From assembly GCF_014202975.1 (NCBI RefSeq), contig NZ_JACHHZ010000001.1, forward strand, positions 124,001 through 188,000: 64,000 nucleotides of DNA, in the 5' to 3' direction. This DNA is from Povalibacter uvarum. Lineage in GTDB: Bacteria > Pseudomonadota > Gammaproteobacteria > Steroidobacterales > Steroidobacteraceae. The position numbers and the translations under genes were made by a program. Of this stretch, positions 1-64,000 are shown piece by piece; within the stretch, counting starts at the first letter, position 1; every line of letters starts with the position of its first letter. The notes beneath the pieces are model-generated. The model was not told the origin of the DNA. It ran no database searches and saw only the letters and a program-made list of their open reading frames with translations.

Positions 1-636
1 TTCACCGGGCTGGTGGACTACACATACAGCGCCATGTCGCTGTTCTCGCGGTTCAGCATGACCGAGCGCAGTTCGCTCACGGTGACAGCCCAGGGATCGG
101 TGCTCGATGTCGATCATCAGACAGAATCCACGCGCGATGTGAGTCTGCGCACTGCCTGGAACTATCAGATCGATTCGCTCTGGAGCACGGAGCTGTCGGC
201 CGGCCCGGCGCTGGTTCGCAACGTGTATGGCGACGATGTCGGTGGTGTCTTCTCGGTCGACATCTCGCGCCGCGACGAAACCTGGAATGTCTTCACGAGA
301 GTGGGGCGGGACCTGACCCCCACCGGTCGTGGCGTGCTGACGCGGCGGGACCAGATCTCGTTCGGTACCGATCGTCGCCTGACCGAGCGGTTCAAAACGG
401 GGCTGACGGCCAGCTGGATCCGCAACCAGGACCTGTTGCCGCAGCCGGGAACAGCTTTTTCTGAAGTGACATACGGCCGTCTTGATCTGCGGGCAGACTG
501 GCGCCTGGCCCAGAGCTGGAGCGTGGCGTTGTCCCTGAGCGGATCGACCCAGGAATATGACACCCGCTCCGGGCGCGCCGAGAGTTACCGAGCATTGTTG
601 AGTCTGGTATGGAACGGACAAGCACAGAATCCATAG
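1..636 (+). CDS. Outer-membrane beta-barrel protein of exosortase/EPS locus (5' truncated)
   Basis: The reading frame is open from base 1, so the gene begins outside the window and only the last 211 residues are visible. They show alternating hydrophobic/polar strands rich in Trp, Tyr, Arg and Ser, as in transmembrane beta-strands (for example around residues 35-50, 85-100 and 170-205). A GTG at 13 is in frame but is probably internal. The stop overlaps the start of the Wzz-like gene by 28 bases, so the two are translationally linked. In exosortase/EPS loci a beta-barrel protein of this kind typically sits beside the chain-length determinant and is thought to act at the outer membrane. The family assignment (PEP-CTERM-associated beta-barrel) is from context and composition only. 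Confidence 0.7.
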   Translation, partial: FTGLVDYTYSAMSLFSRFSMTERSSLTVTAQGSVLDVDHQTESTRDVSLRTAWNYQIDSLWSTELSAGPALVRNVYGDDVGGVFSVDISRRDETWNVFTRVGRDLTPTGRGVLTRRDQISFGTDRRLTERFKTGLTASWIRNQDLLPQPGTAFSEVTYGRLDLRADWRLAQSWSVALSLSGSTQEYDTRSGRAESYRALLSLVWNGQAQNP

Positions 637-2378
637 CTGCACCGCGTCCTCCTTCGCTGGCGGACCAGATCGCGGCGCTGCACCGGCGCCGCAAGCCCGC
701 CATCATCGTCGCTGCGGCGGTGCTGGTGCTCGCGATTGCGGCGGCATTCCTGTGGCCGGCCATGTACCGCTCAACTGCGACGATCCTGATCGAGCAGCAG
801 GAAGTGCCATCGGATCTGGTGCGCTCGATGGTGTCGAGCTATGCAGACCAGCGAATCCAGACGATCAGCCAGCGGGTCATGACGACCGAGAACCTGATGC
901 GGATCATCGATCGCTACAACCTGTATCCGAGCGAGCGCGAGAGCGAACCGCGCGAAGTGCTGATGCAGCGCATGCGCGACGACATCCGCTTCTCGATGAT
1001 CAGCGCGGACGTGGTCGATCCTCGCCTGGGTCGCGCGACCAAGGCCACGATCGCTTTCTCCGTGAGCTTCGACAGCCGTTCTCCGATGCTCGCAGCGCGA
1101 GTCGCGAACGAGCTTACGACGCTGTATCTCAACGAGAATATCGAGAGTCGCAAGCAGCTTGCGGACGATACGGCCACCTTCCTGTCCGCCGAAGCGCAGC
1201 GTCTGAGCGAGCAGATCGGCGAAACAGAAAGCCGCGTGGCGGAGTTCAAGGAGAAGCACGTCGGCGCTTTGCCTGAGCGGATGGCGCTCAATCTGCAGTT
1301 CATCACGCGGGCCGAGGATGAACTGCGGGAGACGGAGACACGCATTCGCTCCCTCGATCAGCAGGTGCTCTATCTCGAAGCGCAGCTCGCTCAGCTGGAG
1401 CCGTCGTCACAGATGTTCTCGTCGACCGGCGAGCGCGTCCTTTCGCCGTCGGACCGCTTGAAGATCCTGCGTTCCGAGTACGCGCGCGCCAGCGCGGTCT
1501 ATTCGCCGGATCATCCCGACATCACTCGCATGAAGCGTGAGATCGAAGGTCTCGAGCGCGAGGTCGGCAAGGTTCAGGATGGCAACGAACTGGCACGCCA
1601 GCTGGAGGACACGAAAGGCCAGCTCGCGCAGGCTCGCGAGCGATACGCGCCGGATCATCCCGACGTGCAACAGCTGCAGCGGCTTGTGGATTCCATCGAA
1701 GCGGCCATGCGCGCTGCGCCTCTGACGACGACCGCAGTGACGGACAAGCCGGACAATCCCGCCTACATTCAGGTGAGCGCCCAGCATCAGGCGTCGCTGG
1801 CTGAGCGCGAATCGTTGCGCGGCAAGGCGCGGGCGATCCGACAGCGGGTCACCGAGCTGGAAGGTCAGTTGGCCCAGTCGCCGCAAGTCGAGCGTGAGTA
1901 CGGGGCGATGCTGCGCGACCTCGAGAATGCGCAGCTCAAGTATCGCGAAGTGCGGCAGAAGCAGATGGAAGCGACGCTCGCCAAGAACCTGGAAGTCGAG
2001 CGCAAGGGCGAACGCTTCACGCTGATCGAGCCGCCGCTGCCGCCGGAAGAGCCGGTGAGCCCCAACCGGCTTGCGATCCTCGTCCTTGGATTCATCGCTG
2101 CTTCGGGAATGGCCGTCGGCACAGTCGTCGTGCTCGAAGGTCTCGATACGAGCATCCGCGGCCGCCGTGATGTAGAAGCGCTGCTGCCGCCTTCCATGCC
2201 GCTTGCGGTGCTGCCGTGGCTCGATACGCCTGCGGCAGCAATACAGCGTACGAAAGTCCGTCGCATATCGATGGCGAGTGCCGCGGGAGCCGTGGTGCTT
2301 GCGGTCACGGCTGCGCACTTCCTGTATCGCCCGCTCGACGTGCTGTGGCTCGTCGCGCTGCGACGGTTGACCGGTTGA
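609..2378 (+). CDS. Polysaccharide chain-length determinant, Wzz/GumC family
   Basis: 589 aa inner-membrane protein expected to set EPS chain length and couple polymerisation to export. The first membrane segment is at about residues 31-50. A long periplasmic alpha-helical, coiled-coil region follows (about 185-470), and then the proline-rich motif around PPEEPVSPNR leads into a second membrane segment (about 485-510). A further hydrophobic stretch lies near the C-terminus (about 553-580), one more than the usual two. The coiled coil contains an internal near-repeat: YSPDHPDI and YAPDHPDV occur about 55 residues apart. The ATG at 609 lies inside the upstream gene. The separate CpsD-like ATPase follows 10 bases later, so this is the two-protein Wzc arrangement. 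Confidence 0.9.
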   Translation: MERTSTESIAAPRPPSLADQIAALHRRRKPAIIVAAAVLVLAIAAAFLWPAMYRSTATILIEQQEVPSDLVRSMVSSYADQRIQTISQRVMTTENLMRIIDRYNLYPSERESEPREVLMQRMRDDIRFSMISADVVDPRLGRATKATIAFSVSFDSRSPMLAARVANELTTLYLNENIESRKQLADDTATFLSAEAQRLSEQIGETESRVAEFKEKHVGALPERMALNLQFITRAEDELRETETRIRSLDQQVLYLEAQLAQLEPSSQMFSSTGERVLSPSDRLKILRSEYARASAVYSPDHPDITRMKREIEGLEREVGKVQDGNELARQLEDTKGQLAQARERYAPDHPDVQQLQRLVDSIEAAMRAAPLTTTAVTDKPDNPAYIQVSAQHQASLAERESLRGKARAIRQRVTELEGQLAQSPQVEREYGAMLRDLENAQLKYREVRQKQMEATLAKNLEVERKGERFTLIEPPLPPEEPVSPNRLAILVLGFIAASGMAVGTVVVLEGLDTSIRGRRDVEALLPPSMPLAVLPWLDTPAAAIQRTKVRRISMASAAGAVVLAVTAAHFLYRPLDVLWLVALRRLTG

Positions 2379-2388
2379 GGGGGCGAGC

Positions 2389-3195
2389 GTGGAGAAGATA
2401 ACAAGGGCTCTGGAGCGCGCGTTCGCGCAGCGTTCATCGCTGGCCGACGGCCGCTTCACTGTCGTGCCCCCGCAGGATGACTCGGTCGAGTTCACCGACA
2501 CGGTGATGTTCCGAACGCCTGCGATCGAGCTCGATCCGCAGGTGCGCGAGAACGAACGCATCCTGCCACCCAACGCAGCCGGTCCCTATGGCGGCGCGTA
2601 CAAGATGCTGCGCACCCGCGTGCTGCGCGAACTCGATACGCTCGGCGCGACGACCTTGGGTGTCATGAGTGCAGCGTCAGGCGAGGGCAAGACGCTGACT
2701 GCGATCAATCTCGCGATTGCCATCGCGGCGGATCCCGCACGAACCGTTCTTCTCGTCGACTTCGACCTGCGAAATCCGTCGATTCATCGTCGCTTCCACC
2801 ATGAGCCCACCGTCGGGGTCGATGACTGCCTCATCGATCGCCGCGCGAGCCGCGACGCCATGTTCAAGGTCACGGGATACGAGCGCCTGACCGTGCTGCC
2901 CGCCCGCGCCGCGCAGGAGACGTCGTCGGAGTTGCTCGCATCGTCGCGTACAGCCGAGCTCGTTGCAGAGATACGTGCGCGTTATGCGAATCGAATCGTG
3001 ATCTTCGATCTGCCACCTGTGCTGCAGGCCGACGACGCGCTCGCTTTCTCGCGCAATCTCCAGGCGGGCCTGCTGGTGATGAGCGAAGGCAAGACGCGTC
3101 GCGAGGACGTGACTCACACGCTCGAACTGCTCAAGGGCCTGCCGTTCGTAGGCACCGTGCTGAACGGTTCGCGCGAGCGCATCCCGCGTTACTGA
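2389..3195 (+). CDS. CpsD/CapB-type ATPase (BY-kinase-like) of the EPS locus
   Basis: 268 aa cytoplasmic P-loop protein starting at GTG. Walker A is SAASGEGKT (residues 94-102), Walker A' is LLVDFDLR (121-128) and Walker B is VIFDLPP (204-210). This is the signature of bacterial tyrosine autokinases that partner Wzz proteins. The C-terminus ends in ERIPRY with a single tyrosine, so the Tyr cluster that is autophosphorylated in classical Wzc/CpsD is missing. It may act as an ATPase partner of the preceding chain-length protein without the usual phosphorylation cycle. The gene lies 10 bases after the Wzz-like gene and 10 bases before the ExeA-like ATPase. Family assignment is firm; kinase activity is inferred. 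Confidence 0.88.
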   Translation: MEKITRALERAFAQRSSLADGRFTVVPPQDDSVEFTDTVMFRTPAIELDPQVRENERILPPNAAGPYGGAYKMLRTRVLRELDTLGATTLGVMSAASGEGKTLTAINLAIAIAADPARTVLLVDFDLRNPSIHRRFHHEPTVGVDDCLIDRRASRDAMFKVTGYERLTVLPARAAQETSSELLASSRTAELVAEIRARYANRIVIFDLPPVLQADDALAFSRNLQAGLLVMSEGKTRREDVTHTLELLKGLPFVGTVLNGSRERIPRY

Positions 3196-3205
3196 GAACC
3201 GCACC

Positions 3206-4057
3206 ATGTACGAGTCCTACTACGGTCTGCGGGAGAAGCCATTCGCGCTGGTGCCGGATCCGGCCTTCCTGTATCCGTCGCGGCACCACCAGTTCGCGGC
3301 GATGATGCTCGAATATGCCGTTATGAACCGCACGGGGTTCGCCCTGCTTACGGGCGAGGTGGGATCGGGAAAGACCATGTTGCTGCGCCGGCTGTTGTCC
3401 CGGCTCGGACCCGAGGTCTGCGTCGGCATGATTGCGAACACCAACGCGAGCTTCGGCAAATTGCTGCAGTGGGTGTGTCTCGCCTTCGACTTGCCGTATC
3501 AGAAGAAGGACGATGCGGAGCTGTACCAGACCTTCGTGGACTTCCTCGTCGAGCGTTACGCAGCCGGCCAGCGGGTGCTGCTCATCGTCGACGAAGCGCA
3601 GAATCTGGACCCTCAGATGCTCGAGGAGCTGCGCGTGCTGTCGAACGTCAACGCTGATCGCCACCTGGTGTTGCAGACGATCCTCGTCGGCCAGCCCGAG
3701 TTGCGCGAGACGCTGCGCCGCACGGATCTGCGGCAGTTCGCGCAGCGCATCGGGATCGACTATCACCTGCCGGCGTTGACGCTGCAGGAAGCGCGGATGT
3801 ACGTGCGGCATCGGCTCAAAGTCGCCGGTGGCGCTCCAGATCTGATCGAGACGGAGGCCATCGACCTCGCCTGGTCGCGCGGGTGCGGAATCCCGCGACT
3901 GGTGAATCAGCTATGCGAAACCGCGCTCATCCATGGATTCGCCGACCAGCGTTCCCGCATCGATCTGACGCTCATGGAGCAGGTCGTGGAGGAGCGCAGT
4001 GCGGGAGGCATCTTCCCGGGCGCTGCGACCGCGTTGCCGCTTCCGGTACCGGCCTGA
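3206..4057 (+). CDS. ExeA-like AAA ATPase associated with exosortase/EPS loci
   Basis: 283 aa. The N-terminus (MYESYYGLREKPFALVPDP) is typical of general-secretion ExeA/GspA-like ATPases found in exosortase gene clusters. Walker A is GEVGSGKT (residues 50-57) and Walker B is LLIVDEAQ (125-132). No membrane segment or peptidoglycan-binding domain is present, unlike full-length ExeA. The protein is cytoplasmic and probably assists assembly or export of the EPS machinery; its exact substrate is unknown. It is the last gene of the tight block begun by the beta-barrel gene. About 100 bases separate it from the first glycosyltransferase. Confidence 0.87.
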   Translation: MYESYYGLREKPFALVPDPAFLYPSRHHQFAAMMLEYAVMNRTGFALLTGEVGSGKTMLLRRLLSRLGPEVCVGMIANTNASFGKLLQWVCLAFDLPYQKKDDAELYQTFVDFLVERYAAGQRVLLIVDEAQNLDPQMLEELRVLSNVNADRHLVLQTILVGQPELRETLRRTDLRQFAQRIGIDYHLPALTLQEARMYVRHRLKVAGGAPDLIETEAIDLAWSRGCGIPRLVNQLCETALIHGFADQRSRIDLTLMEQVVEERSAGGIFPGAATALPLPVPA

Positions 4058-4160
4058 CGCGGGCGCCGGATCGTCATCGTGCTTTAACGCTCCGGCTCTA
4101 GTGTGCGTCGCCACACGCGACCGAGAGTGAAATTTCCCACAGGCCGACGGCATTGCAGCG

Positions 4161-5069
4161 GTGTCACCGAATATCTCCATCGTCGTCCCCACGCGCAACC
4201 GCGCTTACACGCTTCGGCGTGTCGTGTCGTCGTGGCTTCCGCAGGAGGGAGTGACGGAGCTGATTGTCGTCGACGATGCCGGCACCGACGATACGCGGAC
4301 CGTCGTCGAAGGATTGCGTGAACGCGCTCCGCATCTGGCGATCACCTATTTGCGCAACGAGCAACGCCAGGGAGCGGCGTACTCGAGAATGCGCGGAGTT
4401 CGCGAGGCGGCCAACGAGTTCGTCCTGTTCTGCGACGACGACGACTTTCTCGGGCCGGGCTACTCCGCCACCTGTCGTCGCAAGCTGGAGGAGGGCGCCG
4501 CGGAAGTGGTGTCGGGCCGCCATTTCTATCGATTGCCGGACGAGGAGATCGAGGCGGCGATTCATCGTTTCGGCAACGGGTTGCTGGTACAGCGACCATT
4601 CGACCGGCTGCGGTTCAAGGTCAATACGGACGCACGTTTCGAAGGGGATGTGCAGATGCCGTTCACTCACGGCATCTTCATGACACGGCGCTCGCTGCTG
4701 CTCGGCTACGGCCTCGATGCCTTCTATTCGAAGGGCAACGGATTCCGCGAGGAGAGCGACGTCCAGATGCGCGCCTTCCTGGACGGACATCGTGTGCTCG
4801 TGACGAATGAAGCGCACGCCGTGCATCTGCATCCGTCGGAGGTCGCGACAGGTGGCCAGCGTGTCGACCGCTTCAGCCGGTACTACTGGACCGTTTACTA
4901 CACGCGGTACTTCTTCAAGAAGTACTTCGATGCTTCCCGGAAGAAGCTCGGTATTCCGTACGGGCAGTCGACAGCGATGGTTCTCTACGCGCTGATCGAA
5001 GGCTACATCTTTTTCATCCGGCCGTTCGTCATTCTGCCGGGCCGGGTCGTGCAGGCGCTGCGGCGATGA
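4161..5069 (+). CDS. Glycosyltransferase family 2
   Basis: 302 aa. The N-terminal GT-A fold is shown by ISIVVPTRNRAYTL at residue 5 and an acidic DDDD metal/nucleotide motif at residues 92-95. It most likely adds a sugar to the lipid-linked EPS repeat unit on the cytoplasmic face. A hydrophobic C-terminal stretch (about residues 270-298) may anchor it to the membrane. It starts at GTG with only a weak upstream ribosome site (gcagcg). Its stop overlaps the next gene by four bases (ATGA). Donor and acceptor sugars cannot be told from the sequence. Confidence 0.88.
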   Translation: MSPNISIVVPTRNRAYTLRRVVSSWLPQEGVTELIVVDDAGTDDTRTVVEGLRERAPHLAITYLRNEQRQGAAYSRMRGVREAANEFVLFCDDDDFLGPGYSATCRRKLEEGAAEVVSGRHFYRLPDEEIEAAIHRFGNGLLVQRPFDRLRFKVNTDARFEGDVQMPFTHGIFMTRRSLLLGYGLDAFYSKGNGFREESDVQMRAFLDGHRVLVTNEAHAVHLHPSEVATGGQRVDRFSRYYWTVYYTRYFFKKYFDASRKKLGIPYGQSTAMVLYALIEGYIFFIRPFVILPGRVVQALRR

Positions 5070-6064
5070 ACGTCCTCATCGTCACGCCGTACGCGAGCTT
5101 CAATGGCGGTGTCGAATCCGTGAACGCAATGCTGCGGTCCGTTCTCGAAGCGGACGGTCACAACGTGAGCCTGCTGACGGCCGACGACGAGGGTGGAGCG
5201 CGCAGCGTCGTGCGGCGCCTGGTGGGCTTGCCCGCCGTGACAAGTGCGAGATTTCGCAAACTCGATCCGCGCGACTACGACATGGTGATCGCGAACGGGG
5301 AGTTCGCCTGGGGGATCGATCACCCGAACGTACTCTGTGTGTTCCATGGGTCGTACCTTGGATTTCGCGACCATCTGCGGGCTCATCTGTCGCGCCGCCA
5401 GTACTGGTCGCTGTCGTGGCACGCGTTCGTGCAGCAGCGGGCAGCGAAAGGGAGAAAGGTCGTTGCCGTGTCGGGATTTCTGGCGGAGATCCTGAAGCGC
5501 CAGGGCATCGAAGTCAGTCGCGTCATCGTGAATGGCATCGACACGCAACAGTTCCGGCCGGTGCATGACCGGGCTCGTAGCCGCTACCTGTTCGTAGGTT
5601 CCTACCATCGATACGGCAAGGGCTTCGACATCCTCGAGTCGCTCGCACGCCGCGGCCTGCCGATCGATTGCGTGACGAACGCCGATCCGGGCGTCGATCT
5701 GGGCTATCTCGGTGTCGTGGACCGGGAACGGATGCCCGATGTCTACAGGCGTTACCGGCTCGTGATCTTTCCGAGCCGCTTCGAGTCCGTCGGTCTCGTG
5801 CCGCTCGAGGCGATGAGTTGCGGAACGCCTGTTGTGATGAGCAACGTCGGCGTCGGGCCGGAGCTGCGGTGCCACCTTCCTGCATTCGTGTTCGACCAGT
5901 CGGGGGAGAATGTGGCTGACGACATCCTGCGCCGCATCGCCGACATCGAAAACGACTACGACTACTACGCATCCGCGGCCCGGCGATACGTTACCGAGAA
6001 TCACTCATGGGAGCGGTTCAGCAGCCAGTGGCGTGAATGCGTGCGTGAGAGGATCGCATGCTGA
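5066..6064 (+). CDS. Glycosyltransferase family 4 (GT-B)
   Basis: 332 aa. Two Rossmann domains are evident, starting with MNVLIVTPYASFNGGVE. The retaining GT4 signature FESVGLVPLEAM contains the E-x7-E pair (Glu240 and Glu248). It probably adds one sugar of the EPS repeat unit. ATGA overlap with the upstream GT2 and a 7-base overlap with the next gene indicate coupled translation. The specific sugar is unknown. Confidence 0.9.
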   Translation: MNVLIVTPYASFNGGVESVNAMLRSVLEADGHNVSLLTADDEGGARSVVRRLVGLPAVTSARFRKLDPRDYDMVIANGEFAWGIDHPNVLCVFHGSYLGFRDHLRAHLSRRQYWSLSWHAFVQQRAAKGRKVVAVSGFLAEILKRQGIEVSRVIVNGIDTQQFRPVHDRARSRYLFVGSYHRYGKGFDILESLARRGLPIDCVTNADPGVDLGYLGVVDRERMPDVYRRYRLVIFPSRFESVGLVPLEAMSCGTPVVMSNVGVGPELRCHLPAFVFDQSGENVADDILRRIADIENDYDYYASAARRYVTENHSWERFSSQWRECVRERIAC

Positions 6065-6849
6065 CGTGGCGCGTCGATCGCGGCGTCATTGCCGAACTGC
6101 ATCACGCGGGTCGCAATCTGATTCGCCCATGGGGAATCGAGACTGCGGACTCATCGGGCTTTTTCTCGCTCGAGCCAGGCATCGGGTACAGGCATGAGCG
6201 CGAGGTCGAAGAGTACGAGGGCGATCACACTCGGTCGGCCAGTCGTCACGTCGTGCGGATGCCAGAGGGCTACTGGTCCTTGCGCACGGCTGCACGCGTG
6301 GAAGGAACCGTCCTGCATCGCCAAGCGACGCTGCACAGTCTCGAGGACACGATCCTCATGGACTTCGTCATGCGCTTCCGCTTCCGGCGCGAGTTCTTCA
6401 GCACGGCGCAGATCGCGGGAAAGACGATACAGCACCGGCGCAGCGACGTTTACCATCAGTATGCAGTTCGCTCGGCGCGGCTCGATGGGCCGGAGATGTC
6501 CGTCGTCATCGAGATCGAGAACGCTTCCTGCGGTCGCGTGATGCAGCCGATGCTGTATGTACGCGACCACGCCGACGAGTGGGTGGTGCATGCCCGCATG
6601 CTTCCCAGCGAACATCGCAAGGAGGTCATCAAGGTATGCAACGGCTGGGCGGGCACGCGCTCGCTGCCGTCCTGGATGTCGGGGCCGATTCTCGCTGTTC
6701 CCGGCCTGCGAACGTTCCTTCGCTATCGCAACGAACGCAAACCCTATCCGCGCATCATCGGGCGGCTGTTCAATCCGAATGCGTTCCCAATGGCGATGCT
6801 CTCCGGCGGGGAATCCCTGGCCTGGAACGTCAGGATGAGTCTCGTATGA
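6058..6849 (+). CDS. Conserved EPS-locus protein of unknown function
   Basis: 263 aa with no signal peptide or membrane segment, and I do not recognise the family. Predicted beta-rich stretches alternate with aromatic and charged residues (for example RMPEGYWSLRTAARVEG near residues 64-80, and VVIEIENASCGRV around 146-158), which recalls a beta-sandwich carbohydrate-binding or mutarotase-like fold; that is only an impression. It overlaps the GT4 gene by 7 bases and the flippase gene by 4 (ATGA), so it is certainly expressed and belongs to the EPS pathway. It may modify or bind the repeat unit in the cytoplasm. Confidence 0.75.
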   Translation: MLTWRVDRGVIAELHHAGRNLIRPWGIETADSSGFFSLEPGIGYRHEREVEEYEGDHTRSASRHVVRMPEGYWSLRTAARVEGTVLHRQATLHSLEDTILMDFVMRFRFRREFFSTAQIAGKTIQHRRSDVYHQYAVRSARLDGPEMSVVIEIENASCGRVMQPMLYVRDHADEWVVHARMLPSEHRKEVIKVCNGWAGTRSLPSWMSGPILAVPGLRTFLRYRNERKPYPRIIGRLFNPNAFPMAMLSGGESLAWNVRMSLV

Positions 6850-8195
6850 ACCGCGCCCTGGTGCGCAACGTCGCGTCAGCCTTCCTGGATCGCGGCTTCA
6901 TCATCGTCGCGCAGATGGCTGCGATGGCATTGATCGTGCGATTCCTGCCGCGCGAAGACTACGGCGTCATGGGCGTGGTCGCCGGTTTCACCGCGCTCGT
7001 GCAGATCCTCAATCTGTCGATCGAGAGCATCATCCTGCGCGACCATCGCCTGTATGGCACGGATGCGCCGCGCTTCCTCCTGAACTTCATGGCATTCAAC
7101 TGCATGAAGGCGTTGCCGATGGCTGCGGCGGGAATGGTGCTCGCATGGACACTGCCTGGCGTATATGGCCAGCCGGGCTTTCTCTGGGCTGTTCTGTCGC
7201 TGACGGTGATCACTATCGCCGAATGCCTGATCTCGCCGCTCGCTGTCTATGCAAGTGCTCGCTATCAGCAGTATCTCGTGACGCGAGTGAACGTTCTGCG
7301 CTACTCGGTCAACCTGATCCTGCTGACCGGCCTGTTGTGGAAGCCGACCTTGCAGTACCTGTTCATCAAGGACCTGATGGTGTCGGTGGTGGTGGTCGCC
7401 GTCTGGGCGTTCCTCGCGCGCCCGGCGCTGAATCTGTCGTTTGCCGGGACGAGCCTGCGCAAGGATGTTGACCCGAGATTCATCCTGAGGACGTTGGGTG
7501 GTTACTCGATCTGGGTGCATCTGGTCAGCGTAGGCACGGCGATCATTTATCGCATCGACGCGCTGGTGCTGTCGTTCTTCGCTCCGCTGTCGGTGGTCGG
7601 CAGCTACAGCGTGGCGAAGAACGCAGCCAACGTTGCAAACGTCGCGCCTGCCATCTTCGGCTATCAGAACAGCGTTGCGCTTTCTCACGCCCGTGATCGC
7701 ACCGAGGCGTTCCGGTTGACCGACGGTTTCCTGCGGCTGTCGGCGTACGTGGGGTTCGCGACACTCATCGGCTTCCTCGCGCTCGGTATTCCGTATCTAA
7801 AGGCAGTGACCGGAGACCCCAGTGTCACGGAGATCTTCACGTGGATGCTGTGCATTGTCAGCGGCCTCGTGCTGGTCAAGACAGTCGCATCGCCCCTCGT
7901 GGCCTACATCAATGTTTCGGGCGACGTGCGCGCGTTGTTCGTGCGCGTGATGTTGCCGCTTCTCGCGATCGCGGCGACGTGCTACTGCGTGACCGCGAAG
8001 TTCCTCGGTCCCTTCGGGCTCGCCATTGGCAACTTCGTCGTCGCGCTGGCCTGGCTCGGGTTGCTGCTGCTGGAAGTTCGTCGCTACGGTTACCGCATCA
8101 GCCGACTGAGCGGCTGGGCCGGCGACCTCCAGCGGCTGCGCTCGTTGATCGCTTCACGCTGGCAACCAGCCCCGGCGGCCGTGGCGGAGAAGTAG
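6846..8195 (+). CDS. Oligosaccharide flippase, Wzx family
   Basis: 449 aa, with about 12 predicted hydrophobic segments spread through the sequence. The N-terminus LVRNVASAFLDRGFIIVAQM fits polysaccharide translocases, which move the undecaprenyl-linked repeat unit to the periplasm. The frame is open further upstream, but ATG 6846 overlaps the previous stop (ATGA) and gives the normal N-terminus, so it is chosen here. The acetyltransferase follows 2 bases after the stop. Together with the Wzy-like protein and the Wzz/CpsD pair this indicates a Wzx/Wzy-dependent EPS pathway. Confidence 0.9.
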   Translation: MNRALVRNVASAFLDRGFIIVAQMAAMALIVRFLPREDYGVMGVVAGFTALVQILNLSIESIILRDHRLYGTDAPRFLLNFMAFNCMKALPMAAAGMVLAWTLPGVYGQPGFLWAVLSLTVITIAECLISPLAVYASARYQQYLVTRVNVLRYSVNLILLTGLLWKPTLQYLFIKDLMVSVVVVAVWAFLARPALNLSFAGTSLRKDVDPRFILRTLGGYSIWVHLVSVGTAIIYRIDALVLSFFAPLSVVGSYSVAKNAANVANVAPAIFGYQNSVALSHARDRTEAFRLTDGFLRLSAYVGFATLIGFLALGIPYLKAVTGDPSVTEIFTWMLCIVSGLVLVKTVASPLVAYINVSGDVRALFVRVMLPLLAIAATCYCVTAKFLGPFGLAIGNFVVALAWLGLLLLEVRRYGYRISRLSGWAGDLQRLRSLIASRWQPAPAAVAEK

Positions 8196-8197
8196 GG

Positions 8198-8761
8198 ATG
8201 CGGCTGCTGCTGCTGCTCGACCGGCTCGCCTTCTGGCTGTTCTTCGCCGGCCACTACCGGCGCAAGTTCGGGGCGTATGGGCGCAATGTGCGCTGGGGCG
8301 CGCATGGTCATCGTCTCGTCATTCCCCGGAGCGTGCGTATCTCCTGTCCCGAGAAGATCTTCATCGGCAACAACTGCCAGATCGATGAAGGCGTGTACCT
8401 GCAATGTCACTCGGAAGGCGAGGGCATCCAGATCGGGGATGGTTCGCGCATCAATGCTCACACGCACGTGCTGGCTTTCTCGAGGATCACGCTCGGCAAC
8501 GATGTGCTGATCGCGCCGTTCAGTTTGCTGGCCAGCGGTGATCACGGACACGCGCGAGCCGATCGAGCAGTGATGCATCAGCCCTATGAGCGTAGCGGTC
8601 CGATTGTCGTCGGTGACGGCGCGTGGATTGGCCACGGAGCCAAGCTGCTTGGCGGCGCTACGATCGGACGCTGTTCGGTCGTTGGTGCAGGCGCGGTGGT
8701 CAAAGGTCAGTTCGGCGATCATTCACTCTTGCTCGGAGTGCCTGCGCGATGTCGTCGATGA
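8198..8761 (+). CDS. Left-handed beta-helix O-acetyltransferase
   Basis: 187 aa. A hydrophobic N-terminus (residues 2-18) is followed by repeated hexapeptides (IFIGNNCQIDEG, ITLGNDVLIAP, IVVGDGAWIGHGAKLLGG, ATIGRCSVVGAGAVV). The SGDHGHA segment (residues 113-119) holds the expected catalytic histidine, His116. It probably acetylates a sugar of the EPS repeat unit. The frame is open upstream, but ATG 8198 lies 2 bases after the flippase stop and gives the proper domain start. The stop overlaps the next gene by ATGA at 8758-8761. Confidence 0.88.
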   Translation: MRLLLLLDRLAFWLFFAGHYRRKFGAYGRNVRWGAHGHRLVIPRSVRISCPEKIFIGNNCQIDEGVYLQCHSEGEGIQIGDGSRINAHTHVLAFSRITLGNDVLIAPFSLLASGDHGHARADRAVMHQPYERSGPIVVGDGAWIGHGAKLLGGATIGRCSVVGAGAVVKGQFGDHSLLLGVPARCRR

Positions 8762-10179
8762 GCAGCACCCAACTGGCGGAACGACTGTCGTCGCTCGCGC
8801 ATGGAATCGCGGGGTTCATCAGCGGTTACCTGCAGGATCGCGACGACTTCGGGATGCGTTCGTTCTATGGCGAGGCTTTCTCGCTCGCACTGCTGCAGCG
8901 GACGGGATTGTTGACCAGTGATACGGAAGCAAAGCTGCTACGCGCCTTCGACGCGAAAGACCGCACCCACTGGCAGTATCACTGGGAGTTCAACCACTAC
9001 GGCATGCTCGAAGCGGGGCGTCTGCGTGCCCCTCTCGAGTTTCGTAACACGCCGGCCACCAACTGGACACTCCTGCGAGCCAACGTCCGTGTGCGCGCGG
9101 ACGAGGATGGCGTGCGTGGATCCGAGGAGGCTGAAGAAAAAATCGAGCGAATGCAGTGTGAGTCGGGCCTGATCCTGGACGATCGCGGCGTGCGCTCATT
9201 CCAGTATCACTGCTTCTCGGCGGCGATGTTGTTCGAGCTGCATCGGGAAACCGGACGCGAGCGCTTCCTGCAGGCGTTCCTGGCGGCCGTCTCGTTCATC
9301 CGCAATTTCATTCTGCCGAATGGCGACGCGCTCTATGTGGGGCGCGGACAGCAGCAATCGTTCGGCTATGCGTCACTGGCGTACATCCTCGCAGCGGCCT
9401 ACTCGAAGACGGGCGACGCCACGATCCTCGGTGACCTGCAGAGGGTGATCGCCTATGTGTGTTCGTTCGTTCGTGCCGACGGTTCTCTGCCGCTCGTCAT
9501 GAGAGCGGGCGATGAACCTTTGCCGCACCCGGACGCGCCACATCGCGATCAACGGTATCCCGGCTGGTACGCGTACAACAATTACTTCGACTATTTGCCG
9601 TTCGCCGGCGTGTTCCTCGCGAAGGCCGCGGCTGTACTGAATGAAGCCCCGGCGGGGCGTGCGGTCGAGAGTGAGCCGAAGTCCTACCGGGATCGCGACT
9701 TTCTCAAGATCGTCAGCGGTACGACGATCGCCGTGCTGGGACGGACGGGTGGCTACTGGACGAACGATTTGCCGGTGCCGTACGTGTACCGCGGCGACAG
9801 GGTTCGTACGAGTTGCTACGGCGGCGAGCAGTTCGGCGGCGGGATCTACACGACTGGCGGCATTCCTCTGCCGATCTCGCGCGGCGGGCGATCGCTTCGC
9901 TGGCGCTCGTGGAGCTGCTTTCTCGGCAATCGGCTGATCGTGATCGCGCCGCTGGGCGTGCTCATCCGCCGCTTCAGCATCCACGACGGTCGCGTCGAAA
10001 TCGACAACCAGTTGTTCTCTCCGTTCAAGCTGCGCGATCGGTATCTGTTGTCAGACGACGTACGCGTCGCGCATTCCGAGTACCCGCTCGTCGCCGCCGG
10101 CACCGAGTACTGTGCGAGTGGACCGCTGCGAGCGGTGGAGTCCAATCGAGTGGGCAGGATCGTGCTGGAGTTCCCTTAA
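8758..10179 (+). CDS. EPS-locus protein resembling (alpha/alpha) toroid polysaccharide lyases; function uncertain
   Basis: 473 aa, no signal peptide. The first ~310 residues are helical with Trp/Tyr/His-rich turns (HWQYHWEFNHYGM, GRGQQQSFGYASLAYIL, YNNYFDYLPFAGVFLAKAAA). They resemble the alpha/alpha-barrel of glucuronyl hydrolases and heparinase- or alginate-lyase-type enzymes. The rest is beta-rich (SGTTIAVLGRTGGYW onward), like the beta-sandwich of those lyases. Lack of a signal peptide is odd for a lyase and suggests a cytoplasmic or non-catalytic role. ATG 8758 overlaps the previous stop; ATG 8749 is an alternative. The next gene starts on the base after its stop. The lyase resemblance is inference. 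Confidence 0.72.
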   Translation: MSSTQLAERLSSLAHGIAGFISGYLQDRDDFGMRSFYGEAFSLALLQRTGLLTSDTEAKLLRAFDAKDRTHWQYHWEFNHYGMLEAGRLRAPLEFRNTPATNWTLLRANVRVRADEDGVRGSEEAEEKIERMQCESGLILDDRGVRSFQYHCFSAAMLFELHRETGRERFLQAFLAAVSFIRNFILPNGDALYVGRGQQQSFGYASLAYILAAAYSKTGDATILGDLQRVIAYVCSFVRADGSLPLVMRAGDEPLPHPDAPHRDQRYPGWYAYNNYFDYLPFAGVFLAKAAAVLNEAPAGRAVESEPKSYRDRDFLKIVSGTTIAVLGRTGGYWTNDLPVPYVYRGDRVRTSCYGGEQFGGGIYTTGGIPLPISRGGRSLRWRSWSCFLGNRLIVIAPLGVLIRRFSIHDGRVEIDNQLFSPFKLRDRYLLSDDVRVAHSEYPLVAAGTEYCASGPLRAVESNRVGRIVLEFP

Positions 10180-10935
10180 GTGAGCGTCAGCATCGTCATT
10201 CCGACATTCGCGCGACCAGCGCTGCTGCGCCGCCTGCTCGACAGCATCCTGCTGCAGACACATCCGGCCTACGAGGTGATCGTGGTCGACGACTGCTCGC
10301 CGCAGACGGATGAGTACGAGAACCTGCGGAAGGAGTACTCCGGCCGCTTTGCGCAGTTCAGTTTCCTGCGCAATCCTGGCAATCGCGGGGCGCCGTTCAG
10401 CCGCAATCGAGGTATCCGCGAAGCCAGGTATGAGCTCGTCGCGCTGGTCGACGATGACGATGAATGGCTGCCGCAGAAGCTCGAGCGGCAGTTGCGGATC
10501 TTTGGGCAGGAGCCCGAGCGGGTCGGTCTCGTCTATACGTGGACCGACGTGGTCGAACGCGGCGAACGCACGCCGTTCTACCGTTCTTCGATCGAAGGGG
10601 CGTGCCTGCGGCAGCTCGTCTCCGAATGCTTCATCCCATCGCCGTCGGTGATGTTGCGCAAGAACGCATTGCTGGATGCCGGTCTCTTCGACGAACAGAT
10701 GCCGAGCTGTCAGGACTGGGACATGTGGACGCGCGTCGTCGATCGTGGCTACGAGGTGCGTGTCGCACGCGAAGCGCTGACGCTGTATCACAAACAGGAA
10801 GGAGCTTCGATCGGTACGTCGCCGCGTGCCAGGACCGGCTACGTCATGTACTACCGCAAGCATCTGTGGAAGCTGGTGAGACTTCGCCAGTGGCGACATC
10901 TGGTGCGCTTTGCGCGGATGGCGGTGCAGGGATGA
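10180..10935 (+). CDS. Glycosyltransferase family 2
   Basis: 251 aa GT-A enzyme. VSIVIPTFARPALLRRLLDS is at the N-terminus, VIVVDDCSP at about residues 33-41 and the DDDDEW motif at 91-96. The C-terminal region contains QDWDMWTRVVDRG, the usual acceptor-side motif of this family. The GTG start lies directly after the preceding stop. ATGA overlap with the polymerase-like gene places it firmly in the EPS operon. The sugar added is not predictable. Confidence 0.88.
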   Translation: MSVSIVIPTFARPALLRRLLDSILLQTHPAYEVIVVDDCSPQTDEYENLRKEYSGRFAQFSFLRNPGNRGAPFSRNRGIREARYELVALVDDDDEWLPQKLERQLRIFGQEPERVGLVYTWTDVVERGERTPFYRSSIEGACLRQLVSECFIPSPSVMLRKNALLDAGLFDEQMPSCQDWDMWTRVVDRGYEVRVAREALTLYHKQEGASIGTSPRARTGYVMYYRKHLWKLVRLRQWRHLVRFARMAVQG

Positions 10936-12203
10936 GCGGCACGTTGTCCATTCCGCTGTGGGTGGCGTTTCTCGTCCTCTGCCCGGTGCTCGATATCAGC
11001 GGGCACTTCGTCTACCTGCCCGAGGCCTGTCTCTATCTGATGGCCGGCTATCGCCTGCTGGTGCGATTTCCCGAAGCCGCGTGGACCGATGCAGAACGCT
11101 ACAGACGGCGCATCCGCAACGCGCACATCGCGTATGCGGCGCTTTTTGCCGGCGCCGCGGCGCTGACCGCATTCCTGGCGGAGCAGTCGGTGAACAACTA
11201 CGACGTGTTCATGTTCCGCAACATTCTTCAGGCGCTCTGCTGCGTCTGGCTGCTGGGCGGCCGGTTGCGCAGCATCGAATCCGCCGCGGCGGAGACGATC
11301 GTGTTTCGCACCATCCTCGTGCTCAGCGTACCCGCGCTCGTCGTCTATCTGCAGGCATTCGATCTCTTCTCGATGCGTTCGCTGGTGGTGAGTCTCTACA
11401 AGCCCCAGTTCTTCTTTCTCGGCGCGCTGGACTTCGCCGGGTTCCGGTACACCTCGGTCTTCAAGGACTTCTTCACAGCCGCCGTGTACTTCACGCTGCT
11501 GTCGGCGTTCGTGTTTCACTTCTTCCTGCGGACGCAGCTCGGAATGGCGCACCGCGCCTGCCTGCTGATCCTGCTCGTGATGATCTACGGCGCGCAGCTT
11601 TTCGTTGCCCGGACCAGTCTGATCATGACCCCGATGATGCTCGCGGCGATTGCTCTGTTCGCCGCACCGCGGGGCACAGGCGTCGTGCTCAAGCGTCTCA
11701 TGCCCGCCGGTGCCGTGGCAGGCGTGCTGGCAGTGATCGCGCTCGGTTGGCTGATGAGCAGCGGCCTGGTCAACGCGAGCTGGGCGAAGGAGGGGCTGAT
11801 CGTTTTCTCGCCTGATAGGGCGGATCAATCCTCGTCATTGTCGGTCATGCAGAGCTGGCACGAGCAGATGTTTCGACAAGCTTTCGGCGGTGAATTCTCC
11901 CTGCTTGCGCCGCGTCACGCGTATTTGCTGACCGAAGTCTCCGATCCCGGCGTCTACACCGACAGCTTCTACGGGCAGGAACTCTACCGCTACGGCATCT
12001 ACGGTGCCATCGCGTACATCGCCTATGTCCTGTTGATGCTTCGCGCGTCGCTGCCCGTCAGCCGGATGGTCGCGATTGTCGTGATCGCACTGGTCATCAT
12101 GAACTACAAGGGCGGCAATACGTTCTTCATGCCGAAGACGCTGTATATGTACGCGCTCATCCTCGCGTTCGTGCCGCTGATCGAGCTGCGGGGACGACGA
12201 TGA
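10932..12203 (+). CDS. O-antigen/EPS polymerase-like membrane protein (Wzy type)
   Basis: 423 aa with about 10-11 hydrophobic segments and a larger polar loop (about residues 295-345, from the FSPDRADQSS stretch to TDSFYGQEL), the layout of Wzy polymerases. Sequence conservation in this class is low, so the call rests on topology and on context beside the flippase and glycosyltransferases. The start at 10932 overlaps the GT2 stop (ATGA); the longer upstream frame is not used. The stop overlaps the next GT4 gene (ATGA). It is expected to join repeat units in the periplasm. Confidence 0.82.
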   Translation: MSGTLSIPLWVAFLVLCPVLDISGHFVYLPEACLYLMAGYRLLVRFPEAAWTDAERYRRRIRNAHIAYAALFAGAAALTAFLAEQSVNNYDVFMFRNILQALCCVWLLGGRLRSIESAAAETIVFRTILVLSVPALVVYLQAFDLFSMRSLVVSLYKPQFFFLGALDFAGFRYTSVFKDFFTAAVYFTLLSAFVFHFFLRTQLGMAHRACLLILLVMIYGAQLFVARTSLIMTPMMLAAIALFAAPRGTGVVLKRLMPAGAVAGVLAVIALGWLMSSGLVNASWAKEGLIVFSPDRADQSSSLSVMQSWHEQMFRQAFGGEFSLLAPRHAYLLTEVSDPGVYTDSFYGQELYRYGIYGAIAYIAYVLLMLRASLPVSRMVAIVVIALVIMNYKGGNTFFMPKTLYMYALILAFVPLIELRGRR

Positions 12204-13381
12204 GAGTGCTGTTTCTCACGCCCCAGTTGCCGCATCCGGTCGTGAGCGGTGGAGTGATCAAGAGCCGCAAGCTCATCGAGCACTTCGCGGATCGGCACGA
12301 AGTGCATGTCTGCAGCCTGCTGAAGGGACGGGACGCGGACCACGTCGATGATTTTCGCTCGCGCGTGCCCCTCGCTGGTTTCCACAGCACGCCGGTCGAC
12401 TCGGCGCGGTCGGCGATCAATCTGCTGCGCAGCTTCGTGGCGGGTGTGCCGCTCAGCGTCTTCCGGAATCGCTGCGCACAGATGCGCGATCACATCGCGA
12501 AGATCATCGCGTCGTTCGACGTCGTGTTCGTCGATCACTTCCTGATGTTCCAGTACGTGCCGGCCTCCTATGGCGGCCGCATCGTGCTCCATCAGCACAA
12601 CGCCGAGTACGTCATGTGGGAGCGCTATGCACAGGTCCATGCGAGTGTGCCGTATCGCATGGCCGCACAGTCCGAGTCCCGCCGGATCCGCGCCTACGAA
12701 CGTGCGATTGGTCTGCGCGCCAGCCGTGTCCTGGCGGCGCCGAATGACGTGGAAGCACTGGCGGCGATCGGTGTGCCGCGCGAGCGCTTCGTCGAGACGC
12801 TGCATCTTGGCGACGAAGCACTGCTGGCGCGGCCAGACGTCGAGTTCGAGGATACGCAGCCTCGTTTGCTGTACGTCGGCTCTCTTGATTGGGAAGCGAA
12901 TCGGGACGGATTGCTCTGGTTCCTGCGCGAGGTCTGGCCGACGTTGCTGGAGCGGCGCGGCGATCTGCAACTCGTAGTCGCGGGGCGCAACCCCGGTGAG
13001 GAACTGACGGCGGAGGCGGCGCGGACGCGCGGCGTGCAGTTGCTCGGCTTCGTCGAGGACCTGGAGTCGCTCTATGCCACGTCGCGGGTGTTCATTGCGC
13101 CGCTGCGTTTCGGCAGCGGCATCAAGGTGAAGGTGATCAACGCGTTGTATCGCGGGCTGCCGGTGGTGACCACAGATGTTGGAGTCGAGGGATTGGCAGC
13201 GGTATCGGGGCGGGACTTGCTGATCTCGGACGACGCGTCTGCGATGTCAGGCGGAATTCTCGAGCTTCTCGACGACTCGTTGCGCTGGTCGGTCATGCGC
13301 GACGCGGGCCGCGATCTCGCCCGGCGCGAGTATGGATGGGAACCGTCGCTGCGACGCGCGGAGGCCGCTCTTCATGATTGA
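12200..13381 (+). CDS. GT4 glycosyltransferase, exosortase-associated type, with altered E-x7-E motif
   Basis: 393 aa. The N-terminus MRVLFLTPQLPHPVVSGGVI resembles the exosortase-linked GT4 proteins. The C-terminal donor site reads FIAPLRFGSGIKVKVINALY, followed by RGLPVVTTDVG. In most relatives the position of Asn314 is a glutamate (usually VLEAL or similar), which contacts the donor ribose. Here it is Asn, which may alter donor binding or indicate a specialised subfamily. The start overlaps the polymerase gene by ATGA, and the end overlaps the WecG-like gene by 8 bases. Confidence 0.86.
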   Translation: MRVLFLTPQLPHPVVSGGVIKSRKLIEHFADRHEVHVCSLLKGRDADHVDDFRSRVPLAGFHSTPVDSARSAINLLRSFVAGVPLSVFRNRCAQMRDHIAKIIASFDVVFVDHFLMFQYVPASYGGRIVLHQHNAEYVMWERYAQVHASVPYRMAAQSESRRIRAYERAIGLRASRVLAAPNDVEALAAIGVPRERFVETLHLGDEALLARPDVEFEDTQPRLLYVGSLDWEANRDGLLWFLREVWPTLLERRGDLQLVVAGRNPGEELTAEAARTRGVQLLGFVEDLESLYATSRVFIAPLRFGSGIKVKVINALYRGLPVVTTDVGVEGLAAVSGRDLLISDDASAMSGGILELLDDSLRWSVMRDAGRDLARREYGWEPSLRRAEAALHD

Positions 13382-14084
13382 GTTCGCAGGATTGAAGTTT
13401 CGCGGACTGACGCTGGAGGACGTGTTCGAGACGCGCGCCGGCCTGACGCAGGTCGTGACCGTGAATGCCGAGTACATCGTGAGAGCGCACGAGAATCCGC
13501 GACTGCGGCAGATCATCGACGATGCGATCGCGACATTCGACGGACAGGTGCCTTATCTGTGCGCGCGTTGGCGACATCCGCGTACGAAGTTCGAGAAGAT
13601 CCCCGGGTCGGAGCTGATCTATGACCTTTGTTCGCATGCGGCCGCGAATGCGGAGCGAATCTACTTGCTGGGCGGATCGGAGCAGAGCAATCGGGCGGCG
13701 GCCCGCAAGCTGCGTGAGCTGTATCCGGGGCTGCAGGTGGAAGGCCATTCGCCGGCACAGATGGCCTATCCCTTCTCGCCGGAAGTGAATCGCGACCTCC
13801 TGCGGCGGATCGAGGCGTTTGCTCCTCACCATCTGATGGTCGCGTTCGGTGCCCTCAAGCAGGATTTCTGGATCGACGACCAGCGCCAGGCACTCGCCGC
13901 GATGGGCGTTCGGCTGGCGGCGGGGATCGGCGGGACGCTGGACATGGTGAGCGGGCAACTGCGTCGAGCGCCGAAATGGATGCAAACGCTGGGCCTCGAA
14001 GGTGTCTACCGGCTGGTGCGGGAGCCGAAACTGTTTCGGGTAAAGCGACTGATCACCAGCGCGAGATTCTTCCGCTATGTGTAG
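13374..14084 (+). CDS. WecG/TagA/CpsF family glycosyltransferase
   Basis: 236 aa. Conserved features are TVNAEYIVRA near residue 27, the ATFDGQVPYL segment (DG motif), and GGTLDMVSGQLRRAPKWMQ followed by LGLEGVYRLVREP near the C-terminus, the hallmark of this family. Members transfer ManNAc-type sugars onto a lipid-linked acceptor. ATG 13374 is the start that keeps the family N-terminus; it overlaps the previous gene by 8 bases. The stop overlaps the GH26 gene by 8 bases. Confidence 0.9.
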   Translation: MIEFAGLKFRGLTLEDVFETRAGLTQVVTVNAEYIVRAHENPRLRQIIDDAIATFDGQVPYLCARWRHPRTKFEKIPGSELIYDLCSHAAANAERIYLLGGSEQSNRAAARKLRELYPGLQVEGHSPAQMAYPFSPEVNRDLLRRIEAFAPHHLMVAFGALKQDFWIDDQRQALAAMGVRLAAGIGGTLDMVSGQLRRAPKWMQTLGLEGVYRLVREPKLFRVKRLITSARFFRYV

Positions 14085-15039
14085 TTCCGCGCTTCGATCG
14101 GTCCTCAGCGCCGCGATCATCTCGCTGTCATCGCCGTCGCTGGCGCAGGTGAATGTCAACGGTTCGCCGGCTGAGGTTCTCCAGCGGTTGCAATCCTCCA
14201 CAACCCTGCGCGGCATGCATGACACGCTCGGCGGAGAACAGGCAACGGGATTCGCATACGTCGAACGCGCGTGCGGCCAGCGCCCGCAGTTGTGGAGCGG
14301 CGACTTTGGCTACTCGCGGCATCCGAACGATCACGTCGACTACCGACACGCGACCATCGGCAAGGCAATCATGCTGGCGCGCGGCGGCACGCTGATCACG
14401 CTGAGCTGGCACCAGTGCAATCCCGTGATCGACGAGCCCTGCACCTTCACCGGCGGCGTCCAGGCCCCGCTTACAAAGGAACAGTGGCGAGACCTGCTGA
14501 CGCAAGGTACCTCACTTCATCGGCGCTGGCAGAAGCAGATGAACAGGCTTGCCGTCGAGCTCAAGAGGCTGAAGGCGGCCGGTGTGACCGTAATGCTCCG
14601 TCCCTATCACGAGGGCAATATTCCGGGATTCTGGTGGGCGAGCGGGGATGCACAGAACCACAAGGAGCTGTGGCGGCAGTTGCACGAGTACTTTGGCGCG
14701 ACGCTCGGGCTCGACAACCTGCTGTGGGTCTGGTCGGTCAGCTATCACCCGAAGTACTGGGCGCACGTCGACGACTACTATCCCGGCGACGAAGTCGTGG
14801 ACGTCGTGGGTGTCGATATTTATCCACCTACCAAGGAGGGTATTCCCGCGTTCGACGTCGCGTGGCGAACCCTGCGGGAGGTGGCTCCTTCGAAGCCACT
14901 GGCTCTGTCGGAAGTGAGTCGATTGCCGAATGCGCAGGAACTGGAGCGCCGGCCATGGGCCTACGTCGTCCCGTGGGGTGTGAATATGTTACGGCGCGAC
15001 AATCCCGCTCGTAACATCTGTGACTTCTACGGGAAGTAG
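14077..15039 (+). CDS. Secreted glycoside hydrolase family 26 (beta-mannanase-like)
   Basis: 320 aa with a signal peptide (residues 1-23, cleavage near SLA-Q). The mature protein is a TIM-barrel GH26. The proton donor is Glu179 in RPYHEG, the nucleophile Glu279 in ALSEVS, and the conserved aromatic cluster is GFWWASGD. GH26 enzymes cut beta-1,4-mannan or related beta-glucans. Inside an EPS operon such an enzyme usually trims or releases the polymer made by the same locus, so the EPS backbone may contain beta-linked mannose or glucose; that is inference. It overlaps the WecG-like gene by 8 bases. Confidence 0.87.
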   Translation: MCSSALRSVLSAAIISLSSPSLAQVNVNGSPAEVLQRLQSSTTLRGMHDTLGGEQATGFAYVERACGQRPQLWSGDFGYSRHPNDHVDYRHATIGKAIMLARGGTLITLSWHQCNPVIDEPCTFTGGVQAPLTKEQWRDLLTQGTSLHRRWQKQMNRLAVELKRLKAAGVTVMLRPYHEGNIPGFWWASGDAQNHKELWRQLHEYFGATLGLDNLLWVWSVSYHPKYWAHVDDYYPGDEVVDVVGVDIYPPTKEGIPAFDVAWRTLREVAPSKPLALSEVSRLPNAQELERRPWAYVVPWGVNMLRRDNPARNICDFYGK

Positions 15040-15088
15040 TCTGCGCGCCGGCGCATTGTTGTAGCGCACCCTTCACGGAAAACAACGA

Positions 15089-16672
15089 ATGAGTGTGCAC
15101 GCACCCCAACTTGCCCCGGTCTATCGGCTCCCGCCCGTCGCGTGGATCGCCTTCGTTCTGGCTGCAGCCGGTGTCTGCTTTGCGTCCTACGACGCCGTGG
15201 TCGACATGTGGACGACATGGCAGACGCGCGAGGAGTACAGCCACGGCGTGCTGATCCCGATCATCGCTGCGTTTCTCGTCTGGCAGCAGCGCGACGTGCT
15301 GGAACGCAACCAGTACAGCGGCTCGTGGTGGGGTGTCGCTCTCGTTTCTTCCGGGTTGCTGCTGTCGTTTCTCGGTGCAGTCGCGACTCTTTACGTACTG
15401 CAGCAGTACGCGCTGCTTCTGCTTATCTACGGCCTGGTCGTCGCCTTCGGCGGGTGGAGTCTCGCGAAAGCATTGCAGGCACCGTTGCTGATGCTGATCT
15501 TCATGGTGCCGCTGCCGGCGTTCCTGCTGCACAACATGTCGTCGGAGCTGCAGCTGCTGTCTTCGCAGATCGGGGTCTGGGTCGTGCGGCTGTTCGGCAT
15601 CAGCGTCTTCGTCGAAGGAAACGTCATCGATCTGGGCGTCTACAAACTGCAGGTGGCGGAGGCGTGCGACGGTTTGCGCTATCTGTTTCCGTTGATGACT
15701 CTGGGCTTCCTGATGGCCTATTTCTTCAAGGTCGCGCTGTGGAAGCGCATCACGCTGTTCCTGCTCGCCATTCCCGTCACGATCCTGATGAACAGCATTC
15801 GCATAGGCATCATCGGCGTGATGGTGGAGCACTGGGGAACGTCGATGGCGGAGGGATTCCTGCACGACTTCCAGGGCTGGGTGGTGTTCATGGTGAGCGC
15901 CGCCGTGATGCTGGTGGCAATGATCCTTCTTTCCCGGATCGGCAGCGATCGTCGCCCATGGCGCGAAGTATTCGGACTGGAGCTGCCGGCATCGACTGAG
16001 CGCGACGCGCAACGCGTCGAGCTGCCGCTGCCCAAGCCCTTCGTCGGAGCGATGTTGCTGGTCGTGGCATTCGCGGCGGCTGTCACTGCGTTGCCGGAAC
16101 GGGTTGAAGCCTTGCAGGCGCGGCAGTCGTTTGCCGCCTTCCCGATGCAGATCGATGAATGGAACGGACGCCGCACGCCCATGGAACAGATCTATCTCGA
16201 TACCCTCAAGCTCGACGACTACGTCATGGCTGACTTTGTGCGCGATGGTCGCGATGTGACGAACCTGTATGTCGCCTGGTACGACTCGCAGCAGGCGGGA
16301 CAGTCCGCGCATTCGCCGCGTTCGTGCCTGCCGGGCGGCGGCTGGCGGATCACGCGACTCGATCAAGCCGGCATTGCCAACGCCTGGGTCAATGGACGGG
16401 AACTGCGGGTCAATCGCGCGCAGATCGAGCTCGGTGACCAGAAGCAGCTCGTCTACTACTGGTTCCAGCAGCGCGGTCGGATCATCACGAACGAGTACAT
16501 GGTGAAGTGGTACCTGTTCCTCGATTCGCTGCTGCGCCATCGGACCGACGGCGCGCTCGTGAGGGTCATCACGCCGGTGCGGCCGGGCGAGCAGGTCGCC
16601 GCAGCCGAACAGCGTCTCGCTGCTTTCACGGCGAACGTCGCGGAGCAGCTCCCTCGATACATTCCGAACTGA
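15089..16672 (+). CDS. xrtD: Exosortase with fused EpsI domain, XrtD (VPLPA-CTERM) type
   Basis: 527 aa. The N-terminal ~290 residues are a multi-pass membrane exosortase. The cysteine transpeptidase triad is visible as Cys193 (VAEACDGLRYLFP), Arg238 (MNSIRIGIIG) and His259 (FLHDFQGW). Residues ~310-527 form a periplasmic EpsI domain containing HSPRSCLPGGGW (408-419). Exosortases cleave C-terminal sorting tails and pass proteins to the cell surface. The fused architecture plus a VPLPA-CTERM protein at 25077 points to the XrtD subtype. It lies 49 bases after the GH26 gene and 9 bases before the WecA-like gene. Confidence 0.92.
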   Translation: MSVHAPQLAPVYRLPPVAWIAFVLAAAGVCFASYDAVVDMWTTWQTREEYSHGVLIPIIAAFLVWQQRDVLERNQYSGSWWGVALVSSGLLLSFLGAVATLYVLQQYALLLLIYGLVVAFGGWSLAKALQAPLLMLIFMVPLPAFLLHNMSSELQLLSSQIGVWVVRLFGISVFVEGNVIDLGVYKLQVAEACDGLRYLFPLMTLGFLMAYFFKVALWKRITLFLLAIPVTILMNSIRIGIIGVMVEHWGTSMAEGFLHDFQGWVVFMVSAAVMLVAMILLSRIGSDRRPWREVFGLELPASTERDAQRVELPLPKPFVGAMLLVVAFAAAVTALPERVEALQARQSFAAFPMQIDEWNGRRTPMEQIYLDTLKLDDYVMADFVRDGRDVTNLYVAWYDSQQAGQSAHSPRSCLPGGGWRITRLDQAGIANAWVNGRELRVNRAQIELGDQKQLVYYWFQQRGRIITNEYMVKWYLFLDSLLRHRTDGALVRVITPVRPGEQVAAAEQRLAAFTANVAEQLPRYIPN

Positions 16673-16681
16673 GGCTTCCGG

Positions 16682-18325
16682 GTGGACCTGATCCTGGGAT
16701 TCGTGCTCGCCATGAGCGTCACGATGGCGCTCATCCCGCCGCTGATGCAGTTGGCAGTGCGCTTCAACGTGCTCGATGCGCCGGGCGAGCGCAAAGTTCA
16801 CAGCACGCCCGTGCCTCGCGTCGGCGGCATCGCGATGTGCGCTGCGACGCTGCTCACATTGCTGCTCTCGGGCGAGTTCGCACAGCCGATGCCTGCCTTC
16901 CTTGCCGGCATCACTGTGCTGCTGCTCTTCGGCGTCTGGGACGATCGCGTGACGTTGAGCGCGACTCCGAAGCTCGTCGGCCAGGCCATCGCGGTTCTGG
17001 TCGTGATGGTGGGAGGCGACGTCAGCATCGCGACGCTGACGTTCGACGAGCGCTACACATTGCCGTCGTGGGTGGCGCAGCCGCTCACCTTCGTGTTCCT
17101 TCTGGGAGTGACAAACGCGATCAATCTCGCCGACGGCCTCGACGGGCTTGCAGGCGGTACGACGTTGCTGTCGCTGTCGGCGCTTGCGTTGCTCGCGCTC
17201 ACGTCGGGGAATCCGTTCGTGGGCGGGGTGGCGATCGCGATCATCGGTGCCATCCTGGGCTTCCTGCGCTACAACACCCATCCGGCACGGGTATTCATGG
17301 GCGATGGCGGCAGTCAGATCCTCGGCTTCTCGGCGGGCGTCCTTGCCGTGGTGCTGACGCAAGATGCGACGGCGCCGTTGAGCGCGGCGCTGCCGCTTCT
17401 GATTCTGGGCGTACCGATCATCGACACGCTGATGGTCATGACTCAGCGCATCCTGGAAGGGCGGTCGCCATTTCACGCGGACCGCAATCACATCCATCAC
17501 CGGCTGCTCGCCCTGGGCTTCGATCATCACGAGGCCGTGATGACGATCTACGCGCTGCAGAGTGCGTTCTTTCTCATCGCCTGGTGCCTGCGGTATGAAT
17601 CGGACGTCACGATCGTCATCACGTTCGCGGCCTGCTCGCTGACCACTATTGGATTGCTGCAATGGGCATCCTCGACGCGCTGGCGGCTGCGCGCCGCGCT
17701 CGGTGACCGCACGTCGCCCGTCTCGCCGCTCGGCCGCGCATTGCGATGGTTGCGTCAGCCGCAACACCTGCAGCGCTGGGTCCTCACCGTCATCGCACTC
17801 GCGATCTCGCTGTACCTGCTGAACGTGAGCGTAGTGGTTCCGGCGCCAAGTCCGGACGTACGGATCATGTCGATCCTGCTCGCGATCGTCATCGGCGCAT
17901 CACTCGCCCTGCGGTGGCGTGCGCCCGAGGCCAGTCTCATCGACAAGCTTGCCCTCTATATCGCAGTTGTCATCGCCGTGTATTTCGATCGTGATACATC
18001 GACGTGGCTGGACCGGGTCGAATCGATGGACTGGCTGCTGTTCGGATCGCTGGCGCTGGCCATCGTGATCCGGTTCCGGCTCGCGAGCGACCGGCGTTTC
18101 CGTGTAACCCCGTTGGATCTGCTGGTCATTTTCATCGCGATCACGATCCCGAACCTGCCGGGATCGATCGCCAGCGGCGCGGGATTCGGCGCCGACATCG
18201 CCAAATTGTTGCTGCTCATGTACGGAATCGAAACATTGCTCGCGGCGGCGCCGAGGGAATGGCGGCTGCCGAGCATCGTTGCGCTCGCATTTCTCGCTGT
18301 CTGCACGCTGCGCGGTCTCATCTGA
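16682..18325 (+). CDS. WecA/MraY-type undecaprenyl-phosphate glycosyl-1-phosphate transferase with C-terminal membrane extension
   Basis: 547 aa from GTG. It is the likely priming enzyme that loads the first sugar-1-phosphate on undecaprenyl phosphate. WecA-type motifs are present: FGVWDDRVTLSATPKLVGQ, NAINLADGLDGLAGG, FMGDGGSQILGF and the His-rich NHIHHRLLALGF. Typical WecA ends near residue 340. Here about 200 extra residues with several more hydrophobic helices follow, making the protein unusually long; their role is unknown. It is the last gene of the EPS block. Confidence 0.88.
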   Translation: MDLILGFVLAMSVTMALIPPLMQLAVRFNVLDAPGERKVHSTPVPRVGGIAMCAATLLTLLLSGEFAQPMPAFLAGITVLLLFGVWDDRVTLSATPKLVGQAIAVLVVMVGGDVSIATLTFDERYTLPSWVAQPLTFVFLLGVTNAINLADGLDGLAGGTTLLSLSALALLALTSGNPFVGGVAIAIIGAILGFLRYNTHPARVFMGDGGSQILGFSAGVLAVVLTQDATAPLSAALPLLILGVPIIDTLMVMTQRILEGRSPFHADRNHIHHRLLALGFDHHEAVMTIYALQSAFFLIAWCLRYESDVTIVITFAACSLTTIGLLQWASSTRWRLRAALGDRTSPVSPLGRALRWLRQPQHLQRWVLTVIALAISLYLLNVSVVVPAPSPDVRIMSILLAIVIGASLALRWRAPEASLIDKLALYIAVVIAVYFDRDTSTWLDRVESMDWLLFGSLALAIVIRFRLASDRRFRVTPLDLLVIFIAITIPNLPGSIASGAGFGADIAKLLLLMYGIETLLAAAPREWRLPSIVALAFLAVCTLRGLI

Positions 18326-18402
18326 CGCGCATCTGTCACGCAGTCGTCAAACGCCCACCCTACGATCATGCCCGTCGCCGGACCGGTGGTCTCCGCGGCA
18401 TC

Positions 18403-18447
18403 GATTCCAACAGCACCGACTCCAACAGCACCGATTCCAACAGATAC
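18403..18447 (+). repeat. Three tandem 15-bp units upstream of the TPR lipoprotein gene
   Basis: Three consecutive 15-base units (gattccaacagcacc, gactccaacagcacc, gattccaacagatac) end 13 bases before the ATG at 18461. The frame is open through them and would encode a Pro/Thr/Ala run. The lipoprotein signal begins only at 18461, so they are read here as 5' untranslated sequence. Confidence 0.85.
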
Positions 18448-18460
18448 ATGCGGTGAGGAA

Positions 18461-20863
18461 ATGAAATCCAGGTTCCCGGCTATCGCAATGGTTCTCGTGT
18501 CGGCCGTCGCCGCGGTCGCGCTCACCGGCTGCGGCGGCGCGCAGGAGCGCAAGGCGCGCTACGTCGAGAAGGGCGAAAGCTTTTTCACCGAGCAGAACTA
18601 CGAGAAGGCCGGCGTCGAGTTTCGCAACGCGCTGCAGATCGATCCGAAGGATGCGGATGTGCGGTACCACGTGGGTCGGGTGGCCGAGAAGCTGAACAAT
18701 CCCCGCGATGCTGTCGGCCAGTACCAGGCAGCGATCGAGCTGGATCCGAAGCACATGCGGGCGCGTGCGGCCCTCGGCCGGCTGTTCCTGATGGGCGGCC
18801 TCGCCGATAAGGCATTGGAGATTGCAGAGCCCGGGCTCGTGGATGATCCGCAGAATGCAGCACTGCTGACGGTGCGCGGCGCTGCGCGGTCGCAGATGGG
18901 CAACACCGAAGCTGCGTTCGAGGACGCCGAGCTGGCCGTCCAGCGAGCACCGGACGATGAATACGCCGTAGCGTTGCTTGCCTCGCTCTACCGCCAGAGC
19001 GCCCGCAGCGATCGCGCAATCGAAGTTGTTCGCGCCGGCATCGAGCGGGCGCCTGAGAGCGTCGACCTGCGCGTAGTGCTCGCCGAGCTGGAGCTCAACC
19101 AGGATCATCCGGCCAAGGCAGAAACGGAGCTGCGCGAAGTCATTCGCCTGCAGCCGAAGGAACTGAACCACCGTTATCGGCTCGGGCGGTTCTACTTGCT
19201 GACTAAGAACCCGGCGGGCGCGGAGGAGACTCTGCGCGAAGCCATCAAGGTGGTCCCCGAGAACATCGACGCCAAAGTGGCGCTTGCGGATCTGATCGTC
19301 GGTCAGCGCGGGCTCGACGCCGGTATCGCAGAGCTGGCAGCTATCGCGAAAGCAGAACCGGACAATGCGAAGCTGCAGATGGCACTGGGCATGTTCCTCG
19401 AAAGCCGTGGGCGAGCCGACGAGAGTGCAGCGGTCTACCAGGCGATCATCAAAACGGAGAAGACACAGCCGGAAGGCCTCGTGGCCCGTACGCGGCTCGC
19501 AGGCCTGTTGCTGAAGAAGAATGATGTGGCTGGCGCCAACAAGCTGGTCGATGAAGTCCTGAAGGAGAACGCACGCGACAATGACGCACTCGTTCTTCGC
19601 GGAAACATGGCCCTTACGCGAGGCGATGCGGCGGCTGCAATCACCGATCTGCGGGCCGTGCTGCGCGATCAGCCGAACTCGGTATCGGTGGCGCGTGCGC
19701 TCGCGCGAGCACATCTTCAGAACGACGAAATAGCGCTGGCAGAGGAAACGCTGCGCTCCGCGGCACAAGCGAATCCCACGGATCGCCAGGTACGCCTCGA
19801 ACTGGCCCAGTTGCTTGCGCAGACAGGCAAGGCAGAGCAGGCCCGACCGATTCTCGAGCAGCTCTCAACCGAAGGCGCCGGCGAAGTCGGCGTGCTGGAG
19901 GCGCTGTTCCGTGTGCAGGCATCGATGAAGGACATCTCGGCGGCCCGGACCACGGCGCAGTCGATCCAGCGCCTGCGTCCCGAGCTGCCGCTCGGCGCGT
20001 ACCTGGAAGGGGCCGTCAACGAGTCCGAGAAGAAGTTCGATGCTGCGATTGCCCTGTACGAAGCCGCACTGAAAGTTCAGCCCGATGCCGGCGAACCGCT
20101 CGCGGGGATCGTACGCATCGAAGTGCAGCGCAAGCGGCTGCCGCAGGCGCTGGCACGACTGGATCAGGCGATTGCAGCGAATCCCGACAACGTCGTCGCC
20201 AGAAACCTCAAAGGCGAAGTGCTCACCGCCCAAGGGCAGATTGCAGCCGCCACTGCCACGTTCCAGGCAGCGATCGATCGTGCGCCGCAGTGGTGGATGC
20301 TGTACCGCGGCCTGGCGCTGGCGCATCTGGCCGGCAAGAACACCGATGCGGCGATCAGCGCGCTCGAGTTGGGAATGCAGAAGACGAATGGTGCTGCGTC
20401 GCTGGGCACGGAGCTCGCGGCTCTGTATGAGCGTCTCGGCCGGCCGGATGACGCGATCCGCACTTACGACAAGATGCTGGCGCAGGATCCTGCCTCGGTT
20501 GCGGTGGCCAATAACCTTGCGATGCTGCTGGTGAGCTATCGCAGCGACCAGCCGAGCCTGGATAGGGCACAGCAGCTCACTGGCAAGCTCAGTCACGTGA
20601 CAGCGCCGGCAGTGCTCAACACGCGCGGATGGGTCAAGTTCAAGCGCGGCGAGTACCAGGAATCGCTGAACCTGCTGCAGCAGGCGGTCGCGCAGTCGCC
20701 GGAGTCGCCGGTGATGCGCTATCACCTCGGCATGGCACAGCTGCGCACCGGCAATCGTGACGCGGCGCGTGAGAATCTCGAAGTCGCGTTGAACTCCGGC
20801 GGCAAGTTCGTGGGCTCGGAAGAAGCCCGGCTTGCTCTGGAGGAGCTGAAGCGCGCGGGCTGA
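18461..20863 (+). CDS. prsT: TPR-repeat lipoprotein of the exosortase system (PrsT-like)
   Basis: 800 aa. A lipoprotein signal (lipobox LTGC, lipidated Cys24) is followed by tandem tetratricopeptide repeats over almost the full length, with recurring NPDNVVARNLKGEVL/ALGRLFL-type units. This matches the long TPR lipoproteins that accompany exosortase/EPS loci. It is probably anchored to a membrane facing the periplasm, where it may scaffold assembly or sorting partners. The frame is open to 18368, but ATG 18461 follows a GAGG ribosome site (gcggtgaggaa) and is the first Met giving a signal peptide. It is monocistronic or first of the surface-protein block. Confidence 0.87.
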   Translation: MKSRFPAIAMVLVSAVAAVALTGCGGAQERKARYVEKGESFFTEQNYEKAGVEFRNALQIDPKDADVRYHVGRVAEKLNNPRDAVGQYQAAIELDPKHMRARAALGRLFLMGGLADKALEIAEPGLVDDPQNAALLTVRGAARSQMGNTEAAFEDAELAVQRAPDDEYAVALLASLYRQSARSDRAIEVVRAGIERAPESVDLRVVLAELELNQDHPAKAETELREVIRLQPKELNHRYRLGRFYLLTKNPAGAEETLREAIKVVPENIDAKVALADLIVGQRGLDAGIAELAAIAKAEPDNAKLQMALGMFLESRGRADESAAVYQAIIKTEKTQPEGLVARTRLAGLLLKKNDVAGANKLVDEVLKENARDNDALVLRGNMALTRGDAAAAITDLRAVLRDQPNSVSVARALARAHLQNDEIALAEETLRSAAQANPTDRQVRLELAQLLAQTGKAEQARPILEQLSTEGAGEVGVLEALFRVQASMKDISAARTTAQSIQRLRPELPLGAYLEGAVNESEKKFDAAIALYEAALKVQPDAGEPLAGIVRIEVQRKRLPQALARLDQAIAANPDNVVARNLKGEVLTAQGQIAAATATFQAAIDRAPQWWMLYRGLALAHLAGKNTDAAISALELGMQKTNGAASLGTELAALYERLGRPDDAIRTYDKMLAQDPASVAVANNLAMLLVSYRSDQPSLDRAQQLTGKLSHVTAPAVLNTRGWVKFKRGEYQESLNLLQQAVAQSPESPVMRYHLGMAQLRTGNRDAARENLEVALNSGGKFVGSEEARLALEELKRAG

Positions 20864-20928
20864 CCAATCGAGGCGGCAGCGCGCCAGTTGCTGCCGCCTG
20901 CAAGCATTCGTCCAGGAACTATCAGGAG

Positions 20929-20948
20929 CAATGCCCGCGCGGGCATTG
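20929..20948. promoter_or_regulatory. Perfect 20-bp palindrome at the 5' end of the repeat-protein gene
   Basis: The sequence caatgcccgcgcgggcattg reads identically on both strands. It covers the first possible ATG (20931) of the next gene and leaves the in-frame ATG at 20958 outside. It could be an operator or an RNA hairpin over the translation start. Confidence 0.6.
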
Positions 20949-22946
20949 GGCATCGGTATGAGAATCATTCGTTCGATGATGGCGGCAGCACTGTGCATTC
21001 TGGCGATCGAGGCACCCGCTGCGGTGCTGCTCGAAACCACATCGCTCGTTGCAACGACCGAGGAGGCACAGGCGAGTCTACCCGCGCCGCTGAGCTTTAC
21101 GGTGACACAGGCGGGTCGCTACACGATCACGCTGCGCGATCTGCAGACGCCTGAGAATCTCTCGCGGCTGGAAGCCGCTGTGACGCGGAATCTCGTCAGG
21201 GTCGCGGCTGTTGAAGTGCAGGCCGTCACTGGAGGGACGCCGCAGCCTGCGAGCGTGAGCTTCACGGCAGAGGCCGGGGAGTACCAGGTGCACGTCGTTG
21301 GTACGCCAGCGACGGGCGAGGCGGGCGGCGCGTTCGGCGTCGTCGTAGCGCCCACTGACGGAGGCGCTGCGCTCCTGGACGCCGCCGATGTCATCGCCGT
21401 GGAATCGCAGCCCGCGGCGGATCAAGCGGTGCTGCGCCAGGCGTTGTCCTTGCCGGTCGCTGGCCGATACAGCGTTGCGCTGACAGATCTTTCGTTTGCT
21501 CCCACCCAGACGACGCTGCAGGCGCTCGTATTGCGCGAAGTGCCGACCGGCGTGGAACCGATCGTCGTCGACGCCGGCGGCTTCGATGCGCCAGTCTCAG
21601 GCGACTACGAACTCATCATCCTGGCCAAGGCCACCGGCGGCGATCTTGCGGGGCTCTACAACGTCCGTGTCACTGGCCCGCAGGCACAGGCAATCTTCCA
21701 GTCCGTGCAGCCTGTCGGCCGGACGCGAGCTCCTTCGGCTCTGACGTTCCCGGCCGTTGGCCAGTACACGTTGAGCGCAACGGATCTGCGCTTTCCATCT
21801 GCCCTGGCAAGTTTCGGTGCGGTGATCGTTCAGTCCGGGGCGGCCATCGGGCGTGTGACGGATGATTTGCCCAAGACGGTCACTGCGGCTGCTGGAACTG
21901 CTCAGCTCTTCTCCATTGGCGTTGCGTCCGCGATCGACGAGGTCGGCGCCTTCGCTGTGGCGGTGAAGCAGGGAAGCACAGTGATCGCTTCCAGCCTGCG
22001 CACGGTGGACAACAGCGATGATCCGGCGAAGCCATCGATCTATCGTTTTGATGCAGCTTCCGTCGCCGCGGGTGTGCATTCGCTGAATCTGGAAGACTTG
22101 CGATTCCCGGCGCCGCTGCCGTTGTTGAAGGCAGCGGTCATTCAGAACGCCACCGTGATTCACGAACAGAATGCGGCGGGAGTTGCGAACGTCACGCTCG
22201 CTGCGGGAGACGGTCAGGTGCTGGTCGCCACACGTGCTCCGGCTGCGAGTGGCAATGGATTGTTCTCTGTCCGCTTGCTGCCCCCCACGGGGCAGGCAGT
22301 CGTGCAGGGGACCCAGGGCGTGGGTGGATTGTTCCAATCGCTCCCGCTCACGGTCGCGACGACTGGTGTATATGACATCGCGCTTACGGATCTGGAGTTC
22401 CCGAGCGAGCTGCAAAGCGCCGCGCTTGCGGTGACTCAAGGCTCGACGGTCATCGGCCAGGTGTTGGGTGACGGTGTGATTCCACGCCAGCAACTCACAG
22501 CGGGCACCTACGCTCTGTATTTCCTCGGCCAGCCAGCGCTTGGCGCGGGCTTTGGGCTCTACGGCTTGCGCGTTGCCGATGCAGCGCCGACTCCGACGGT
22601 CACGCTTACGGCGACTCCGACGTCCGTGACGTCGGGTCAGACGACTTCGCTGCAATGGACTGCCACCAACGCAACTGCCTGTACTGCTTCCGGCGGCTGG
22701 AGCGGTGCGAAAGCGACGAACGGCACTCAGACGTCGGATGCACTGACTGCTGCAGCAACGTTCACCATTACCTGCACAGGCGCTGGCGGCAGCGCGACGG
22801 CATCGGCGAGCGTCAGCGTGACGCAACCGGGCTCGGGCGGTGGCGGCGGCGGAGATGGCGGTGGCGGTGCGTTCGGCGCGCTGTTCTGTGTGCTGCTCGG
22901 CATCGCAGTCGCGACGCGGCGAGCAGTTCGTCAGCAGCGCGCGTGA
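20931..22946 (+). CDS. Secreted five-repeat protein with Ig-like domain and GlyGly-CTERM-like anchor
   Basis: 671 aa. A signal peptide (about residues 10-31) is followed by five diverged repeats of roughly 80-100 residues: about 52-139, 170-247, 268-346, 368-449 and 469-548. Each contains a Y/H-[ST]-[LIV]-x-L-x-DL-x-[FT]-P core (YTITLRDLQTP, YSVALTDLSFAP, YTLSATDLRFP, HSLNLEDLRFP, YDIALTDLEFP). A bacterial Ig-like domain follows (about 555-632, with SVTSGQTTSLQWTATNATAC). The tail is a Gly-rich run, a hydrophobic helix (647-661) and a basic end, like the GlyGly-CTERM signal of rhombosortase substrates. ATG 20958 is an alternative start. Function is unknown; a surface role is inferred. Confidence 0.82.
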   Translation: MPARALGIGMRIIRSMMAAALCILAIEAPAAVLLETTSLVATTEEAQASLPAPLSFTVTQAGRYTITLRDLQTPENLSRLEAAVTRNLVRVAAVEVQAVTGGTPQPASVSFTAEAGEYQVHVVGTPATGEAGGAFGVVVAPTDGGAALLDAADVIAVESQPAADQAVLRQALSLPVAGRYSVALTDLSFAPTQTTLQALVLREVPTGVEPIVVDAGGFDAPVSGDYELIILAKATGGDLAGLYNVRVTGPQAQAIFQSVQPVGRTRAPSALTFPAVGQYTLSATDLRFPSALASFGAVIVQSGAAIGRVTDDLPKTVTAAAGTAQLFSIGVASAIDEVGAFAVAVKQGSTVIASSLRTVDNSDDPAKPSIYRFDAASVAAGVHSLNLEDLRFPAPLPLLKAAVIQNATVIHEQNAAGVANVTLAAGDGQVLVATRAPAASGNGLFSVRLLPPTGQAVVQGTQGVGGLFQSLPLTVATTGVYDIALTDLEFPSELQSAALAVTQGSTVIGQVLGDGVIPRQQLTAGTYALYFLGQPALGAGFGLYGLRVADAAPTPTVTLTATPTSVTSGQTTSLQWTATNATACTASGGWSGAKATNGTQTSDALTAAATFTITCTGAGGSATASASVSVTQPGSGGGGGGDGGGGAFGALFCVLLGIAVATRRAVRQQRA

Positions 22947-23359
22947 ACGAGATGATCATCCTGATCGCACAGTCGAGCCGCCTGGATGCTTTTCGCGCCG
23001 CTGTGGAGCTGGAACTGGACGGTCACACCGTCGTTGGACCGACCAGTTCCTCTGGAGAAGCCATCGTACTCGCGCGCAGCCGTCGCCCCGCGCTGGCGCT
23101 GATCGACATCGATCTCGAAACCGAAGGCGCGGGCGCGCGGCTCGCTCGCCAGTTGCAGTCCGAGTTGTCGGTCCCGGTCATTCTCGCGACGAGCGACGAG
23201 AAGCGCGCTCGTCATCATGCCGATTGCGCACTCGGTCGGCTGCTCCAACCGTTCGACGAGACGGAGCTTCCGTCGGTCATGCACTTTGCGTCCGCCGTCA
23301 TCCGCGGTGAGGTACGCGAGAATCCTGTGACGCACGCCTTCGAGTTGTACGCCGACTAG
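22943..23359 (+). CDS. Degenerate (pseudo-)receiver domain protein
   Basis: 138 aa, a single receiver-like alpha/beta fold. The phosphoacceptor-like Asp55 (LALIDIDL) and the Thr/Ser83-84 position (VILATSD) are kept. The acidic pair at the end of strand 1 is replaced by Ala-Gln (ILIAQSS, residues 9-10), and the conserved Lys before Pro in strand 5 is Gln102 (LLQPF). Without the Mg-binding acids it probably cannot be phosphorylated normally. The GTG start overlaps the stop of the repeat-protein gene by GTGA, so the two are co-translated. No output domain is fused. Confidence 0.78.
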   Translation: MNEMIILIAQSSRLDAFRAAVELELDGHTVVGPTSSSGEAIVLARSRRPALALIDIDLETEGAGARLARQLQSELSVPVILATSDEKRARHHADCALGRLLQPFDETELPSVMHFASAVIRGEVRENPVTHAFELYAD

Positions 23360-23605
23360 GCCTTGCCTCGGCTCGCGCTGCGCGAGAATTTCCGGCAGTG
23401 CGCCGTGTCATTCGCTTGTAGTCGCATCGACCAACAAACGCAGGCGCATGCGAGCACGCAGCTGCGGCTGCCTTACGTTTTCGTCATCCAAGCGTCGATG
23501 TCGCTACATTTACATGCAATTGGCGCTGCTCACGCTGCAAGTGCGTAAGTCGCGGCAGGTCGCTGCGCTGCATTTGTTTCAAGTTCAGCCAGCCAGAGGC
23601 CAGCA

Positions 23606-25057
23606 ATGAGCATCATTGATCGTAATGCCCCCGCAGAGGGCGCCGAGTCTCCCAAGCCCATCGTCGATCGCCGCTCCTTCATCAAGGGCAGCGTTGCAGG
23701 CGCTGCGTCGATTTCTTTCGGAGCGCTGCTTGCGCGTCGTGCGGGCGCCGTCGAACTTCCGTACTCGGATGACTATGGTCCCGTCGCGCCGGTCAATGAC
23801 CTCACGACAGGCTTGCCGCTCATTGCGCTGCCGGCTGGCTTCACGTATCGCAGCTTCGGCTGGCGTGGACAGCCGATGGCGGACGGTCGCGTGACGCCGG
23901 GCGCGCACGACGGCATGGATGTCGTGGCTTCCAAGGGCAACCAGATCGTCATGGTGCGCAATCACGAGCTGGGCAGCGGCTCGGGCATCAACCCGTTCAT
24001 CGCAGCGGCTGGCTATGACAACGCCAACGGCCGCGGCGGTACGACGAACGTGCTGTTCGACGCTGTGACCGGTCGGTGGCAGAGCTCGTACGGCTCGCTC
24101 AGCGGCACCGTCACGAACTGCGCCGGCGGCCGCACCCCGTGGGGCACCTGGCTTACTTGCGAAGAAACCGGTTACACCTCGCCGGCCGGCGTGCGTCACG
24201 GCTGGGTCTTCGAAGTGCCGGGCTACGGCGTTGCTTCGGCTCAGCCTCTCACTGCCATGGGGCGCTTCTCACACGAAGCCTGCGCCGTCGATCCTGCTAC
24301 AGGCATCGTCTACGAGACCGAAGATGCGACGCCCGGTGGTTTCTATCGCTTCGTCCCGAACCAGTACGGCAACCTCGCGGCTGGCGGCCAGCTCCAGGCG
24401 TTGCGCGTGGTCGGCACCAACGACTTCAACTTCAGCGGCCTGAACGGCGTGTATCAGGATTTCGCCGCGGGTTCGACCTGGGATGTGGAATGGGTGACTG
24501 TCACCGATCCGGAAGCGATCAACGGCCGTGCCTACAACTCGGCACCGGGACGCGCGAGCTTCGCCCGGCCGGAAGGTGCGTACTACGACAGCGGTCGTAT
24601 CTACTTCACCTGCACCAGCGGCGGTGTCGCCCGTCAGGGCCAGGTGTTCGTCTACGATCCGCGCCGCGAAGTGCTGACGATGGTTTTCAACTCGCTCGGT
24701 GCTGGCACGACGAGCCAGGAGTGCAACAACCCCGACAACATCGCAGTCAGCCCGCGAGGGGGCATCGTCCTGTGCGAAGACGGCGGCAACAGCATCCAGC
24801 GTCTGCGCGGACTCACGCAGAGCGGCGGCACGTTCATCTTCGCCGAGAACCGCATGCAGCTGTCGGCAGCCAACGTTGCGCAGGCAGATGCGGCTCTGAA
24901 CGCCAACGGCAGCATCATTGCGAACTTCCCCGCTGGCAACTACACCGGCATCGAGTGGGCGGGTGCGTGCTTCCACGAGCGCTGGATGTTCGTGAACATC
25001 CAGACCCCCGGCATCACGTTCGCAATCACTGGTCCGTGGGACAACGGCGCGCTCTAA
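23606..25057 (+). CDS. PhoX-family (DUF839) phosphatase-like protein, Tat-exported
   Basis: 483 aa. The Tat signal DRRSFIKGS (Arg22-Arg23) is followed by a hydrophobic Ala-rich segment. The rest is the PhoX-like beta-propeller: VRNHELG, GGTTNVLFD, NCAGGRTPWGTWLTCEET, RFSHEACAVDPATGIVYETED and the C-terminal ITGPWDNG. PhoX enzymes are periplasmic calcium/iron-dependent phosphomonoesterases, with metal ligands including the Glu and Cys of the TCEET segment. The gene is preceded by 246 bases without a gene and followed 19 bases later by a VPLPA-CTERM gene, probably in one operon. Substrate specificity is unknown. Confidence 0.88.
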   Translation: MSIIDRNAPAEGAESPKPIVDRRSFIKGSVAGAASISFGALLARRAGAVELPYSDDYGPVAPVNDLTTGLPLIALPAGFTYRSFGWRGQPMADGRVTPGAHDGMDVVASKGNQIVMVRNHELGSGSGINPFIAAAGYDNANGRGGTTNVLFDAVTGRWQSSYGSLSGTVTNCAGGRTPWGTWLTCEETGYTSPAGVRHGWVFEVPGYGVASAQPLTAMGRFSHEACAVDPATGIVYETEDATPGGFYRFVPNQYGNLAAGGQLQALRVVGTNDFNFSGLNGVYQDFAAGSTWDVEWVTVTDPEAINGRAYNSAPGRASFARPEGAYYDSGRIYFTCTSGGVARQGQVFVYDPRREVLTMVFNSLGAGTTSQECNNPDNIAVSPRGGIVLCEDGGNSIQRLRGLTQSGGTFIFAENRMQLSAANVAQADAALNANGSIIANFPAGNYTGIEWAGACFHERWMFVNIQTPGITFAITGPWDNGAL

Positions 25058-25076
25058 CCAGCGAGGAGACACAACT

Positions 25077-25634
25077 ATGAAAACGATCATGCGTCTTGCA
25101 GCGGCGCTTCTCATCGTTGCGGCACCCTTCCCGGCGTTCTCGCAGCACCTGAGCGGCGACGTCACGGGCGGCGGCTCATTCTCCGGCACGGTGACGAGCG
25201 CTGGTGCATGGGTTCAGGCAAACCCGGTGGACGGCACCGAAGTGAACTTCTGGACGCTCACGGGCAATGCGGGCGACCTGTTGTCGATCATCGTGTCGTC
25301 GTCGCAGCTCGAGTTCGGCGTCAGCGTCTACCAGGGTGTGGTGGAGCCGCTGGAGCTTCTCATTCCGGGCTTCGCCAATGATGGTGACTTCGGCGACAAC
25401 GTGTTCGTCGCCGGCACGCCGTCGTTCGGTGCGGCGGGAACGAGCCTGCTGAACATCACGCTGCCTTTCGCGGGGATCTACACGATTGCCGTCGGCGGTG
25501 AAGGGTTCGGCTTCGAGTCCAGCTACGCGTACAACATGGACGTCGCAGTTGCACCGGTGCCGCTGCCGGCCGCGGTGTGGCTGCTCGGTTCCGCGTTACT
25601 CGGAATGGGTGCACTGCGCCGACGCGCCGTTTGA
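25077..25634 (+). CDS. VPLPA-CTERM surface protein (exosortase substrate)
   Basis: 185 aa. A signal peptide (residues 1-22, ending AFS) leads to a beta-sandwich-like middle resembling a bacterial pre-peptidase C-terminal domain (SGTVTSAGAWVQ, FAGIYTIAVGGEG). The tail has the sorting signature PVPLPAAVWLLGSALLG (starting at residue 160) followed by a basic end, MGALRRRAV. This tripartite tail (VPLPA motif, hydrophobic helix, Arg cluster) is what XrtD-type exosortases recognise. A strong ribosome site (gaggag) precedes ATG 25077. It forms a two-gene unit with the upstream PhoX-like gene, which may share its surface location. Confidence 0.9.
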   Translation: MKTIMRLAAALLIVAAPFPAFSQHLSGDVTGGGSFSGTVTSAGAWVQANPVDGTEVNFWTLTGNAGDLLSIIVSSSQLEFGVSVYQGVVEPLELLIPGFANDGDFGDNVFVAGTPSFGAAGTSLLNITLPFAGIYTIAVGGEGFGFESSYAYNMDVAVAPVPLPAAVWLLGSALLGMGALRRRAV

Positions 25635-25654
25635 AGTGAAGAGAGGGTAGGTGA

Positions 25655-25683
25655 GGAGGCTGCGCCGTGCGGGCGCAGCCTCC
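25655..25683 (+). terminator. Strong hairpin terminator after the VPLPA-CTERM gene
   Basis: A perfect 12-bp stem (ggaggctgcgcc paired with ggcgcagcctcc) with a 5-base loop starts 20 bases after the stop codon. Only two T residues follow, so the U-tract is weak. It separates convergent genes and may work in both directions. Confidence 0.75.
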
Positions 25684-25701
25684 TTCGGAATCGACGGGCG
25701 T

Positions 25702-26106
25702 TCAGGTCGATTCTGTCGGGTCAGGTGATGAGCTGATTTGCGACAGGTCCGTTTCGTTTGCCACGAGCACGGTTACCGGATCAGCGTTCTTCGGTGCGGC
25801 GCGTCGGCGCTTTGGCGCGGGCCGCTTCGGTGTTGCTACGCGCGGCTTGCGAGCCGGCGCTGCCGGCTTCGCCTTCCGCGCAAGAGCGGCGGCCTTCGCT
25901 GCCGATTTGAGCTTCTTCAGTTCTTTGCGCAGCTTCTTCAGCGTCTTCTTTGCTGTCTTCGCCGCGGCCTTGGCATCGCGGACGTCGTTGCGGCGTGCTT
26001 TCCATGCGGATTCGGCGGCGGCCACCGCCTTGCCGAGTTCAGCCAACTTGCCTCGCGCCGGCGCACCGCGGCCGTTCTCATCCTTCTTTTTCTTCTTCGC
26101 GACCAT
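25702..26106 (-). CDS. Lys/Ala-rich histone H1-like protein
   Basis: 134 aa, extremely basic. It begins MVAKKKKKDENGRG, and a helical, probably coiled-coil segment (AESAWKARRNDVRDAKAAAK) follows. A low-complexity Lys/Ala/Pro tail (KPAAPARKPRVATPKRPAPK) resembles bacterial H1-like nucleoid proteins (Hc1/AlgP type). The start at 26106 is chosen because the frame upstream codes for an unrelated Arg-rich stretch. It probably binds DNA non-specifically. It is convergent with the VPLPA-CTERM gene, and no partner is adjacent. Low-complexity composition makes homology hard to judge. Confidence 0.72.
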   Translation of the reverse strand: MVAKKKKKDENGRGAPARGKLAELGKAVAAAESAWKARRNDVRDAKAAAKTAKKTLKKLRKELKKLKSAAKAAALARKAKPAAPARKPRVATPKRPAPKRRRAAPKNADPVTVLVANETDLSQISSSPDPTEST

Positions 26107-26371
26107 GGTTCGCTCGCTGATTGATTCGGACGTCCACCATACACGCTCACAGCCGCGCCGTCGTCCGCGGTCCAAGCGCGGGGGGTGCACCCTGGAATAC
26201 TTGCAAAGCGAGCAGGATCAGTGACCTAGCGAATGGATATCATCCGTGCGATCAAGAATCCAGCGTAGCCGTCCGGAAGGCCTTCGATAGTCAAACAAGC
26301 GCTGCCGCGAGCGGGTGATAGCGCTACACTCCGCCGCAAATGACCGGATGAGTGCGTACGGGAGGTCGGCG

Positions 26372-26572
26372 ATGGCGAGCAATACCCAGGTCTCTTTGAA
26401 GACCGATTCGAGACTGGCTGAAGCAATCGCGAAAGAAACCGACACGCCGGTCGAAGTGGTCAAGCTCATCTACGACGAAGAGTTCGACGCCATCAGCGCG
26501 AACGCGAAGATCACCCAGTACGTCGGCGTCATCGCGAGTCGTCGCGTGAAGCTGCGACTGCAGCAGCACTGA
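26372..26572 (+). CDS. Small DUF3562-like protein
   Basis: 66 aa soluble protein: MASNTQVSLKTDSRLAEAIA followed by a predicted helix pair with the segment VEVVKLIYDEEFDAI and a basic end. It resembles the short DUF3562 family found in proteobacteria, whose function is unknown. A good ribosome site (gggaggt) lies 5 bases before ATG 26372; upstream in-frame ATGs at 26315 and 26348 lack one. It is monocistronic. Confidence 0.72.
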   Translation: MASNTQVSLKTDSRLAEAIAKETDTPVEVVKLIYDEEFDAISANAKITQYVGVIASRRVKLRLQQH

Positions 26573-26633
26573 TACGCCGCAAGTCGGCGCTCCGCTTCAA
26601 TCGTAACGATTCGCGTGCCTCGCGGGCGCGCAA

Positions 26634-26915
26634 CTACTCGGCGGCGTCTAGCTGCCGCGTCACCACGATCTCACACTGCGTGGAACTGACGATCTCTTCC
26701 AGGGAATGACCTTTGGCCTGCTCGTGCTGGATGTAGGTGTCCAGCGCTTCGACGTGCCTGCGAAACACATTCAGCGCTGAATCGAAGAACGCATCGACCG
26801 AGCGGAAGCGGCGCGTCTGCGCGCATTGCTCGATGAACGCCAGCATCGACGGTTCCAGCATGATGGTGAGTGGAACTTTCCGATCAGTTCGGGCCCGGGC
26901 CTGGCGCGTGCGCAT
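26634..26915 (-). CDS. Ribbon-helix-helix-like small regulator
   Basis: 93 aa. A basic N-terminus is followed by KVPLTIMLEPSMLAFIEQCA and RSVDAFFDSALNVFRRHV (about residues 13-55), which fits a ribbon-helix-helix DNA-binding fold of the CopG/antitoxin type. The C-terminal half (IQHEQAKGHSLEEI) could be a protein-binding tail. Antitoxins of this type usually have a toxin gene next to them; none is seen, so it is more likely an orphan regulator. Assignment is from pattern only. Confidence 0.62.
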   Translation of the reverse strand: MRTRQARARTDRKVPLTIMLEPSMLAFIEQCAQTRRFRSVDAFFDSALNVFRRHVEALDTYIQHEQAKGHSLEEIVSSTQCEIVVTRQLDAAE

Positions 26916-27019
26916 TGCAGTTCCCCGTTTCTGAATTCTTTTTTGTCGACGCTGGAGGGGTCGACATCGTAGGCATAGTCCGCCGACATCTCAAGCGTAC
27001 AAAGGGAAGCAGGGCGCAT

Positions 27020-27044
27020 AAAAAAAGCCCCGACGCAGCGGGGC
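27020..27044 (-). terminator. Intrinsic terminator on the minus strand with no gene upstream of it
   Basis: Read on the minus strand this is gccccg, a 6-base loop, cggggc and then seven T: a complete rho-independent terminator. No minus-strand protein gene lies between it and the plus-strand PhoX-like gene at 27198, so it may end a small RNA or a divergent transcript. Confidence 0.7.
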
Positions 27045-27137
27045 AGAGGGGGATGAGACCTGCGAAGGATGCTAAAGGACGACTGTGACAGGCCGAAGAC
27101 ATCCGTCGCATAGTCGTTGCACGACGTCGGAAATACA

Positions 27138-27178
27138 GTCGCAACGTTGCAGTGACAGCCTCCAGCGATCGTCGCAAC
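27138..27178 (+). promoter_or_regulatory. Two direct GTCGCAAC repeats 33 bp apart upstream of the second PhoX-like gene
   Basis: GTCGCAAC occurs at 27138-27145 and 27171-27178, a 33-bp period (about three helical turns). The first copy runs into the palindrome gcaacgttgc (27141-27150). The site lies 20-60 bases before ATG 27198 and could bind an activator or repressor. It does not match the E. coli Pho box. Confidence 0.45.
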
Positions 27179-27197
27179 TACTACAAGAGGGTGTGTC

Positions 27198-28577
27198 ATG
27201 ACGATTTCACGGCGCAGCATGATTTCCGGCTCAGCAGCGGTCCTGGGCGGTCTCGGTCCTTTCAGCGGCCTGGCATTGGCCGGCAAGCCACACGATCGTC
27301 CGGTGAGACGCGGCTACGGTCAGTTGCTCACCTCACAGCCGGACATGGCACTGCCGCGCGGCTTCACGTATGTGAAGGGCGGAGTTGCAGGAAGCGCAAT
27401 GCGGGACGGCACCGCCACGCCGCCCGCCCACGACTCGATGGGCGTCTTCCAGGTGCGCAACCGGCTGCATCTCGTCCGCAACCATGAGCTCGATCCGGAA
27501 GATTTCTCATTCGTCCCGCCACTGAATGTCGGTGCGCTTGCGTACGATCGACTCGGGAATGGCGGCTGCACCATCCTCGAGTTCGATCCATGGCGCGGCC
27601 GCTTTGGCGAGAGCTGGCCGGTGCTGGGAGGCACGATCGTCAATTGCAGTGGTGGTGCGACTCCGTGGGGAAGCTGGCTCACTTGCGAGGAAACGACGGC
27701 TGGCGTGCTCGCTGGCCTCGAGAAACCGCACGGCTATGTTTTCGAAGTTCCCGCGGACGCGCAGCGGCCCGTGAAAGCCGAGCCGCTGAAGGCGATGGGG
27801 CGATTCGTTCACGAAGGAGCTGCAGTCGATCCGAAGAGCGGCATCGTCTATCTCACCGAGGACAACGGAGAGCCTCTGGACGGCTTCTATCGTTTCGTCC
27901 CGAAACGGCCGGGACGGTTGTCGAACGGCGGGGTGCTGCAGATGCTCGCGATCGAAGGTTGCCCGCAGTATTCGACGCTGACGGATCAGACTATCGGTCT
28001 GGAATTGCCGGTGCGCTGGGTGACGATCGAGGATCCGGATCCTGTGAATGCTGAGAGCGATCCTTCCGCGGTCTTCAATCAGGGCTATGCGAAAGGCGGT
28101 GCTGCGTTCCTGGGAGGGGAGGGTGTGACGATCGATGCGCGCGGTGACGTCTACTTCGTCTGCTCGAGCGGCGGTAACGCAGAGCTCGGTCAGGTCTGGC
28201 GCTTTCGACCGCGCGGCATGAATCGCGGCGAGCTCACGCTGATCTTCGAGTCGAGCGACCCTGTGATCTTCGATGAGGGCGACAACATCTGCGCAAGCCC
28301 GCGCGGCACCGGTCTGCTGATCGCTGAGGACGGCGATGGCGAAGACATCGATGGCGGCACGAATGGACTGCGCGGACTGTCGCTCGACGGCGAGATCTTT
28401 CCCTTCGCGGAGAACACGACACCGCTCGATCTCGAGCCCTTCGGCGAAACGGGCATCGGTCGCAGCGAATTCACCGGTGTTCAGTTCTCGCCCGCGGGTA
28501 TCTGGCTCTTCTGTCACCTGCAGTACCCAGGGACGACATACGCAATCACGGGACCGTGGGAGCGCGGTTGCCTTTGA
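27198..28577 (+). CDS. Second PhoX-family (DUF839) protein, Tat-exported
   Basis: 459 aa. The Tat motif SRRSMISG (Arg5-Arg6) is followed by an Ala/Gly/Leu signal. It shares the landmarks of the first copy: VRNHELD, NCSGGATPWGSWLTCEETT, RFVHEGAAVDPKSGIVYLTED, RLSNGGVLQMLAIEG and the end ITGPWERG. The overall similarity makes the two genes likely paralogues, but the N-terminal and middle loops differ and no sorting-tail partner follows this copy. It is expected to be a periplasmic phosphatase-like enzyme. Its own promoter region contains the GTCGCAAC repeats. Confidence 0.87.
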   Translation: MTISRRSMISGSAAVLGGLGPFSGLALAGKPHDRPVRRGYGQLLTSQPDMALPRGFTYVKGGVAGSAMRDGTATPPAHDSMGVFQVRNRLHLVRNHELDPEDFSFVPPLNVGALAYDRLGNGGCTILEFDPWRGRFGESWPVLGGTIVNCSGGATPWGSWLTCEETTAGVLAGLEKPHGYVFEVPADAQRPVKAEPLKAMGRFVHEGAAVDPKSGIVYLTEDNGEPLDGFYRFVPKRPGRLSNGGVLQMLAIEGCPQYSTLTDQTIGLELPVRWVTIEDPDPVNAESDPSAVFNQGYAKGGAAFLGGEGVTIDARGDVYFVCSSGGNAELGQVWRFRPRGMNRGELTLIFESSDPVIFDEGDNICASPRGTGLLIAEDGDGEDIDGGTNGLRGLSLDGEIFPFAENTTPLDLEPFGETGIGRSEFTGVQFSPAGIWLFCHLQYPGTTYAITGPWERGCL

Positions 28578-28625
28578 TTCGCGGGAGCGGCCGAAAGCAA
28601 CGGCCACGAACATGATGGCGAAACA

Positions 28626-28650
28626 GGACGCCGCCGCGAGGGCGGCGTCC
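28626..28650 (+). terminator. GC-rich hairpin after the second PhoX-like gene
   Basis: A perfect 10-bp stem (ggacgccgcc with ggcggcgtcc) and 5-base loop lie 49 bases after the stop. No T-run follows, so it may only slow the polymerase or stabilise the 3' end. Confidence 0.55.
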
Positions 28651-28692
28651 GTTGACGGCAGGCCGTCCTCATTGCCGGTCATATTCTCAAAG

Positions 28693-28723
28693 ATACTCAC
28701 ACGCGAGTGAGTGAGTATTGACA
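28693..28723 (+). promoter_or_regulatory. TetR-type operator overlapping a consensus -35 box
   Basis: The inverted repeat atactcac (28693-28700) / gtgagtat (28711-28718) encloses a second, tighter one, actcac (28695-28700) / gtgagt (28707-28712). The right arm runs into ttgaca at 28718-28723, a perfect -35 hexamer 70 bases before the TonB-receptor start. This is the classic layout for repression, and a TetR gene (35571) lies in the operon downstream. A -10 17 bases further (cattct) is poor. Confidence 0.6.
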
Positions 28724-28792
28724 GGTCACTCCGGCCGGCTCATTCTCCGCCCCATAGCGTCGACAACAATGATCGGCATGAGAGGGGGAGCG

Positions 28793-30943
28793 ATGAAGAC
28801 GAAACTTTTCGCGATCGGGTGCGCCGCCGCGCAACTCGCAACATCCATGGCAGTGCACGCCCAGGCCGCGGCGCCGCAGAGCGGAGAGTCAGCCGCCGCA
28901 CCGAAAGAATCGGTGCTCGAAGAAATCGTGGTGACGGCAGAACGGCGTCGCACGAGTCTGCAGCGCACGCCCATCGCCGCAACGGTCATGACGGGCGAGA
29001 GCCTGGCGGCCAGTGGCGTCACTACCGTGGACCAGTTGCAGTTCATCTCGCCCGCGGCCACCGTGAACAACTTCGGCCAGGGCATCGACTTCAACATTCG
29101 CGGTATCGGCAAGGCCGAGCACAACACTCAGACCACCACAGGCGTGATCACGTATCGCGACGGCGTGGCGACATTCCCCGGTTACTTCACCGCTGAGCCG
29201 TACTACGACATTGCCCGAGTTGAAATCCTTCGCGGGCCGCAGGGCACGTTCGTTGGACAAAACGCCACTGGCGGCGCGGTATTCGTGACGTCGAATGATC
29301 CGATCATCAACGGCGGTCATCACGGCTACGTGCAGGGTCACGTGGGCAACTACGATGAGTTCGGAGCACAGGGTGCACTGAATCTGCCGGTCAGCGATAC
29401 ATTCGCCGCCCGCGTTGCGTTCAACGGCTTGAAGCGCGACAGCTTGTACGACATCGAAGGTCCATACACGGGCGACGACGGCGTGCAGACCGGCAGCTTC
29501 CGTCTCGGCATGCTCTGGGAGCCGAGCGAGAAGTTGTCAGTACTGCTGAAGGCGGACTACAGCTATCTCGACCTGAGCGGCTACCCCGCCGATCCGGTGA
29601 ATGCGACGAACGACCCGTTCGAGATCACGGCGAACGCCGACATTCACGCGCTCGACCGCTTCGGGCGCTCCGTCCTCAGGATCGACTACGAGTTCGACAA
29701 CGGAACCACGCTGCGATCGGTATCAGGCTACCAGAAGGGCCGGACGGAATACCGCGCCGATCTCGACGGGACGAGCATCGGCAACAACATCTTCGGCGAC
29801 GCCGTGGATGAAGAGATCTACTCGCAGGAAATCAATCTCATCTCGACGGACACGGGCCGGTTCAACTGGATCCTGGGCGCGTACTACCAGCATGATGAGT
29901 ACGAGTTCCCTCCGGGTGAGTTCTACATCGGAATTCCCACGGGCCAGTACCTGCTCGAAGGCACGAATCCCAAGGAGACCACGGCGTTCTTCGGACAGAT
30001 CGGTTTCCATGTGACACAGAGCGTCGAACTTCAGGTCGGCGCACGCTACTCCGACAGCAGCACCGAGAATCATATCTTCGTGAATCAGTACGGCCTGCCG
30101 CTGACTCAGGATCAGCGCGCGGAGTACTCGAATCTCTCCGGCAAAGTGGCGCTCAACTGGACTGTCGATGAGCACAACTTCCTCTATGCGTTCGTCGCGA
30201 CAGGCTTCCGTCCCGGTGGCCTGAACGTGCCGGTGGGCCTCGGCATTCCCGCGCCGTTCGATGAAGAGAAGGTGACGAACTACGAGATCGGCTGGAAGGC
30301 CGGCTGGCTGGACGGAAATCTCCGCACGCAGCTCAATGCCTTCTACAACGAGTACGAAAATTTCCAGGTAACGGTCGGCTACCCGGATATTCCGGTATTC
30401 GGATTCGAGCTCAACAACCCCAACGCGACGGAGATCTACGGTCTCGAAGCGCAGATCGAAGCGGTTTTCGGCCAGTTCTCCATGGATGCCGGCGTGGGCT
30501 GGATGAAAAGCGAGCTCGGTCAGTTCTTCGCCGTCGATCCGCGCGTGCCGAGCTTCGGCGCCTGCGATCCAGCGACCGGACCGGCGAGCCCGTCCTGCAT
30601 CGATCTGGAAGGCAACGACCAGACCTACGCTCCGGACTTCACTTTCAATCTCGGCGCTCAATACGAGTTCACATTCGCGGGCGGCGACATTCTGACGCCG
30701 CGGGTGAACTACGGTCACGTGTCCGAGCAGTGGGCGACGCTGTTCCAGAACGAAGCGCGCGGCGATCGCATCGAGGCGCGGAACATCTTCAATGCGCAGA
30801 TCGCGTGGCGGCATGGCGATCTCGTGACGACGCTGTACGGCACCAATCTCACGGATCAGCAGTACGTCGGCGCACTGAACTCCGGCCTGCGCTTCATGGG
30901 ACCGCCCCGGCAGTTCGGCCTGCGGCTCCTGAAAGCGTTCTGA
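28793..30943 (+). CDS. TonB-dependent outer-membrane receptor
   Basis: 716 aa. A signal peptide (about residues 1-24) and TonB box EEIVVTAERR are followed by a plug domain (VDQLQFISPAATVNN, FNIRGIGK, EILRGPQGTFVGQNATGGAV). A 22-strand barrel ends in FGLRLLKAF. It imports a ligand too large or scarce for porins. The downstream genes (MFS carrier, esterase, acyl-CoA ligase, SDR) suggest a lipid- or ester-like substrate rather than iron; that is inference. ATG 28793 has a strong Shine-Dalgarno (aggggga). It is the first gene of the operon behind the TetR-type operator. Confidence 0.93.
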   Translation: MKTKLFAIGCAAAQLATSMAVHAQAAAPQSGESAAAPKESVLEEIVVTAERRRTSLQRTPIAATVMTGESLAASGVTTVDQLQFISPAATVNNFGQGIDFNIRGIGKAEHNTQTTTGVITYRDGVATFPGYFTAEPYYDIARVEILRGPQGTFVGQNATGGAVFVTSNDPIINGGHHGYVQGHVGNYDEFGAQGALNLPVSDTFAARVAFNGLKRDSLYDIEGPYTGDDGVQTGSFRLGMLWEPSEKLSVLLKADYSYLDLSGYPADPVNATNDPFEITANADIHALDRFGRSVLRIDYEFDNGTTLRSVSGYQKGRTEYRADLDGTSIGNNIFGDAVDEEIYSQEINLISTDTGRFNWILGAYYQHDEYEFPPGEFYIGIPTGQYLLEGTNPKETTAFFGQIGFHVTQSVELQVGARYSDSSTENHIFVNQYGLPLTQDQRAEYSNLSGKVALNWTVDEHNFLYAFVATGFRPGGLNVPVGLGIPAPFDEEKVTNYEIGWKAGWLDGNLRTQLNAFYNEYENFQVTVGYPDIPVFGFELNNPNATEIYGLEAQIEAVFGQFSMDAGVGWMKSELGQFFAVDPRVPSFGACDPATGPASPSCIDLEGNDQTYAPDFTFNLGAQYEFTFAGGDILTPRVNYGHVSEQWATLFQNEARGDRIEARNIFNAQIAWRHGDLVTTLYGTNLTDQQYVGALNSGLRFMGPPRQFGLRLLKAF

Positions 30944-30944
30944 C

Positions 30945-32288
30945 ATGCACGCGAGCAACGAGACCTCGCCGTTGCATTCGGCAGTTGCAGCTAGTCCGGT
31001 CGCGCATCATGCGCGGCCGGACGCGCGCGCCTGGTCGGCACTGGCGATCCTGTGCTTCGTGTACGTGCTCAACTTCCTCGATCGGCAATTGCTGTCGATT
31101 CTCGCGAAGCCGATTCAGGACGAGCTCGGTGTGACCGACGGCCAGCTCGGAATGATCAGCGGCCTTTACTTCGCGCTGTTCTATTGCGTGCTGGCGATTC
31201 CTGTCGGCTGGCTGGCCGATCGGACCAATCGCGTAAAGGTGCTGTCGTTCTCGTGCGCGCTATGGAGCGCGGCGACGGTGGCATGCGGACTTTCATCGAG
31301 CTACGCACAGTTGGCCATAGCGCGAATGTCGGTCGGCGTAGGCGAGGCGGGCGGAGTCCCGCCGTCATACGCGATCGTTTCGGATTATTTCCCGCCCGGC
31401 ACGCGTGGCACGGCGCTCAGCATCTACAACCTCGGGCCGCCGATCGGACTCGCTCTGGGTGTGGCATTCGGCGCATCGATTGCAGCCGCGTATAGCTGGC
31501 GATCTGCGTTCATCTTCCTCGGTGCGCTCGGTATCGTTACGGCACTCGTCGTCGTGCTTTGCGTTCGCGAGCCGGTGCGCGGCGGTCTCGATACCGCCAT
31601 TGGTGACGCGGCGCCAGTGAGGTCCGAGCAGCCTGCGTTCTGGCCAACGTGCCGCATGTTCTTCTCGCATCCCGTATTGCTGCGCGTGTCGCTCGCAAGC
31701 GGTGCGACCCAGTTCGTTACGTATGCACTCCTCAATTTCACGACGCTGTTCCTGATGCGAGAGAAGGGCATGACGCTGCAGGAGGTCGCCATCTACTACG
31801 CACTGCTGATCGGCATCGCCATTGGCGGCGGTATGTACGTCTCCGGGCGGCTCATCGATCGTTTCGCACCTAAGTCGAGGGGCGCTTATGGGTATCTCCC
31901 GGCCGTAGCGCTCGCACTGGCCATCCCGTTCTTCATCGGCTTCGTCTGGGCTCCGACCTGGCAGCTCGCACTACTGTTCCTGGCAGTGCCGACGTTCCTG
32001 AACTACTTCTATCTCTCGCCTGCGGTAACGCTCGTGCAGGAAGAAGTGCGGCCGAACGAGCGTGTGCTCTCCGGTGCGCTCCTGCTGCTGGTGATGAACC
32101 TGATTGGGCTGGGGTTGGGGCCGACTTATCTCGGCGCGGTCAGCGACTACTTCCGCCCGGAACATCCGGAAAATTCTCTGCAGATGGCGTTCTATACCCT
32201 CGTTCCGTTCTACGTCATCGCTGTGCTCGCTCACTTGTGGCTCGTGCGTGCACTGCGACGTGAGAGCGCGAACCGGAGTTCGTTGTGA
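30945..32288 (+). CDS. MFS transporter, spinster/ACS-like
   Basis: 447 aa inner-membrane carrier with about 12 hydrophobic helices. The family motif is PVGWLADRTNRVKVLSFS after helix 2, and LNFLDRQLLSILAKPIQ marks helix 1, as in spinster-like and anion:cation symporter MFS proteins. It starts 1 base after the TonB-receptor stop, so both should handle the same substrate: receptor across the outer membrane, MFS across the inner one. The stop overlaps the esterase start by ATGA-type overlap at 32286-32290. Confidence 0.9.
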   Translation: MHASNETSPLHSAVAASPVAHHARPDARAWSALAILCFVYVLNFLDRQLLSILAKPIQDELGVTDGQLGMISGLYFALFYCVLAIPVGWLADRTNRVKVLSFSCALWSAATVACGLSSSYAQLAIARMSVGVGEAGGVPPSYAIVSDYFPPGTRGTALSIYNLGPPIGLALGVAFGASIAAAYSWRSAFIFLGALGIVTALVVVLCVREPVRGGLDTAIGDAAPVRSEQPAFWPTCRMFFSHPVLLRVSLASGATQFVTYALLNFTTLFLMREKGMTLQEVAIYYALLIGIAIGGGMYVSGRLIDRFAPKSRGAYGYLPAVALALAIPFFIGFVWAPTWQLALLFLAVPTFLNYFYLSPAVTLVQEEVRPNERVLSGALLLLVMNLIGLGLGPTYLGAVSDYFRPEHPENSLQMAFYTLVPFYVIAVLAHLWLVRALRRESANRSSL

Positions 32289-33925
32289 TGGCTCTGTATC
32301 GATTCGTACCGGTGCTGATCGCCGGCCTGTCCATGATGTTGCCGATCGCAGCGCAAGCTGACGCCGTCGTCGATTCACCCGCAGGCAAGTTGCGCGGTGA
32401 GAGCGTCGGCGATGTTCAGGTGTTCAAGGGCATTCCGTATGCGGTGCCGCCCGTGGGTATGGGACGCTGGAAGCCGCCAGTGGCGTTGCCGCGATGGAAC
32501 GATGTGCGCGACGCGCTGCAGTTTGGTCCGGCCTGCATGCAACCCAAGTCGCGACCCGGCAGCCTGTATGCCGATGAACCTGCCGCGACGAGCGAGGACT
32601 GCCTCTTGCTCAATGTCTGGGCCCCGAAGGAAGTCCGCAACGCGCCCGTGCTGGTCTGGATTCACGGTGGCGCACTGACGACCGGCTTCAGCAGCCAGAC
32701 GCTGTACAACGGCACGAAGCTCGCGGAACGCGGCGTCGTCGTGGTGTCGATCAACTATAGGCTCGGCATCCTGGGCTATCTCGCGCATCCCGGCTTGAGC
32801 GCTGAGTCACCGCTGAAGGTCTCGGGCAACTACGGGCTGCTCGATCAGATCGAAGCCCTGCGCTGGGTGAATCGCAACATCGCAGCGTTCGGTGGCGATC
32901 CTGCCAACGTCACGATTGCGGGCGAATCGGCCGGCGCATTGAGCGTGATGTATCTGATGGCGTCGCCGCCCGCGCACAATCTGTTCGCGAAGGCGATCGC
33001 CCAGAGTGCGTACATGATTTCCACGCCCGAGCTGAAGCGACCGAAGTTCGGCGAGCAGGCGGCGGAGGGAATCGGGTCGCGGCTGGCAACGGCATTGGGT
33101 GCGCCGGACGTCGCCGCATTGCGTTCGATGGACGCGACGAAGCTCGTGGAGGGGGCAGGCCGCCTGGGCTATTTCCCGCTCGGCACCATCGACGGCGCAA
33201 TCCTGCCGCGGCAGCTGGTCGAAGTGTTCGATCGCGGCGAGCAGGCGAAAGTACCCATGATTGCGGGATTCAATAGTGGCGAGATTCGATCGCTGCGCTT
33301 TCTAGCGCCGCCCGCGCCAGCCGACGCAGCAACGTATGAGTCCGCGATTCGCAGCCGCTATGACGATCTCGCCGACGATTTCCTGAAACTCTATCCGGCA
33401 TCAACCCTGGAGGAGAGCATCCTCGCAACGACGCGGGACGCGCTGTACGGATGGACGTCGGAGCGGCTCGTCGCCAGACAAACAGCGATGGGACGGCCGG
33501 GCTACCTCTATCTTTTCGATCACGGCTATCCCGCTGCGAACGACGCGGGTCTGCATGCATTCCACGCGTCCGAGCTGCCGTATGTCTTTGGCACCGCCGA
33601 TCGAACATCGGCCTTCTGGCCGAAGATTCCCGCGACCGAGGCCGAGGCTTCGCTGTCCAACGCAATGATCGACTACTGGGCGAGTTTCGCGCGCACCGGC
33701 GATCCCCGGGCATCGAATCAGCCGGACTGGCCTGCCTACGGATCCACTCGCACTTACATGCACTTCGCGGACAAGCCCCAGCCGGCCGCCCATTTGTCCC
33801 CGGGCATGTACGAGTTGAACGAAGAAGTGGTCTGCAGGCGCCGCGCGAAAGGCGGGCAGCCCTGGAACTGGAACGTCGGCATCGTCTCGCCCGCTCTTCC
33901 GCCCCGTGAGGATTGCCGACGATGA
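32288..33925 (+). CDS. Secreted type-B carboxylesterase
   Basis: 545 aa, alpha/beta-hydrolase fold. A signal peptide (residues 1-24) precedes the type-B signature FKGIPYAVPPVG and SEDCLLLNVWAP. The oxyanion hole is WIHGGAL, the nucleophile Ser214 lies in GESAG, and the acid is probably the Glu in NSGEIRS. The active His lies in the HASELPYVFG segment. It hydrolyses esters in the periplasm or outside the cell, releasing an acid that the next gene's product could activate with CoA. ATG 32288 is preferred; GTG 32285 is adjacent. The stop overlaps the ligase gene. Confidence 0.9.
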   Translation: MALYRFVPVLIAGLSMMLPIAAQADAVVDSPAGKLRGESVGDVQVFKGIPYAVPPVGMGRWKPPVALPRWNDVRDALQFGPACMQPKSRPGSLYADEPAATSEDCLLLNVWAPKEVRNAPVLVWIHGGALTTGFSSQTLYNGTKLAERGVVVVSINYRLGILGYLAHPGLSAESPLKVSGNYGLLDQIEALRWVNRNIAAFGGDPANVTIAGESAGALSVMYLMASPPAHNLFAKAIAQSAYMISTPELKRPKFGEQAAEGIGSRLATALGAPDVAALRSMDATKLVEGAGRLGYFPLGTIDGAILPRQLVEVFDRGEQAKVPMIAGFNSGEIRSLRFLAPPAPADAATYESAIRSRYDDLADDFLKLYPASTLEESILATTRDALYGWTSERLVARQTAMGRPGYLYLFDHGYPAANDAGLHAFHASELPYVFGTADRTSAFWPKIPATEAEASLSNAMIDYWASFARTGDPRASNQPDWPAYGSTRTYMHFADKPQPAAHLSPGMYELNEEVVCRRRAKGGQPWNWNVGIVSPALPPREDCRR

Positions 33926-35508
33926 TCGATGGGGCGATGCAGGATTTCCCGCTGACGCTGAACAGGTTTCTCGATCACGCCGCCAAGTGGCACCCACGGG
34001 CGGAGGTCGTGACCGGGCGCGACGGTGTTCGGACAGATCGCGTCGGCTATTCGGAATTGCGGGCGCGCAGCCAGCGCATTTCCGCGATGCTGAAGAGCTT
34101 CGGTGTTGGATTCGGCGATCGCGTGGCGACGCTCGCGTGGAACACACAGGCTCACGTCGAAACCTGGTACGCCGTCATGGGCATGGGCGCTGTGTGCCAC
34201 ACGTTGAACCCGCGACTGACAGCGGTGCAGACCGCTGCGATGCTCGTTCAGTCCTCGTGCCGCATTCTGGTTGTCAGCGCGGATCTTCTGCAGCTCGCCA
34301 GGCAGATCGTCGAACGCGCGCCGTCGATCGAGCGGATTCTGGTCATCGATGGCCTGGCTGACACACCGAGCGTTGGCAATGTGAGCGTCGTCGAACTGGA
34401 AGAGGCGATGAAAGTCGTTCGCGACCCGGCGGTCTGGGGCGACTTCGATGAACGCACGGCTTGCGGACTTTGCTTCACGTCGGGTACGACCGGTGCGCCG
34501 AAGGGCGTGACGTATACGCATCGGTCGAGTTTTCTTCATGCGATGCGACTTCTTCAGGCCGACATGATAGGCATCACCGCTGCCGACAGCGTGCTGCCGG
34601 TCGTACCGATGTTTCATGCGAATGCCTGGGGCTTGCCTTTCGCTGTGCCGGCGGCTGGCGCGAAGTTGGTGCTGCCAGGACGTCACACCGATGGCGCAAG
34701 CCTCGCGCGCCTGATAGCCGATGAAGCTGTGACCATCGCAGTCGGTGTGCCCACTGTCTGGCTCGGCCTCGTCGAGCATCTCGATGCAACTGGCGGCGAA
34801 CTGCCATCGCTCAAGCGGATACTGGTGGGCGGTTCGCCTTTGCCGCCGGCGCTCATGCAGCGAATCGAACGGCGCCTCGGCGTCACTGTGCAGACGAGCT
34901 GGGGAATGACCGAGTTGTCGCCGTCGGGAACGATGTCCGCGCCCGGCGACCCGAAGCGTTCCGCCGCGGTATCGGGTCGGCCCGCTGTCGGGGTCGATCT
35001 TCTGCTCACGGACGCCGAAGGTCGCCCGTTACCTGAACAGCGGAACGTCGAGGGGCACCTGCGGGTGCGCGGCTCGAGTGTCATCGACCGGTACTTTGGC
35101 GAGGAGCGTTCCGCGACCGATCCGAACGGCTGGTTCAACACCGGTGATCTGGCGCGCATCGACTCGGACGGCAACCTGATCATCACCGGGCGTTCCAAGG
35201 ACCTGATCAAATCAGGTGGCGAGTGGATCAATCCGGCGGAAATCGAAGCCATCGTGGGCGGATTGCCGGAAATCTCCCTGGCAGCCGTGATCGGGCGGGC
35301 GGACGCGAAATGGGGCGAGCGGCCGGTACTGTTTGTGGAACTGCGCGAGCAGCAGGCGATCAGCGACGAAGCGATGTTCGCGGCCCTCCGTCAGCGGGTC
35401 GCTCCCTGGTGGATCCCCGACACGGTGATCCGGCTCGACAACATGCCTCTGGCATCTACCGGAAAGATCGACAAAATGCGTCTCAGGACACAATACGGCA
35501 GCGGTTGA
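33922..35508 (+). CDS. AMP-forming acyl-CoA ligase
   Basis: 528 aa, ANL superfamily. The P-loop is CFTSGTTGAPKGVTYTH, the adenine motif TSWGMTELSP, and the ATP-ribose/hinge segment GWFNTGDLARIDSDGNLIITGRSKDL. The catalytic lysine lies in the C-terminal STGKIDKMRLR. It is most like medium/long-chain fatty acyl-CoA synthetases (AlkK type). It would activate a carboxylic acid for beta-oxidation, plausibly the acid released by the upstream esterase. ATG 33922 overlaps the esterase stop (ATGA). Confidence 0.9.
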   Translation: MIDGAMQDFPLTLNRFLDHAAKWHPRAEVVTGRDGVRTDRVGYSELRARSQRISAMLKSFGVGFGDRVATLAWNTQAHVETWYAVMGMGAVCHTLNPRLTAVQTAAMLVQSSCRILVVSADLLQLARQIVERAPSIERILVIDGLADTPSVGNVSVVELEEAMKVVRDPAVWGDFDERTACGLCFTSGTTGAPKGVTYTHRSSFLHAMRLLQADMIGITAADSVLPVVPMFHANAWGLPFAVPAAGAKLVLPGRHTDGASLARLIADEAVTIAVGVPTVWLGLVEHLDATGGELPSLKRILVGGSPLPPALMQRIERRLGVTVQTSWGMTELSPSGTMSAPGDPKRSAAVSGRPAVGVDLLLTDAEGRPLPEQRNVEGHLRVRGSSVIDRYFGEERSATDPNGWFNTGDLARIDSDGNLIITGRSKDLIKSGGEWINPAEIEAIVGGLPEISLAAVIGRADAKWGERPVLFVELREQQAISDEAMFAALRQRVAPWWIPDTVIRLDNMPLASTGKIDKMRLRTQYGSG

Positions 35509-35570
35509 GCCCTGGGCTCCATGGTGGAGCCTTCGCTCCGCCTCGCCGGTAAGACCCTGGAGGTTCGATC

Positions 35571-36293
35571 GTGCCTGTAGATGTGAAGCCCCGGCGCAAA
35601 CGACCGGGCAAAGCGAAGTCGCCGAAGGCCGCGCCGTCGAAGCGCGTGACCAAGGCAGCGCAGCGAGCGGAGATGATGGAACAGATCCTCGATGTTTCCG
35701 AGGAACTGTTCTCGAAGCATGGGCTGTATGGCGTCACGTTGAAGGACGTCGCCAAACGGCTCGGAGTTCACCACACGCTCATGAACTACTACTTCGAAGA
35801 CAAGAAAAAGCTCTTCGACGAAGTGTTCGCGCGTCGTGCGGTGGTGACGAGCACGCGCCGGATGACCGCGCTGGACGAGTATGACCAGGCGACCAACGGC
35901 AAGCCGACGGTCGAGGGCGCGCTGCGGGCGTTTCTCGATACCGACCTCGATCTGTACATCCAGGGCGGCGAGCGCTGGAAGAACTACGGCGCACTCGGTG
36001 CACAGGTTGCCAACACGCCGGAGTGGGGCGCGGAGCTCATGGACAAGCACTTCGACCCGGTCGTGCTGCGACTGATCGATCTGTTGAAACGTGCGCTGCC
36101 GAAGTGCTCGGAAGAGGACATCTTCTGGGGCTATCACTTCGTGACCGGTGCGCTGCTGTTGACGCTCGCGCGCACCGGCCGCATCGACAAGTTGTCTGGT
36201 GGCGTCTGCAAGTCGGAGGACTTCAGTGCCGTCAAAAAGCGCATGGCGAAGTTCATGGCGGGCGGCTTCCTCGCCGTGTGCGGGAAGCCATAG
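35571..36293 (+). CDS. TetR-family transcriptional regulator
   Basis: 240 aa from GTG with an aggaggttcg-like ribosome site (tggaggttcg). A very basic N-terminal tail (PRRKRPGKAKSPKAAPSKR) precedes the TetR helix-turn-helix (about residues 36-86: MEQILDVSEELFSKHG, then VTLKDVAKRLGVHHTLMNYY). The C-terminal helical domain should bind an acyl-CoA or similar ligand. It sits inside the operon it probably controls; the palindrome at 28693 is a candidate target. Confidence 0.88.
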   Translation: MPVDVKPRRKRPGKAKSPKAAPSKRVTKAAQRAEMMEQILDVSEELFSKHGLYGVTLKDVAKRLGVHHTLMNYYFEDKKKLFDEVFARRAVVTSTRRMTALDEYDQATNGKPTVEGALRAFLDTDLDLYIQGGERWKNYGALGAQVANTPEWGAELMDKHFDPVVLRLIDLLKRALPKCSEEDIFWGYHFVTGALLLTLARTGRIDKLSGGVCKSEDFSAVKKRMAKFMAGGFLAVCGKP

Positions 36294-36323
36294 AGATTCG
36301 TTCAATCATCGAGGCGAGGACCA

Positions 36324-37220
36324 ATGATCCTGAAGACGCGTGTCGCGATCGTGACGGGAGCCGGTGGCGGCTTGGGGCGGGCACATGCGCTCGCGCTGGC
36401 AACGTACGGCGCGAAAGTGGTCGTGAACGACATGGATCAGACCGTTGCCGCACGTGTCGCCGATGAGATCGTCGCAGCGGGAGGCGAAGCAATGGCGATT
36501 GCTGCCTCGGTCACGGATGAGGCGCAGGTTGCATCGATGATCGACCATGTGATGAAGACGTGGGGCCGCGTCGATATTCTCATCAACAACGCGGGCATCC
36601 TTCGTGACAAGAGCTTCGTGAAGATGAGCCTCGCTGATTTCCGCCAGGTGCTCGACGTTCACCTGATGGGCGCGGTCATCTGCACCAAGGCCGTGTGGGA
36701 AATCATGCGCCAGCAACGCTTCGGTCGCGTGGTCATGACGACATCGTCGTCCGGTCTCTACGGAAACTTCGGCCAGGCGAACTATGGCGCGGCGAAGATG
36801 GCGCTGGTCGGACTGATGCAGACGCTCGCGCTCGAAGGCGAGAAGTACAACGTCCGCGTCAATTGCCTTGCGCCCACCGCGGCGACCCAGATGACGGACG
36901 GTGTCCTTTCCAAAGAGGCGCTCCAGCAGCTTGCGCCGCAGCTGGTGAGCCCCGGCCTGCTCGCACTCGTCGCAGACGAAGCGCCCACGCGAGCAATCTT
37001 GTGCGCCGGTGCGGGGCATTTCGCTCGTGCACACGTCACGCTGACCGAAGGTCGCTATGTCGGCGGCGGTGCCGATGCGGGCGAGCGCGTCATCGAGCTC
37101 TGGGACGAAATCGGCGATCGCACCGAAGAGATCGTGCCGGTGTATGGGTTCAGGCAGGCTGAGCGCGAACTCGCCAGTGCAGGGTGCGCGGCGCCGGCGA
37201 TGGCTGTTGCTCATTCATAG
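36324..37220 (+). CDS. Short-chain dehydrogenase/reductase
   Basis: 298 aa. The nucleotide-binding motif is TGAGGGLG (residues 11-18), NNAGI follows at 88-92, and the catalytic Ser142/143, Tyr154 and Lys158 lie in SSSGLYGN and YGAAK. The N-terminal half resembles the (3R)-hydroxyacyl-CoA dehydrogenase unit of multifunctional enzyme type 2. The C-terminal extension after residue 240 is longer than in simple SDRs. It would oxidise a hydroxyacyl-CoA or alcohol intermediate of the substrate handled by this operon. It lies 30 bases after the TetR gene. Confidence 0.88.
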   Translation: MILKTRVAIVTGAGGGLGRAHALALATYGAKVVVNDMDQTVAARVADEIVAAGGEAMAIAASVTDEAQVASMIDHVMKTWGRVDILINNAGILRDKSFVKMSLADFRQVLDVHLMGAVICTKAVWEIMRQQRFGRVVMTTSSSGLYGNFGQANYGAAKMALVGLMQTLALEGEKYNVRVNCLAPTAATQMTDGVLSKEALQQLAPQLVSPGLLALVADEAPTRAILCAGAGHFARAHVTLTEGRYVGGGADAGERVIELWDEIGDRTEEIVPVYGFRQAERELASAGCAAPAMAVAHS

Positions 37221-37246
37221 AGAGGCTTTCACTGCGACGAATGCAG

Positions 37247-37725
37247 TCACCGCGCAGCCTGCACCCAGAAGCGCAGGCCGCTGCCCTTCAAGAACGCTTC
37301 TGCATTTGCGCCCTGAAGCATCGCCAATGTCGTCATGCTGCCTGCCTGCGTGCAGGTGTCCGCGGCGACTGTTGCAGAGCGCGGCGCGTTGCGCACCGGC
37401 CAGCCCGTACGTGCATCGAGAATGTGCGAATAGCGGCGTCCGTTGCTGATCAGAAAGCGGCGTGAATCTCCGCTCGTCGCGATGGCTCCACGCTCACGAC
37501 CAGACCGCGGTCGCCATATTTCGCGCGCATCTCATTGAGCCATGGAAATGAGCGGCGACAGGGTTCGCACCATGACGCCCAGAAATCCAGCAGCACGACT
37601 TTGCCGCGGTATGCGGACAGATCAAGGGAGTCGGAAGCTTGCGTCGGTTGCGAAGCAACCGCGAGACAGACGAAGACCGCACACGCGGTCAGCGAACGAA
37701 TCAGCATCGACACAGGTCGCACCAA
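37247..37725 (-). pseudogene. Hybrid remnant: 5' TlpA-like thioredoxin joined to 3' end of ApbE
   Basis: Minus strand. From 37725 a short frame encodes a signal peptide and the start of a TlpA-type thioredoxin (YRGKVVLLDFWASWCEPC, then a stop at 37450 after only 91 codons). From about 37489 to the stop at 37247 a different frame encodes the last ~80 residues of ApbE (FAD:protein FMN transferase): GAIATSGDSRRFLISNGRRY, SHILDARTGWPV and a final GLRFWVQAAR. The two genes normally stand as separate full-length neighbours in some proteobacteria. Here a deletion appears to have fused their ends out of frame near 37488-37505. Neither part should be functional. It lies just downstream of nhaA. Confidence 0.8.
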
Positions 37726-37857
37726 GAGCCTCCGGGCGCCGCCATTCGGTTCATCGCACTGTTGGACGGGCGGGACAGAGGGAATCAGTCGCGGAGCAGG
37801 CGACTCGCCCTTGCTTGGGGGATTCCCGGAGTGGTGTCGTTATGGCACCTCAATACC

Positions 37858-39099
37858 TCACGTCTGGCTTTCACGGGTCTGCAGTCGGCCAAGCAGCAGC
37901 CCCATCGCTCCGGCAACCACCGAGGCTCCGATGACGCCGACCTTTGCCGCAGCGAGAAGCTGCTCGTCATCGAAGGCCAGCATCGCGATGAATATCGACA
38001 TCGTGAACCCGATGCCACCGAGGCAACCCACGAGCCACACGGCGCGCCAGGTGATCGTCGGCGGCAAGTCGCACAAGCGAAGACGCACTGCGCACCATGT
38101 TCCCAGGAATATTCCCAGCGGTTTGCCGAGGATGAGCCCGGCCGCGATGCTCATGATGAGTGTTCGCGAGGATGGGGCATCGAGTGTCACGCCGGCGAAG
38201 GAAACGCCGGCATTGGCCAGCGCGAACAACGGCATGATTGCGAAGGCGACCCAGGGATGCAGCAGGTCCTGCAGTCGGATCACGGGGGCGATCTCGACCG
38301 ACGCGCCATTCATCGGCGTGACCGGAGTGAGCAGGCCGAGTACGACGCCGGCCAATGTCGGATGGATGCCCCCGATCAGCATGCCCGCCCAAAGCAGGGC
38401 GCCCGGAATCACATAAGCGCGCGCCTTCCCGACGCCCGCCATCCGCAGGCTTGCGATGATCGCCAGTGCCACGCCGCTTACGAGCAGGCCTCGGGTGTCC
38501 AGACCATCGGAGTAGAACAGTGCAATGATGAGCACCGCGGCAACGTCATCGATGATGGCAAGCGCGAGGAGGAAGATGCGCGCTGCGGCCGGAATCGATC
38601 TGCCGAGGATCGCCAGCACACCCGCGGCGAAGGCGATATCGGTCGCGGTCGGTATCGCCCAGCCGCTGCTGAGTGAAGATTTGTGGGCGATCGCAAGATA
38701 GAGCAACGCTGGAACGATTATCCCACCGGCCGCGGCCGCAAGCGGCAGCAGCGCAACCCGCGTGTCGGAGAGCGCGCCGGCGTGCATCTCCCGGCGTATC
38801 TCCATGCCGACGACGAGGAAAAACACGGTCATCAGCACATCGTTCACGACGAAGCGCAGCGACCAGTTCAGGGACACTCCGCTGACATCGGCTGTCAGGC
38901 GCGTTTCCCAGAGACGATGGTAGGAATCTGTGAAAGGGGAGTTGGCCCAGAGCAGGGCAGCTGCTGTCGCGGCGAGCAGAATGAAGCCGCTCGCTGCTTC
39001 GACGCGGAGAAAGCGCTCCAGCGCGCTGAAGAATCTGGCGACTGCTTCGGCAGGAAGCAGCGCCGCACGACGTGGACGGTACCGCACGGGTGAACGCAC
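37858..39099 (-). CDS. nhaA: Na+/H+ antiporter NhaA
   Basis: 413 aa inner-membrane protein with about 12 helices. The diagnostic segments are FFLVVGMEIRREM, PTATDIAFAAGVLAILG and LALAIIDDVAAVLIIALFY, the last holding the paired Asp residues that carry Na+ and H+. GGIGFTMSIFIAMLAF is near the C-terminus. It exports Na+ in exchange for protons and helps pH and salt homeostasis. It stands alone; only the TlpA/ApbE remnant lies downstream. A small hairpin (aggttgc/gcaacct, 39182-39199) lies in its upstream region. Confidence 0.95.
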   Translation of the reverse strand: MRSPVRYRPRRAALLPAEAVARFFSALERFLRVEAASGFILLAATAAALLWANSPFTDSYHRLWETRLTADVSGVSLNWSLRFVVNDVLMTVFFLVVGMEIRREMHAGALSDTRVALLPLAAAAGGIIVPALLYLAIAHKSSLSSGWAIPTATDIAFAAGVLAILGRSIPAAARIFLLALAIIDDVAAVLIIALFYSDGLDTRGLLVSGVALAIIASLRMAGVGKARAYVIPGALLWAGMLIGGIHPTLAGVVLGLLTPVTPMNGASVEIAPVIRLQDLLHPWVAFAIMPLFALANAGVSFAGVTLDAPSSRTLIMSIAAGLILGKPLGIFLGTWCAVRLRLCDLPPTITWRAVWLVGCLGGIGFTMSIFIAMLAFDDEQLLAAAKVGVIGASVVAGAMGLLLGRLQTRESQT

Positions 39100-39307
39100 T
39101 CCGCGACTGGCGGCCCGACCAGTCCGTTACCTGTCCAACTGCGCAGTGCAGTGCGACACCCGGTGCGATTAGACAGGAGGGAGGTTGCGGCAGCAACCTG
39201 CATCGCATTTCATCTCTGCATTGCGAAGCTTGACACTGGGCGTTCTTGTTCGTCAGCCCGAGGCGCACTAGCATCAGGACTGCGAAAGCCAATGCAGGCG
39301 CATCACC

Positions 39308-40456
39308 ATGAAAACAACATCATCCTCACGATCTGTTAAGCATTCTCCGGCGGGCGCACTCGCCCTGGCGATGAGTCTTTCGGTGATCCCGCTCGCTTCC
39401 GCAGGTGCGCAAACGCCGGCCGCTGCGCCCAGCAAACCCTGGGTCCTGCCGCGTACTCCTGAGGGAAAGCCCGATCTGCAAGGCAACTGGAGCAACGAGA
39501 CCCAGACACCTTTCGAGCGGATGGGGAATCAGGGGGCCACACTGACAGAAGAACAGGCGATCGCGCTCGAAAGGCGCGCCCAGGACGTTGAGGAATTCCG
39601 CGATCGGCCCACCGAACCCGGGGACGTTGCGAAGAAAGGCGGCGTGGGCAACGAACTGGCCGATGTGCCGGGAGAACCGACGTTCGTCGAGCGGCTCGCC
39701 CAGGCGGCGGGCGGCGCAGTCGGCGGTTACAACGGTTTCTGGCTCGATCCGGGCAACCGGGTCGTGCGTATCAATGGCGTTGCGCGCAGCTCGATCATCG
39801 TCGATCCGGCCAACGGCCGTCTTCCGCCGTTGACCGCAGCCGCCAAGCAACGTGCGTCCGAGCGTGCAGCGCGGGCGAAGAACATCGGTGAATTCGACGG
39901 CCCCGAAGTTCGCTCGCTCTCCGATCGCTGTCTCTCTTCATTCGGATCGAACGCCGGTCCGCCGATGCTGCCGAACTACTTCTACAACAACAACTACACC
40001 ATCGTTCAGACGAAGGACCACGTCATGATCATGACGGAGATGGTCCATGACGTACGCATCGTCCGTCTGGGAGCGACGCAGCACGTTCCAGCGCAGATCC
40101 GTCCCTGGTACGGCGATTCGATCGGCCACTGGGAAGGCGACACGCTCGTCGTCGAGACGACGAATATCCATCCGACGCAATTGGCGCAGTCATCACCGCT
40201 CGGCCCTTATCGCGGAGCCTCCGACCAGATGAAGGTGACGGAGCGATTCACGCGCACGGGTCCGGATGTGCTGCTCTACAAGTTCACGGTCGAAGATCCA
40301 GGAACGTTTACCGCGCCCTACACGGGCGAGCTGCCTTTCAACCGCATCAACGAAGCGATCTACGAGTACGCCTGCCACGAAGGCAACTACGCGCTTCCGG
40401 GCATCCTCGCGGGGGCGCGTGAGGAAGAGCGGGCAAAGGCGGGGCAGAAGGAATAA
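39308..40456 (+). CDS. Secreted protein of unknown function
   Basis: 382 aa. A signal peptide (about residues 1-34, cleavage after SAGA) precedes WVLPRTPEGKPDLQGNW, a motif typical of a large uncharacterised family of periplasmic proteins in acidobacteria and steroid-degrading gammaproteobacteria. The middle has NNNYTIVQTKDHVMIMTEM and the end a GPYRGASDQMKVTERF segment. No catalytic motif is recognised. It is divergent from nhaA and separated by 366 bases from the next gene. Confidence 0.75.
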   Translation: MKTTSSSRSVKHSPAGALALAMSLSVIPLASAGAQTPAAAPSKPWVLPRTPEGKPDLQGNWSNETQTPFERMGNQGATLTEEQAIALERRAQDVEEFRDRPTEPGDVAKKGGVGNELADVPGEPTFVERLAQAAGGAVGGYNGFWLDPGNRVVRINGVARSSIIVDPANGRLPPLTAAAKQRASERAARAKNIGEFDGPEVRSLSDRCLSSFGSNAGPPMLPNYFYNNNYTIVQTKDHVMIMTEMVHDVRIVRLGATQHVPAQIRPWYGDSIGHWEGDTLVVETTNIHPTQLAQSSPLGPYRGASDQMKVTERFTRTGPDVLLYKFTVEDPGTFTAPYTGELPFNRINEAIYEYACHEGNYALPGILAGAREEERAKAGQKE

Positions 40457-40822
40457 CGGAGACTTTGTCACCGCGCGGCGCATGGAGCGTCCGCGCTGGT
40501 GAAGGATCACGAACAGTAAATCGAATCCAGCCGGACGAGCTTGTATCCCGTCGATGTGAGCAACGCCGCCGCGGGGGGCGGCTCATCCACAAGCCAGCCC
40601 CGATCCACCGCGCACACTCACGACGATTGCCGCTGATCGTGCAGCACTTCGCTGATGCAGCACGCGAAGTAAACCTGCGTAAACCCGCACTGGTATACAG
40701 CAGTGCCGACCCGGGGATGCGGCTACAATTCGCGACACATTCCCGCGCAGCAAGCAACGCTCACTTCGTGCTGCGACTGCAAGGTGCGCAGATACCTACT
40801 GACATCGATCGGGGGATCATCC
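40457..40822 (+). promoter_or_regulatory. 366-base upstream region of the ALDH operon with two inverted repeats
   Basis: No supportable gene is seen here. Two inverted repeats stand out: acttcgc (40646-40652) / gcgaagt (40664-40670) with an 11-base spacer, and gcactg (40687-40692) / cagtgc (40701-40706), whose centre contains tggtatac (40691-40698). That core recalls GntR/FadR-type sites of sugar-acid operons. Both lie 120-180 bases before the ALDH start and are candidate operators. Confidence 0.45.
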
Positions 40823-42259
40823 GTGACGGAATATCCTGATCTTCATTTGCATATCGGTGGCGCCTGGAAGAAGACGGCGTCTTCGCAGCCTGTACTGAAT
40901 CCTTCGTCGGAAGCTGTCATCGGCCATGTGCCGGTCGCAACGCGGCAGGATCTGGACGACGCTCTCGAGGCGGCAGAGCACGGATTCAAAGTATGGGCGC
41001 AGTTCTCTCCGAGAAGGCGCGGCGAGATCATGCTCAAAGCCGCTGCGCTGATGCGCGAGCGTTCCGACGAGATAGCTCGCGCCATAACGCTCGAACACGG
41101 CAAGCCGTTCAAGGCCGCGCGGCTGGAAGTGATCCGGGGTTGCGAATTCTTCGAATGGGATGCGGCCGAAGGACAGCGACTCTATGGACGCGTCATCCCG
41201 AGCGAACCGGGGATCAAGTACATCGTGCATCACCAGCCGATCGGCATGGTGGCCGCGTTCTCGCCCTGGAACTTCCCTCTGAGTCAGCCCGCGCGAAAGA
41301 TTGCCGGCGCACTCGCGGCAGGTTGTTCGATCATCATGAAGGCGTCGGAGGAGACGCCCGCTGGCGCGATGCACATTGCTCGCGCACTTCACGATGCCGG
41401 TTTGCCGCCCGGGGTGATGAATCTCGTCTTCGGAGTTCCTTCGGAGATCTCCGAGTATCTGATCCCGCAGGCGCCGATCCGGCTCGTTGCGTTCACGGGG
41501 TCGACCGTTGTCGGAAAGCGGCTGACCCGGATTGCCTCGGAGTACATGAAGCCTGTGCTCATGGAGCTTGGCGGGCATGCGCCGGTCATCGTGTGCGATG
41601 ACGTCGACCCAGTCGAGGCTGCGGTGGTGTCGGCTGTGCGAAAGGCGCGCAACGCAGGGCAGGTGTGCACCTCACCGACGCGGTTCTTCGTTCAGGAGCG
41701 CATCTACGAAGCGTTCGTCAAAGCCTTCGCCGAGAGAGCTCGTGCGGTGGTCGTTGGAGACGGCTTCGAATCGTCGACCGAGATGGGACCGCTCGCCAAT
41801 GATCGACGCATCAAGGCGATGGAAACACTGATTGCCGATGCCGACGGGCAAGGCGCGCGTGTTCTGACCGGTGGCAAGCGTCTCAATCGACCTGGATACT
41901 TTTTCCCGGTGACTGTTCTGGCCGACGTACCGGATTGCGCACGCGTGATGCGTGAAGAGCCGTTCGGGCCGCTTGCGGTGATCAACCCCGTGTCGTCCAT
42001 CGACGAAGCAATCCAGAAAGCGAACTCGCTGCCGTTCGGCCTCGCTGCCTACGCGTTTACGCACTCGGCTCAAAGAGCCAATGAGCTGGCTGAGCGTATC
42101 GAGGCGGGCAACTTCTCCATCAATACGCTCGAGGCCTCCGTGGCCGAGACCCCGTTTGGAGGCGTGAAGGAGAGCGGCTACGGAAGAGAGGGTGGGACGG
42201 AGGGGTTGTTCAACTACACTGTGGTGAAGAATATTTCGCACAGCATGACGATCGTCTAG
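40823..42259 (+). CDS. NAD(P)-dependent aldehyde dehydrogenase (semialdehyde type)
   Basis: 478 aa. Catalytic Cys282 is in KARNAGQVCTSP, general base Glu249 in MELGGHAPV, and the fold motif is FSPWNFPLSQPARKIAGALAAG. It belongs to the succinate/alpha-ketoglutarate semialdehyde dehydrogenase group. The frame is open to 40703, but the family N-terminus fits GTG 40823. It leads a three-gene operon with a DapA-like lyase and an aspartate-dehydrogenase-like protein. It could also supply the alpha-ketoglutarate-semialdehyde step missing from the hydroxyproline cluster at 53762; that is inference. Confidence 0.85.
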   Translation: MTEYPDLHLHIGGAWKKTASSQPVLNPSSEAVIGHVPVATRQDLDDALEAAEHGFKVWAQFSPRRRGEIMLKAAALMRERSDEIARAITLEHGKPFKAARLEVIRGCEFFEWDAAEGQRLYGRVIPSEPGIKYIVHHQPIGMVAAFSPWNFPLSQPARKIAGALAAGCSIIMKASEETPAGAMHIARALHDAGLPPGVMNLVFGVPSEISEYLIPQAPIRLVAFTGSTVVGKRLTRIASEYMKPVLMELGGHAPVIVCDDVDPVEAAVVSAVRKARNAGQVCTSPTRFFVQERIYEAFVKAFAERARAVVVGDGFESSTEMGPLANDRRIKAMETLIADADGQGARVLTGGKRLNRPGYFFPVTVLADVPDCARVMREEPFGPLAVINPVSSIDEAIQKANSLPFGLAAYAFTHSAQRANELAERIEAGNFSINTLEASVAETPFGGVKESGYGREGGTEGLFNYTVVKNISHSMTIV

Positions 42260-42275
42260 GGAAGAAGCCGGCTTC

Positions 42276-42293
42276 GTCATTCCCGCGAAAGCA
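42276..42293 (+). repeat. Half-REP element in the ALDH/DapA-like intergenic gap
   Basis: gtcattcccgcgaaagc is the left arm of the same repeat seen as full pairs at 45536 and 58579. It ends 3 bases before ATG 42297, exactly where a ribosome site would be expected. Confidence 0.7.
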
Positions 42294-42296
42294 GCC

Positions 42297-43256
42297 ATGA
42301 GCAAATACGCACGAAAAGACGCAAAGGCCTACGCGCGAGCTCACCTGAAGGGCATCTGGGCTGCCGCGCTCACGCCTTTCACCGCGACCCTCGACCTGGA
42401 CGAAGACGGCTTCCGCGAAAACATCCGCCACTGGACACAAGGCCTCGGCATCGATGGGCTCTTCATCGCGGGCAAGCAGGGAGAGTTCTTCTCCATGTCG
42501 CTCAAGGAGCGCAAGCGCACTTTCGAGCTGGCGGTCGAGGCCACACCGGGCGGGCATCACACGATCCTGTCGTGCTCGGATCAGAATCTGGATACGGTCA
42601 TTGACCTCGCCCGACATGCGCAGGCGATCGGGGCTGATTTCATCGTCGTCCACGCGCCGATCCTGCATTTCCACAAAGCACAGGATGAAACGGTTCTTGC
42701 TTACTACAACGCCATCGCGAAGGCCGTCGACATCGGGATCGCGCTGTGGAGCCATCCGGACAGCGGCTACCTGCTTTCGCCGCAACTCTGCAATCGCCTC
42801 GCCGACATCGAGAACGTGGTTGCAATCAAGTACAGCGTGCCGCGCCCCATGTACACCGAGCTGACGCGACTTGCGGGCGATCGGCTCATCGTCAGCACCG
42901 CTTCGGAAGAAGAGTGGCTGGACAACATCGTCGAGCTGAACTGGCAGGTTTACCTGTGCTCGTCGCCGCCGTATCTGACGCAGACACTCGTGGATCGCAG
43001 GATGAAGGAGTACACCGAGCTGGCTTTCAGCGGCAAGGTTCAACAGGCCCGCCTCGTTCGTGACAGCCTGAATCCGGTACGTGAGGCCTTGCGTTCCACG
43101 CGCCCGGCGGAGAAGCCTCACTCGCACCAGAAATACTGGCAGGAGCTTCTCGGCCAGGTGGGCGGAAGAGTCAGGGCGCCGCTGCTGGAACTGACTGACG
43201 CTGAGAAGCGCGCGACGCGAGCCGCATTCGAAGCGTGCGGACTGAAGCTGACTTGA
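42297..43256 (+). CDS. Dihydrodipicolinate synthase-family lyase with atypical active site
   Basis: 319 aa TIM-barrel. The Schiff-base lysine is in VVAIKYSV. The usual GTTGE loop reads GKQGEFF, and the segment that normally holds the catalytic tyrosine (PYYNRP-like) reads HAPILHFHKAQD, so the standard Tyr is absent. A different substrate from dihydrodipicolinate is therefore likely, probably a 2-oxo acid. No Shine-Dalgarno is visible; a half-REP occupies that position. The stop overlaps the next start (TGATG at 43254-43258). Confidence 0.85.
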   Translation: MSKYARKDAKAYARAHLKGIWAAALTPFTATLDLDEDGFRENIRHWTQGLGIDGLFIAGKQGEFFSMSLKERKRTFELAVEATPGGHHTILSCSDQNLDTVIDLARHAQAIGADFIVVHAPILHFHKAQDETVLAYYNAIAKAVDIGIALWSHPDSGYLLSPQLCNRLADIENVVAIKYSVPRPMYTELTRLAGDRLIVSTASEEEWLDNIVELNWQVYLCSSPPYLTQTLVDRRMKEYTELAFSGKVQQARLVRDSLNPVREALRSTRPAEKPHSHQKYWQELLGQVGGRVRAPLLELTDAEKRATRAAFEACGLKLT

Positions 43257-44071
43257 TGGCCATGCGCAGGAAATCCCTTCGGATCGCCTTGATTGGCTGG
43301 GGTGCCATCAGCCGGCGTGTAGCGGAGCTGTTGTCGCTGCGTTCGGCGGGTTCGGTCTCCATCGTGGCGATCGCCAAACGCGATGCGGCTGCGGCTACGT
43401 CGCTGCCTGCGAACGCGGCCGTCGTGACTACGACGGAAGAGCTCGCGGGACTCGATCTCGATATGGTCGTGGAAGCCGCCAGCCGTGAAGCTGTCGCCCT
43501 TTGGGGTGAGGCTGCGCTGCGGAGTTCGAGAGCGTTCGTAGTCGCTTCAACGAGCGCGTTCTGCGACACGAGTCTGCTCGATGGATTGGTCCGATCGGCA
43601 GAGGAGCACGGCAGCCAGCTCATCATTCCGCCGGGAGCGCTCGCGGGGGTCGATGCGCTCGTCGCGGCATCTGCGCTGCCGCTCGAAAGCGTGATTCACC
43701 GCATCGTCAAGCCACCCGCTGCGTGGCGCGGCACAGCTGCGGAATCCCTGATCGCGCTCGATGGTCTGACGCGGGCCGCTACGTTCTACTCAGGCACCGC
43801 CAGAGAAGCGGCAGCGCAGTTTCCCAAGAATGCGAATGTCACCGTGATCTCGGCGCTCGCGGGAGTCGGGCTCGACAGAACAACCGTTGAGCTTGTCGCG
43901 GACCCGGACGTCCAGGACAACATTCATGTGCTCAAAGCAGTCGGTGCGTTCGGCAAGCTCGAGATCCGCATCGAGAACAAGCCGCTGGCCGCCAATCCGA
44001 AGTCTTCGGAGATGGCGGCTCTAAGCCTCGTCAGAATCGTCGAGAATCACGCAAGAGCGCTGGTACGCTGA
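43256..44071 (+). CDS. Aspartate-dehydrogenase-like NAD(P) oxidoreductase
   Basis: 271 aa. An N-terminal Rossmann fold (IALIGWGAISRRVAELL) and the AspDH C-terminal domain (IIPPGALAGVDALVAAS, FPKNANVTVISALAGVGLD) match NadX-type L-aspartate dehydrogenases. These oxidise L-aspartate to iminoaspartate/oxaloacetate with NAD(P). Here it is in an operon with an aldehyde dehydrogenase and a DapA-like lyase rather than with NAD-synthesis genes, so it likely acts on an amino acid in a degradation pathway. It ends 8 bases before the convergent ALDH gene. Confidence 0.83.
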   Translation: MAMRRKSLRIALIGWGAISRRVAELLSLRSAGSVSIVAIAKRDAAAATSLPANAAVVTTTEELAGLDLDMVVEAASREAVALWGEAALRSSRAFVVASTSAFCDTSLLDGLVRSAEEHGSQLIIPPGALAGVDALVAASALPLESVIHRIVKPPAAWRGTAAESLIALDGLTRAATFYSGTAREAAAQFPKNANVTVISALAGVGLDRTTVELVADPDVQDNIHVLKAVGAFGKLEIRIENKPLAANPKSSEMAALSLVRIVENHARALVR

Positions 44072-44079
44072 CTCGAGGC

Positions 44080-45516
44080 TCAAGTCACGTACTTGATGAG
44101 CATCTCGCTCAGGCGGCGCTTCCGCTCGTTGTAGGGAGGGAAGAGCATTTCGAGCGCTGACAGCGGCCCGGCGGACATCACTGCGCGTTCGTGAGAGAAC
44201 GCCTTGAAGCCGAAGAAGCCGTGGGCATTGCCGATGCCCGAGTTGTTCACGCCGCCGAACGGCAGATTGTGCTGGGCGAATTGCTGCAGGCACAGGTTGA
44301 CGCACAGGCTGCCGGAGCTCGTGTTCGTCCTGAGCGCTTCGACGGTGCGATCGTTCTTCGTCCACGCGTAGAGCGCCAGAGGCTTCGTTCCCGCGTTGAT
44401 CTCCGCGATCACTGCGTCGAGCGAATCGAATGTCAGGATCGGCAGTACCGGTCCAAAGATTTCTTCTCCACGAATCGACGCACTCGGCGGCACATCGCGC
44501 AGCAGCGTTGGCGCCACGTAGCGCGAATCGACATCGTAGGTGCCGCCGTACGCAACCTTGCCGCCCGACTTCACTGCGTCGTCGATGAGCCGGCCGACGC
44601 GCTCAGCGTGTCGACGGTGGATCATCCGGGGAAAGTCCGCACTGCTCTTGATCGCTGCATCAGTGGCGCCGTAACGCCCTGCGATCGTGCTGCGGCAAAG
44701 TTCGACGAAGCGGTCCGCGACATCGCGATGTACGTACACATAGTCGGGGGCGATGCAGGTCTGGCCGGCATTCACCAGCTTGCCCCACATGACGTGTTCG
44801 GCAGCGTTATGAAGGTTCGCAGTGGCGTCGATGACGACTGGCGACTTGCCTCCCAGTTCGAGGGTTACCGAAGCGAGATGCGTCGCGGCTGCGGCCATGA
44901 CCTTCTTGCCGACGCCCGGGGAGCCGGTGAAGAAGATGTGATCAAACGGGAGCGAGAGGAGGGCGGTGGCCGTTTCAGCCGCGCCTTCCACGACGGCGAC
45001 CTCGTCGACGGCGAATACCGCGCTGACGATGTCCTGCACGACGCGATTCGTGTGCGGCGTGAACTCCGACGGTTTGAGAATCGCCGTATTGCCCGCGGCT
45101 ACCGCCGAGACCAGCGGTCCCAGGGCCAGGCTCAGCGGATAGTTCCAGGGGCTGATGATCAGGCATCGGCCCTTCGGCTGATACACCACGCGGGAAGTCG
45201 TGCCGAGCGCCGCCATCGTCGGGCGAATGCGGTGCGGCTTCATCCAGCGTTTCAGATTCGAGATGGAGTGCTTCAGTTCGCCGACGAGAGGCAGCACTTC
45301 CGTCAGATTTGTTTCAGTCGGATGCTTGCCCAGGTCTCGCTGCGTCGCCTCAGCAATCGCGTCCTTACGCGCGAGAATGGCGTCGAGCAGCTTCGTGAGC
45401 TTGAGGCGTCGCTCCGCCGCGGTGGATTGCCTCAGTCTCAATGCCGTTGCGGCGTGAGACTCGAACAGCCTGTCGACGGACACGGAGGTGAGGTCGCGGT
45501 CGGGCATGGCACTCAT
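44080..45516 (-). CDS. Aldehyde dehydrogenase, ALDH3/coniferyl-aldehyde type
   Basis: 478 aa. The catalytic Cys is in GKLVNAGQTCIAPDYVYV and the general base Glu in VTLELGGKSPVV. The short ALDH3 architecture and PPYNERKRRL near the C-terminus fit fatty/aryl aldehyde dehydrogenases. ATG 45516 is chosen because GGAG lies 7 bases upstream, while the earlier ATG at 45540 lies inside a REPIN. It follows the TonB receptor on the same strand and may oxidise an aldehyde made by the upstream redox genes; the REPIN and a hairpin between them could uncouple it. Confidence 0.87.
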   Translation of the reverse strand: MSAMPDRDLTSVSVDRLFESHAATALRLRQSTAAERRLKLTKLLDAILARKDAIAEATQRDLGKHPTETNLTEVLPLVGELKHSISNLKRWMKPHRIRPTMAALGTTSRVVYQPKGRCLIISPWNYPLSLALGPLVSAVAAGNTAILKPSEFTPHTNRVVQDIVSAVFAVDEVAVVEGAAETATALLSLPFDHIFFTGSPGVGKKVMAAAATHLASVTLELGGKSPVVIDATANLHNAAEHVMWGKLVNAGQTCIAPDYVYVHRDVADRFVELCRSTIAGRYGATDAAIKSSADFPRMIHRRHAERVGRLIDDAVKSGGKVAYGGTYDVDSRYVAPTLLRDVPPSASIRGEEIFGPVLPILTFDSLDAVIAEINAGTKPLALYAWTKNDRTVEALRTNTSSGSLCVNLCLQQFAQHNLPFGGVNNSGIGNAHGFFGFKAFSHERAVMSAGPLSALEMLFPPYNERKRRLSEMLIKYVT

Positions 45517-45535
45517 GGGCGGGCTCCGGGAGTCA

Positions 45536-45601
45536 GTCATTCCCGCGCAAGCGGGAATCCATCTGGATCAAGGCATGGACTCCCGCGTGCGCGGGAGTGA
45601 C
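45536..45601. repeat. REPIN: two inverted REP units
   Basis: gtcattcccgcgcaagcgggaatcca is followed after a short spacer by tggactcccgcgtgcgcgggagtgac, the same unit in inverted orientation. The 66-bp element matches the one at 58579 in layout and termini (GTCA...TGAC). No RAYT transposase is in the window, so it would be mobilised in trans. Confidence 0.8.
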
Positions 45602-45607
45602 AAGATC

Positions 45608-45637
45608 GGGCGCGCCTGCGCAATCGCAGGCGCGCCC
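45608..45637 (-). terminator. 13-bp stem hairpin after the TonB-receptor gene
   Basis: gggcgcgcctgcg / cgcaggcgcgccc with the loop caat forms a perfect 13-bp stem 8 bases after the receptor stop. The following bases on the minus strand (atcttg) give only a weak U-tract. It probably ends or attenuates the cytochrome/TonB-receptor transcript before the ALDH gene. Confidence 0.65.
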
Positions 45638-45645
45638 AGGTTACA

Positions 45646-48066
45646 TCAGAACGAGAATGTCGCTTCCAGCCCCCACATGCGGGGCTCGGAGATCGACGCG
45701 AACGGCGTCCCGAACGTGTCACGCGTGATGTTGTTGATGCCCGTCACGTACTGATCGTCGAGCACGTTGGTCACGTAGCCCGCGAGGCCGAACGTGTTGT
45801 TCGCGCTGGTCCAGCCGAGCCGCATGTCGAGACGCTGCGTATCTTCGCCGACCTGGAAGGAAGTCTGCAGCGAGCAGTCTCCCTGGCGCTCGGAGTCGGC
45901 ATTGCAACGCGATTCGCCGCGATAGGCGTAACGGCCCGACAGCTGCAGATCGCCAGCATTGCCCAGCAGCCACTCGTAGCTCGCGCCCAGCGAAGCGCTG
46001 AGATGCGGCTCACCCGTCGGCTGGCCGGAAAGGTCGATCGGATCGTCGCCCAGCGTCGTCTTTTCCTTGTACGTCGAGTCGATATACGCGACGTTCGCGT
46101 ACAGCGTGAAGTGGTCGAGCGGCCGCCATTGCGCGTCGACATCGATGCCCCACGCTTCCTCGTCGCTCGTGTCGATCACATACCGCGGAATTTCGCCGGA
46201 GGAACCGTCGTCCAGCGTGATCGCCTGCTTGTTGTCGTAGATGTAGTAGTAGACGGAGGCATTCAGCACCACACCCGCATCCGGGATCACGCTCTTGATG
46301 CCCGTTTCGAGGTTCCAGACGTCCTCGTTCTCGAACTGCGATGCGACCTCGACGCTGTTGTAGCCGCCGGCCTTGTAACCCTTGGCGAGCGAGCCGAACA
46401 CCATGACGTTCGGGTTGATCTTGTAGTCGAGCACGAAACGCGGGCTGACGTCGTCCCAGGAGTCCTTGTCCGTGTAGCCGCCCGGCGGCGTGTCCGTAGT
46501 GAAGATGATGTCTGAGAAGCGGTAGGCCTCCGCCGGGATTGGCCACATCGTGAAGAAGCCAGCCTGCTCGAGTCCTGCGATGGCTTCATCGAGCTCCGGC
46601 GTCTCATGCGGACCATTGGTCCACGTGAACTTCTTGGTGTCGCGAGTGAAGCGCAAGCCGAACGTCAGGTTGGTCTTGTCGTTGAGGTGCCAGATCACGT
46701 CGCCGAATGCGGCGTACGCTTCGAAGTCGCCGTTGTTGTACATCGCTTCGCGCCACGGCATGCCGAGCAGAGAGACCGGGATCCCCAGATCCGCGAGGAA
46801 GGCGGTGGTGCCGCCGTACAGCGGGAAGGGGATACCCAGACCGTCCCAGATGCCCAGGTTCGTTCCGAGCGTGTCGATGCCATCCGTGTACGTGTGCGTA
46901 TCGCTGATCTGGTCGGCCTTCTCCTGGTAATAGCTCACGCCCGCGACCCAGTCGATCCGGTCGGTCCTGCCGGAGAACTTGAACTCCTGGTAGAAGCTCT
47001 CGTTGCTCTCGATGTTCGCCGTGTCGAAGTACACCCCGATCAGGTTCGTGCCGTCTTCGTCTTCACGGTTGACGGTATCGAACTGACGCCACGACGTGCT
47101 GGAGCGGAAGTCCGCCGAGCCGAACGTGTGATCGATGAACAGGTTCACCTGGTCGAGCTTGCGCGACTCCTCGTTGCCGACGACGTCGTTGTAGACCGGT
47201 GCGTTGCGAGGGTCGATGTATGTCGCAGGGTCCGCAGGGTAGGGGATCGTCGTCTGACCCGCGGCTACAGGGATGATGCCGATCGCCGGGCGCGCGAGCT
47301 GATCGAGATCGTCATGATCCCAGGAGAGGGTCGCGCTCGTGTTGTCGGAAAGCGCCCAGCGCAGCGCGACGCGACCGGCCCAGTTCTCCTCAGGCAGGAG
47401 GTCCTGGCCGGTGGCCGCATCCTGGATCCAGCCGTCGCTCTTGTTGTAGACGCCGTTGATGCGCAGCGCGAGGCTGTCGCCGATCGGTGTGTTCAACATG
47501 CCTTCGTAGTACTGCTTGCCGTACTGACCGACGCGCACGCGCAGCAACGAGTGGAACTCGTCTTCAGGCTGGCGAGTGACGATCGAGATTGCGCCGGCGG
47601 CGCTGTTGCGGCCGAACAAGGTGCCTTGCGGCCCTTTCAGAACTTCGATCCGCTCGATGTCGTTGAAGGCGAGCAGCGAAGCGCCGGAGCGTGCTGCATA
47701 GATGCCATCGACGTACACGCCCACCGCGGGATCGGTGCCGATGCCGAAGTCGTCGGTCGCAATGCCGCGGATCTCATAGCGCGGTTGCGTGGGGCTACCA
47801 TCAGAGATCACCAGCCCGGGCACGAACCCGTTCAGGTCGCCAAGGTTTTCCGCTGCGACGTCGTCGATCAGCTTGCTGTCCACGACCTGCATCGCGATCG
47901 GGACATCCTGCAGCGATTGGGTACGCCGCTGCGCTGTCACCAGGATCTCCTCGATCTCGTTGCTGGTCTCCTGCGCCACTACGACGCCGGGCGTCGTGGC
48001 CGCGAAGCCCGCGCCCGTCAGCACCGTCATCACCGCGTACGCGAGCCTGTTCCTGCGATTATTCAT
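45646..48066 (-). CDS. TonB-dependent outer-membrane receptor
   Basis: 806 aa. A signal peptide (about residues 1-32) and TonB box EEILVTAQRR are followed by a plug domain (LNGFVPGLVISDG, RYEIRGIATDDFGIGTDPAV, RIEVLKGPQGTLFGRNSAAG). The large barrel ends GLEATFSF. It begins 23 bases after the beta-helix/cytochrome gene, so the imported ligand is probably linked to the periplasmic redox proteins of the operon. The barrel loops (for example YYIYDNKQAITLDDG) give no ligand clue. Confidence 0.92.
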   Translation of the reverse strand: MNNRRNRLAYAVMTVLTGAGFAATTPGVVVAQETSNEIEEILVTAQRRTQSLQDVPIAMQVVDSKLIDDVAAENLGDLNGFVPGLVISDGSPTQPRYEIRGIATDDFGIGTDPAVGVYVDGIYAARSGASLLAFNDIERIEVLKGPQGTLFGRNSAAGAISIVTRQPEDEFHSLLRVRVGQYGKQYYEGMLNTPIGDSLALRINGVYNKSDGWIQDAATGQDLLPEENWAGRVALRWALSDNTSATLSWDHDDLDQLARPAIGIIPVAAGQTTIPYPADPATYIDPRNAPVYNDVVGNEESRKLDQVNLFIDHTFGSADFRSSTSWRQFDTVNREDEDGTNLIGVYFDTANIESNESFYQEFKFSGRTDRIDWVAGVSYYQEKADQISDTHTYTDGIDTLGTNLGIWDGLGIPFPLYGGTTAFLADLGIPVSLLGMPWREAMYNNGDFEAYAAFGDVIWHLNDKTNLTFGLRFTRDTKKFTWTNGPHETPELDEAIAGLEQAGFFTMWPIPAEAYRFSDIIFTTDTPPGGYTDKDSWDDVSPRFVLDYKINPNVMVFGSLAKGYKAGGYNSVEVASQFENEDVWNLETGIKSVIPDAGVVLNASVYYYIYDNKQAITLDDGSSGEIPRYVIDTSDEEAWGIDVDAQWRPLDHFTLYANVAYIDSTYKEKTTLGDDPIDLSGQPTGEPHLSASLGASYEWLLGNAGDLQLSGRYAYRGESRCNADSERQGDCSLQTSFQVGEDTQRLDMRLGWTSANNTFGLAGYVTNVLDDQYVTGINNITRDTFGTPFASISEPRMWGLEATFSF

Positions 48067-48089
48067 GAGTCTTCGTCTCCGTCGTCAGG

Positions 48090-49613
48090 TCAATTGGTCA
48101 CTTGCAGCATGTATTGCGCCACCGCGAGACGGGTCTCGGGGTCGAGATAGTCCTGCGGCGGCATTTCGGGATAGTCATCGCGCTTCTTGGTCGGCTTCGC
48201 GATGAAGTCGGCGAGGCCCTGGGGGTTGTCCATGTAGAGCGCCTGGATCACCTGCACCGGCGGGCCGATCATGCGGCCGTTGTACGTGTGACAGCCGGTG
48301 CAGATGCCGAGGTAGACGACCTTGCCGCGTTCGCCGGGCTTGATTTCGCGCGGCGGTACGGGCGGCAGCAGGTAGTTCACCGTGGCGGCGGTATTGGTGA
48401 AGTCGCACTCGGCGAAGTCGTCGACGCCCGCAGTGATGTACTGATGGCGATTGACGATGCAGCTGCCCGGGCTCGGGCCAACGCGCACGATGTCGAGATT
48501 CTTGCGACCCACTTTGCCATCCGCGAGCAGCAGCGCCTTCGCTTCCGGAATCGTGTCGTAGCCGTTCCTCAGCATCACGTTGTCGAGGATCTTCACGCGA
48601 TCCGAGTTCGGATCCGATTCGGGATCGGCAGTGATGTTCGAGGCGTTGGCGTGATCCGTGATGATCATGCCGGCCACCTTGTTGTCGGAGATGATGTTGC
48701 TTTCGACGACGACGTCATCAGCCGCCATGATCAGGATGCCCGTGCCGGCCGGAATGCCGGACACAGTGGAGCCGGGAGCACCAAAGTTCGGGTGATTGTT
48801 TCCGACGACGAAGTTGTTGCGGAAGATCACATCGACGGTGTCCTTGATCGGCAGCCCCGGCGTCACGAACGCGAGCAGGCCGCCCGAGTTGTTGTGCACG
48901 TAGTTGTTCTCGACGATCGCATGGCGGCTGTTCTCGATCTCGATGCCGGCGACGCTGTCGAACACGTCGTTGTGCGCAACCAGGATGTTGTCGCTCATGC
49001 CGATGTAAATCGCGGCATCGGCAATGCCGGAGACCACGTTGTGCTCGACGATGCCGTTCTGGCCGAGCTGCGGGAAGATGCCGTACACGCCGGACTCCGC
49101 GATCACGTTGTTGCGGATCTCGAAGTTGTTGCCGGCCTGGCCCATGATCCCGTTGCCCTTGTAGTTGCGGATCTCGAGGTTCTCGGCGACGAAGTTGTTG
49201 CCGGAATAGAGAATCGCGTCGTTGAGCTTCTTCTGCCCATCGAGCACGGGTCGGCGACCTTCTTCGATGACACCGATGATGCGAATGTCGTCTTTGTCGA
49301 TGTACACCGTCTCGTGATACGTGCCGGGCATCACGCGCACGATGGTTCCTTTCGGAGCCGCTTTGATCGCTGCCTGGATCGATTCACCGTCCTTGACGAC
49401 GACGATGTTCGTCGGCGCCGGTCCGGCCACCGAGCGGATGACGCCCTCAGGCTTGGTGGCGGCATCCGCCTTGAAGCCGCCGCTGTAGCTGGCGCCGCTT
49501 GTCGACGAACTGATCGTCAGGTCCTGTTTGCCGCTGCGGCCGAAGTACGTACCAGCGCCGAAGGCCACTGCGGCCACCAGCACTCCCAGGATGAGCCCCT
49601 TCTTCATCTTCAT
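48090..49613 (-). CDS. Periplasmic parallel beta-helix protein fused to cytochrome c
   Basis: 507 aa. An N-terminal signal/anchor (residues 5-24) is followed by a right-handed parallel beta-helix over about residues 65-400. Its many Asn-rich turns (NNFVAENLEIRNYKGNGI, NIISDNKVAGMIITDH) give the CASH/NosD-like pattern. The last 75 residues are a cytochrome c domain with CTGCH (438-442) and a likely axial Met484 (YPEMPPQDY). Beta-helix proteins of this type are known in two-gene pairs with cytochrome-like partners of unknown role; here the cytochrome is fused. Its start overlaps the peroxidase stop (ATGA). Confidence 0.85.
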   Translation of the reverse strand: MKMKKGLILGVLVAAVAFGAGTYFGRSGKQDLTISSSTSGASYSGGFKADAATKPEGVIRSVAGPAPTNIVVVKDGESIQAAIKAAPKGTIVRVMPGTYHETVYIDKDDIRIIGVIEEGRRPVLDGQKKLNDAILYSGNNFVAENLEIRNYKGNGIMGQAGNNFEIRNNVIAESGVYGIFPQLGQNGIVEHNVVSGIADAAIYIGMSDNILVAHNDVFDSVAGIEIENSRHAIVENNYVHNNSGGLLAFVTPGLPIKDTVDVIFRNNFVVGNNHPNFGAPGSTVSGIPAGTGILIMAADDVVVESNIISDNKVAGMIITDHANASNITADPESDPNSDRVKILDNVMLRNGYDTIPEAKALLLADGKVGRKNLDIVRVGPSPGSCIVNRHQYITAGVDDFAECDFTNTAATVNYLLPPVPPREIKPGERGKVVYLGICTGCHTYNGRMIGPPVQVIQALYMDNPQGLADFIAKPTKKRDDYPEMPPQDYLDPETRLAVAQYMLQVTN

Positions 49614-50764
49614 TCTCCTCGCTTGGTTGGCGGCAGGCCGGAAGGAACTCGTGCCGGCGTTTGCGGCAGGAAAGTTTCATCCGTCAATGCGCCCAGAAAG
49701 TCCACGATGCGATCGACCTCGGCTTCCGTCAGCTTCGGATCCGAGATGTGCCAATGCAGATAGAGCGTCATGCCCTTGGGCACGGCGTTGCCGCGCCCCT
49801 TGTTGTAGAAGTCGACGGCGCCGCGCAGGTCGGCGAATGCACCGGAATGGGAGTAAGGCGCGGTGCGCGCGATGTTGCGCAGGGTCGGCACCTTGAATCC
49901 GCCCTTGAGTTTCGGGCTGTTCAGGATGGCCTCGGCACCGACATCGAACGGCTGGCCGGCAGGCTCGGGCATGCCGATCACCGCAATCTGTTCATTGGTG
50001 AACAGCGGAGGTGTGTGGCACTCGGAGCAACGCGCGACGAACGAGCGGAATACGTTCAGGCCTTCGATCTCGCGCTGGGAGAGTGCGGCGTCGTATCCGT
50101 GAACGTAGCGGTCGTATCGACTGTTGAGCGAGACGAGCGAAGTCTGGAAAGCGGTGAGCGCCGTGAAAACCTGTTGCTCGGCGATCGGGCCGCGCTGCTG
50201 GGGGAACGCTTCCTTGAACAGCCGACGATACGTCGCGTTGTCGTTCAGGCTCTTGAGCAATTGATCCGGCGTGTTGCCCATCTCCTTGGGCGAGTAGAGC
50301 GGGCCGGATGCCTGCGCTTCCAGCGAGTCCGCGCGTGCATCCCAGAAGAAGCGCTTCAGGAAGGCCACATTCCACAACGTTGGCGCTGCGCGACCCGCGT
50401 CCTCGCCATGAATGCCAATCGATCGCGGGCGTCCGTCGGACAGGCCGCGCGCAGGATCGTGGCAGCTCGCGCAGGAGAGCGTGCGATCGCCGGACATCAC
50501 CGGATCGAAGAAGAGATAGCGGCCGAGGTCGATCTGATTCGGCGTGAAGCCGTCGCGATGCGGCGGTAGGGAGGTGCGCGTGCCGCCGAGGCCGCGATTC
50601 TCGAGCGAGTCGTAGAACTGGTAAAGGGTGCGAAGCTCGCACACGCCGCCCGTCTTTTCGAATCCCGGCGGGCAATTCGTGTTGAGCGTGAAGTCGGTCG
50701 GTGCCGGCCCGGTTGCGCCAGCGGTCCCCATGGCCGCGATGACCAACGCGAGCGCGCGAATCAT
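49610..50764 (-). CDS. Diheme cytochrome c peroxidase/MauG-family protein
   Basis: 384 aa. A signal peptide precedes two c-type haem sites: CASCH (98-102) and CSECH (246-250). The CCP/MauG landmarks RYLFFDPVMSGDRTLSCASC, GRAAPTLWNVAFLKRFFWDAR and VPTLRNIARTAPYSHSG are present. Family members reduce H2O2 or, like MauG, perform long-range oxidation of protein or small-molecule targets. ATGA overlaps with both neighbours show tight translational coupling. The partner beta-helix protein is the obvious candidate electron donor or target. Confidence 0.88.
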   Translation of the reverse strand: MIRALALVIAAMGTAGATGPAPTDFTLNTNCPPGFEKTGGVCELRTLYQFYDSLENRGLGGTRTSLPPHRDGFTPNQIDLGRYLFFDPVMSGDRTLSCASCHDPARGLSDGRPRSIGIHGEDAGRAAPTLWNVAFLKRFFWDARADSLEAQASGPLYSPKEMGNTPDQLLKSLNDNATYRRLFKEAFPQQRGPIAEQQVFTALTAFQTSLVSLNSRYDRYVHGYDAALSQREIEGLNVFRSFVARCSECHTPPLFTNEQIAVIGMPEPAGQPFDVGAEAILNSPKLKGGFKVPTLRNIARTAPYSHSGAFADLRGAVDFYNKGRGNAVPKGMTLYLHWHISDPKLTEAEVDRIVDFLGALTDETFLPQTPARVPSGLPPTKRGE

Positions 50765-51441
50765 TTCGGCCGGCCCTGTTGGTGAATGAACGCGATGATG
50801 TCGTCGATATCGCGTTCCGCCGGCAGCGTCTTCGCCATCATCGCCATCTGACGGCCGGGCGTATCCTGTGGATCGGTGCCGCGCACGCCATCGCGGAAGT
50901 GCGCGAACTGCAGCTTGAGATAGGTCGCATCGAGGCCCGCGAGTCGCGGCGACTTCAGCGCCTGGTTGCCCTCGGCGACTCCGCCGTGACAGGCACCGCA
51001 CTTGCCGTTGTACAGGTTCTTGCCGTTGTGAAGATTGCCCGTGGCGGGCTTGGCAATGACGTTCTTCGGAAGACTGGCGACGTAGCTCGCGACCTTTGCG
51101 ACCGCTGTATCGTCGGGAAGGACCGTCGCGGCAGCCTGCATCTGCGCGCCAAAGACATCGGACTTGTGCGTGCCGCGCCGGCGATTGCGGAAGTTCAGCA
51201 ACTGGCGCTCGACGTAAGCTGCATCCTGGCCGGCGATCGCCGGTGCATTCAGCGCCGCGTTTCCTTCGCCTTTGCTGCCATGACAGGCGATGCAGGATGC
51301 GAACAGTTTGTCGCCCTCGGCAGCGAGCGAAGCTGCGCTGCACATAAACAACACAGCGCCCAGCCACGATGCGCGCACGATGCGCTCCAAGCGACGATCC
51401 GCTGCCGTGCGCTCGCGCGATGAGTCCGCCATTGCGGACAT
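50761..51441 (-). CDS. Diheme cytochrome c4-type protein
   Basis: 226 aa from ATG 51441. A signal peptide (about residues 22-41) is followed by two cytochrome c modules: CIACH (50-54) with GEGNAALNAPAIAGQDAAYV, and CGACH (148-152) with AEGNQALKSPRLAGLDATYL. This is the c4 pattern of a periplasmic two-haem electron carrier. It probably passes electrons between the membrane chain and the MauG-like protein encoded next. The start is uncertain: in-frame ATGs at 51549, 51474 and 51432 exist and none has a clear Shine-Dalgarno. It is the first gene of the minus-strand operon. Confidence 0.85.
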   Translation of the reverse strand: MSAMADSSRERTAADRRLERIVRASWLGAVLFMCSAASLAAEGDKLFASCIACHGSKGEGNAALNAPAIAGQDAAYVERQLLNFRNRRRGTHKSDVFGAQMQAAATVLPDDTAVAKVASYVASLPKNVIAKPATGNLHNGKNLYNGKCGACHGGVAEGNQALKSPRLAGLDATYLKLQFAHFRDGVRGTDPQDTPGRQMAMMAKTLPAERDIDDIIAFIHQQGRPK

Positions 51442-51607
51442 CACATCAATCAATCGGGACAGGCTTGAGAGCATCGAAGCTGAGCTGCCGTTGTTCGTTG
51501 ATTTCCCCACCGCGCCGGCGTTGATACTCCACCGGTCAACCGACTGCAATCAGGGGACGGATGATGTTGCTTTCAAGGCACAAAGTGTGACGCAGGTGCT
51601 TTTCGGC

Positions 51608-51650
51608 AACGATAGCAAACCATATCGTTTAAGGGAAACTGTCCGACAGT
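51608..51650. promoter_or_regulatory. Two inverted repeats between divergent cytochrome and membrane-protein genes
   Basis: aacgata (51608-51614) / tatcgtt (51623-51629) with an 8-base spacer is followed by actgtc / gacagt (51638-51650) around a single C. They lie in the gap shared by the minus-strand cytochrome operon and the plus-strand gene at 51788, so one regulator could control both. Confidence 0.45.
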
Positions 51651-51787
51651 AGGGCATGGTGCTTCGTCAACGGACATCCGGAAAGCGGGTGGCGAAAGGC
51701 GACGCCAGCCCGCCGAACCATCGGCAGTAATACGGTCTTGGCTAAGCGACGCCGTCGACGACAATGCCGCGCAGGGAGGCATCGAAA

Positions 51788-52264
51788 ATGTCGTTGATCG
51801 AAGCATTCGAACTGACGAGCTACATCGTCACGGCGATCGGTCTGCCGGTGGCGATCGCGGTCTTCCTCTACGAACAGCGGAAGGAACGCAACAACGAAGA
51901 AGAGGAGGTCTACCAGCTCCTTTCGGACAACTACCAGGACTTCCTCAAAGTCGCGCTGGAGCATCCGGACCTGCGCCTCTTCTCGGCCCTGAAGAGTCCG
52001 GAGCTCTCCGCCGAGCAGCGCGAGGTTCAACTCATCATCTTCAGGATGCTGATCTCACTTCTCGAGCGCGCATACATCCTGCTGTACGAGCCGAACATGT
52101 CCGCACGACAGGCGCGTCGATGGGCATCGTGGGAGGACTACATGCGTGAGTGGTGCCGACGCGAAGACTTCCGTGATCTCTTGCCGACCCTGCTCGAAGG
52201 GGAGGATCAGGAGTTCGGCGCGTACATCAGCGCGCTGGCGAGGCGGGAGTCGGACCGCACGTGA
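51788..52264 (+). CDS. Small membrane-anchored protein of unknown function
   Basis: 158 aa. One N-terminal membrane helix (LTSYIVTAIGLPVAIAVFLY) is followed by a charged, helical cytoplasmic domain (EQRKERNNEEEEVYQLL, ERAYILLYEPNMSARQARRW, WEDYMREWCRREDFRDLLP). The gggagg ribosome site 8 bases before ATG 51788 makes this start better than 51764. I recognise no family; the Trp/Arg-rich motif is reminiscent of uncharacterised conserved membrane proteins. It is divergent from the cytochrome operon and convergent with the next gene. Confidence 0.72.
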   Translation: MSLIEAFELTSYIVTAIGLPVAIAVFLYEQRKERNNEEEEVYQLLSDNYQDFLKVALEHPDLRLFSALKSPELSAEQREVQLIIFRMLISLLERAYILLYEPNMSARQARRWASWEDYMREWCRREDFRDLLPTLLEGEDQEFGAYISALARRESDRT

Positions 52265-52317
52265 GCCTGGAGACGTCCAACCCTTGGTGATTGGACGCCC
52301 CGGGCGCTTCCGGCCGC

Positions 52318-52812
52318 TCAGCGGATCAGCGGGATTTGTGACGAAATCTTCACCTGGCTGACCAGGCCCAGCCGGCGGTCGATCTGGATGGCGCGGGCGG
52401 CGATCCTCGTCGGCACGACCTCCTGGAACTTCTTGAGGTACTTGGCCCGCAGGTCATGGATCTTCTGATCGCGATCGAGCAGCGAATTGATGTACGCGGT
52501 TGCGTCGGCATCGTTGAGCGATGCGAAGTGTTCGCGATACGCCATCGCGGCCTTGAGCTGCTCGTCGATGATCGCCTTCTGCTCCTTCTGGAACGCATCG
52601 AACATCGGCCAGAACTTGGCGGCCTGATCGCCGCTGAGGGTCAGTCCCTTCGCCATGACATCGGCCGCAGTGGCCTGCATGTCGGTGCGAAACTGCTCCA
52701 GCACCTGCTCTGTGGTCGGCGCGGCGGCAGGCTTGGTCGCGGGCGCGTCTGCCGACAACGCCGGAACGGCGACTGCGAGGGCAAACAGAGCCAGGCTGCT
52801 CATCTTGTTCAT
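52318..52812 (-). CDS. Periplasmic helical protein of unknown function
   Basis: 164 aa. A signal peptide (residues 1-20) is followed by an Ala/Pro/Thr linker and an all-helical domain (FRTDMQATAADVMAKGLTLS, FQKEQKAIIDEQLKAAMAYR, RDQKIHDLRAKYLKKFQEVV). The pattern resembles Spy/CpxP-like periplasmic chaperones, but the LTxxQ motif is not evident. A stress-related periplasmic role is possible, not shown. It is monocistronic, convergent with the gene at 51788; a 7-bp hairpin (52274-52297) lies between them. Confidence 0.72.
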   Translation of the reverse strand: MNKMSSLALFALAVAVPALSADAPATKPAAAPTTEQVLEQFRTDMQATAADVMAKGLTLSGDQAAKFWPMFDAFQKEQKAIIDEQLKAAMAYREHFASLNDADATAYINSLLDRDQKIHDLRAKYLKKFQEVVPTRIAARAIQIDRRLGLVSQVKISSQIPLIR

Positions 52813-52898
52813 CGGTGTCTCCCTGGGAACGTATACGACACCGGGGAAGGATCACGGCAGACCGCGTTGTGCGGAAGTAACAGCGCGTAACTTACCGT

Positions 52899-53645
52899 CT
52901 AGTCCCGCCCCGCCAGCTTGCGAAACTGCAGCGGCGGCAAACCCACGGTCTGCCGGAACTGCCGTGCGAAGGAGCTTTGATCGGCATAGCCGACTTCGAG
53001 CGCGATGGTTGCGATGGGCAAGTCGGTTTCCACGAGCCGATCGCGTGCGGCACTCAGCCGCGTCTTGAGCAGCCACTCACCCGTCGAGATTCCGAACACG
53101 CGCTTCATCCGGCGATCCAGTTGATACGGCGACATGTCGGCGGTTGCCGCCATGCTCGCCACTGTGGCTGATGCGGAGAGATTTTCCTGCGCCACCTCGA
53201 TCGCTGATGCGATGCGCTGAAAGTCCTCGGAGCTGACGTCCGGCATCTTCAGATCCTGGGACACGCCGACGAGACCGATGATGGCGTTGCGCTTGTCGTA
53301 CAGCGGCAGCTTCGTCGTGAGACACCAGCCTACGTGCCGGGTGTCGTACATGTGCAGCTCCAGAAGGTTCACGAGCGAGCGTCCTCGAACCAGGACCGTG
53401 CGGTCCTGCTTTTCATAGTGATCACCGAGGTCGGTGCCGAACAGTTCAAGCGGTGTACGGCCGATGACATCGCTCTTGCTGGTACAGCCGCAACGCTGCA
53501 CGAGGGTCTCGTTGACTTCCAGGTAGCGACCGCCAGCGTCCTTGATGAAATAGACGATGTCCGGCAGGTGGTCGAACAGCGCAGCCGCCGTGAAAGGATC
53601 GCGCAGATGGCTGAGAAACGAGGCGATTTTGGGGGCGGCGTCCAC
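52899..53645 (-). CDS. PAS-domain AraC-family regulator of the hydroxyproline cluster
   Basis: 248 aa from GTG 53645. An N-terminal PAS domain (LPDIVYFIKDAGGRYLEVNE, VIGRTPLELFG, LLELHMYDTRHVGWCLTTKL) is followed by a C-terminal AraC double helix-turn-helix (VASMAATADMSPYQLDRRMK, IATIALEVGYADQSSFARQF). Longer frames upstream overlap the divergent gene, so the GTG is preferred. The only -10-like box (cataat at 53657-53652) is 6 bases before the GTG, which would make the mRNA leaderless. It is divergent from the LhpC-like gene and probably senses a pathway metabolite. Confidence 0.85.
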   Translation of the reverse strand: MDAAPKIASFLSHLRDPFTAAALFDHLPDIVYFIKDAGGRYLEVNETLVQRCGCTSKSDVIGRTPLELFGTDLGDHYEKQDRTVLVRGRSLVNLLELHMYDTRHVGWCLTTKLPLYDKRNAIIGLVGVSQDLKMPDVSSEDFQRIASAIEVAQENLSASATVASMAATADMSPYQLDRRMKRVFGISTGEWLLKTRLSAARDRLVETDLPIATIALEVGYADQSSFARQFRQTVGLPPLQFRKLAGRD

Positions 53646-53761
53646 GGCAAAATTATGCCAAAACTTCAGTGGCGGGTTCACCGATTGGCAAGACGGGGCC
53701 GGCGGGTTACTCCTATTATCGCGGCCTGACGTCTCCCCACACCTACTCCTCTCCCGCGCCC

Positions 53762-54709
53762 ATGCAGCAATCCACACCGTTGTTCTCCGGATGCATTCCG
53801 GCCCTGATGACCCCGGTCACTGCTTCGGGTGAGCCCGACTATGACGCGCTTGCCGCCAAGGGGAGGGAGCTGGTCGATCTTGGAATGCGCGCAGTCGTCT
53901 ACTGCGGCTCGATGGGTGACTGGCCGCTGCTCACCGACGAACAGCGCAAACTCGGCGTCGAAGCACTCGTGGCGAAGGGTGTGCCGGTCATCGTTGGGAC
54001 GGGAGCGCAGAGCACCGCGCGTGCCGCATCATTCGCAGCGCATGCGCGCAAGTGCGGTGCGCAGGGGCTCATGGTCATTCCTCGTCTGCTGTCTCGGGGA
54101 ATTTCGCCGGATGCTCAGCGTGGGCATTTCGCACGCGTGTTGACGGCGGCGGAGGGATTGCCGGCAGTCATTTACAACAGTCCTTATTACGGCTTCGAGA
54201 CGCGCCGCGAGCTGTTCTTCGATCTGCGTCGCGAGCACTCGAACCTCGTGGGTTTCAAGGAGTTCGGCGGCGGTGCTTCGCTGACCTACGCCGCGGAGCA
54301 CATTACCAGCGGTGATCCAACGCTGACGCTGATGGTGGGCGTCGACACGCAGGTCGTGCACGGCTACGTGCGGTGCGGAGCCAAGGGTGCGATCACTGGT
54401 GTCGGCAATGCGCTGCCGCTGCAGGTCCTGCGGCTGATCGAACTCTGCGTCGAAGCGGCGAAGGGGAGTGTGCAGGCATACCGGCACGCGGCGGAGCTCG
54501 ATCAGGCGCTGAGCGTGCTGTCGAAATTCGATGAAGGAACGGACCTGGTGCTCTATTACAAGCATCTGATGGTGCTTGCGGGCAATCCCGAGTACACCCG
54601 GCACATCAACGCCGAGGATCGATTGAGTCCCACGCAGAAGGCGTTTGTAGAGGATGCCTGGAATCGCTTCCAGACCTGGTGGAAGGAATGGCCGGCACGC
54701 AAGGCGTGA
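53762..54709 (+). CDS. Pyrroline-4-hydroxy-2-carboxylate deaminase-like protein (DapA family)
   Basis: 315 aa TIM-barrel. The active-site loop is YCGSMGDWPLLTDEQR, the Tyr motif VIYNSPYYGF, and the Schiff-base lysine lies in NLVGFKEFGG, features shared with LhpC/HypD proteins of hydroxyproline catabolism. These remove ammonia from delta1-pyrroline-4-hydroxy-2-carboxylate to give alpha-ketoglutarate semialdehyde. The neighbours (epimerase, FAD dehydrogenase) support this. ATG 53762 is chosen over the upstream open frame because it gives the family N-terminus. The next gene starts 9 bases after the stop. Confidence 0.88.
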   Translation: MQQSTPLFSGCIPALMTPVTASGEPDYDALAAKGRELVDLGMRAVVYCGSMGDWPLLTDEQRKLGVEALVAKGVPVIVGTGAQSTARAASFAAHARKCGAQGLMVIPRLLSRGISPDAQRGHFARVLTAAEGLPAVIYNSPYYGFETRRELFFDLRREHSNLVGFKEFGGGASLTYAAEHITSGDPTLTLMVGVDTQVVHGYVRCGAKGAITGVGNALPLQVLRLIELCVEAAKGSVQAYRHAAELDQALSVLSKFDEGTDLVLYYKHLMVLAGNPEYTRHINAEDRLSPTQKAFVEDAWNRFQTWWKEWPARKA

Positions 54710-54718
54710 GGATGCACG

Positions 54719-55654
54719 ATGCGCTTCATTGACTCGCACACCGAGGGTGAACCGACCCGAGTGGTGATCTCGGGTGGCCCCGACCTTGGCGGCGGTAGCC
54801 TCAGGCAGCAACTGGACCGCTTCGCGCGTGACTTCGACGATGTCCGCAGGGCATTGATCCTCGAGCCGAGAGGGTCAGAGGCGTTGGTCGGCGCGTTGCT
54901 GTGTCCGCCCACGGATCCGAGCTGCGACGCCGGCGTCATCTTCTTCAACAATGCTGGCTTTCTCGGCATGTGCGGACACGGCTCCATCGGCGTCGCTGTG
55001 ACGCTGGCGTATCTCGATCGGGTGAAAGGCTCGCAGCTCAAACTCGAAACGCCAGTAGGCGTCGTGTCACTCGAGATGCTCGGACCGAACGAAGCATCGC
55101 TGCAGAATGTCCCGAGCTACGTACACCAGGCGGGAGTCACGATTGCGATCGACGGCTATCCGCCACTGCGGGGCGACATCGGCTGGGGTGGGAACTGGTT
55201 CTTCCTCGTGGACTGGACGCACACGCCGATACGGCCGGAGCTCATTCCGAAGCTGACGCAGGTTTGCCTGCAGATTCGGCGGGCGCTGGAGGAGCGGGGC
55301 ATTACCGGAGCGAACGGCGGAGTGATCGATCACATCGAGCTATTCTGCGCCGCCGATGACAGCGGCGCGGACAGTCGTAACTTCGTGCTCTGCCCGGGTG
55401 GCGAATACGATCGTTCGCCGTGCGGCACCGGAACCAGCGCCAAGCTCGCTTGCCTGGCGGCGCACGCAGAACTGAAGCCCGGCGAGATCTGGACCCAGGA
55501 GAGCGTCATCGGTGGGCGTTTCCAGGCGAGCTATCAATTGAATGCAGAAGGGCGTGTCGTGCCCACCATTCGCGGGCGTGCGTACATCTGTTCCGAAGGC
55601 ACGATCGTGCGGCAGCCCAACGATCCGTTCATCAACGGTATCCCTTCCAAGTGA
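54719..55654 (+). CDS. 4-hydroxyproline 2-epimerase (proline racemase family)
   Basis: 311 aa. Both catalytic cysteines are present: Cys85 in GFLGMCGHGS and Cys235 in DRSPCGTGTSAK. Two cysteines indicate racemase/epimerase activity; the related dehydratases carry Thr at the second site. The N-terminus MRFIDSHTEGEPTRVV is family-typical. It converts trans-4-hydroxy-L-proline to the cis-D form for the downstream dehydrogenase. The stop overlaps the next start by GTGA. Confidence 0.9.
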   Translation: MRFIDSHTEGEPTRVVISGGPDLGGGSLRQQLDRFARDFDDVRRALILEPRGSEALVGALLCPPTDPSCDAGVIFFNNAGFLGMCGHGSIGVAVTLAYLDRVKGSQLKLETPVGVVSLEMLGPNEASLQNVPSYVHQAGVTIAIDGYPPLRGDIGWGGNWFFLVDWTHTPIRPELIPKLTQVCLQIRRALEERGITGANGGVIDHIELFCAADDSGADSRNFVLCPGGEYDRSPCGTGTSAKLACLAAHAELKPGEIWTQESVIGGRFQASYQLNAEGRVVPTIRGRAYICSEGTIVRQPNDPFINGIPSK

Positions 55655-56907
55655 GCTCCTCGCCGAATCAAGTGCTGGTGATCGGGGCCGGCGTCGTCGG
55701 CATTGCGTGTGCTCACTATCTGCATCGCGCCGGTTTGAAGGTCGCGCTGATCGACCAGGCAGAGCCGGGGCAGGCCTGCTCGTTCGGCAACTGCGGACTG
55801 ATCTGTCCGAGTCATATCCTGCCGCTGACGATGCCCGGCGCCGTGGGGAAGGGGCTGCGCTCGCTGTTCGATCAGCAAGCGACTTTCCGCATCAAGCCTC
55901 AGGCGCGACTGGCGCTGTATCGCTGGTTGTATCAGTTCGCTCGACGCTGCACCGCTGAACAGGCGAGACAGTCCACGCTGAATCTGCAGCGCATTCTCGA
56001 TGCTTCGATGGCTGAGTATCGTGGGCTCCTCTCGTATCCACGGATCGCTGCAACCTGGCGCGAAGGCGGCACGCTTTGCGTATTCCGTTCGGAGCACGCG
56101 CTGCAGGAGTACGAAGCTTCCGAGGTGGTGCTGCAGCGTGAGCTGGGCGTCGGAGCCGAGCTGCTGGACGCAGCTGCAATCAACAAGCTGACTCCAGGCA
56201 TATCGCCGCACGTACGCGGTGGAGTGCTCTTTCGCGGTGACGCCTTCGTTCAACCAGATCAGTTGACGAGCAGCTGGCTCGCGCAATTGAAGGCTGACGG
56301 CGTGACGGTGCTGGAGAACACGGCCCTGCAGGGCATTTCCGTCGCCGGCCCTCGCATCAAGTCAGTCGCAACCTCCAAAGGCGACCTGACGGCGGATCAA
56401 TATGTGTTCGCACTCGGCTCGTGGAGCCCGCAACTCAAGCAGTGGCTGGGCGTGAACATCCCGATCGAGCCTGGCAAGGGTTACTCTGTTCTGGTCGATC
56501 GCCCCGTCAACACGCCATCGTTGCCCGTGCTTTTCCCTGAGCGCAACATCGTGGCGACACCGTTCGCTCAAAGCGTGCGCCTCGGGTCGATCATGGAATT
56601 CGCGGGCTATGACGGCTCGATTCCAGAATGGCGCGTGAACCAGTTGATCGGCGCGGCAGCGGACTACATCGAAATGCCCGTTGACCGGTCGCCGCGCCAG
56701 CGCTGGACGGGGTGGCGTCCGATGACGTGGGACAGCTTGCCGATCATCGGCAGGCCGCGACAGCTGGGTAATGCATTGATCGCAGCCGGCCACAACATGC
56801 TGGGCATGACGCTTGCGCCGGCGACCGGGCGCTTGATCGCCGATCTTGCGATGGAACGTGCGCCGTTCATCGATTCGCATGCGTATTCGCCCGATCGTTT
56901 CGGATGA
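55651..56907 (+). CDS. FAD-dependent D-hydroxyproline dehydrogenase-like oxidoreductase
   Basis: 418 aa from GTG 55651 (overlapping the epimerase stop). The FAD-binding motif VIGAGVVGIACAHYL is followed by CSFGNCGLICPSHILPL. The C-terminus has GWRPMTWDSLPIIGRP and AAGHNMLGMTLAPATGRLIA, as in DadA/D-amino-acid dehydrogenase and LhpB/HypO-type enzymes. It would oxidise cis-4-hydroxy-D-proline to the pyrroline consumed by the gene at 53762. No membrane helix is seen. The frame continues upstream within the epimerase gene but is not used. Confidence 0.89.
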   Translation: MSSSPNQVLVIGAGVVGIACAHYLHRAGLKVALIDQAEPGQACSFGNCGLICPSHILPLTMPGAVGKGLRSLFDQQATFRIKPQARLALYRWLYQFARRCTAEQARQSTLNLQRILDASMAEYRGLLSYPRIAATWREGGTLCVFRSEHALQEYEASEVVLQRELGVGAELLDAAAINKLTPGISPHVRGGVLFRGDAFVQPDQLTSSWLAQLKADGVTVLENTALQGISVAGPRIKSVATSKGDLTADQYVFALGSWSPQLKQWLGVNIPIEPGKGYSVLVDRPVNTPSLPVLFPERNIVATPFAQSVRLGSIMEFAGYDGSIPEWRVNQLIGAAADYIEMPVDRSPRQRWTGWRPMTWDSLPIIGRPRQLGNALIAAGHNMLGMTLAPATGRLIADLAMERAPFIDSHAYSPDRFG

Positions 56908-56947
56908 GCTGACGACTGACACTACGCGAAAGATTGGGAGACGAATC

Positions 56948-58141
56948 ATGAGTATCGGCGGATCGACAGTCGCAGCCGAGCTGGCTGACATCAAGGTCAA
57001 TCGTGCCGCGCCGCCGGCGATCAGTGCCGATGAACGCCTGCGCCGGCTCGAACGAGCACGACGCCTGACACGCGACTCCGGCGCGGATGCATTGCTCATC
57101 GGTGCAGGCGCGAGCCTGCGGTACTTCGCCGGTGTTCCCTGGGGCGCCAGCGAGCGTCTCGTTGCGATGATCCTGCCGGTCAATGGCAAGCCTGTGTTCG
57201 TTTGTCCCGGCTTCGAGAAGGGTTCGCTCGAAGCCGTGCTCGAGATCGAGGCGGACATCCAGTTGTGGGAAGAGGACGAGAATCCATTCACGCTCGTCGC
57301 GTCCTCATTGCGCGCCTGGCATTCGACGGTTGTTGCAGTCGACCCTGCGTTTCCCTTCGAAATGGTTGGCCGGCTCTGCGCCGCGGCACCGGCATTGCGG
57401 CTTCAGGATGCGTCGCCGGTCGTAAACGGTTGCCGCATGTACAAGTCGCACGCGGAATTGGCGCTCATGCAGCATGCGAAGAACCTCACGCTCGAAGTAC
57501 ATCGCCGGGCAGCGCGGGTTCTGGCACCCGGCATCTCGACCGGAGAAGTGCGCCGCTTCATCGATGACGCGCATCGCGCGCTCGGCACTGCCGGCAGCAG
57601 TTTCTGCATCGTGCAGTTCGGTGAAGGGACTGCGTATCCGCACGGCCTGCCGGGCGAACAGCGATTGCGCGAAGGCGACGTTGTCCTGATCGACACGGGC
57701 TGCAGCGTTGAAGGCTACAACTCCGATATCACACGCACGTATGTGTTCGGCAAAGCGACCGACGAACAGCGCCGAATCTGGGATCTCGAACACGCGGCCC
57801 AGGCAATGGCGTTTGCGAGCGCCCAGCTGGGCGTCGAATGCCAGGCTGTCGATGCTGCTGCCCGTGAGTTGCTCACTCGTGCGGGCCTCGGTCCGGACTA
57901 CCAATTGCCGGGCTTGCCGCATCGTACGGGCCACGGAATAGGACTCAGCATTCATGAACCGGCTTACCTGGTGCGCGGCGATCGCACGCCGCTCGCTCCC
58001 GGAATGTGCTTCTCGAATGAACCGATGATCGTCATACCCGGCCGCTTCGGCGTCCGGCTGGAGGATCACTTCTACATGACGGAGCAGGGGCCGAAGTGGT
58101 TCACGCTTCCGTCGACGTCAATCGATGCGCCGTTCGGTTAG
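56948..58141 (+). CDS. M24-family Xaa-Pro peptidase
   Basis: 397 aa, creatinase/aminopeptidase fold. Metal ligands are the Asp pair in VLIDTGCSVEGYNSDITRTY, His in GLPHRTGHGIGLSIHE, and Glu in FSNEPMIVIPG and GVRLEDHFYM. These enzymes cut X-Pro peptides; in a hydroxyproline cluster it probably releases hydroxyproline from X-Hyp dipeptides such as collagen or plant-wall fragments. ATG 56948 has a ggagac ribosome site. It follows the dehydrogenase by 40 bases. Confidence 0.9.
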   Translation: MSIGGSTVAAELADIKVNRAAPPAISADERLRRLERARRLTRDSGADALLIGAGASLRYFAGVPWGASERLVAMILPVNGKPVFVCPGFEKGSLEAVLEIEADIQLWEEDENPFTLVASSLRAWHSTVVAVDPAFPFEMVGRLCAAAPALRLQDASPVVNGCRMYKSHAELALMQHAKNLTLEVHRRAARVLAPGISTGEVRRFIDDAHRALGTAGSSFCIVQFGEGTAYPHGLPGEQRLREGDVVLIDTGCSVEGYNSDITRTYVFGKATDEQRRIWDLEHAAQAMAFASAQLGVECQAVDAAARELLTRAGLGPDYQLPGLPHRTGHGIGLSIHEPAYLVRGDRTPLAPGMCFSNEPMIVIPGRFGVRLEDHFYMTEQGPKWFTLPSTSIDAPFG

Positions 58142-58174
58142 CGAATCCGTTCAAACGCGCGCGCGGAGATCTCC

Positions 58175-58576
58175 ATGAAAATCTCTCGAATCATTCCGGC
58201 TTCGGTCCTCGTCCTCGCGGGCAGTGCCGGATTGATCACTGCAGTGGCGCAGCAACCGGGCATCAAGCGCACCGAGCTGCAACGCCACGATCTCAGCACC
58301 CCGGGCCGCGAGATGATCCAGGTGCGAGTCGACCTGGACCCGGGAGTGACGTTCCCTCTGCATTCGCATCCGGGTGAAGAGATCATCTATGTGCTGGAAG
58401 GCGTGTGGGAGTACGAGGTCGAGGGGAAGGGCAAGATCACCGTGAAGGCAGGCGAAGTCCTGTTCATCCCGGCTGGCGTGAAGCACGGAGCGAGGAACGT
58501 CGGGAGCACGAAGGGTTCAGAGCTCGCGACGTACATTGTCGAGAAAGGGAAGCCGCTCGTCGTACTCGCGCAGTGA
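58175..58576 (+). CDS. Secreted single-domain cupin
   Basis: 133 aa. A signal peptide (residues 1-24) precedes a conserved cupin barrel. Motif 1 is FPLHSHPGEEIIYVLEGVWE and motif 2 is GEVLFIPAGVKHGARN, with the metal-binding His and Glu present. Its role is unknown: it could be a periplasmic dioxygenase, an isomerase or a ligand-binding protein. It is the last gene of the hydroxyproline operon; a REPIN starts 2 bases after its stop. Confidence 0.82.
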   Translation: MKISRIIPASVLVLAGSAGLITAVAQQPGIKRTELQRHDLSTPGREMIQVRVDLDPGVTFPLHSHPGEEIIYVLEGVWEYEVEGKGKITVKAGEVLFIPAGVKHGARNVGSTKGSELATYIVEKGKPLVVLAQ

Positions 58577-58578
58577 AT

Positions 58579-58643
58579 GTCATTCCTGCGCACGCGGAAT
58601 CCATGCCTTTCGCAAGATGGATTCCCGCTTTCGCGGGGATGAC
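58579..58643. repeat. REPIN directly after the cupin gene
   Basis: gtcattcctgcgcacgcggaatcc and its inverted partner atggattcccgctttcgcggggatgac form a 65-bp pair with GTCA...TGAC ends, like the element at 45536. The left unit has lost one base of the stem. Confidence 0.8.
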
Positions 58644-58689
58644 GGAGCCGCTCGAATGACGGAGCCGCTCGAATGACGGAGCCGCGGGA
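58639..58689 (+). repeat. Three tandem 17-bp copies derived from the REPIN edge
   Basis: atgacggagccgctcga occurs twice exactly (58639-58655, 58656-58672) and once with two changes (58673-58689), followed by a further atgacgg. It grows out of the right end of the REPIN and looks like slippage. Confidence 0.85.
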
Positions 58690-58714
58690 ATGACGGCAGC
58701 GCGGGGCGGGCCGG

Positions 58715-59029
58715 TTACTGCGCGACGCCCGCGGCTCTGAGCGCCGCCGCAGTCACCGCGCCGACAATCACGACTCCAAGAAATGGCGCTCGCAGCGCCA
58801 GCGCAACAGCCGCGACAATCAACGATCCCGCACGCGCATCGAGTGCCAATGTCTGCCCGGCGCTGAACGCATTCATCGCAGTAAGTGATGCGAGCAGACC
58901 GATCGTCAGCGTCGCGGCGACATAGTTCATGCGCTCGTTCTGCAGCAGATGCGCGGGAACGAGATAGCCAGAGAACTTCGTGACGTAGGCCACGAAACTC
59001 GCCAGAAGAATCCATCCCCATAACGACAT
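58715..59029 (-). CDS. azlD: AzlD-family branched-chain amino acid exporter subunit
   Basis: 104 aa with three to four hydrophobic helices (WGWILLASFVAYVTKFSGYL, AATLTIGLLASLTAMNAFSA, LIVAAVALALRAPFLGVVIV). This is the small subunit that pairs with AzlC for export of branched-chain and related amino acids. The ATG at 59029 overlaps the azlC stop (TAATG), which fixes both ends and shows co-translation. Confidence 0.88.
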   Translation of the reverse strand: MSLWGWILLASFVAYVTKFSGYLVPAHLLQNERMNYVAATLTIGLLASLTAMNAFSAGQTLALDARAGSLIVAAVALALRAPFLGVVIVGAVTAAALRAAGVAQ

Positions 59030-59730
59030 TACGAGCGCTCCTCCGAACCGGCCGCGAGTTGCGCTCTCGGTTCGTGTCGCAACCATCCCCAGACTGCGGC
59101 TACAACAGCAGCGATGAGAATCGGAACTCCGGGCGCCGTGAGCGGTACGACTGCCACTGTCACTACGGCACAAGCGACGGCGATCGCGACCGGCTCCCGC
59201 CCGCGAAGTCGCGGCCACAGCAAGCCCAGGAATGCGGCGACCGCGGCACCATCGAGACCCCAGCGTTTCGGGTCGCCCATCGCATCTCCGAGCACCGCCC
59301 CGAGTGCCGTGAATAGATTCCACAGAATGTAGATGCCAGCACCCGCCGCCCAGAAGCCGCGTCGCTGCTCGTCGGCATCGGCCTGTGCTGCCGCTGTCGC
59401 GGTCGATTCATCGATTGTGATTTGCGCGGCAGTCAGTCGCCGCCAGCCACGCGGGCTGAGCATGCGATTGATCTGCATCCCGTAGACTACGTTACGCACG
59501 CCGAGCAAAGCGGCGGCTCCGAATGCCGCTGAACCCGTGCCACCACCACCGATGACCCCAATGAATGCGAACTGCGATCCGCCTGTGAACATGAGGACGC
59601 TCAATGCGATCGTCTGCCAGACGGTGAGTCCGGAAGCGACGCTGAGCGCACCGAAGGAAATGCCGTAGAGGCCGGTCGCCACCGCGATCGACAGGCCCAT
59701 CCGGAAGGCAGGAGATGCCCGGAGTTTCAT
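59029..59730 (-). CDS. azlC: AzlC-family branched-chain amino acid exporter subunit
   Basis: 233 aa membrane protein with the AzlC signatures GLYGISFGALSVASGLTVWQ, FTGGSQFAFIGVIGGGG and LLGVRNVVYGMQIN. It forms the exporter with AzlD, probably protecting the cell from excess amino acids or analogues. A tatagat box (minus strand, near 59838) lies about 100 bases upstream and could be its -10. It is downstream of the KDPGal-aldolase gene with a hairpin between them. Confidence 0.88.
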   Translation of the reverse strand: MKLRASPAFRMGLSIAVATGLYGISFGALSVASGLTVWQTIALSVLMFTGGSQFAFIGVIGGGGTGSAAFGAAALLGVRNVVYGMQINRMLSPRGWRRLTAAQITIDESTATAAAQADADEQRRGFWAAGAGIYILWNLFTALGAVLGDAMGDPKRWGLDGAAVAAFLGLLWPRLRGREPVAIAVACAVVTVAVVPLTAPGVPILIAAVVAAVWGWLRHEPRAQLAAGSEERS

Positions 59731-59843
59731 CGGACTGATTCTGCACAGGAATGGGGTCGCCGGCCACGTCCGGCGGTTTAGCTGGACGGCTGCATCGAGT
59801 CGCCCCGGACGGCGATGGTCGGCCGTCTCCTATATCTATATGT

Positions 59844-59860
59844 GGCCGCGAGGTGCGGCC
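59844..59860 (-). terminator. Hairpin after the KDPGal-aldolase gene
   Basis: ggccgc / gcggcc with a 5-base loop, 4 bases after the aldolase stop on the minus strand. The following sequence is AT-rich (acatatagatata) but has no U-run. Confidence 0.45.
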
Positions 59861-59864
59861 GGGC

Positions 59865-60506
59865 TCAGGTGTCGTGAGCCGCTCGCAGTGCAGCCACGAA
59901 CTTCTGCGCTCCCATGCCCACTTCCGAGGCGTTGAGGCCCGTGGAGTACAGCGCAGATCCGAGGCCGAAGCCGGCTGCCTGGGCTTTGACCCAGGGCGCG
60001 AGATTCTCTGGTGTGATGCCGCCTACGGGAATCAATCGCGTGCCGCGAGGGAGCACTGCGCGCAAGGCGTTCACAACCGCAGGTTGAAAGGCCTCCGCCG
60101 GAAACAGCTTCAGTGCAGTAGCGCCGGCATCGAGTGCTGCAAACGCTTCGCTCGGCGTGGCGATGCCAGGCAGCGATACCAATCCAGCTCGAGATGCGGC
60201 AGCAATAACCTGCAGATTCGTGTTTGGCGAGATGATCAGCGTGCCACCCGCTGCAGCGACTTGCGATACCTGCTCCACCGACAGAACCGTGCCCGCGCCA
60301 ATCACAGCGCGGCCAGCGAAGGCCGATGCAAGCCGCGAGATGCTTTCGAGCGGATCAGGCGAGTTCAATGGCACTTCGATGATGCTGAAGCCCGCGTCGA
60401 CCAGCGACTCACCAATGGCGACGACTTCATCGGGTCTTGCGCCGCGAAGGATCGCGATGAGCGGGCAGCGCTTGAACGCTGCATCGAAAGCGGCAACGTG
60501 AGTCAC
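59865..60506 (-). CDS. dgoA: 2-dehydro-3-deoxy-6-phosphogalactonate (KDPGal) aldolase, DgoA type
   Basis: 213 aa class I aldolase. LIAILRGARPDEVVAIGESL and IIEVPLNSPDPLESI distinguish the DgoA type from Eda. The general base is Glu44 and the Schiff-base lysine Lys133 (ALKLFPAE). It splits a 2-keto-3-deoxy-6-phospho-sugar acid into pyruvate and glyceraldehyde-3-phosphate. Its start overlaps the MFS transporter stop by ATGA. No kinase for its substrate is in the window; it may lie beyond 64000. Confidence 0.9.
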   Translation of the reverse strand: MTHVAAFDAAFKRCPLIAILRGARPDEVVAIGESLVDAGFSIIEVPLNSPDPLESISRLASAFAGRAVIGAGTVLSVEQVSQVAAAGGTLIISPNTNLQVIAAASRAGLVSLPGIATPSEAFAALDAGATALKLFPAEAFQPAVVNALRAVLPRGTRLIPVGGITPENLAPWVKAQAAGFGLGSALYSTGLNASEVGMGAQKFVAALRAAHDT

Positions 60507-61732
60507 TGTCTGCTCCGCGTCGAGATCCAGGCGATGAACCAGGCGACGGGATGCAGCGCGCCCATCAGCAGGAACACGCGATCGTAGTTGCCGGTGCTCG
60601 CGAGCTGACCAACCACGTGAGTCGAAGCAAATCCGCCAAGTGCGCTGCCGGCCGCGATGAGACCAAATACCGTCGCGACGTGGCTCATCGGATATCGGTC
60701 GACGACCAGCGCACCGATGTTGATCTGGAAGACCAGGTGCGCGAATGCAACGAGCGCGGCGATCGCGAGCGTCGGACCGATGTGGAGATTGAGTGCAATC
60801 GCCATGCCGAACGGTGCGAGCGCGGCCGCACAGGCCATCGCGATGATCCGGCTGCGTTGCGGGGCGATGCCGGAGCGGATCAACCGACCGGAAAACCAGC
60901 CGCCGCCGATGCTGCCGACATCAGCCGCGAGATACACGATCCATGCAAGGCTTGCGACCTGGATCAGTCCCATGCCGCGCTCATCGGTCAGATACTTCGG
61001 GAACCAGAAAAGGTAGAAGTACCAGACAGGGTCCGCGATCAGCCGCGCCGTGGCCAGGCCCCAGACGCTGCGATCGCGCAGGATCGGACCCCATCGGATC
61101 GGCTCCTTCGTTCGCGCGGGCTCTGCGCCATCTGGCGAGCGATAAACGACCAGCCAGATCGCGAGCCACACGAATCCCGCAGCGCCGGTGATGATGAAAG
61201 CAGCGCGCCAGCCGTATTGCAGGGCCAGGAAGGCGATGAGCGGCGGCGCAATGGTGGCGCCGACCATTGCGCCAGCTGTATAGATGCCGATGGCGAAGCC
61301 GCGTTGCTCGGACGGGAAGTGCTCAGCGACGGCTTTCGGACCGGCTGTGTAGACACCGGGTTCGCCGATTCCGAGCATGAGTCTCGCGAAGCCCAGTTGC
61401 GCGGCGTTGCGCACCCAGCCGGTCGCCATGTTCGCCAGCGACCACCAGCCGAGAAACAGCGCGAGCGTCCACTTTGCGCCGAGCTTGTCGGTGACCCAGC
61501 CTGCGCCGATGTATGAGATGGCGTACGCAATCAGGAAGTACTGCACGATGCGCGCATAGCCCGCATCGTCGATGCCGAGATCCTTCTGCACCTGAGATGC
61601 GAGGATGGACAGCGTCTGCCGATCGACGTAGTTGAGAACGGTCGCTGCAAAGAGCAGCGCGAGGATCGCCCAGCGAAGTCTGCCGGAGTGGGTGGCTTCG
61701 GAAGGTGACGCCGCAGTCAAAGGCTCCTGCAT
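60503..61732 (-). CDS. MFS sugar-acid transporter (hexuronate-transporter-like)
   Basis: 409 aa with 12 predicted helices. ATVLNYVDRQTLSILASQVQ and AGWVTDKLGAKWTLALFL fit the anion:cation symporter MFS family that imports hexuronates and aldonates. The YGWRAAFIITGAAGFVWL block is also typical. Overlap with the aldolase start and 2 bases from the IclR gene make it part of a sugar-acid operon. The exact substrate is unknown. Confidence 0.88.
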   Translation of the reverse strand: MQEPLTAASPSEATHSGRLRWAILALLFAATVLNYVDRQTLSILASQVQKDLGIDDAGYARIVQYFLIAYAISYIGAGWVTDKLGAKWTLALFLGWWSLANMATGWVRNAAQLGFARLMLGIGEPGVYTAGPKAVAEHFPSEQRGFAIGIYTAGAMVGATIAPPLIAFLALQYGWRAAFIITGAAGFVWLAIWLVVYRSPDGAEPARTKEPIRWGPILRDRSVWGLATARLIADPVWYFYLFWFPKYLTDERGMGLIQVASLAWIVYLAADVGSIGGGWFSGRLIRSGIAPQRSRIIAMACAAALAPFGMAIALNLHIGPTLAIAALVAFAHLVFQINIGALVVDRYPMSHVATVFGLIAAGSALGGFASTHVVGQLASTGNYDRVFLLMGALHPVAWFIAWISTRSRQ

Positions 61733-61734
61733 CT

Positions 61735-62457
61735 CTACCCGCCGATCTCTGTTGCCGCTGCGCGCAGTGCTTCGATCAGAGGCGCGGTAGCGGCCTCAGG
61801 AATCCAGCCCGACATCGCAACGCCTGCATGCGCAGGATCGCCGGTCGATAGCGCGACGATGTGATGATCACGATCGTCGGCGACATGCACGCGCGCGTAG
61901 CCCAGCCGACGGACTTCGGCGAGCTTCGCGAGCAACTGTTCGATGCCTTCGGGGAACATGGGGATGTCACGGCCCTGGTACAGCTCGCGTATGTCGGCAT
62001 CGTCGTATTCGGAGAGCAGTACGATGCCGATGCCGCTGGTCGTGGCAGGAAGCAGACCGATACGACCGAGACCTCGCGAAGCTTCGAGACCCGGCGGTGC
62101 GTGAAACAGATAGCTGACGTTGTCCTGCCAGAGCACGCCGAGTGCGACTGTATGGCCGAAGCGGCGCAGGTTTTCGAGGACGGGCAGGGCGTTGCGAATC
62201 AGGCCGGATGCGAACAAGCTCTGCGCCGCCAGCACATGCATGCCGGGGCCAGCGGTGTATTTGCGATCGGCCGTCTGGCGCGCGATGCCGAGGTACGCGA
62301 GCGTCTTCAGGAGCCGATTGACCTTCACCGAATCGATGTTGAGGCGCCGCGCCAGTTCGCGACAGCCGACGGGATCGGGCGAGGTCGCGAGCGCCTGCAG
62401 CGTGGCGATACCATCGATCAGGCTCTTGTTCGGCTGTGCGTTGAGTTTGGGTCGCAT
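61735..62457 (-). CDS. IclR-family transcriptional regulator
   Basis: 240 aa. An N-terminal winged helix-turn-helix (GCRELARRLNIDSVKVNRLL) is followed by a C-terminal IclR effector domain (PLIEALRAAATEIGG, LGRIGLLPATTSGIG). It probably represses or activates the surrounding sugar-acid genes in response to an intermediate. It lies between the dehydratase and the transporter on the same strand. Confidence 0.9.
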   Translation of the reverse strand: MRPKLNAQPNKSLIDGIATLQALATSPDPVGCRELARRLNIDSVKVNRLLKTLAYLGIARQTADRKYTAGPGMHVLAAQSLFASGLIRNALPVLENLRRFGHTVALGVLWQDNVSYLFHAPPGLEASRGLGRIGLLPATTSGIGIVLLSEYDDADIRELYQGRDIPMFPEGIEQLLAKLAEVRRLGYARVHVADDRDHHIVALSTGDPAHAGVAMSGWIPEAATAPLIEALRAAATEIGG

Positions 62458-62502
62458 GTCAGCGGTCGTCCGTGGGCGGCGATGCGTTGATTCGAGTTGT
62501 TG

Positions 62503-63672
62503 TCACGTGATGCGCTCGGCGAAGTCCCAGAGCCGCGCGTTCGGAGCCGCGCCCAGACCGGGACCTGTCGGCAGCACGTAGGCACCGCCGGCGTAGCTCA
62601 TGTCGCTGTCGAGCAGAGCCAGGTTCCGCTCGAACACGGAGTGCTGCCATTCATGCTTCCACAGGTGAGGCAATGTTGCCGAGACTTGCAGGCTCGCTGC
62701 AAGGAATAGTCCGGTGCCGATCGTCGCATGCGGCGCGATCGCGGCCTTGTGGCCGGCGCCCAGCCGGGCGATGCGCTGAAACTGGGTGATGCCGGTGTGT
62801 CCCATTTCCGGCTGCAGGAAGGCGATCGGACCGGCCGCAAGGCGGTTGGCCGCCTCGTAGGCGGTGTACCACTCTTCGCCTGCAGCGACCGGCAGTGAGC
62901 TTTCGCGCCCGATCCGGGCGAGCCCTGCGTGGTCTTCCGGCTTGACAGGCGCCTCGATGAAGAACGGCCGATAGGGTCTCAGCGCTTCAATCAGTTCGAG
63001 CGCTTCCGCTGCCGAAAATTTCCAGTGCATGTCGATCATGATCTGCGCGTCGGCGCCGAGCGCTCGGCGCAAGGCCGCCATTTCAGCCACGATGCCCTCG
63101 TGACTCACGACGGCGGCGAACTTGAATGCGCGATGACCTTCTGCGTGTTTCGCGACGGCCAGTGCGACGCGTTCATCGAGCGTGGCAGCCGGCAGGCCGG
63201 AGAGATAGCCGGGAACTGTCTTGTTCGCCGTCGGGCCGAGCAGGTCGCGGATCGGCAGACCGCGCTGCTTGCCATGGAGATCCCATAGCGCGATGTCGAT
63301 TGCCGCAATCGCATCCACATGGAAGCCGCCGCTGCAGCCTCGCACGCGCATCAGTCCGTACAGCTCATCCCAGATGCTTTCCACATCCGCAGGATTTGCA
63401 CCGAGCGTTACCGGAGCGAGCAGGTCATTGATGATTTCGCAAGTCGCGCGCGGCGCGCAGATGCCGTAGGTCTCGCCCCAGCCGATCGTTCCATCGTCCG
63501 CAGTCACGCGCACGACGATCGAACGATCGACCGTCGGGTAGATCGTTCCGTTCCCACGCCTTACGACGTAACCGCGCGTGTTGATGTGCTCGCCCGCAGC
63601 CAGTGGGCCGAGATACGGCGTGTCACGCGGCAGCGTGACGATGAACGTTTCGATGGAAGCGACGCGGCTCAC
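62503..63672 (-). CDS. Enolase-superfamily sugar-acid dehydratase (MR/MLE subgroup)
   Basis: 389 aa. An N-terminal capping domain and C-terminal barrel carry metal ligands Asp in MIDMHWKF, Glu in FFIEAPVKPED and Glu in VAAGEEWYT, with the catalytic His in IAPHATIGTG. This is the mandelate-racemase/galactonate-dehydratase pattern; it should dehydrate an aldonate to a 2-keto-3-deoxy acid. The GTG start overlaps the stop of the DapA-family gene (GTGA at 63669-63672). The substrate cannot be fixed by eye. Confidence 0.88.
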   Translation of the reverse strand: MSRVASIETFIVTLPRDTPYLGPLAAGEHINTRGYVVRRGNGTIYPTVDRSIVVRVTADDGTIGWGETYGICAPRATCEIINDLLAPVTLGANPADVESIWDELYGLMRVRGCSGGFHVDAIAAIDIALWDLHGKQRGLPIRDLLGPTANKTVPGYLSGLPAATLDERVALAVAKHAEGHRAFKFAAVVSHEGIVAEMAALRRALGADAQIMIDMHWKFSAAEALELIEALRPYRPFFIEAPVKPEDHAGLARIGRESSLPVAAGEEWYTAYEAANRLAAGPIAFLQPEMGHTGITQFQRIARLGAGHKAAIAPHATIGTGLFLAASLQVSATLPHLWKHEWQHSVFERNLALLDSDMSYAGGAYVLPTGPGLGAAPNARLWDFAERIT

Positions 63673-64000
63673 GCAGCAGCCTCGAGGGGCATCAGGTCAT
63701 CCAGCCGCGCAACGAGTGCATTGAATTCCATCCAGTCGTAACGATCGAACTCCGGTCCCGGAGCGCGTACGAAAGTGCTTTCGATCAATCCGCGGCGCTG
63801 AAGAACGGCTTTCGTGAGGCGCCACCGGAAGATCGCCTGCATGTTGAGCAGCGGCAATGTGCGCTCGAAAAGATCGCGTGCGCCTGCCTCATCGCCGCGT
63901 TCGAATCGATCGAACATGGCGACGTGCAGCTCGGTGATTTCGCACGCCGGCATCGTTCCCTTTGCACCACGCAGCAATTCGTCGATGACGTAGCGTGCGC
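63669..64000 (-). CDS. DapA-family aldolase/lyase (5' part beyond the window)
   Basis: Only the last ~109 residues are visible; the frame stays open to the window edge. They contain ELLRGAKGTMPACEITELHV and the helical C-terminal domain (ARDLFERTLPLLNMQAIFRW) typical of the dihydrodipicolinate-synthase superfamily. Beside an aldonate dehydratase it probably cleaves or dehydrates the 2-keto-3-deoxy acid. Its catalytic residues lie outside the window. The stop overlaps the dehydratase start. Confidence 0.82.
   Translation of the reverse strand, partial: ARYVIDELLRGAKGTMPACEITELHVAMFDRFERGDEAGARDLFERTLPLLNMQAIFRWRLTKAVLQRRGLIESTFVRAPGPEFDRYDWMEFNALVARLDDLMPLEAAA

Follow-up and report, generated by a model that had tools for sequence, protein, structure and literature searches.

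We found that the genes for a cytochrome c4-like protein, a MauG-type dihaem enzyme and a beta-helix/cytochrome c fusion protein form the conserved core of a gene module, and that a dedicated family of TonB-dependent outer-membrane receptors belongs with this trio. The module was studied in a 64,000-nucleotide stretch of DNA (the window; contig positions 124001–188000 of a 6.3 Mb genome), and coordinates given here without another locus name are window positions. What we observed directly is the conservation of the genes, the linkage of the receptor, the domain content and a haem-site signature. Our tentative reading, held with somewhat less than even confidence, is that the module may be an import-linked periplasmic haem oxidation unit that acts on an imported ligand.

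The five genes of the original prediction, which had been made from the letters alone, follow one another on the minus strand as described, and their families were confirmed by Pfam and NCBIfam. These genes encode a cytochrome c4-like dihaem electron carrier (50761–51441; Pfam Cytochrom_C and CBB3), the MauG/MbnH-type dihaem enzyme (49610–50764; CCP_MauG, 1e-51), the beta-helix/cytochrome c fusion (48090–49613; TIGR03805, 3.5e-51, and Cytochrom_C), the receptor (45646–48066; plug and barrel domains) and an accessory, ALDH3-like aldehyde dehydrogenase (ALDH; 44080–45540; Aldedh, 1e-91) that probably starts at 45516. An ATGA overlap occurs at both the c4/MauG-like and the MauG-like/beta-helix junctions, and the five predicted c-type haem sites are all present as CxxCH motifs: CIACH and CGACH in c4, CASCH and CSECH in the MauG-like protein and CTGCH in the beta-helix protein. 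The gap between the beta-helix and receptor genes is 23 nt, and that between the receptor and ALDH genes measures 105 nt (129 nt with a conserved downstream ATG, MSAMPD, as the start). This last junction contains two strong inverted repeats: a REP-like repeat with 27-nt arms (45536–45601) and a perfect 13-nt repeat directly past the receptor stop codon (45608–45637), which is terminator-like without a T run. The ALDH gene of the window is therefore less tightly coupled than the other four. REP-like palindromes (TTCCCGCG...CGCGGGAAT) occur at 42276, 45536 and 58621–58690, a recurrence within the window well above chance.

To examine conservation, we compared 81 loci, the window and 80 others that matched the beta-helix protein in the GTDB species set, and called neighbour genes by profiles on both sides of the beta-helix gene. 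Steroidobacter and Peristeroidobacter proved to be the nearest relatives at the module locus. The MauG-like gene is directly upstream of the beta-helix gene in 79 of the 80 loci with enough sequence, the sole one without it being a Microbulbifer locus (L070), and the c4 gene lies upstream of the MauG-like gene in 69 of 75 loci (window counted). Gammaproteobacterial carriers of the trio belong to the Steroidobacteraceae, Halieaceae, Colwelliaceae, Alteromonadaceae, Cellvibrionaceae and Woeseiaceae, and three further loci are from Bacteroidota (L077, L079 and L081); both marine and soil bacteria are represented among the families. Gene order is thus kept from Steroidobacteraceae to Bacteroidota, and the homologues of the trio are not scattered. 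Distances between beta-helix proteins correlate with those between MauG-like proteins (rho 0.57, reached by none of 1,000 permutations), with a contribution from the species’ shared ancestry. In an even draw of 370 genomes of the class, three in addition to the window’s own encoded the beta-helix protein, which makes for a rare and patchy distribution of the module.

In 43 of the 81 loci the trio has a receptor of a single family nearby: downstream and co-directional in 9, upstream and divergent in 14 and upstream and co-directional in 22, with both upstream forms in 2 loci. Because these arrangements differ, the linkage is not mere inherited synteny. About half of the loci have no adjoining receptor of the trio-linked family, and a Steroidobacter locus (L004) has the trio with neither receptor nor ALDH. 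As receptors are numerous in these bacteria, we tested how specific the linkage is. When eight genomes with 19–100 matches each were searched with the window receptor, the trio-adjacent receptor was the best match in five and ranked second or third in the remaining three. In the reciprocal test, a profile built from 18 trio-linked receptors of other families gave the window receptor the top rank within its genome (408+243 bits, in two parts), ahead of the next at 240+87. Receptor distances also correlate with beta-helix distances (rho 0.43, 0 of 1,000 permutations), shared ancestry again contributing. Three unlinked receptors (L092, L097 and L103) fall among the linked ones in a receptor tree that sampled few unlinked receptors; the linkage is thus strong, not exclusive. 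A SusC-like receptor gene begins 43 nt downstream of the beta-helix gene in the Bacteroidota locus L077. With linked receptors at 43 loci and at or near the top of searches in both directions, the place of the receptor in the unit is upheld.

An AraC-type regulator with an apparently membrane-bound N terminus is encoded directly upstream in many relatives, and mostly lies between receptor and trio at the 22 loci with an upstream co-directional receptor. Its position beside the trio suggests that the module may be induced. Upstream of c4 in the window is a gene for a regulator with PAS_4 and AraC-type HTH domains (52899–53777, minus strand), which differs from the AraC-type regulator beside the trio in other families and did not turn up around the trio at other Steroidobacter loci.

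The MauG-like protein scored highest among NCBIfam models against MbnH (TIGR04039; 217.9 bits, below the cut-off of 362.85), and also fell short of the cut-off for MauG (TIGR03791; 190.1 bits against 443.85). Its AlphaFold model (pLDDT 86) matches the folds of MacA, 6e1c and MauG. In our numbering, which is the full-protein number minus one, Y319 aligns with Tyr294 of MauG (3l4m; C-terminal part aligned) and is Tyr in 76 of 76 sequences; the Met that serves as axial ligand of the electron-transfer haem in peroxidases is absent from all 76, with Tyr at the equivalent position. The inter-haem Trp W140 and the acidic residue E160 are invariant in the 75 sequences that cover them. Also invariant among the MauG-like proteins are an HWHI motif (336–339) and a pair of N-terminal cysteines specific to the family. 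This residue pattern predicts a His/Tyr haem of the MauG and BthA kind, and both of those enzymes depend on the Tyr for their bis-Fe(IV) signature (PMC6405878). No methylamine dehydrogenase genes were found in the gene lists of the 81 loci or in Pfam scans of selected recurrent neighbours. In the c4 protein, M97 and M195, one in each half, are kept in 97% or more of 68 sequences, and the best solved-structure matches include cytochrome c4 and dihaem c-552. With a CxxCH motif and a Met in both of its domains, it belongs with cytochrome c4; a periplasmic signal and Met ligation are presumed.

The beta-helix protein comprises an N-terminal membrane helix, a right-handed parallel beta-helix (AlphaFold model pLDDT 89) and a C-terminal monohaem cytochrome c with an invariant Met484. 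A NosD-like, copper-binding character was considered and dropped: the protein reaches 55 bits against NosD (TIGR04247; cut-off 300) and is instead a member of TIGR03805 (174.1 bits; cut-off 141.5). Sixty-three aligned relatives share 55–92% identity with it over nearly the full length. Trp is absent from the window protein and from 21 of 81 homologues, and Tyr residues are invariant on conserved rungs of the helix. The rungs DAxIYxG, AGIEIENS and PGLP are common to the module proteins and to canonical TIGR03805 proteins, so the rung face is probably functional in both groups.

The nearest solved relatives of the window ALDH are ALDH3-type enzymes, fatty-aldehyde and steroid-aldehyde dehydrogenases. 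An ALDH gene follows the downstream receptor in four other Steroidobacter-group loci, at distances read from the sequence of 5 nt (L003, Peristeroidobacter agariperforans), 17 nt (L006), about 62 nt (L005) and about 68 nt (L011). We had considered the ALDH to be a separate unit, given its 105-nt gap and hairpins, and abandoned this in view of the 5- and 17-nt gaps in sister loci. Its proposed membership of the unit therefore stands in part: it follows the receptor in sister loci, but it is accessory, is confined to Steroidobacter and a few other lineages and lies here behind hairpins that could end transcription. Co-transcription with the receptor is possible.

Catabolic genes adjoin the trio elsewhere. 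A Colwellia locus (L042) has an ALDH of the window’s type behind the trio, Woeseiaceae loci have a different, unassigned ALDH there, and in the Halieaceae locus L029 genes for a short-chain dehydrogenase (SDR), an acyl-CoA dehydrogenase, a CoA-transferase and a MaoC-like protein start 16 nt downstream. The repetition of catabolic enzymes behind the trio is suggestive; the genes vary by lineage and are missing in many. At Woeseiaceae loci (L072, 11548–13134; L073, 6486–8177; and the related L071, L074, L076 and L078), a PRK12834-type FAD-binding dehydrogenase gene is divergent from the trio, and together with the ALDH behind the trio it may be a clue to the substrate. In the window itself, a tight plus-strand set of ALDH, DapA-like and aspartate-dehydrogenase-like genes (40703–44071) converges on the module and ends just short of the stop codon of the module ALDH. 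Adjoining the module on the other side are probable hydroxyproline catabolism genes (53669–56907, plus strand), encoding a DapA-like protein, a 4-hydroxyproline epimerase (421.7 bits; cut-off 450) and a D-amino-acid-oxidase-type dehydrogenase, and several Colwelliaceae trio loci have a proline-racemase-family gene 4–9 kb away. We rejected a link to hydroxyproline catabolism as probably coincidental; the genes are not kept in other Steroidobacter loci.

We hypothesize that the TonB receptor carries an organic ligand across the outer membrane into the periplasm, where the MauG-type enzyme and the membrane-anchored beta-helix/cytochrome c protein would function as an obligate pair. We infer a direction of electron flow, a ligand, a product and a division of labour as follows. 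Most likely, the ligand would bind to the face of the beta-helix, its oxidation would be carried out or relayed by the dihaem enzyme (using H2O2 or O2) together with the fused haem, and cytochrome c4 would connect these two proteins with the respiratory chain; in Steroidobacter-like bacteria, the cytoplasmic ALDH3-type enzyme could process an aldehyde product further. We count in favour of this import-coupled oxidation the order of the trio, the correlated beta-helix and MauG-like distances, the receptor linkage, the AraC-type gene, the invariant Tyr and Trp residues and the catabolic neighbours. Against it we count the variation of those neighbours among lineages, the roughly half of the loci with no adjoining receptor of the family, the Steroidobacter locus with the trio alone and the hairpins; the precedents also weigh against it, as MauG and MbnH modify proteins, not small molecules.

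Those precedents supply another explanation, in which the MauG-type enzyme oxidizes residues of the beta-helix into a protein-derived cofactor, much as MauG matures methylamine dehydrogenase, and the matured protein acts as a dehydrogenase that passes electrons through its own haem to c4. MbnH and MauG, the closest curated families, both have their target protein encoded by an adjacent gene, the MauG-like and beta-helix genes hardly ever occur apart, frequently overlap and co-vary, and a fused haem with c4 would fit a dehydrogenase. The absence of Trp from the window beta-helix and from about a quarter of its homologues nevertheless excludes Trp chemistry of the known type on this partner, so that the modified residue would have to be another. 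The invariant Tyr residues on conserved rungs are candidates, but TIGR03805 relatives that are paired with a dihaem cytochrome rather than with a MauG-like enzyme likewise retain Tyr203 and the EIEN rung. We consider maturation rather unlikely.

The CCP fold and the adjoining c-type electron donors would also suit peroxide defence, the dihaem protein being a cytochrome c peroxidase that takes electrons from c4 and the beta-helix haem, and the receptor and ALDH being incidental to it. This is quite improbable, since all 76 sequences carry a His/Tyr and not a His/Met haem signature, and since no role would be left for the beta-helix, for all its strong conservation, or for the linked receptor that recurs beside the trio. 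Nor do we favour polymer processing, with the beta-helix as a carbohydrate-active enzyme or binder and the haem enzymes oxidizing polymer fragments. Alginate epimerase, PL6 lyases and inulin fructotransferases are the top Foldseek matches of the beta-helix, and the P. agariperforans locus has a pectate lyase gene further downstream. However, the TM-scores among the matches listed (0.19–0.56) are low, as is typical of any right-handed beta-helix, and beyond the fold a PDB search returned generic polysaccharide enzymes and was uninformative. By sequence, the beta-helix part matches no solved enzyme other than a pectinesterase, weakly (E 0.046), and no CAZyme is recurrently linked, which makes this account about as improbable as peroxide defence.

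To our knowledge, few partners of MauG-type dihaem enzymes are known, all of them Trp-modifying. An enzyme of this type that is near-inseparable from a Trp-free beta-helix cytochrome, and often encoded close to a dedicated importer, points towards new chemistry or a new substrate, and the module would offer a first functional handle on the TIGR03805 family. As it occurs in the culturable genera Colwellia, Thalassotalea and Steroidobacter, the module is testable. Consistent with the original claim, the literature searched, which mostly excludes subscription journals, contains no described pathway with the full set, and no functional description of the module, of SO2930/SO2931 or of TIGR03805; its novelty is provisional. 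It is possible, though we would not put it at an even chance, that the module represents a new import-coupled pathway of Gammaproteobacteria and Bacteroidota, with a bis-Fe(IV)-type enzyme, a dedicated TonB receptor and a beta-helix/cytochrome c protein that serves as a substrate-binding relay or is modified at a non-Trp residue.

Among known systems, RoxA (rubber) and FadCcp (oleate) are periplasmic or secreted dihaem CCP relatives that oxidize organic substrates (PMC4496055); they are a functional precedent only, and are not among the sequence matches or listed fold matches of the module enzyme. BthA from Burkholderia has the His/Tyr six-coordinate haem predicted for the module enzyme, which in BthA gives the bis-Fe(IV) state (PMC6405878), but has Ser at the inter-haem position where the module enzyme keeps Trp. 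MauG, of tryptophan tryptophylquinone biosynthesis, has the same dihaem fold, a Tyr at the same predicted ligand position (Tyr294) and the inter-haem Trp, whereas the module enzyme has the extra N-terminal Cys pair and HWHI motif and its loci lack methylamine dehydrogenase genes. The MbnH family gives the top NCBIfam score, and 6e1c, a MauG-like protein of copper homeostasis, the second-best fold match. MbnH is partnered by a copper-binding protein in which a Trp is modified, in contrast to the Trp-free beta-helix cytochrome of the module. In three relatives of the window genome (L083, L084 and L085), a canonical TIGR03805 gene lies beside a gene for an SO2930-type dihaem cytochrome, a sister system. 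SO2930-family dihaem cytochromes are absent from the module locus, and elsewhere in the window’s genome there are only matches below the cut-off. This uncharacterized TIGR03805/TIGR03806 pair, a beta-helix protein and an SO2930-family dihaem cytochrome c, is the closest catalogued relative of the module: its beta-helix is homologous (27–29% identity between the module protein and three canonical TIGR03805 proteins aligned), has the same rungs and is likewise encoded beside c-type haem proteins. The module differs in fusing a monohaem cytochrome to the beta-helix in place of an SO2930-type protein at the locus, and in adding the MauG-like, c4 and receptor genes.
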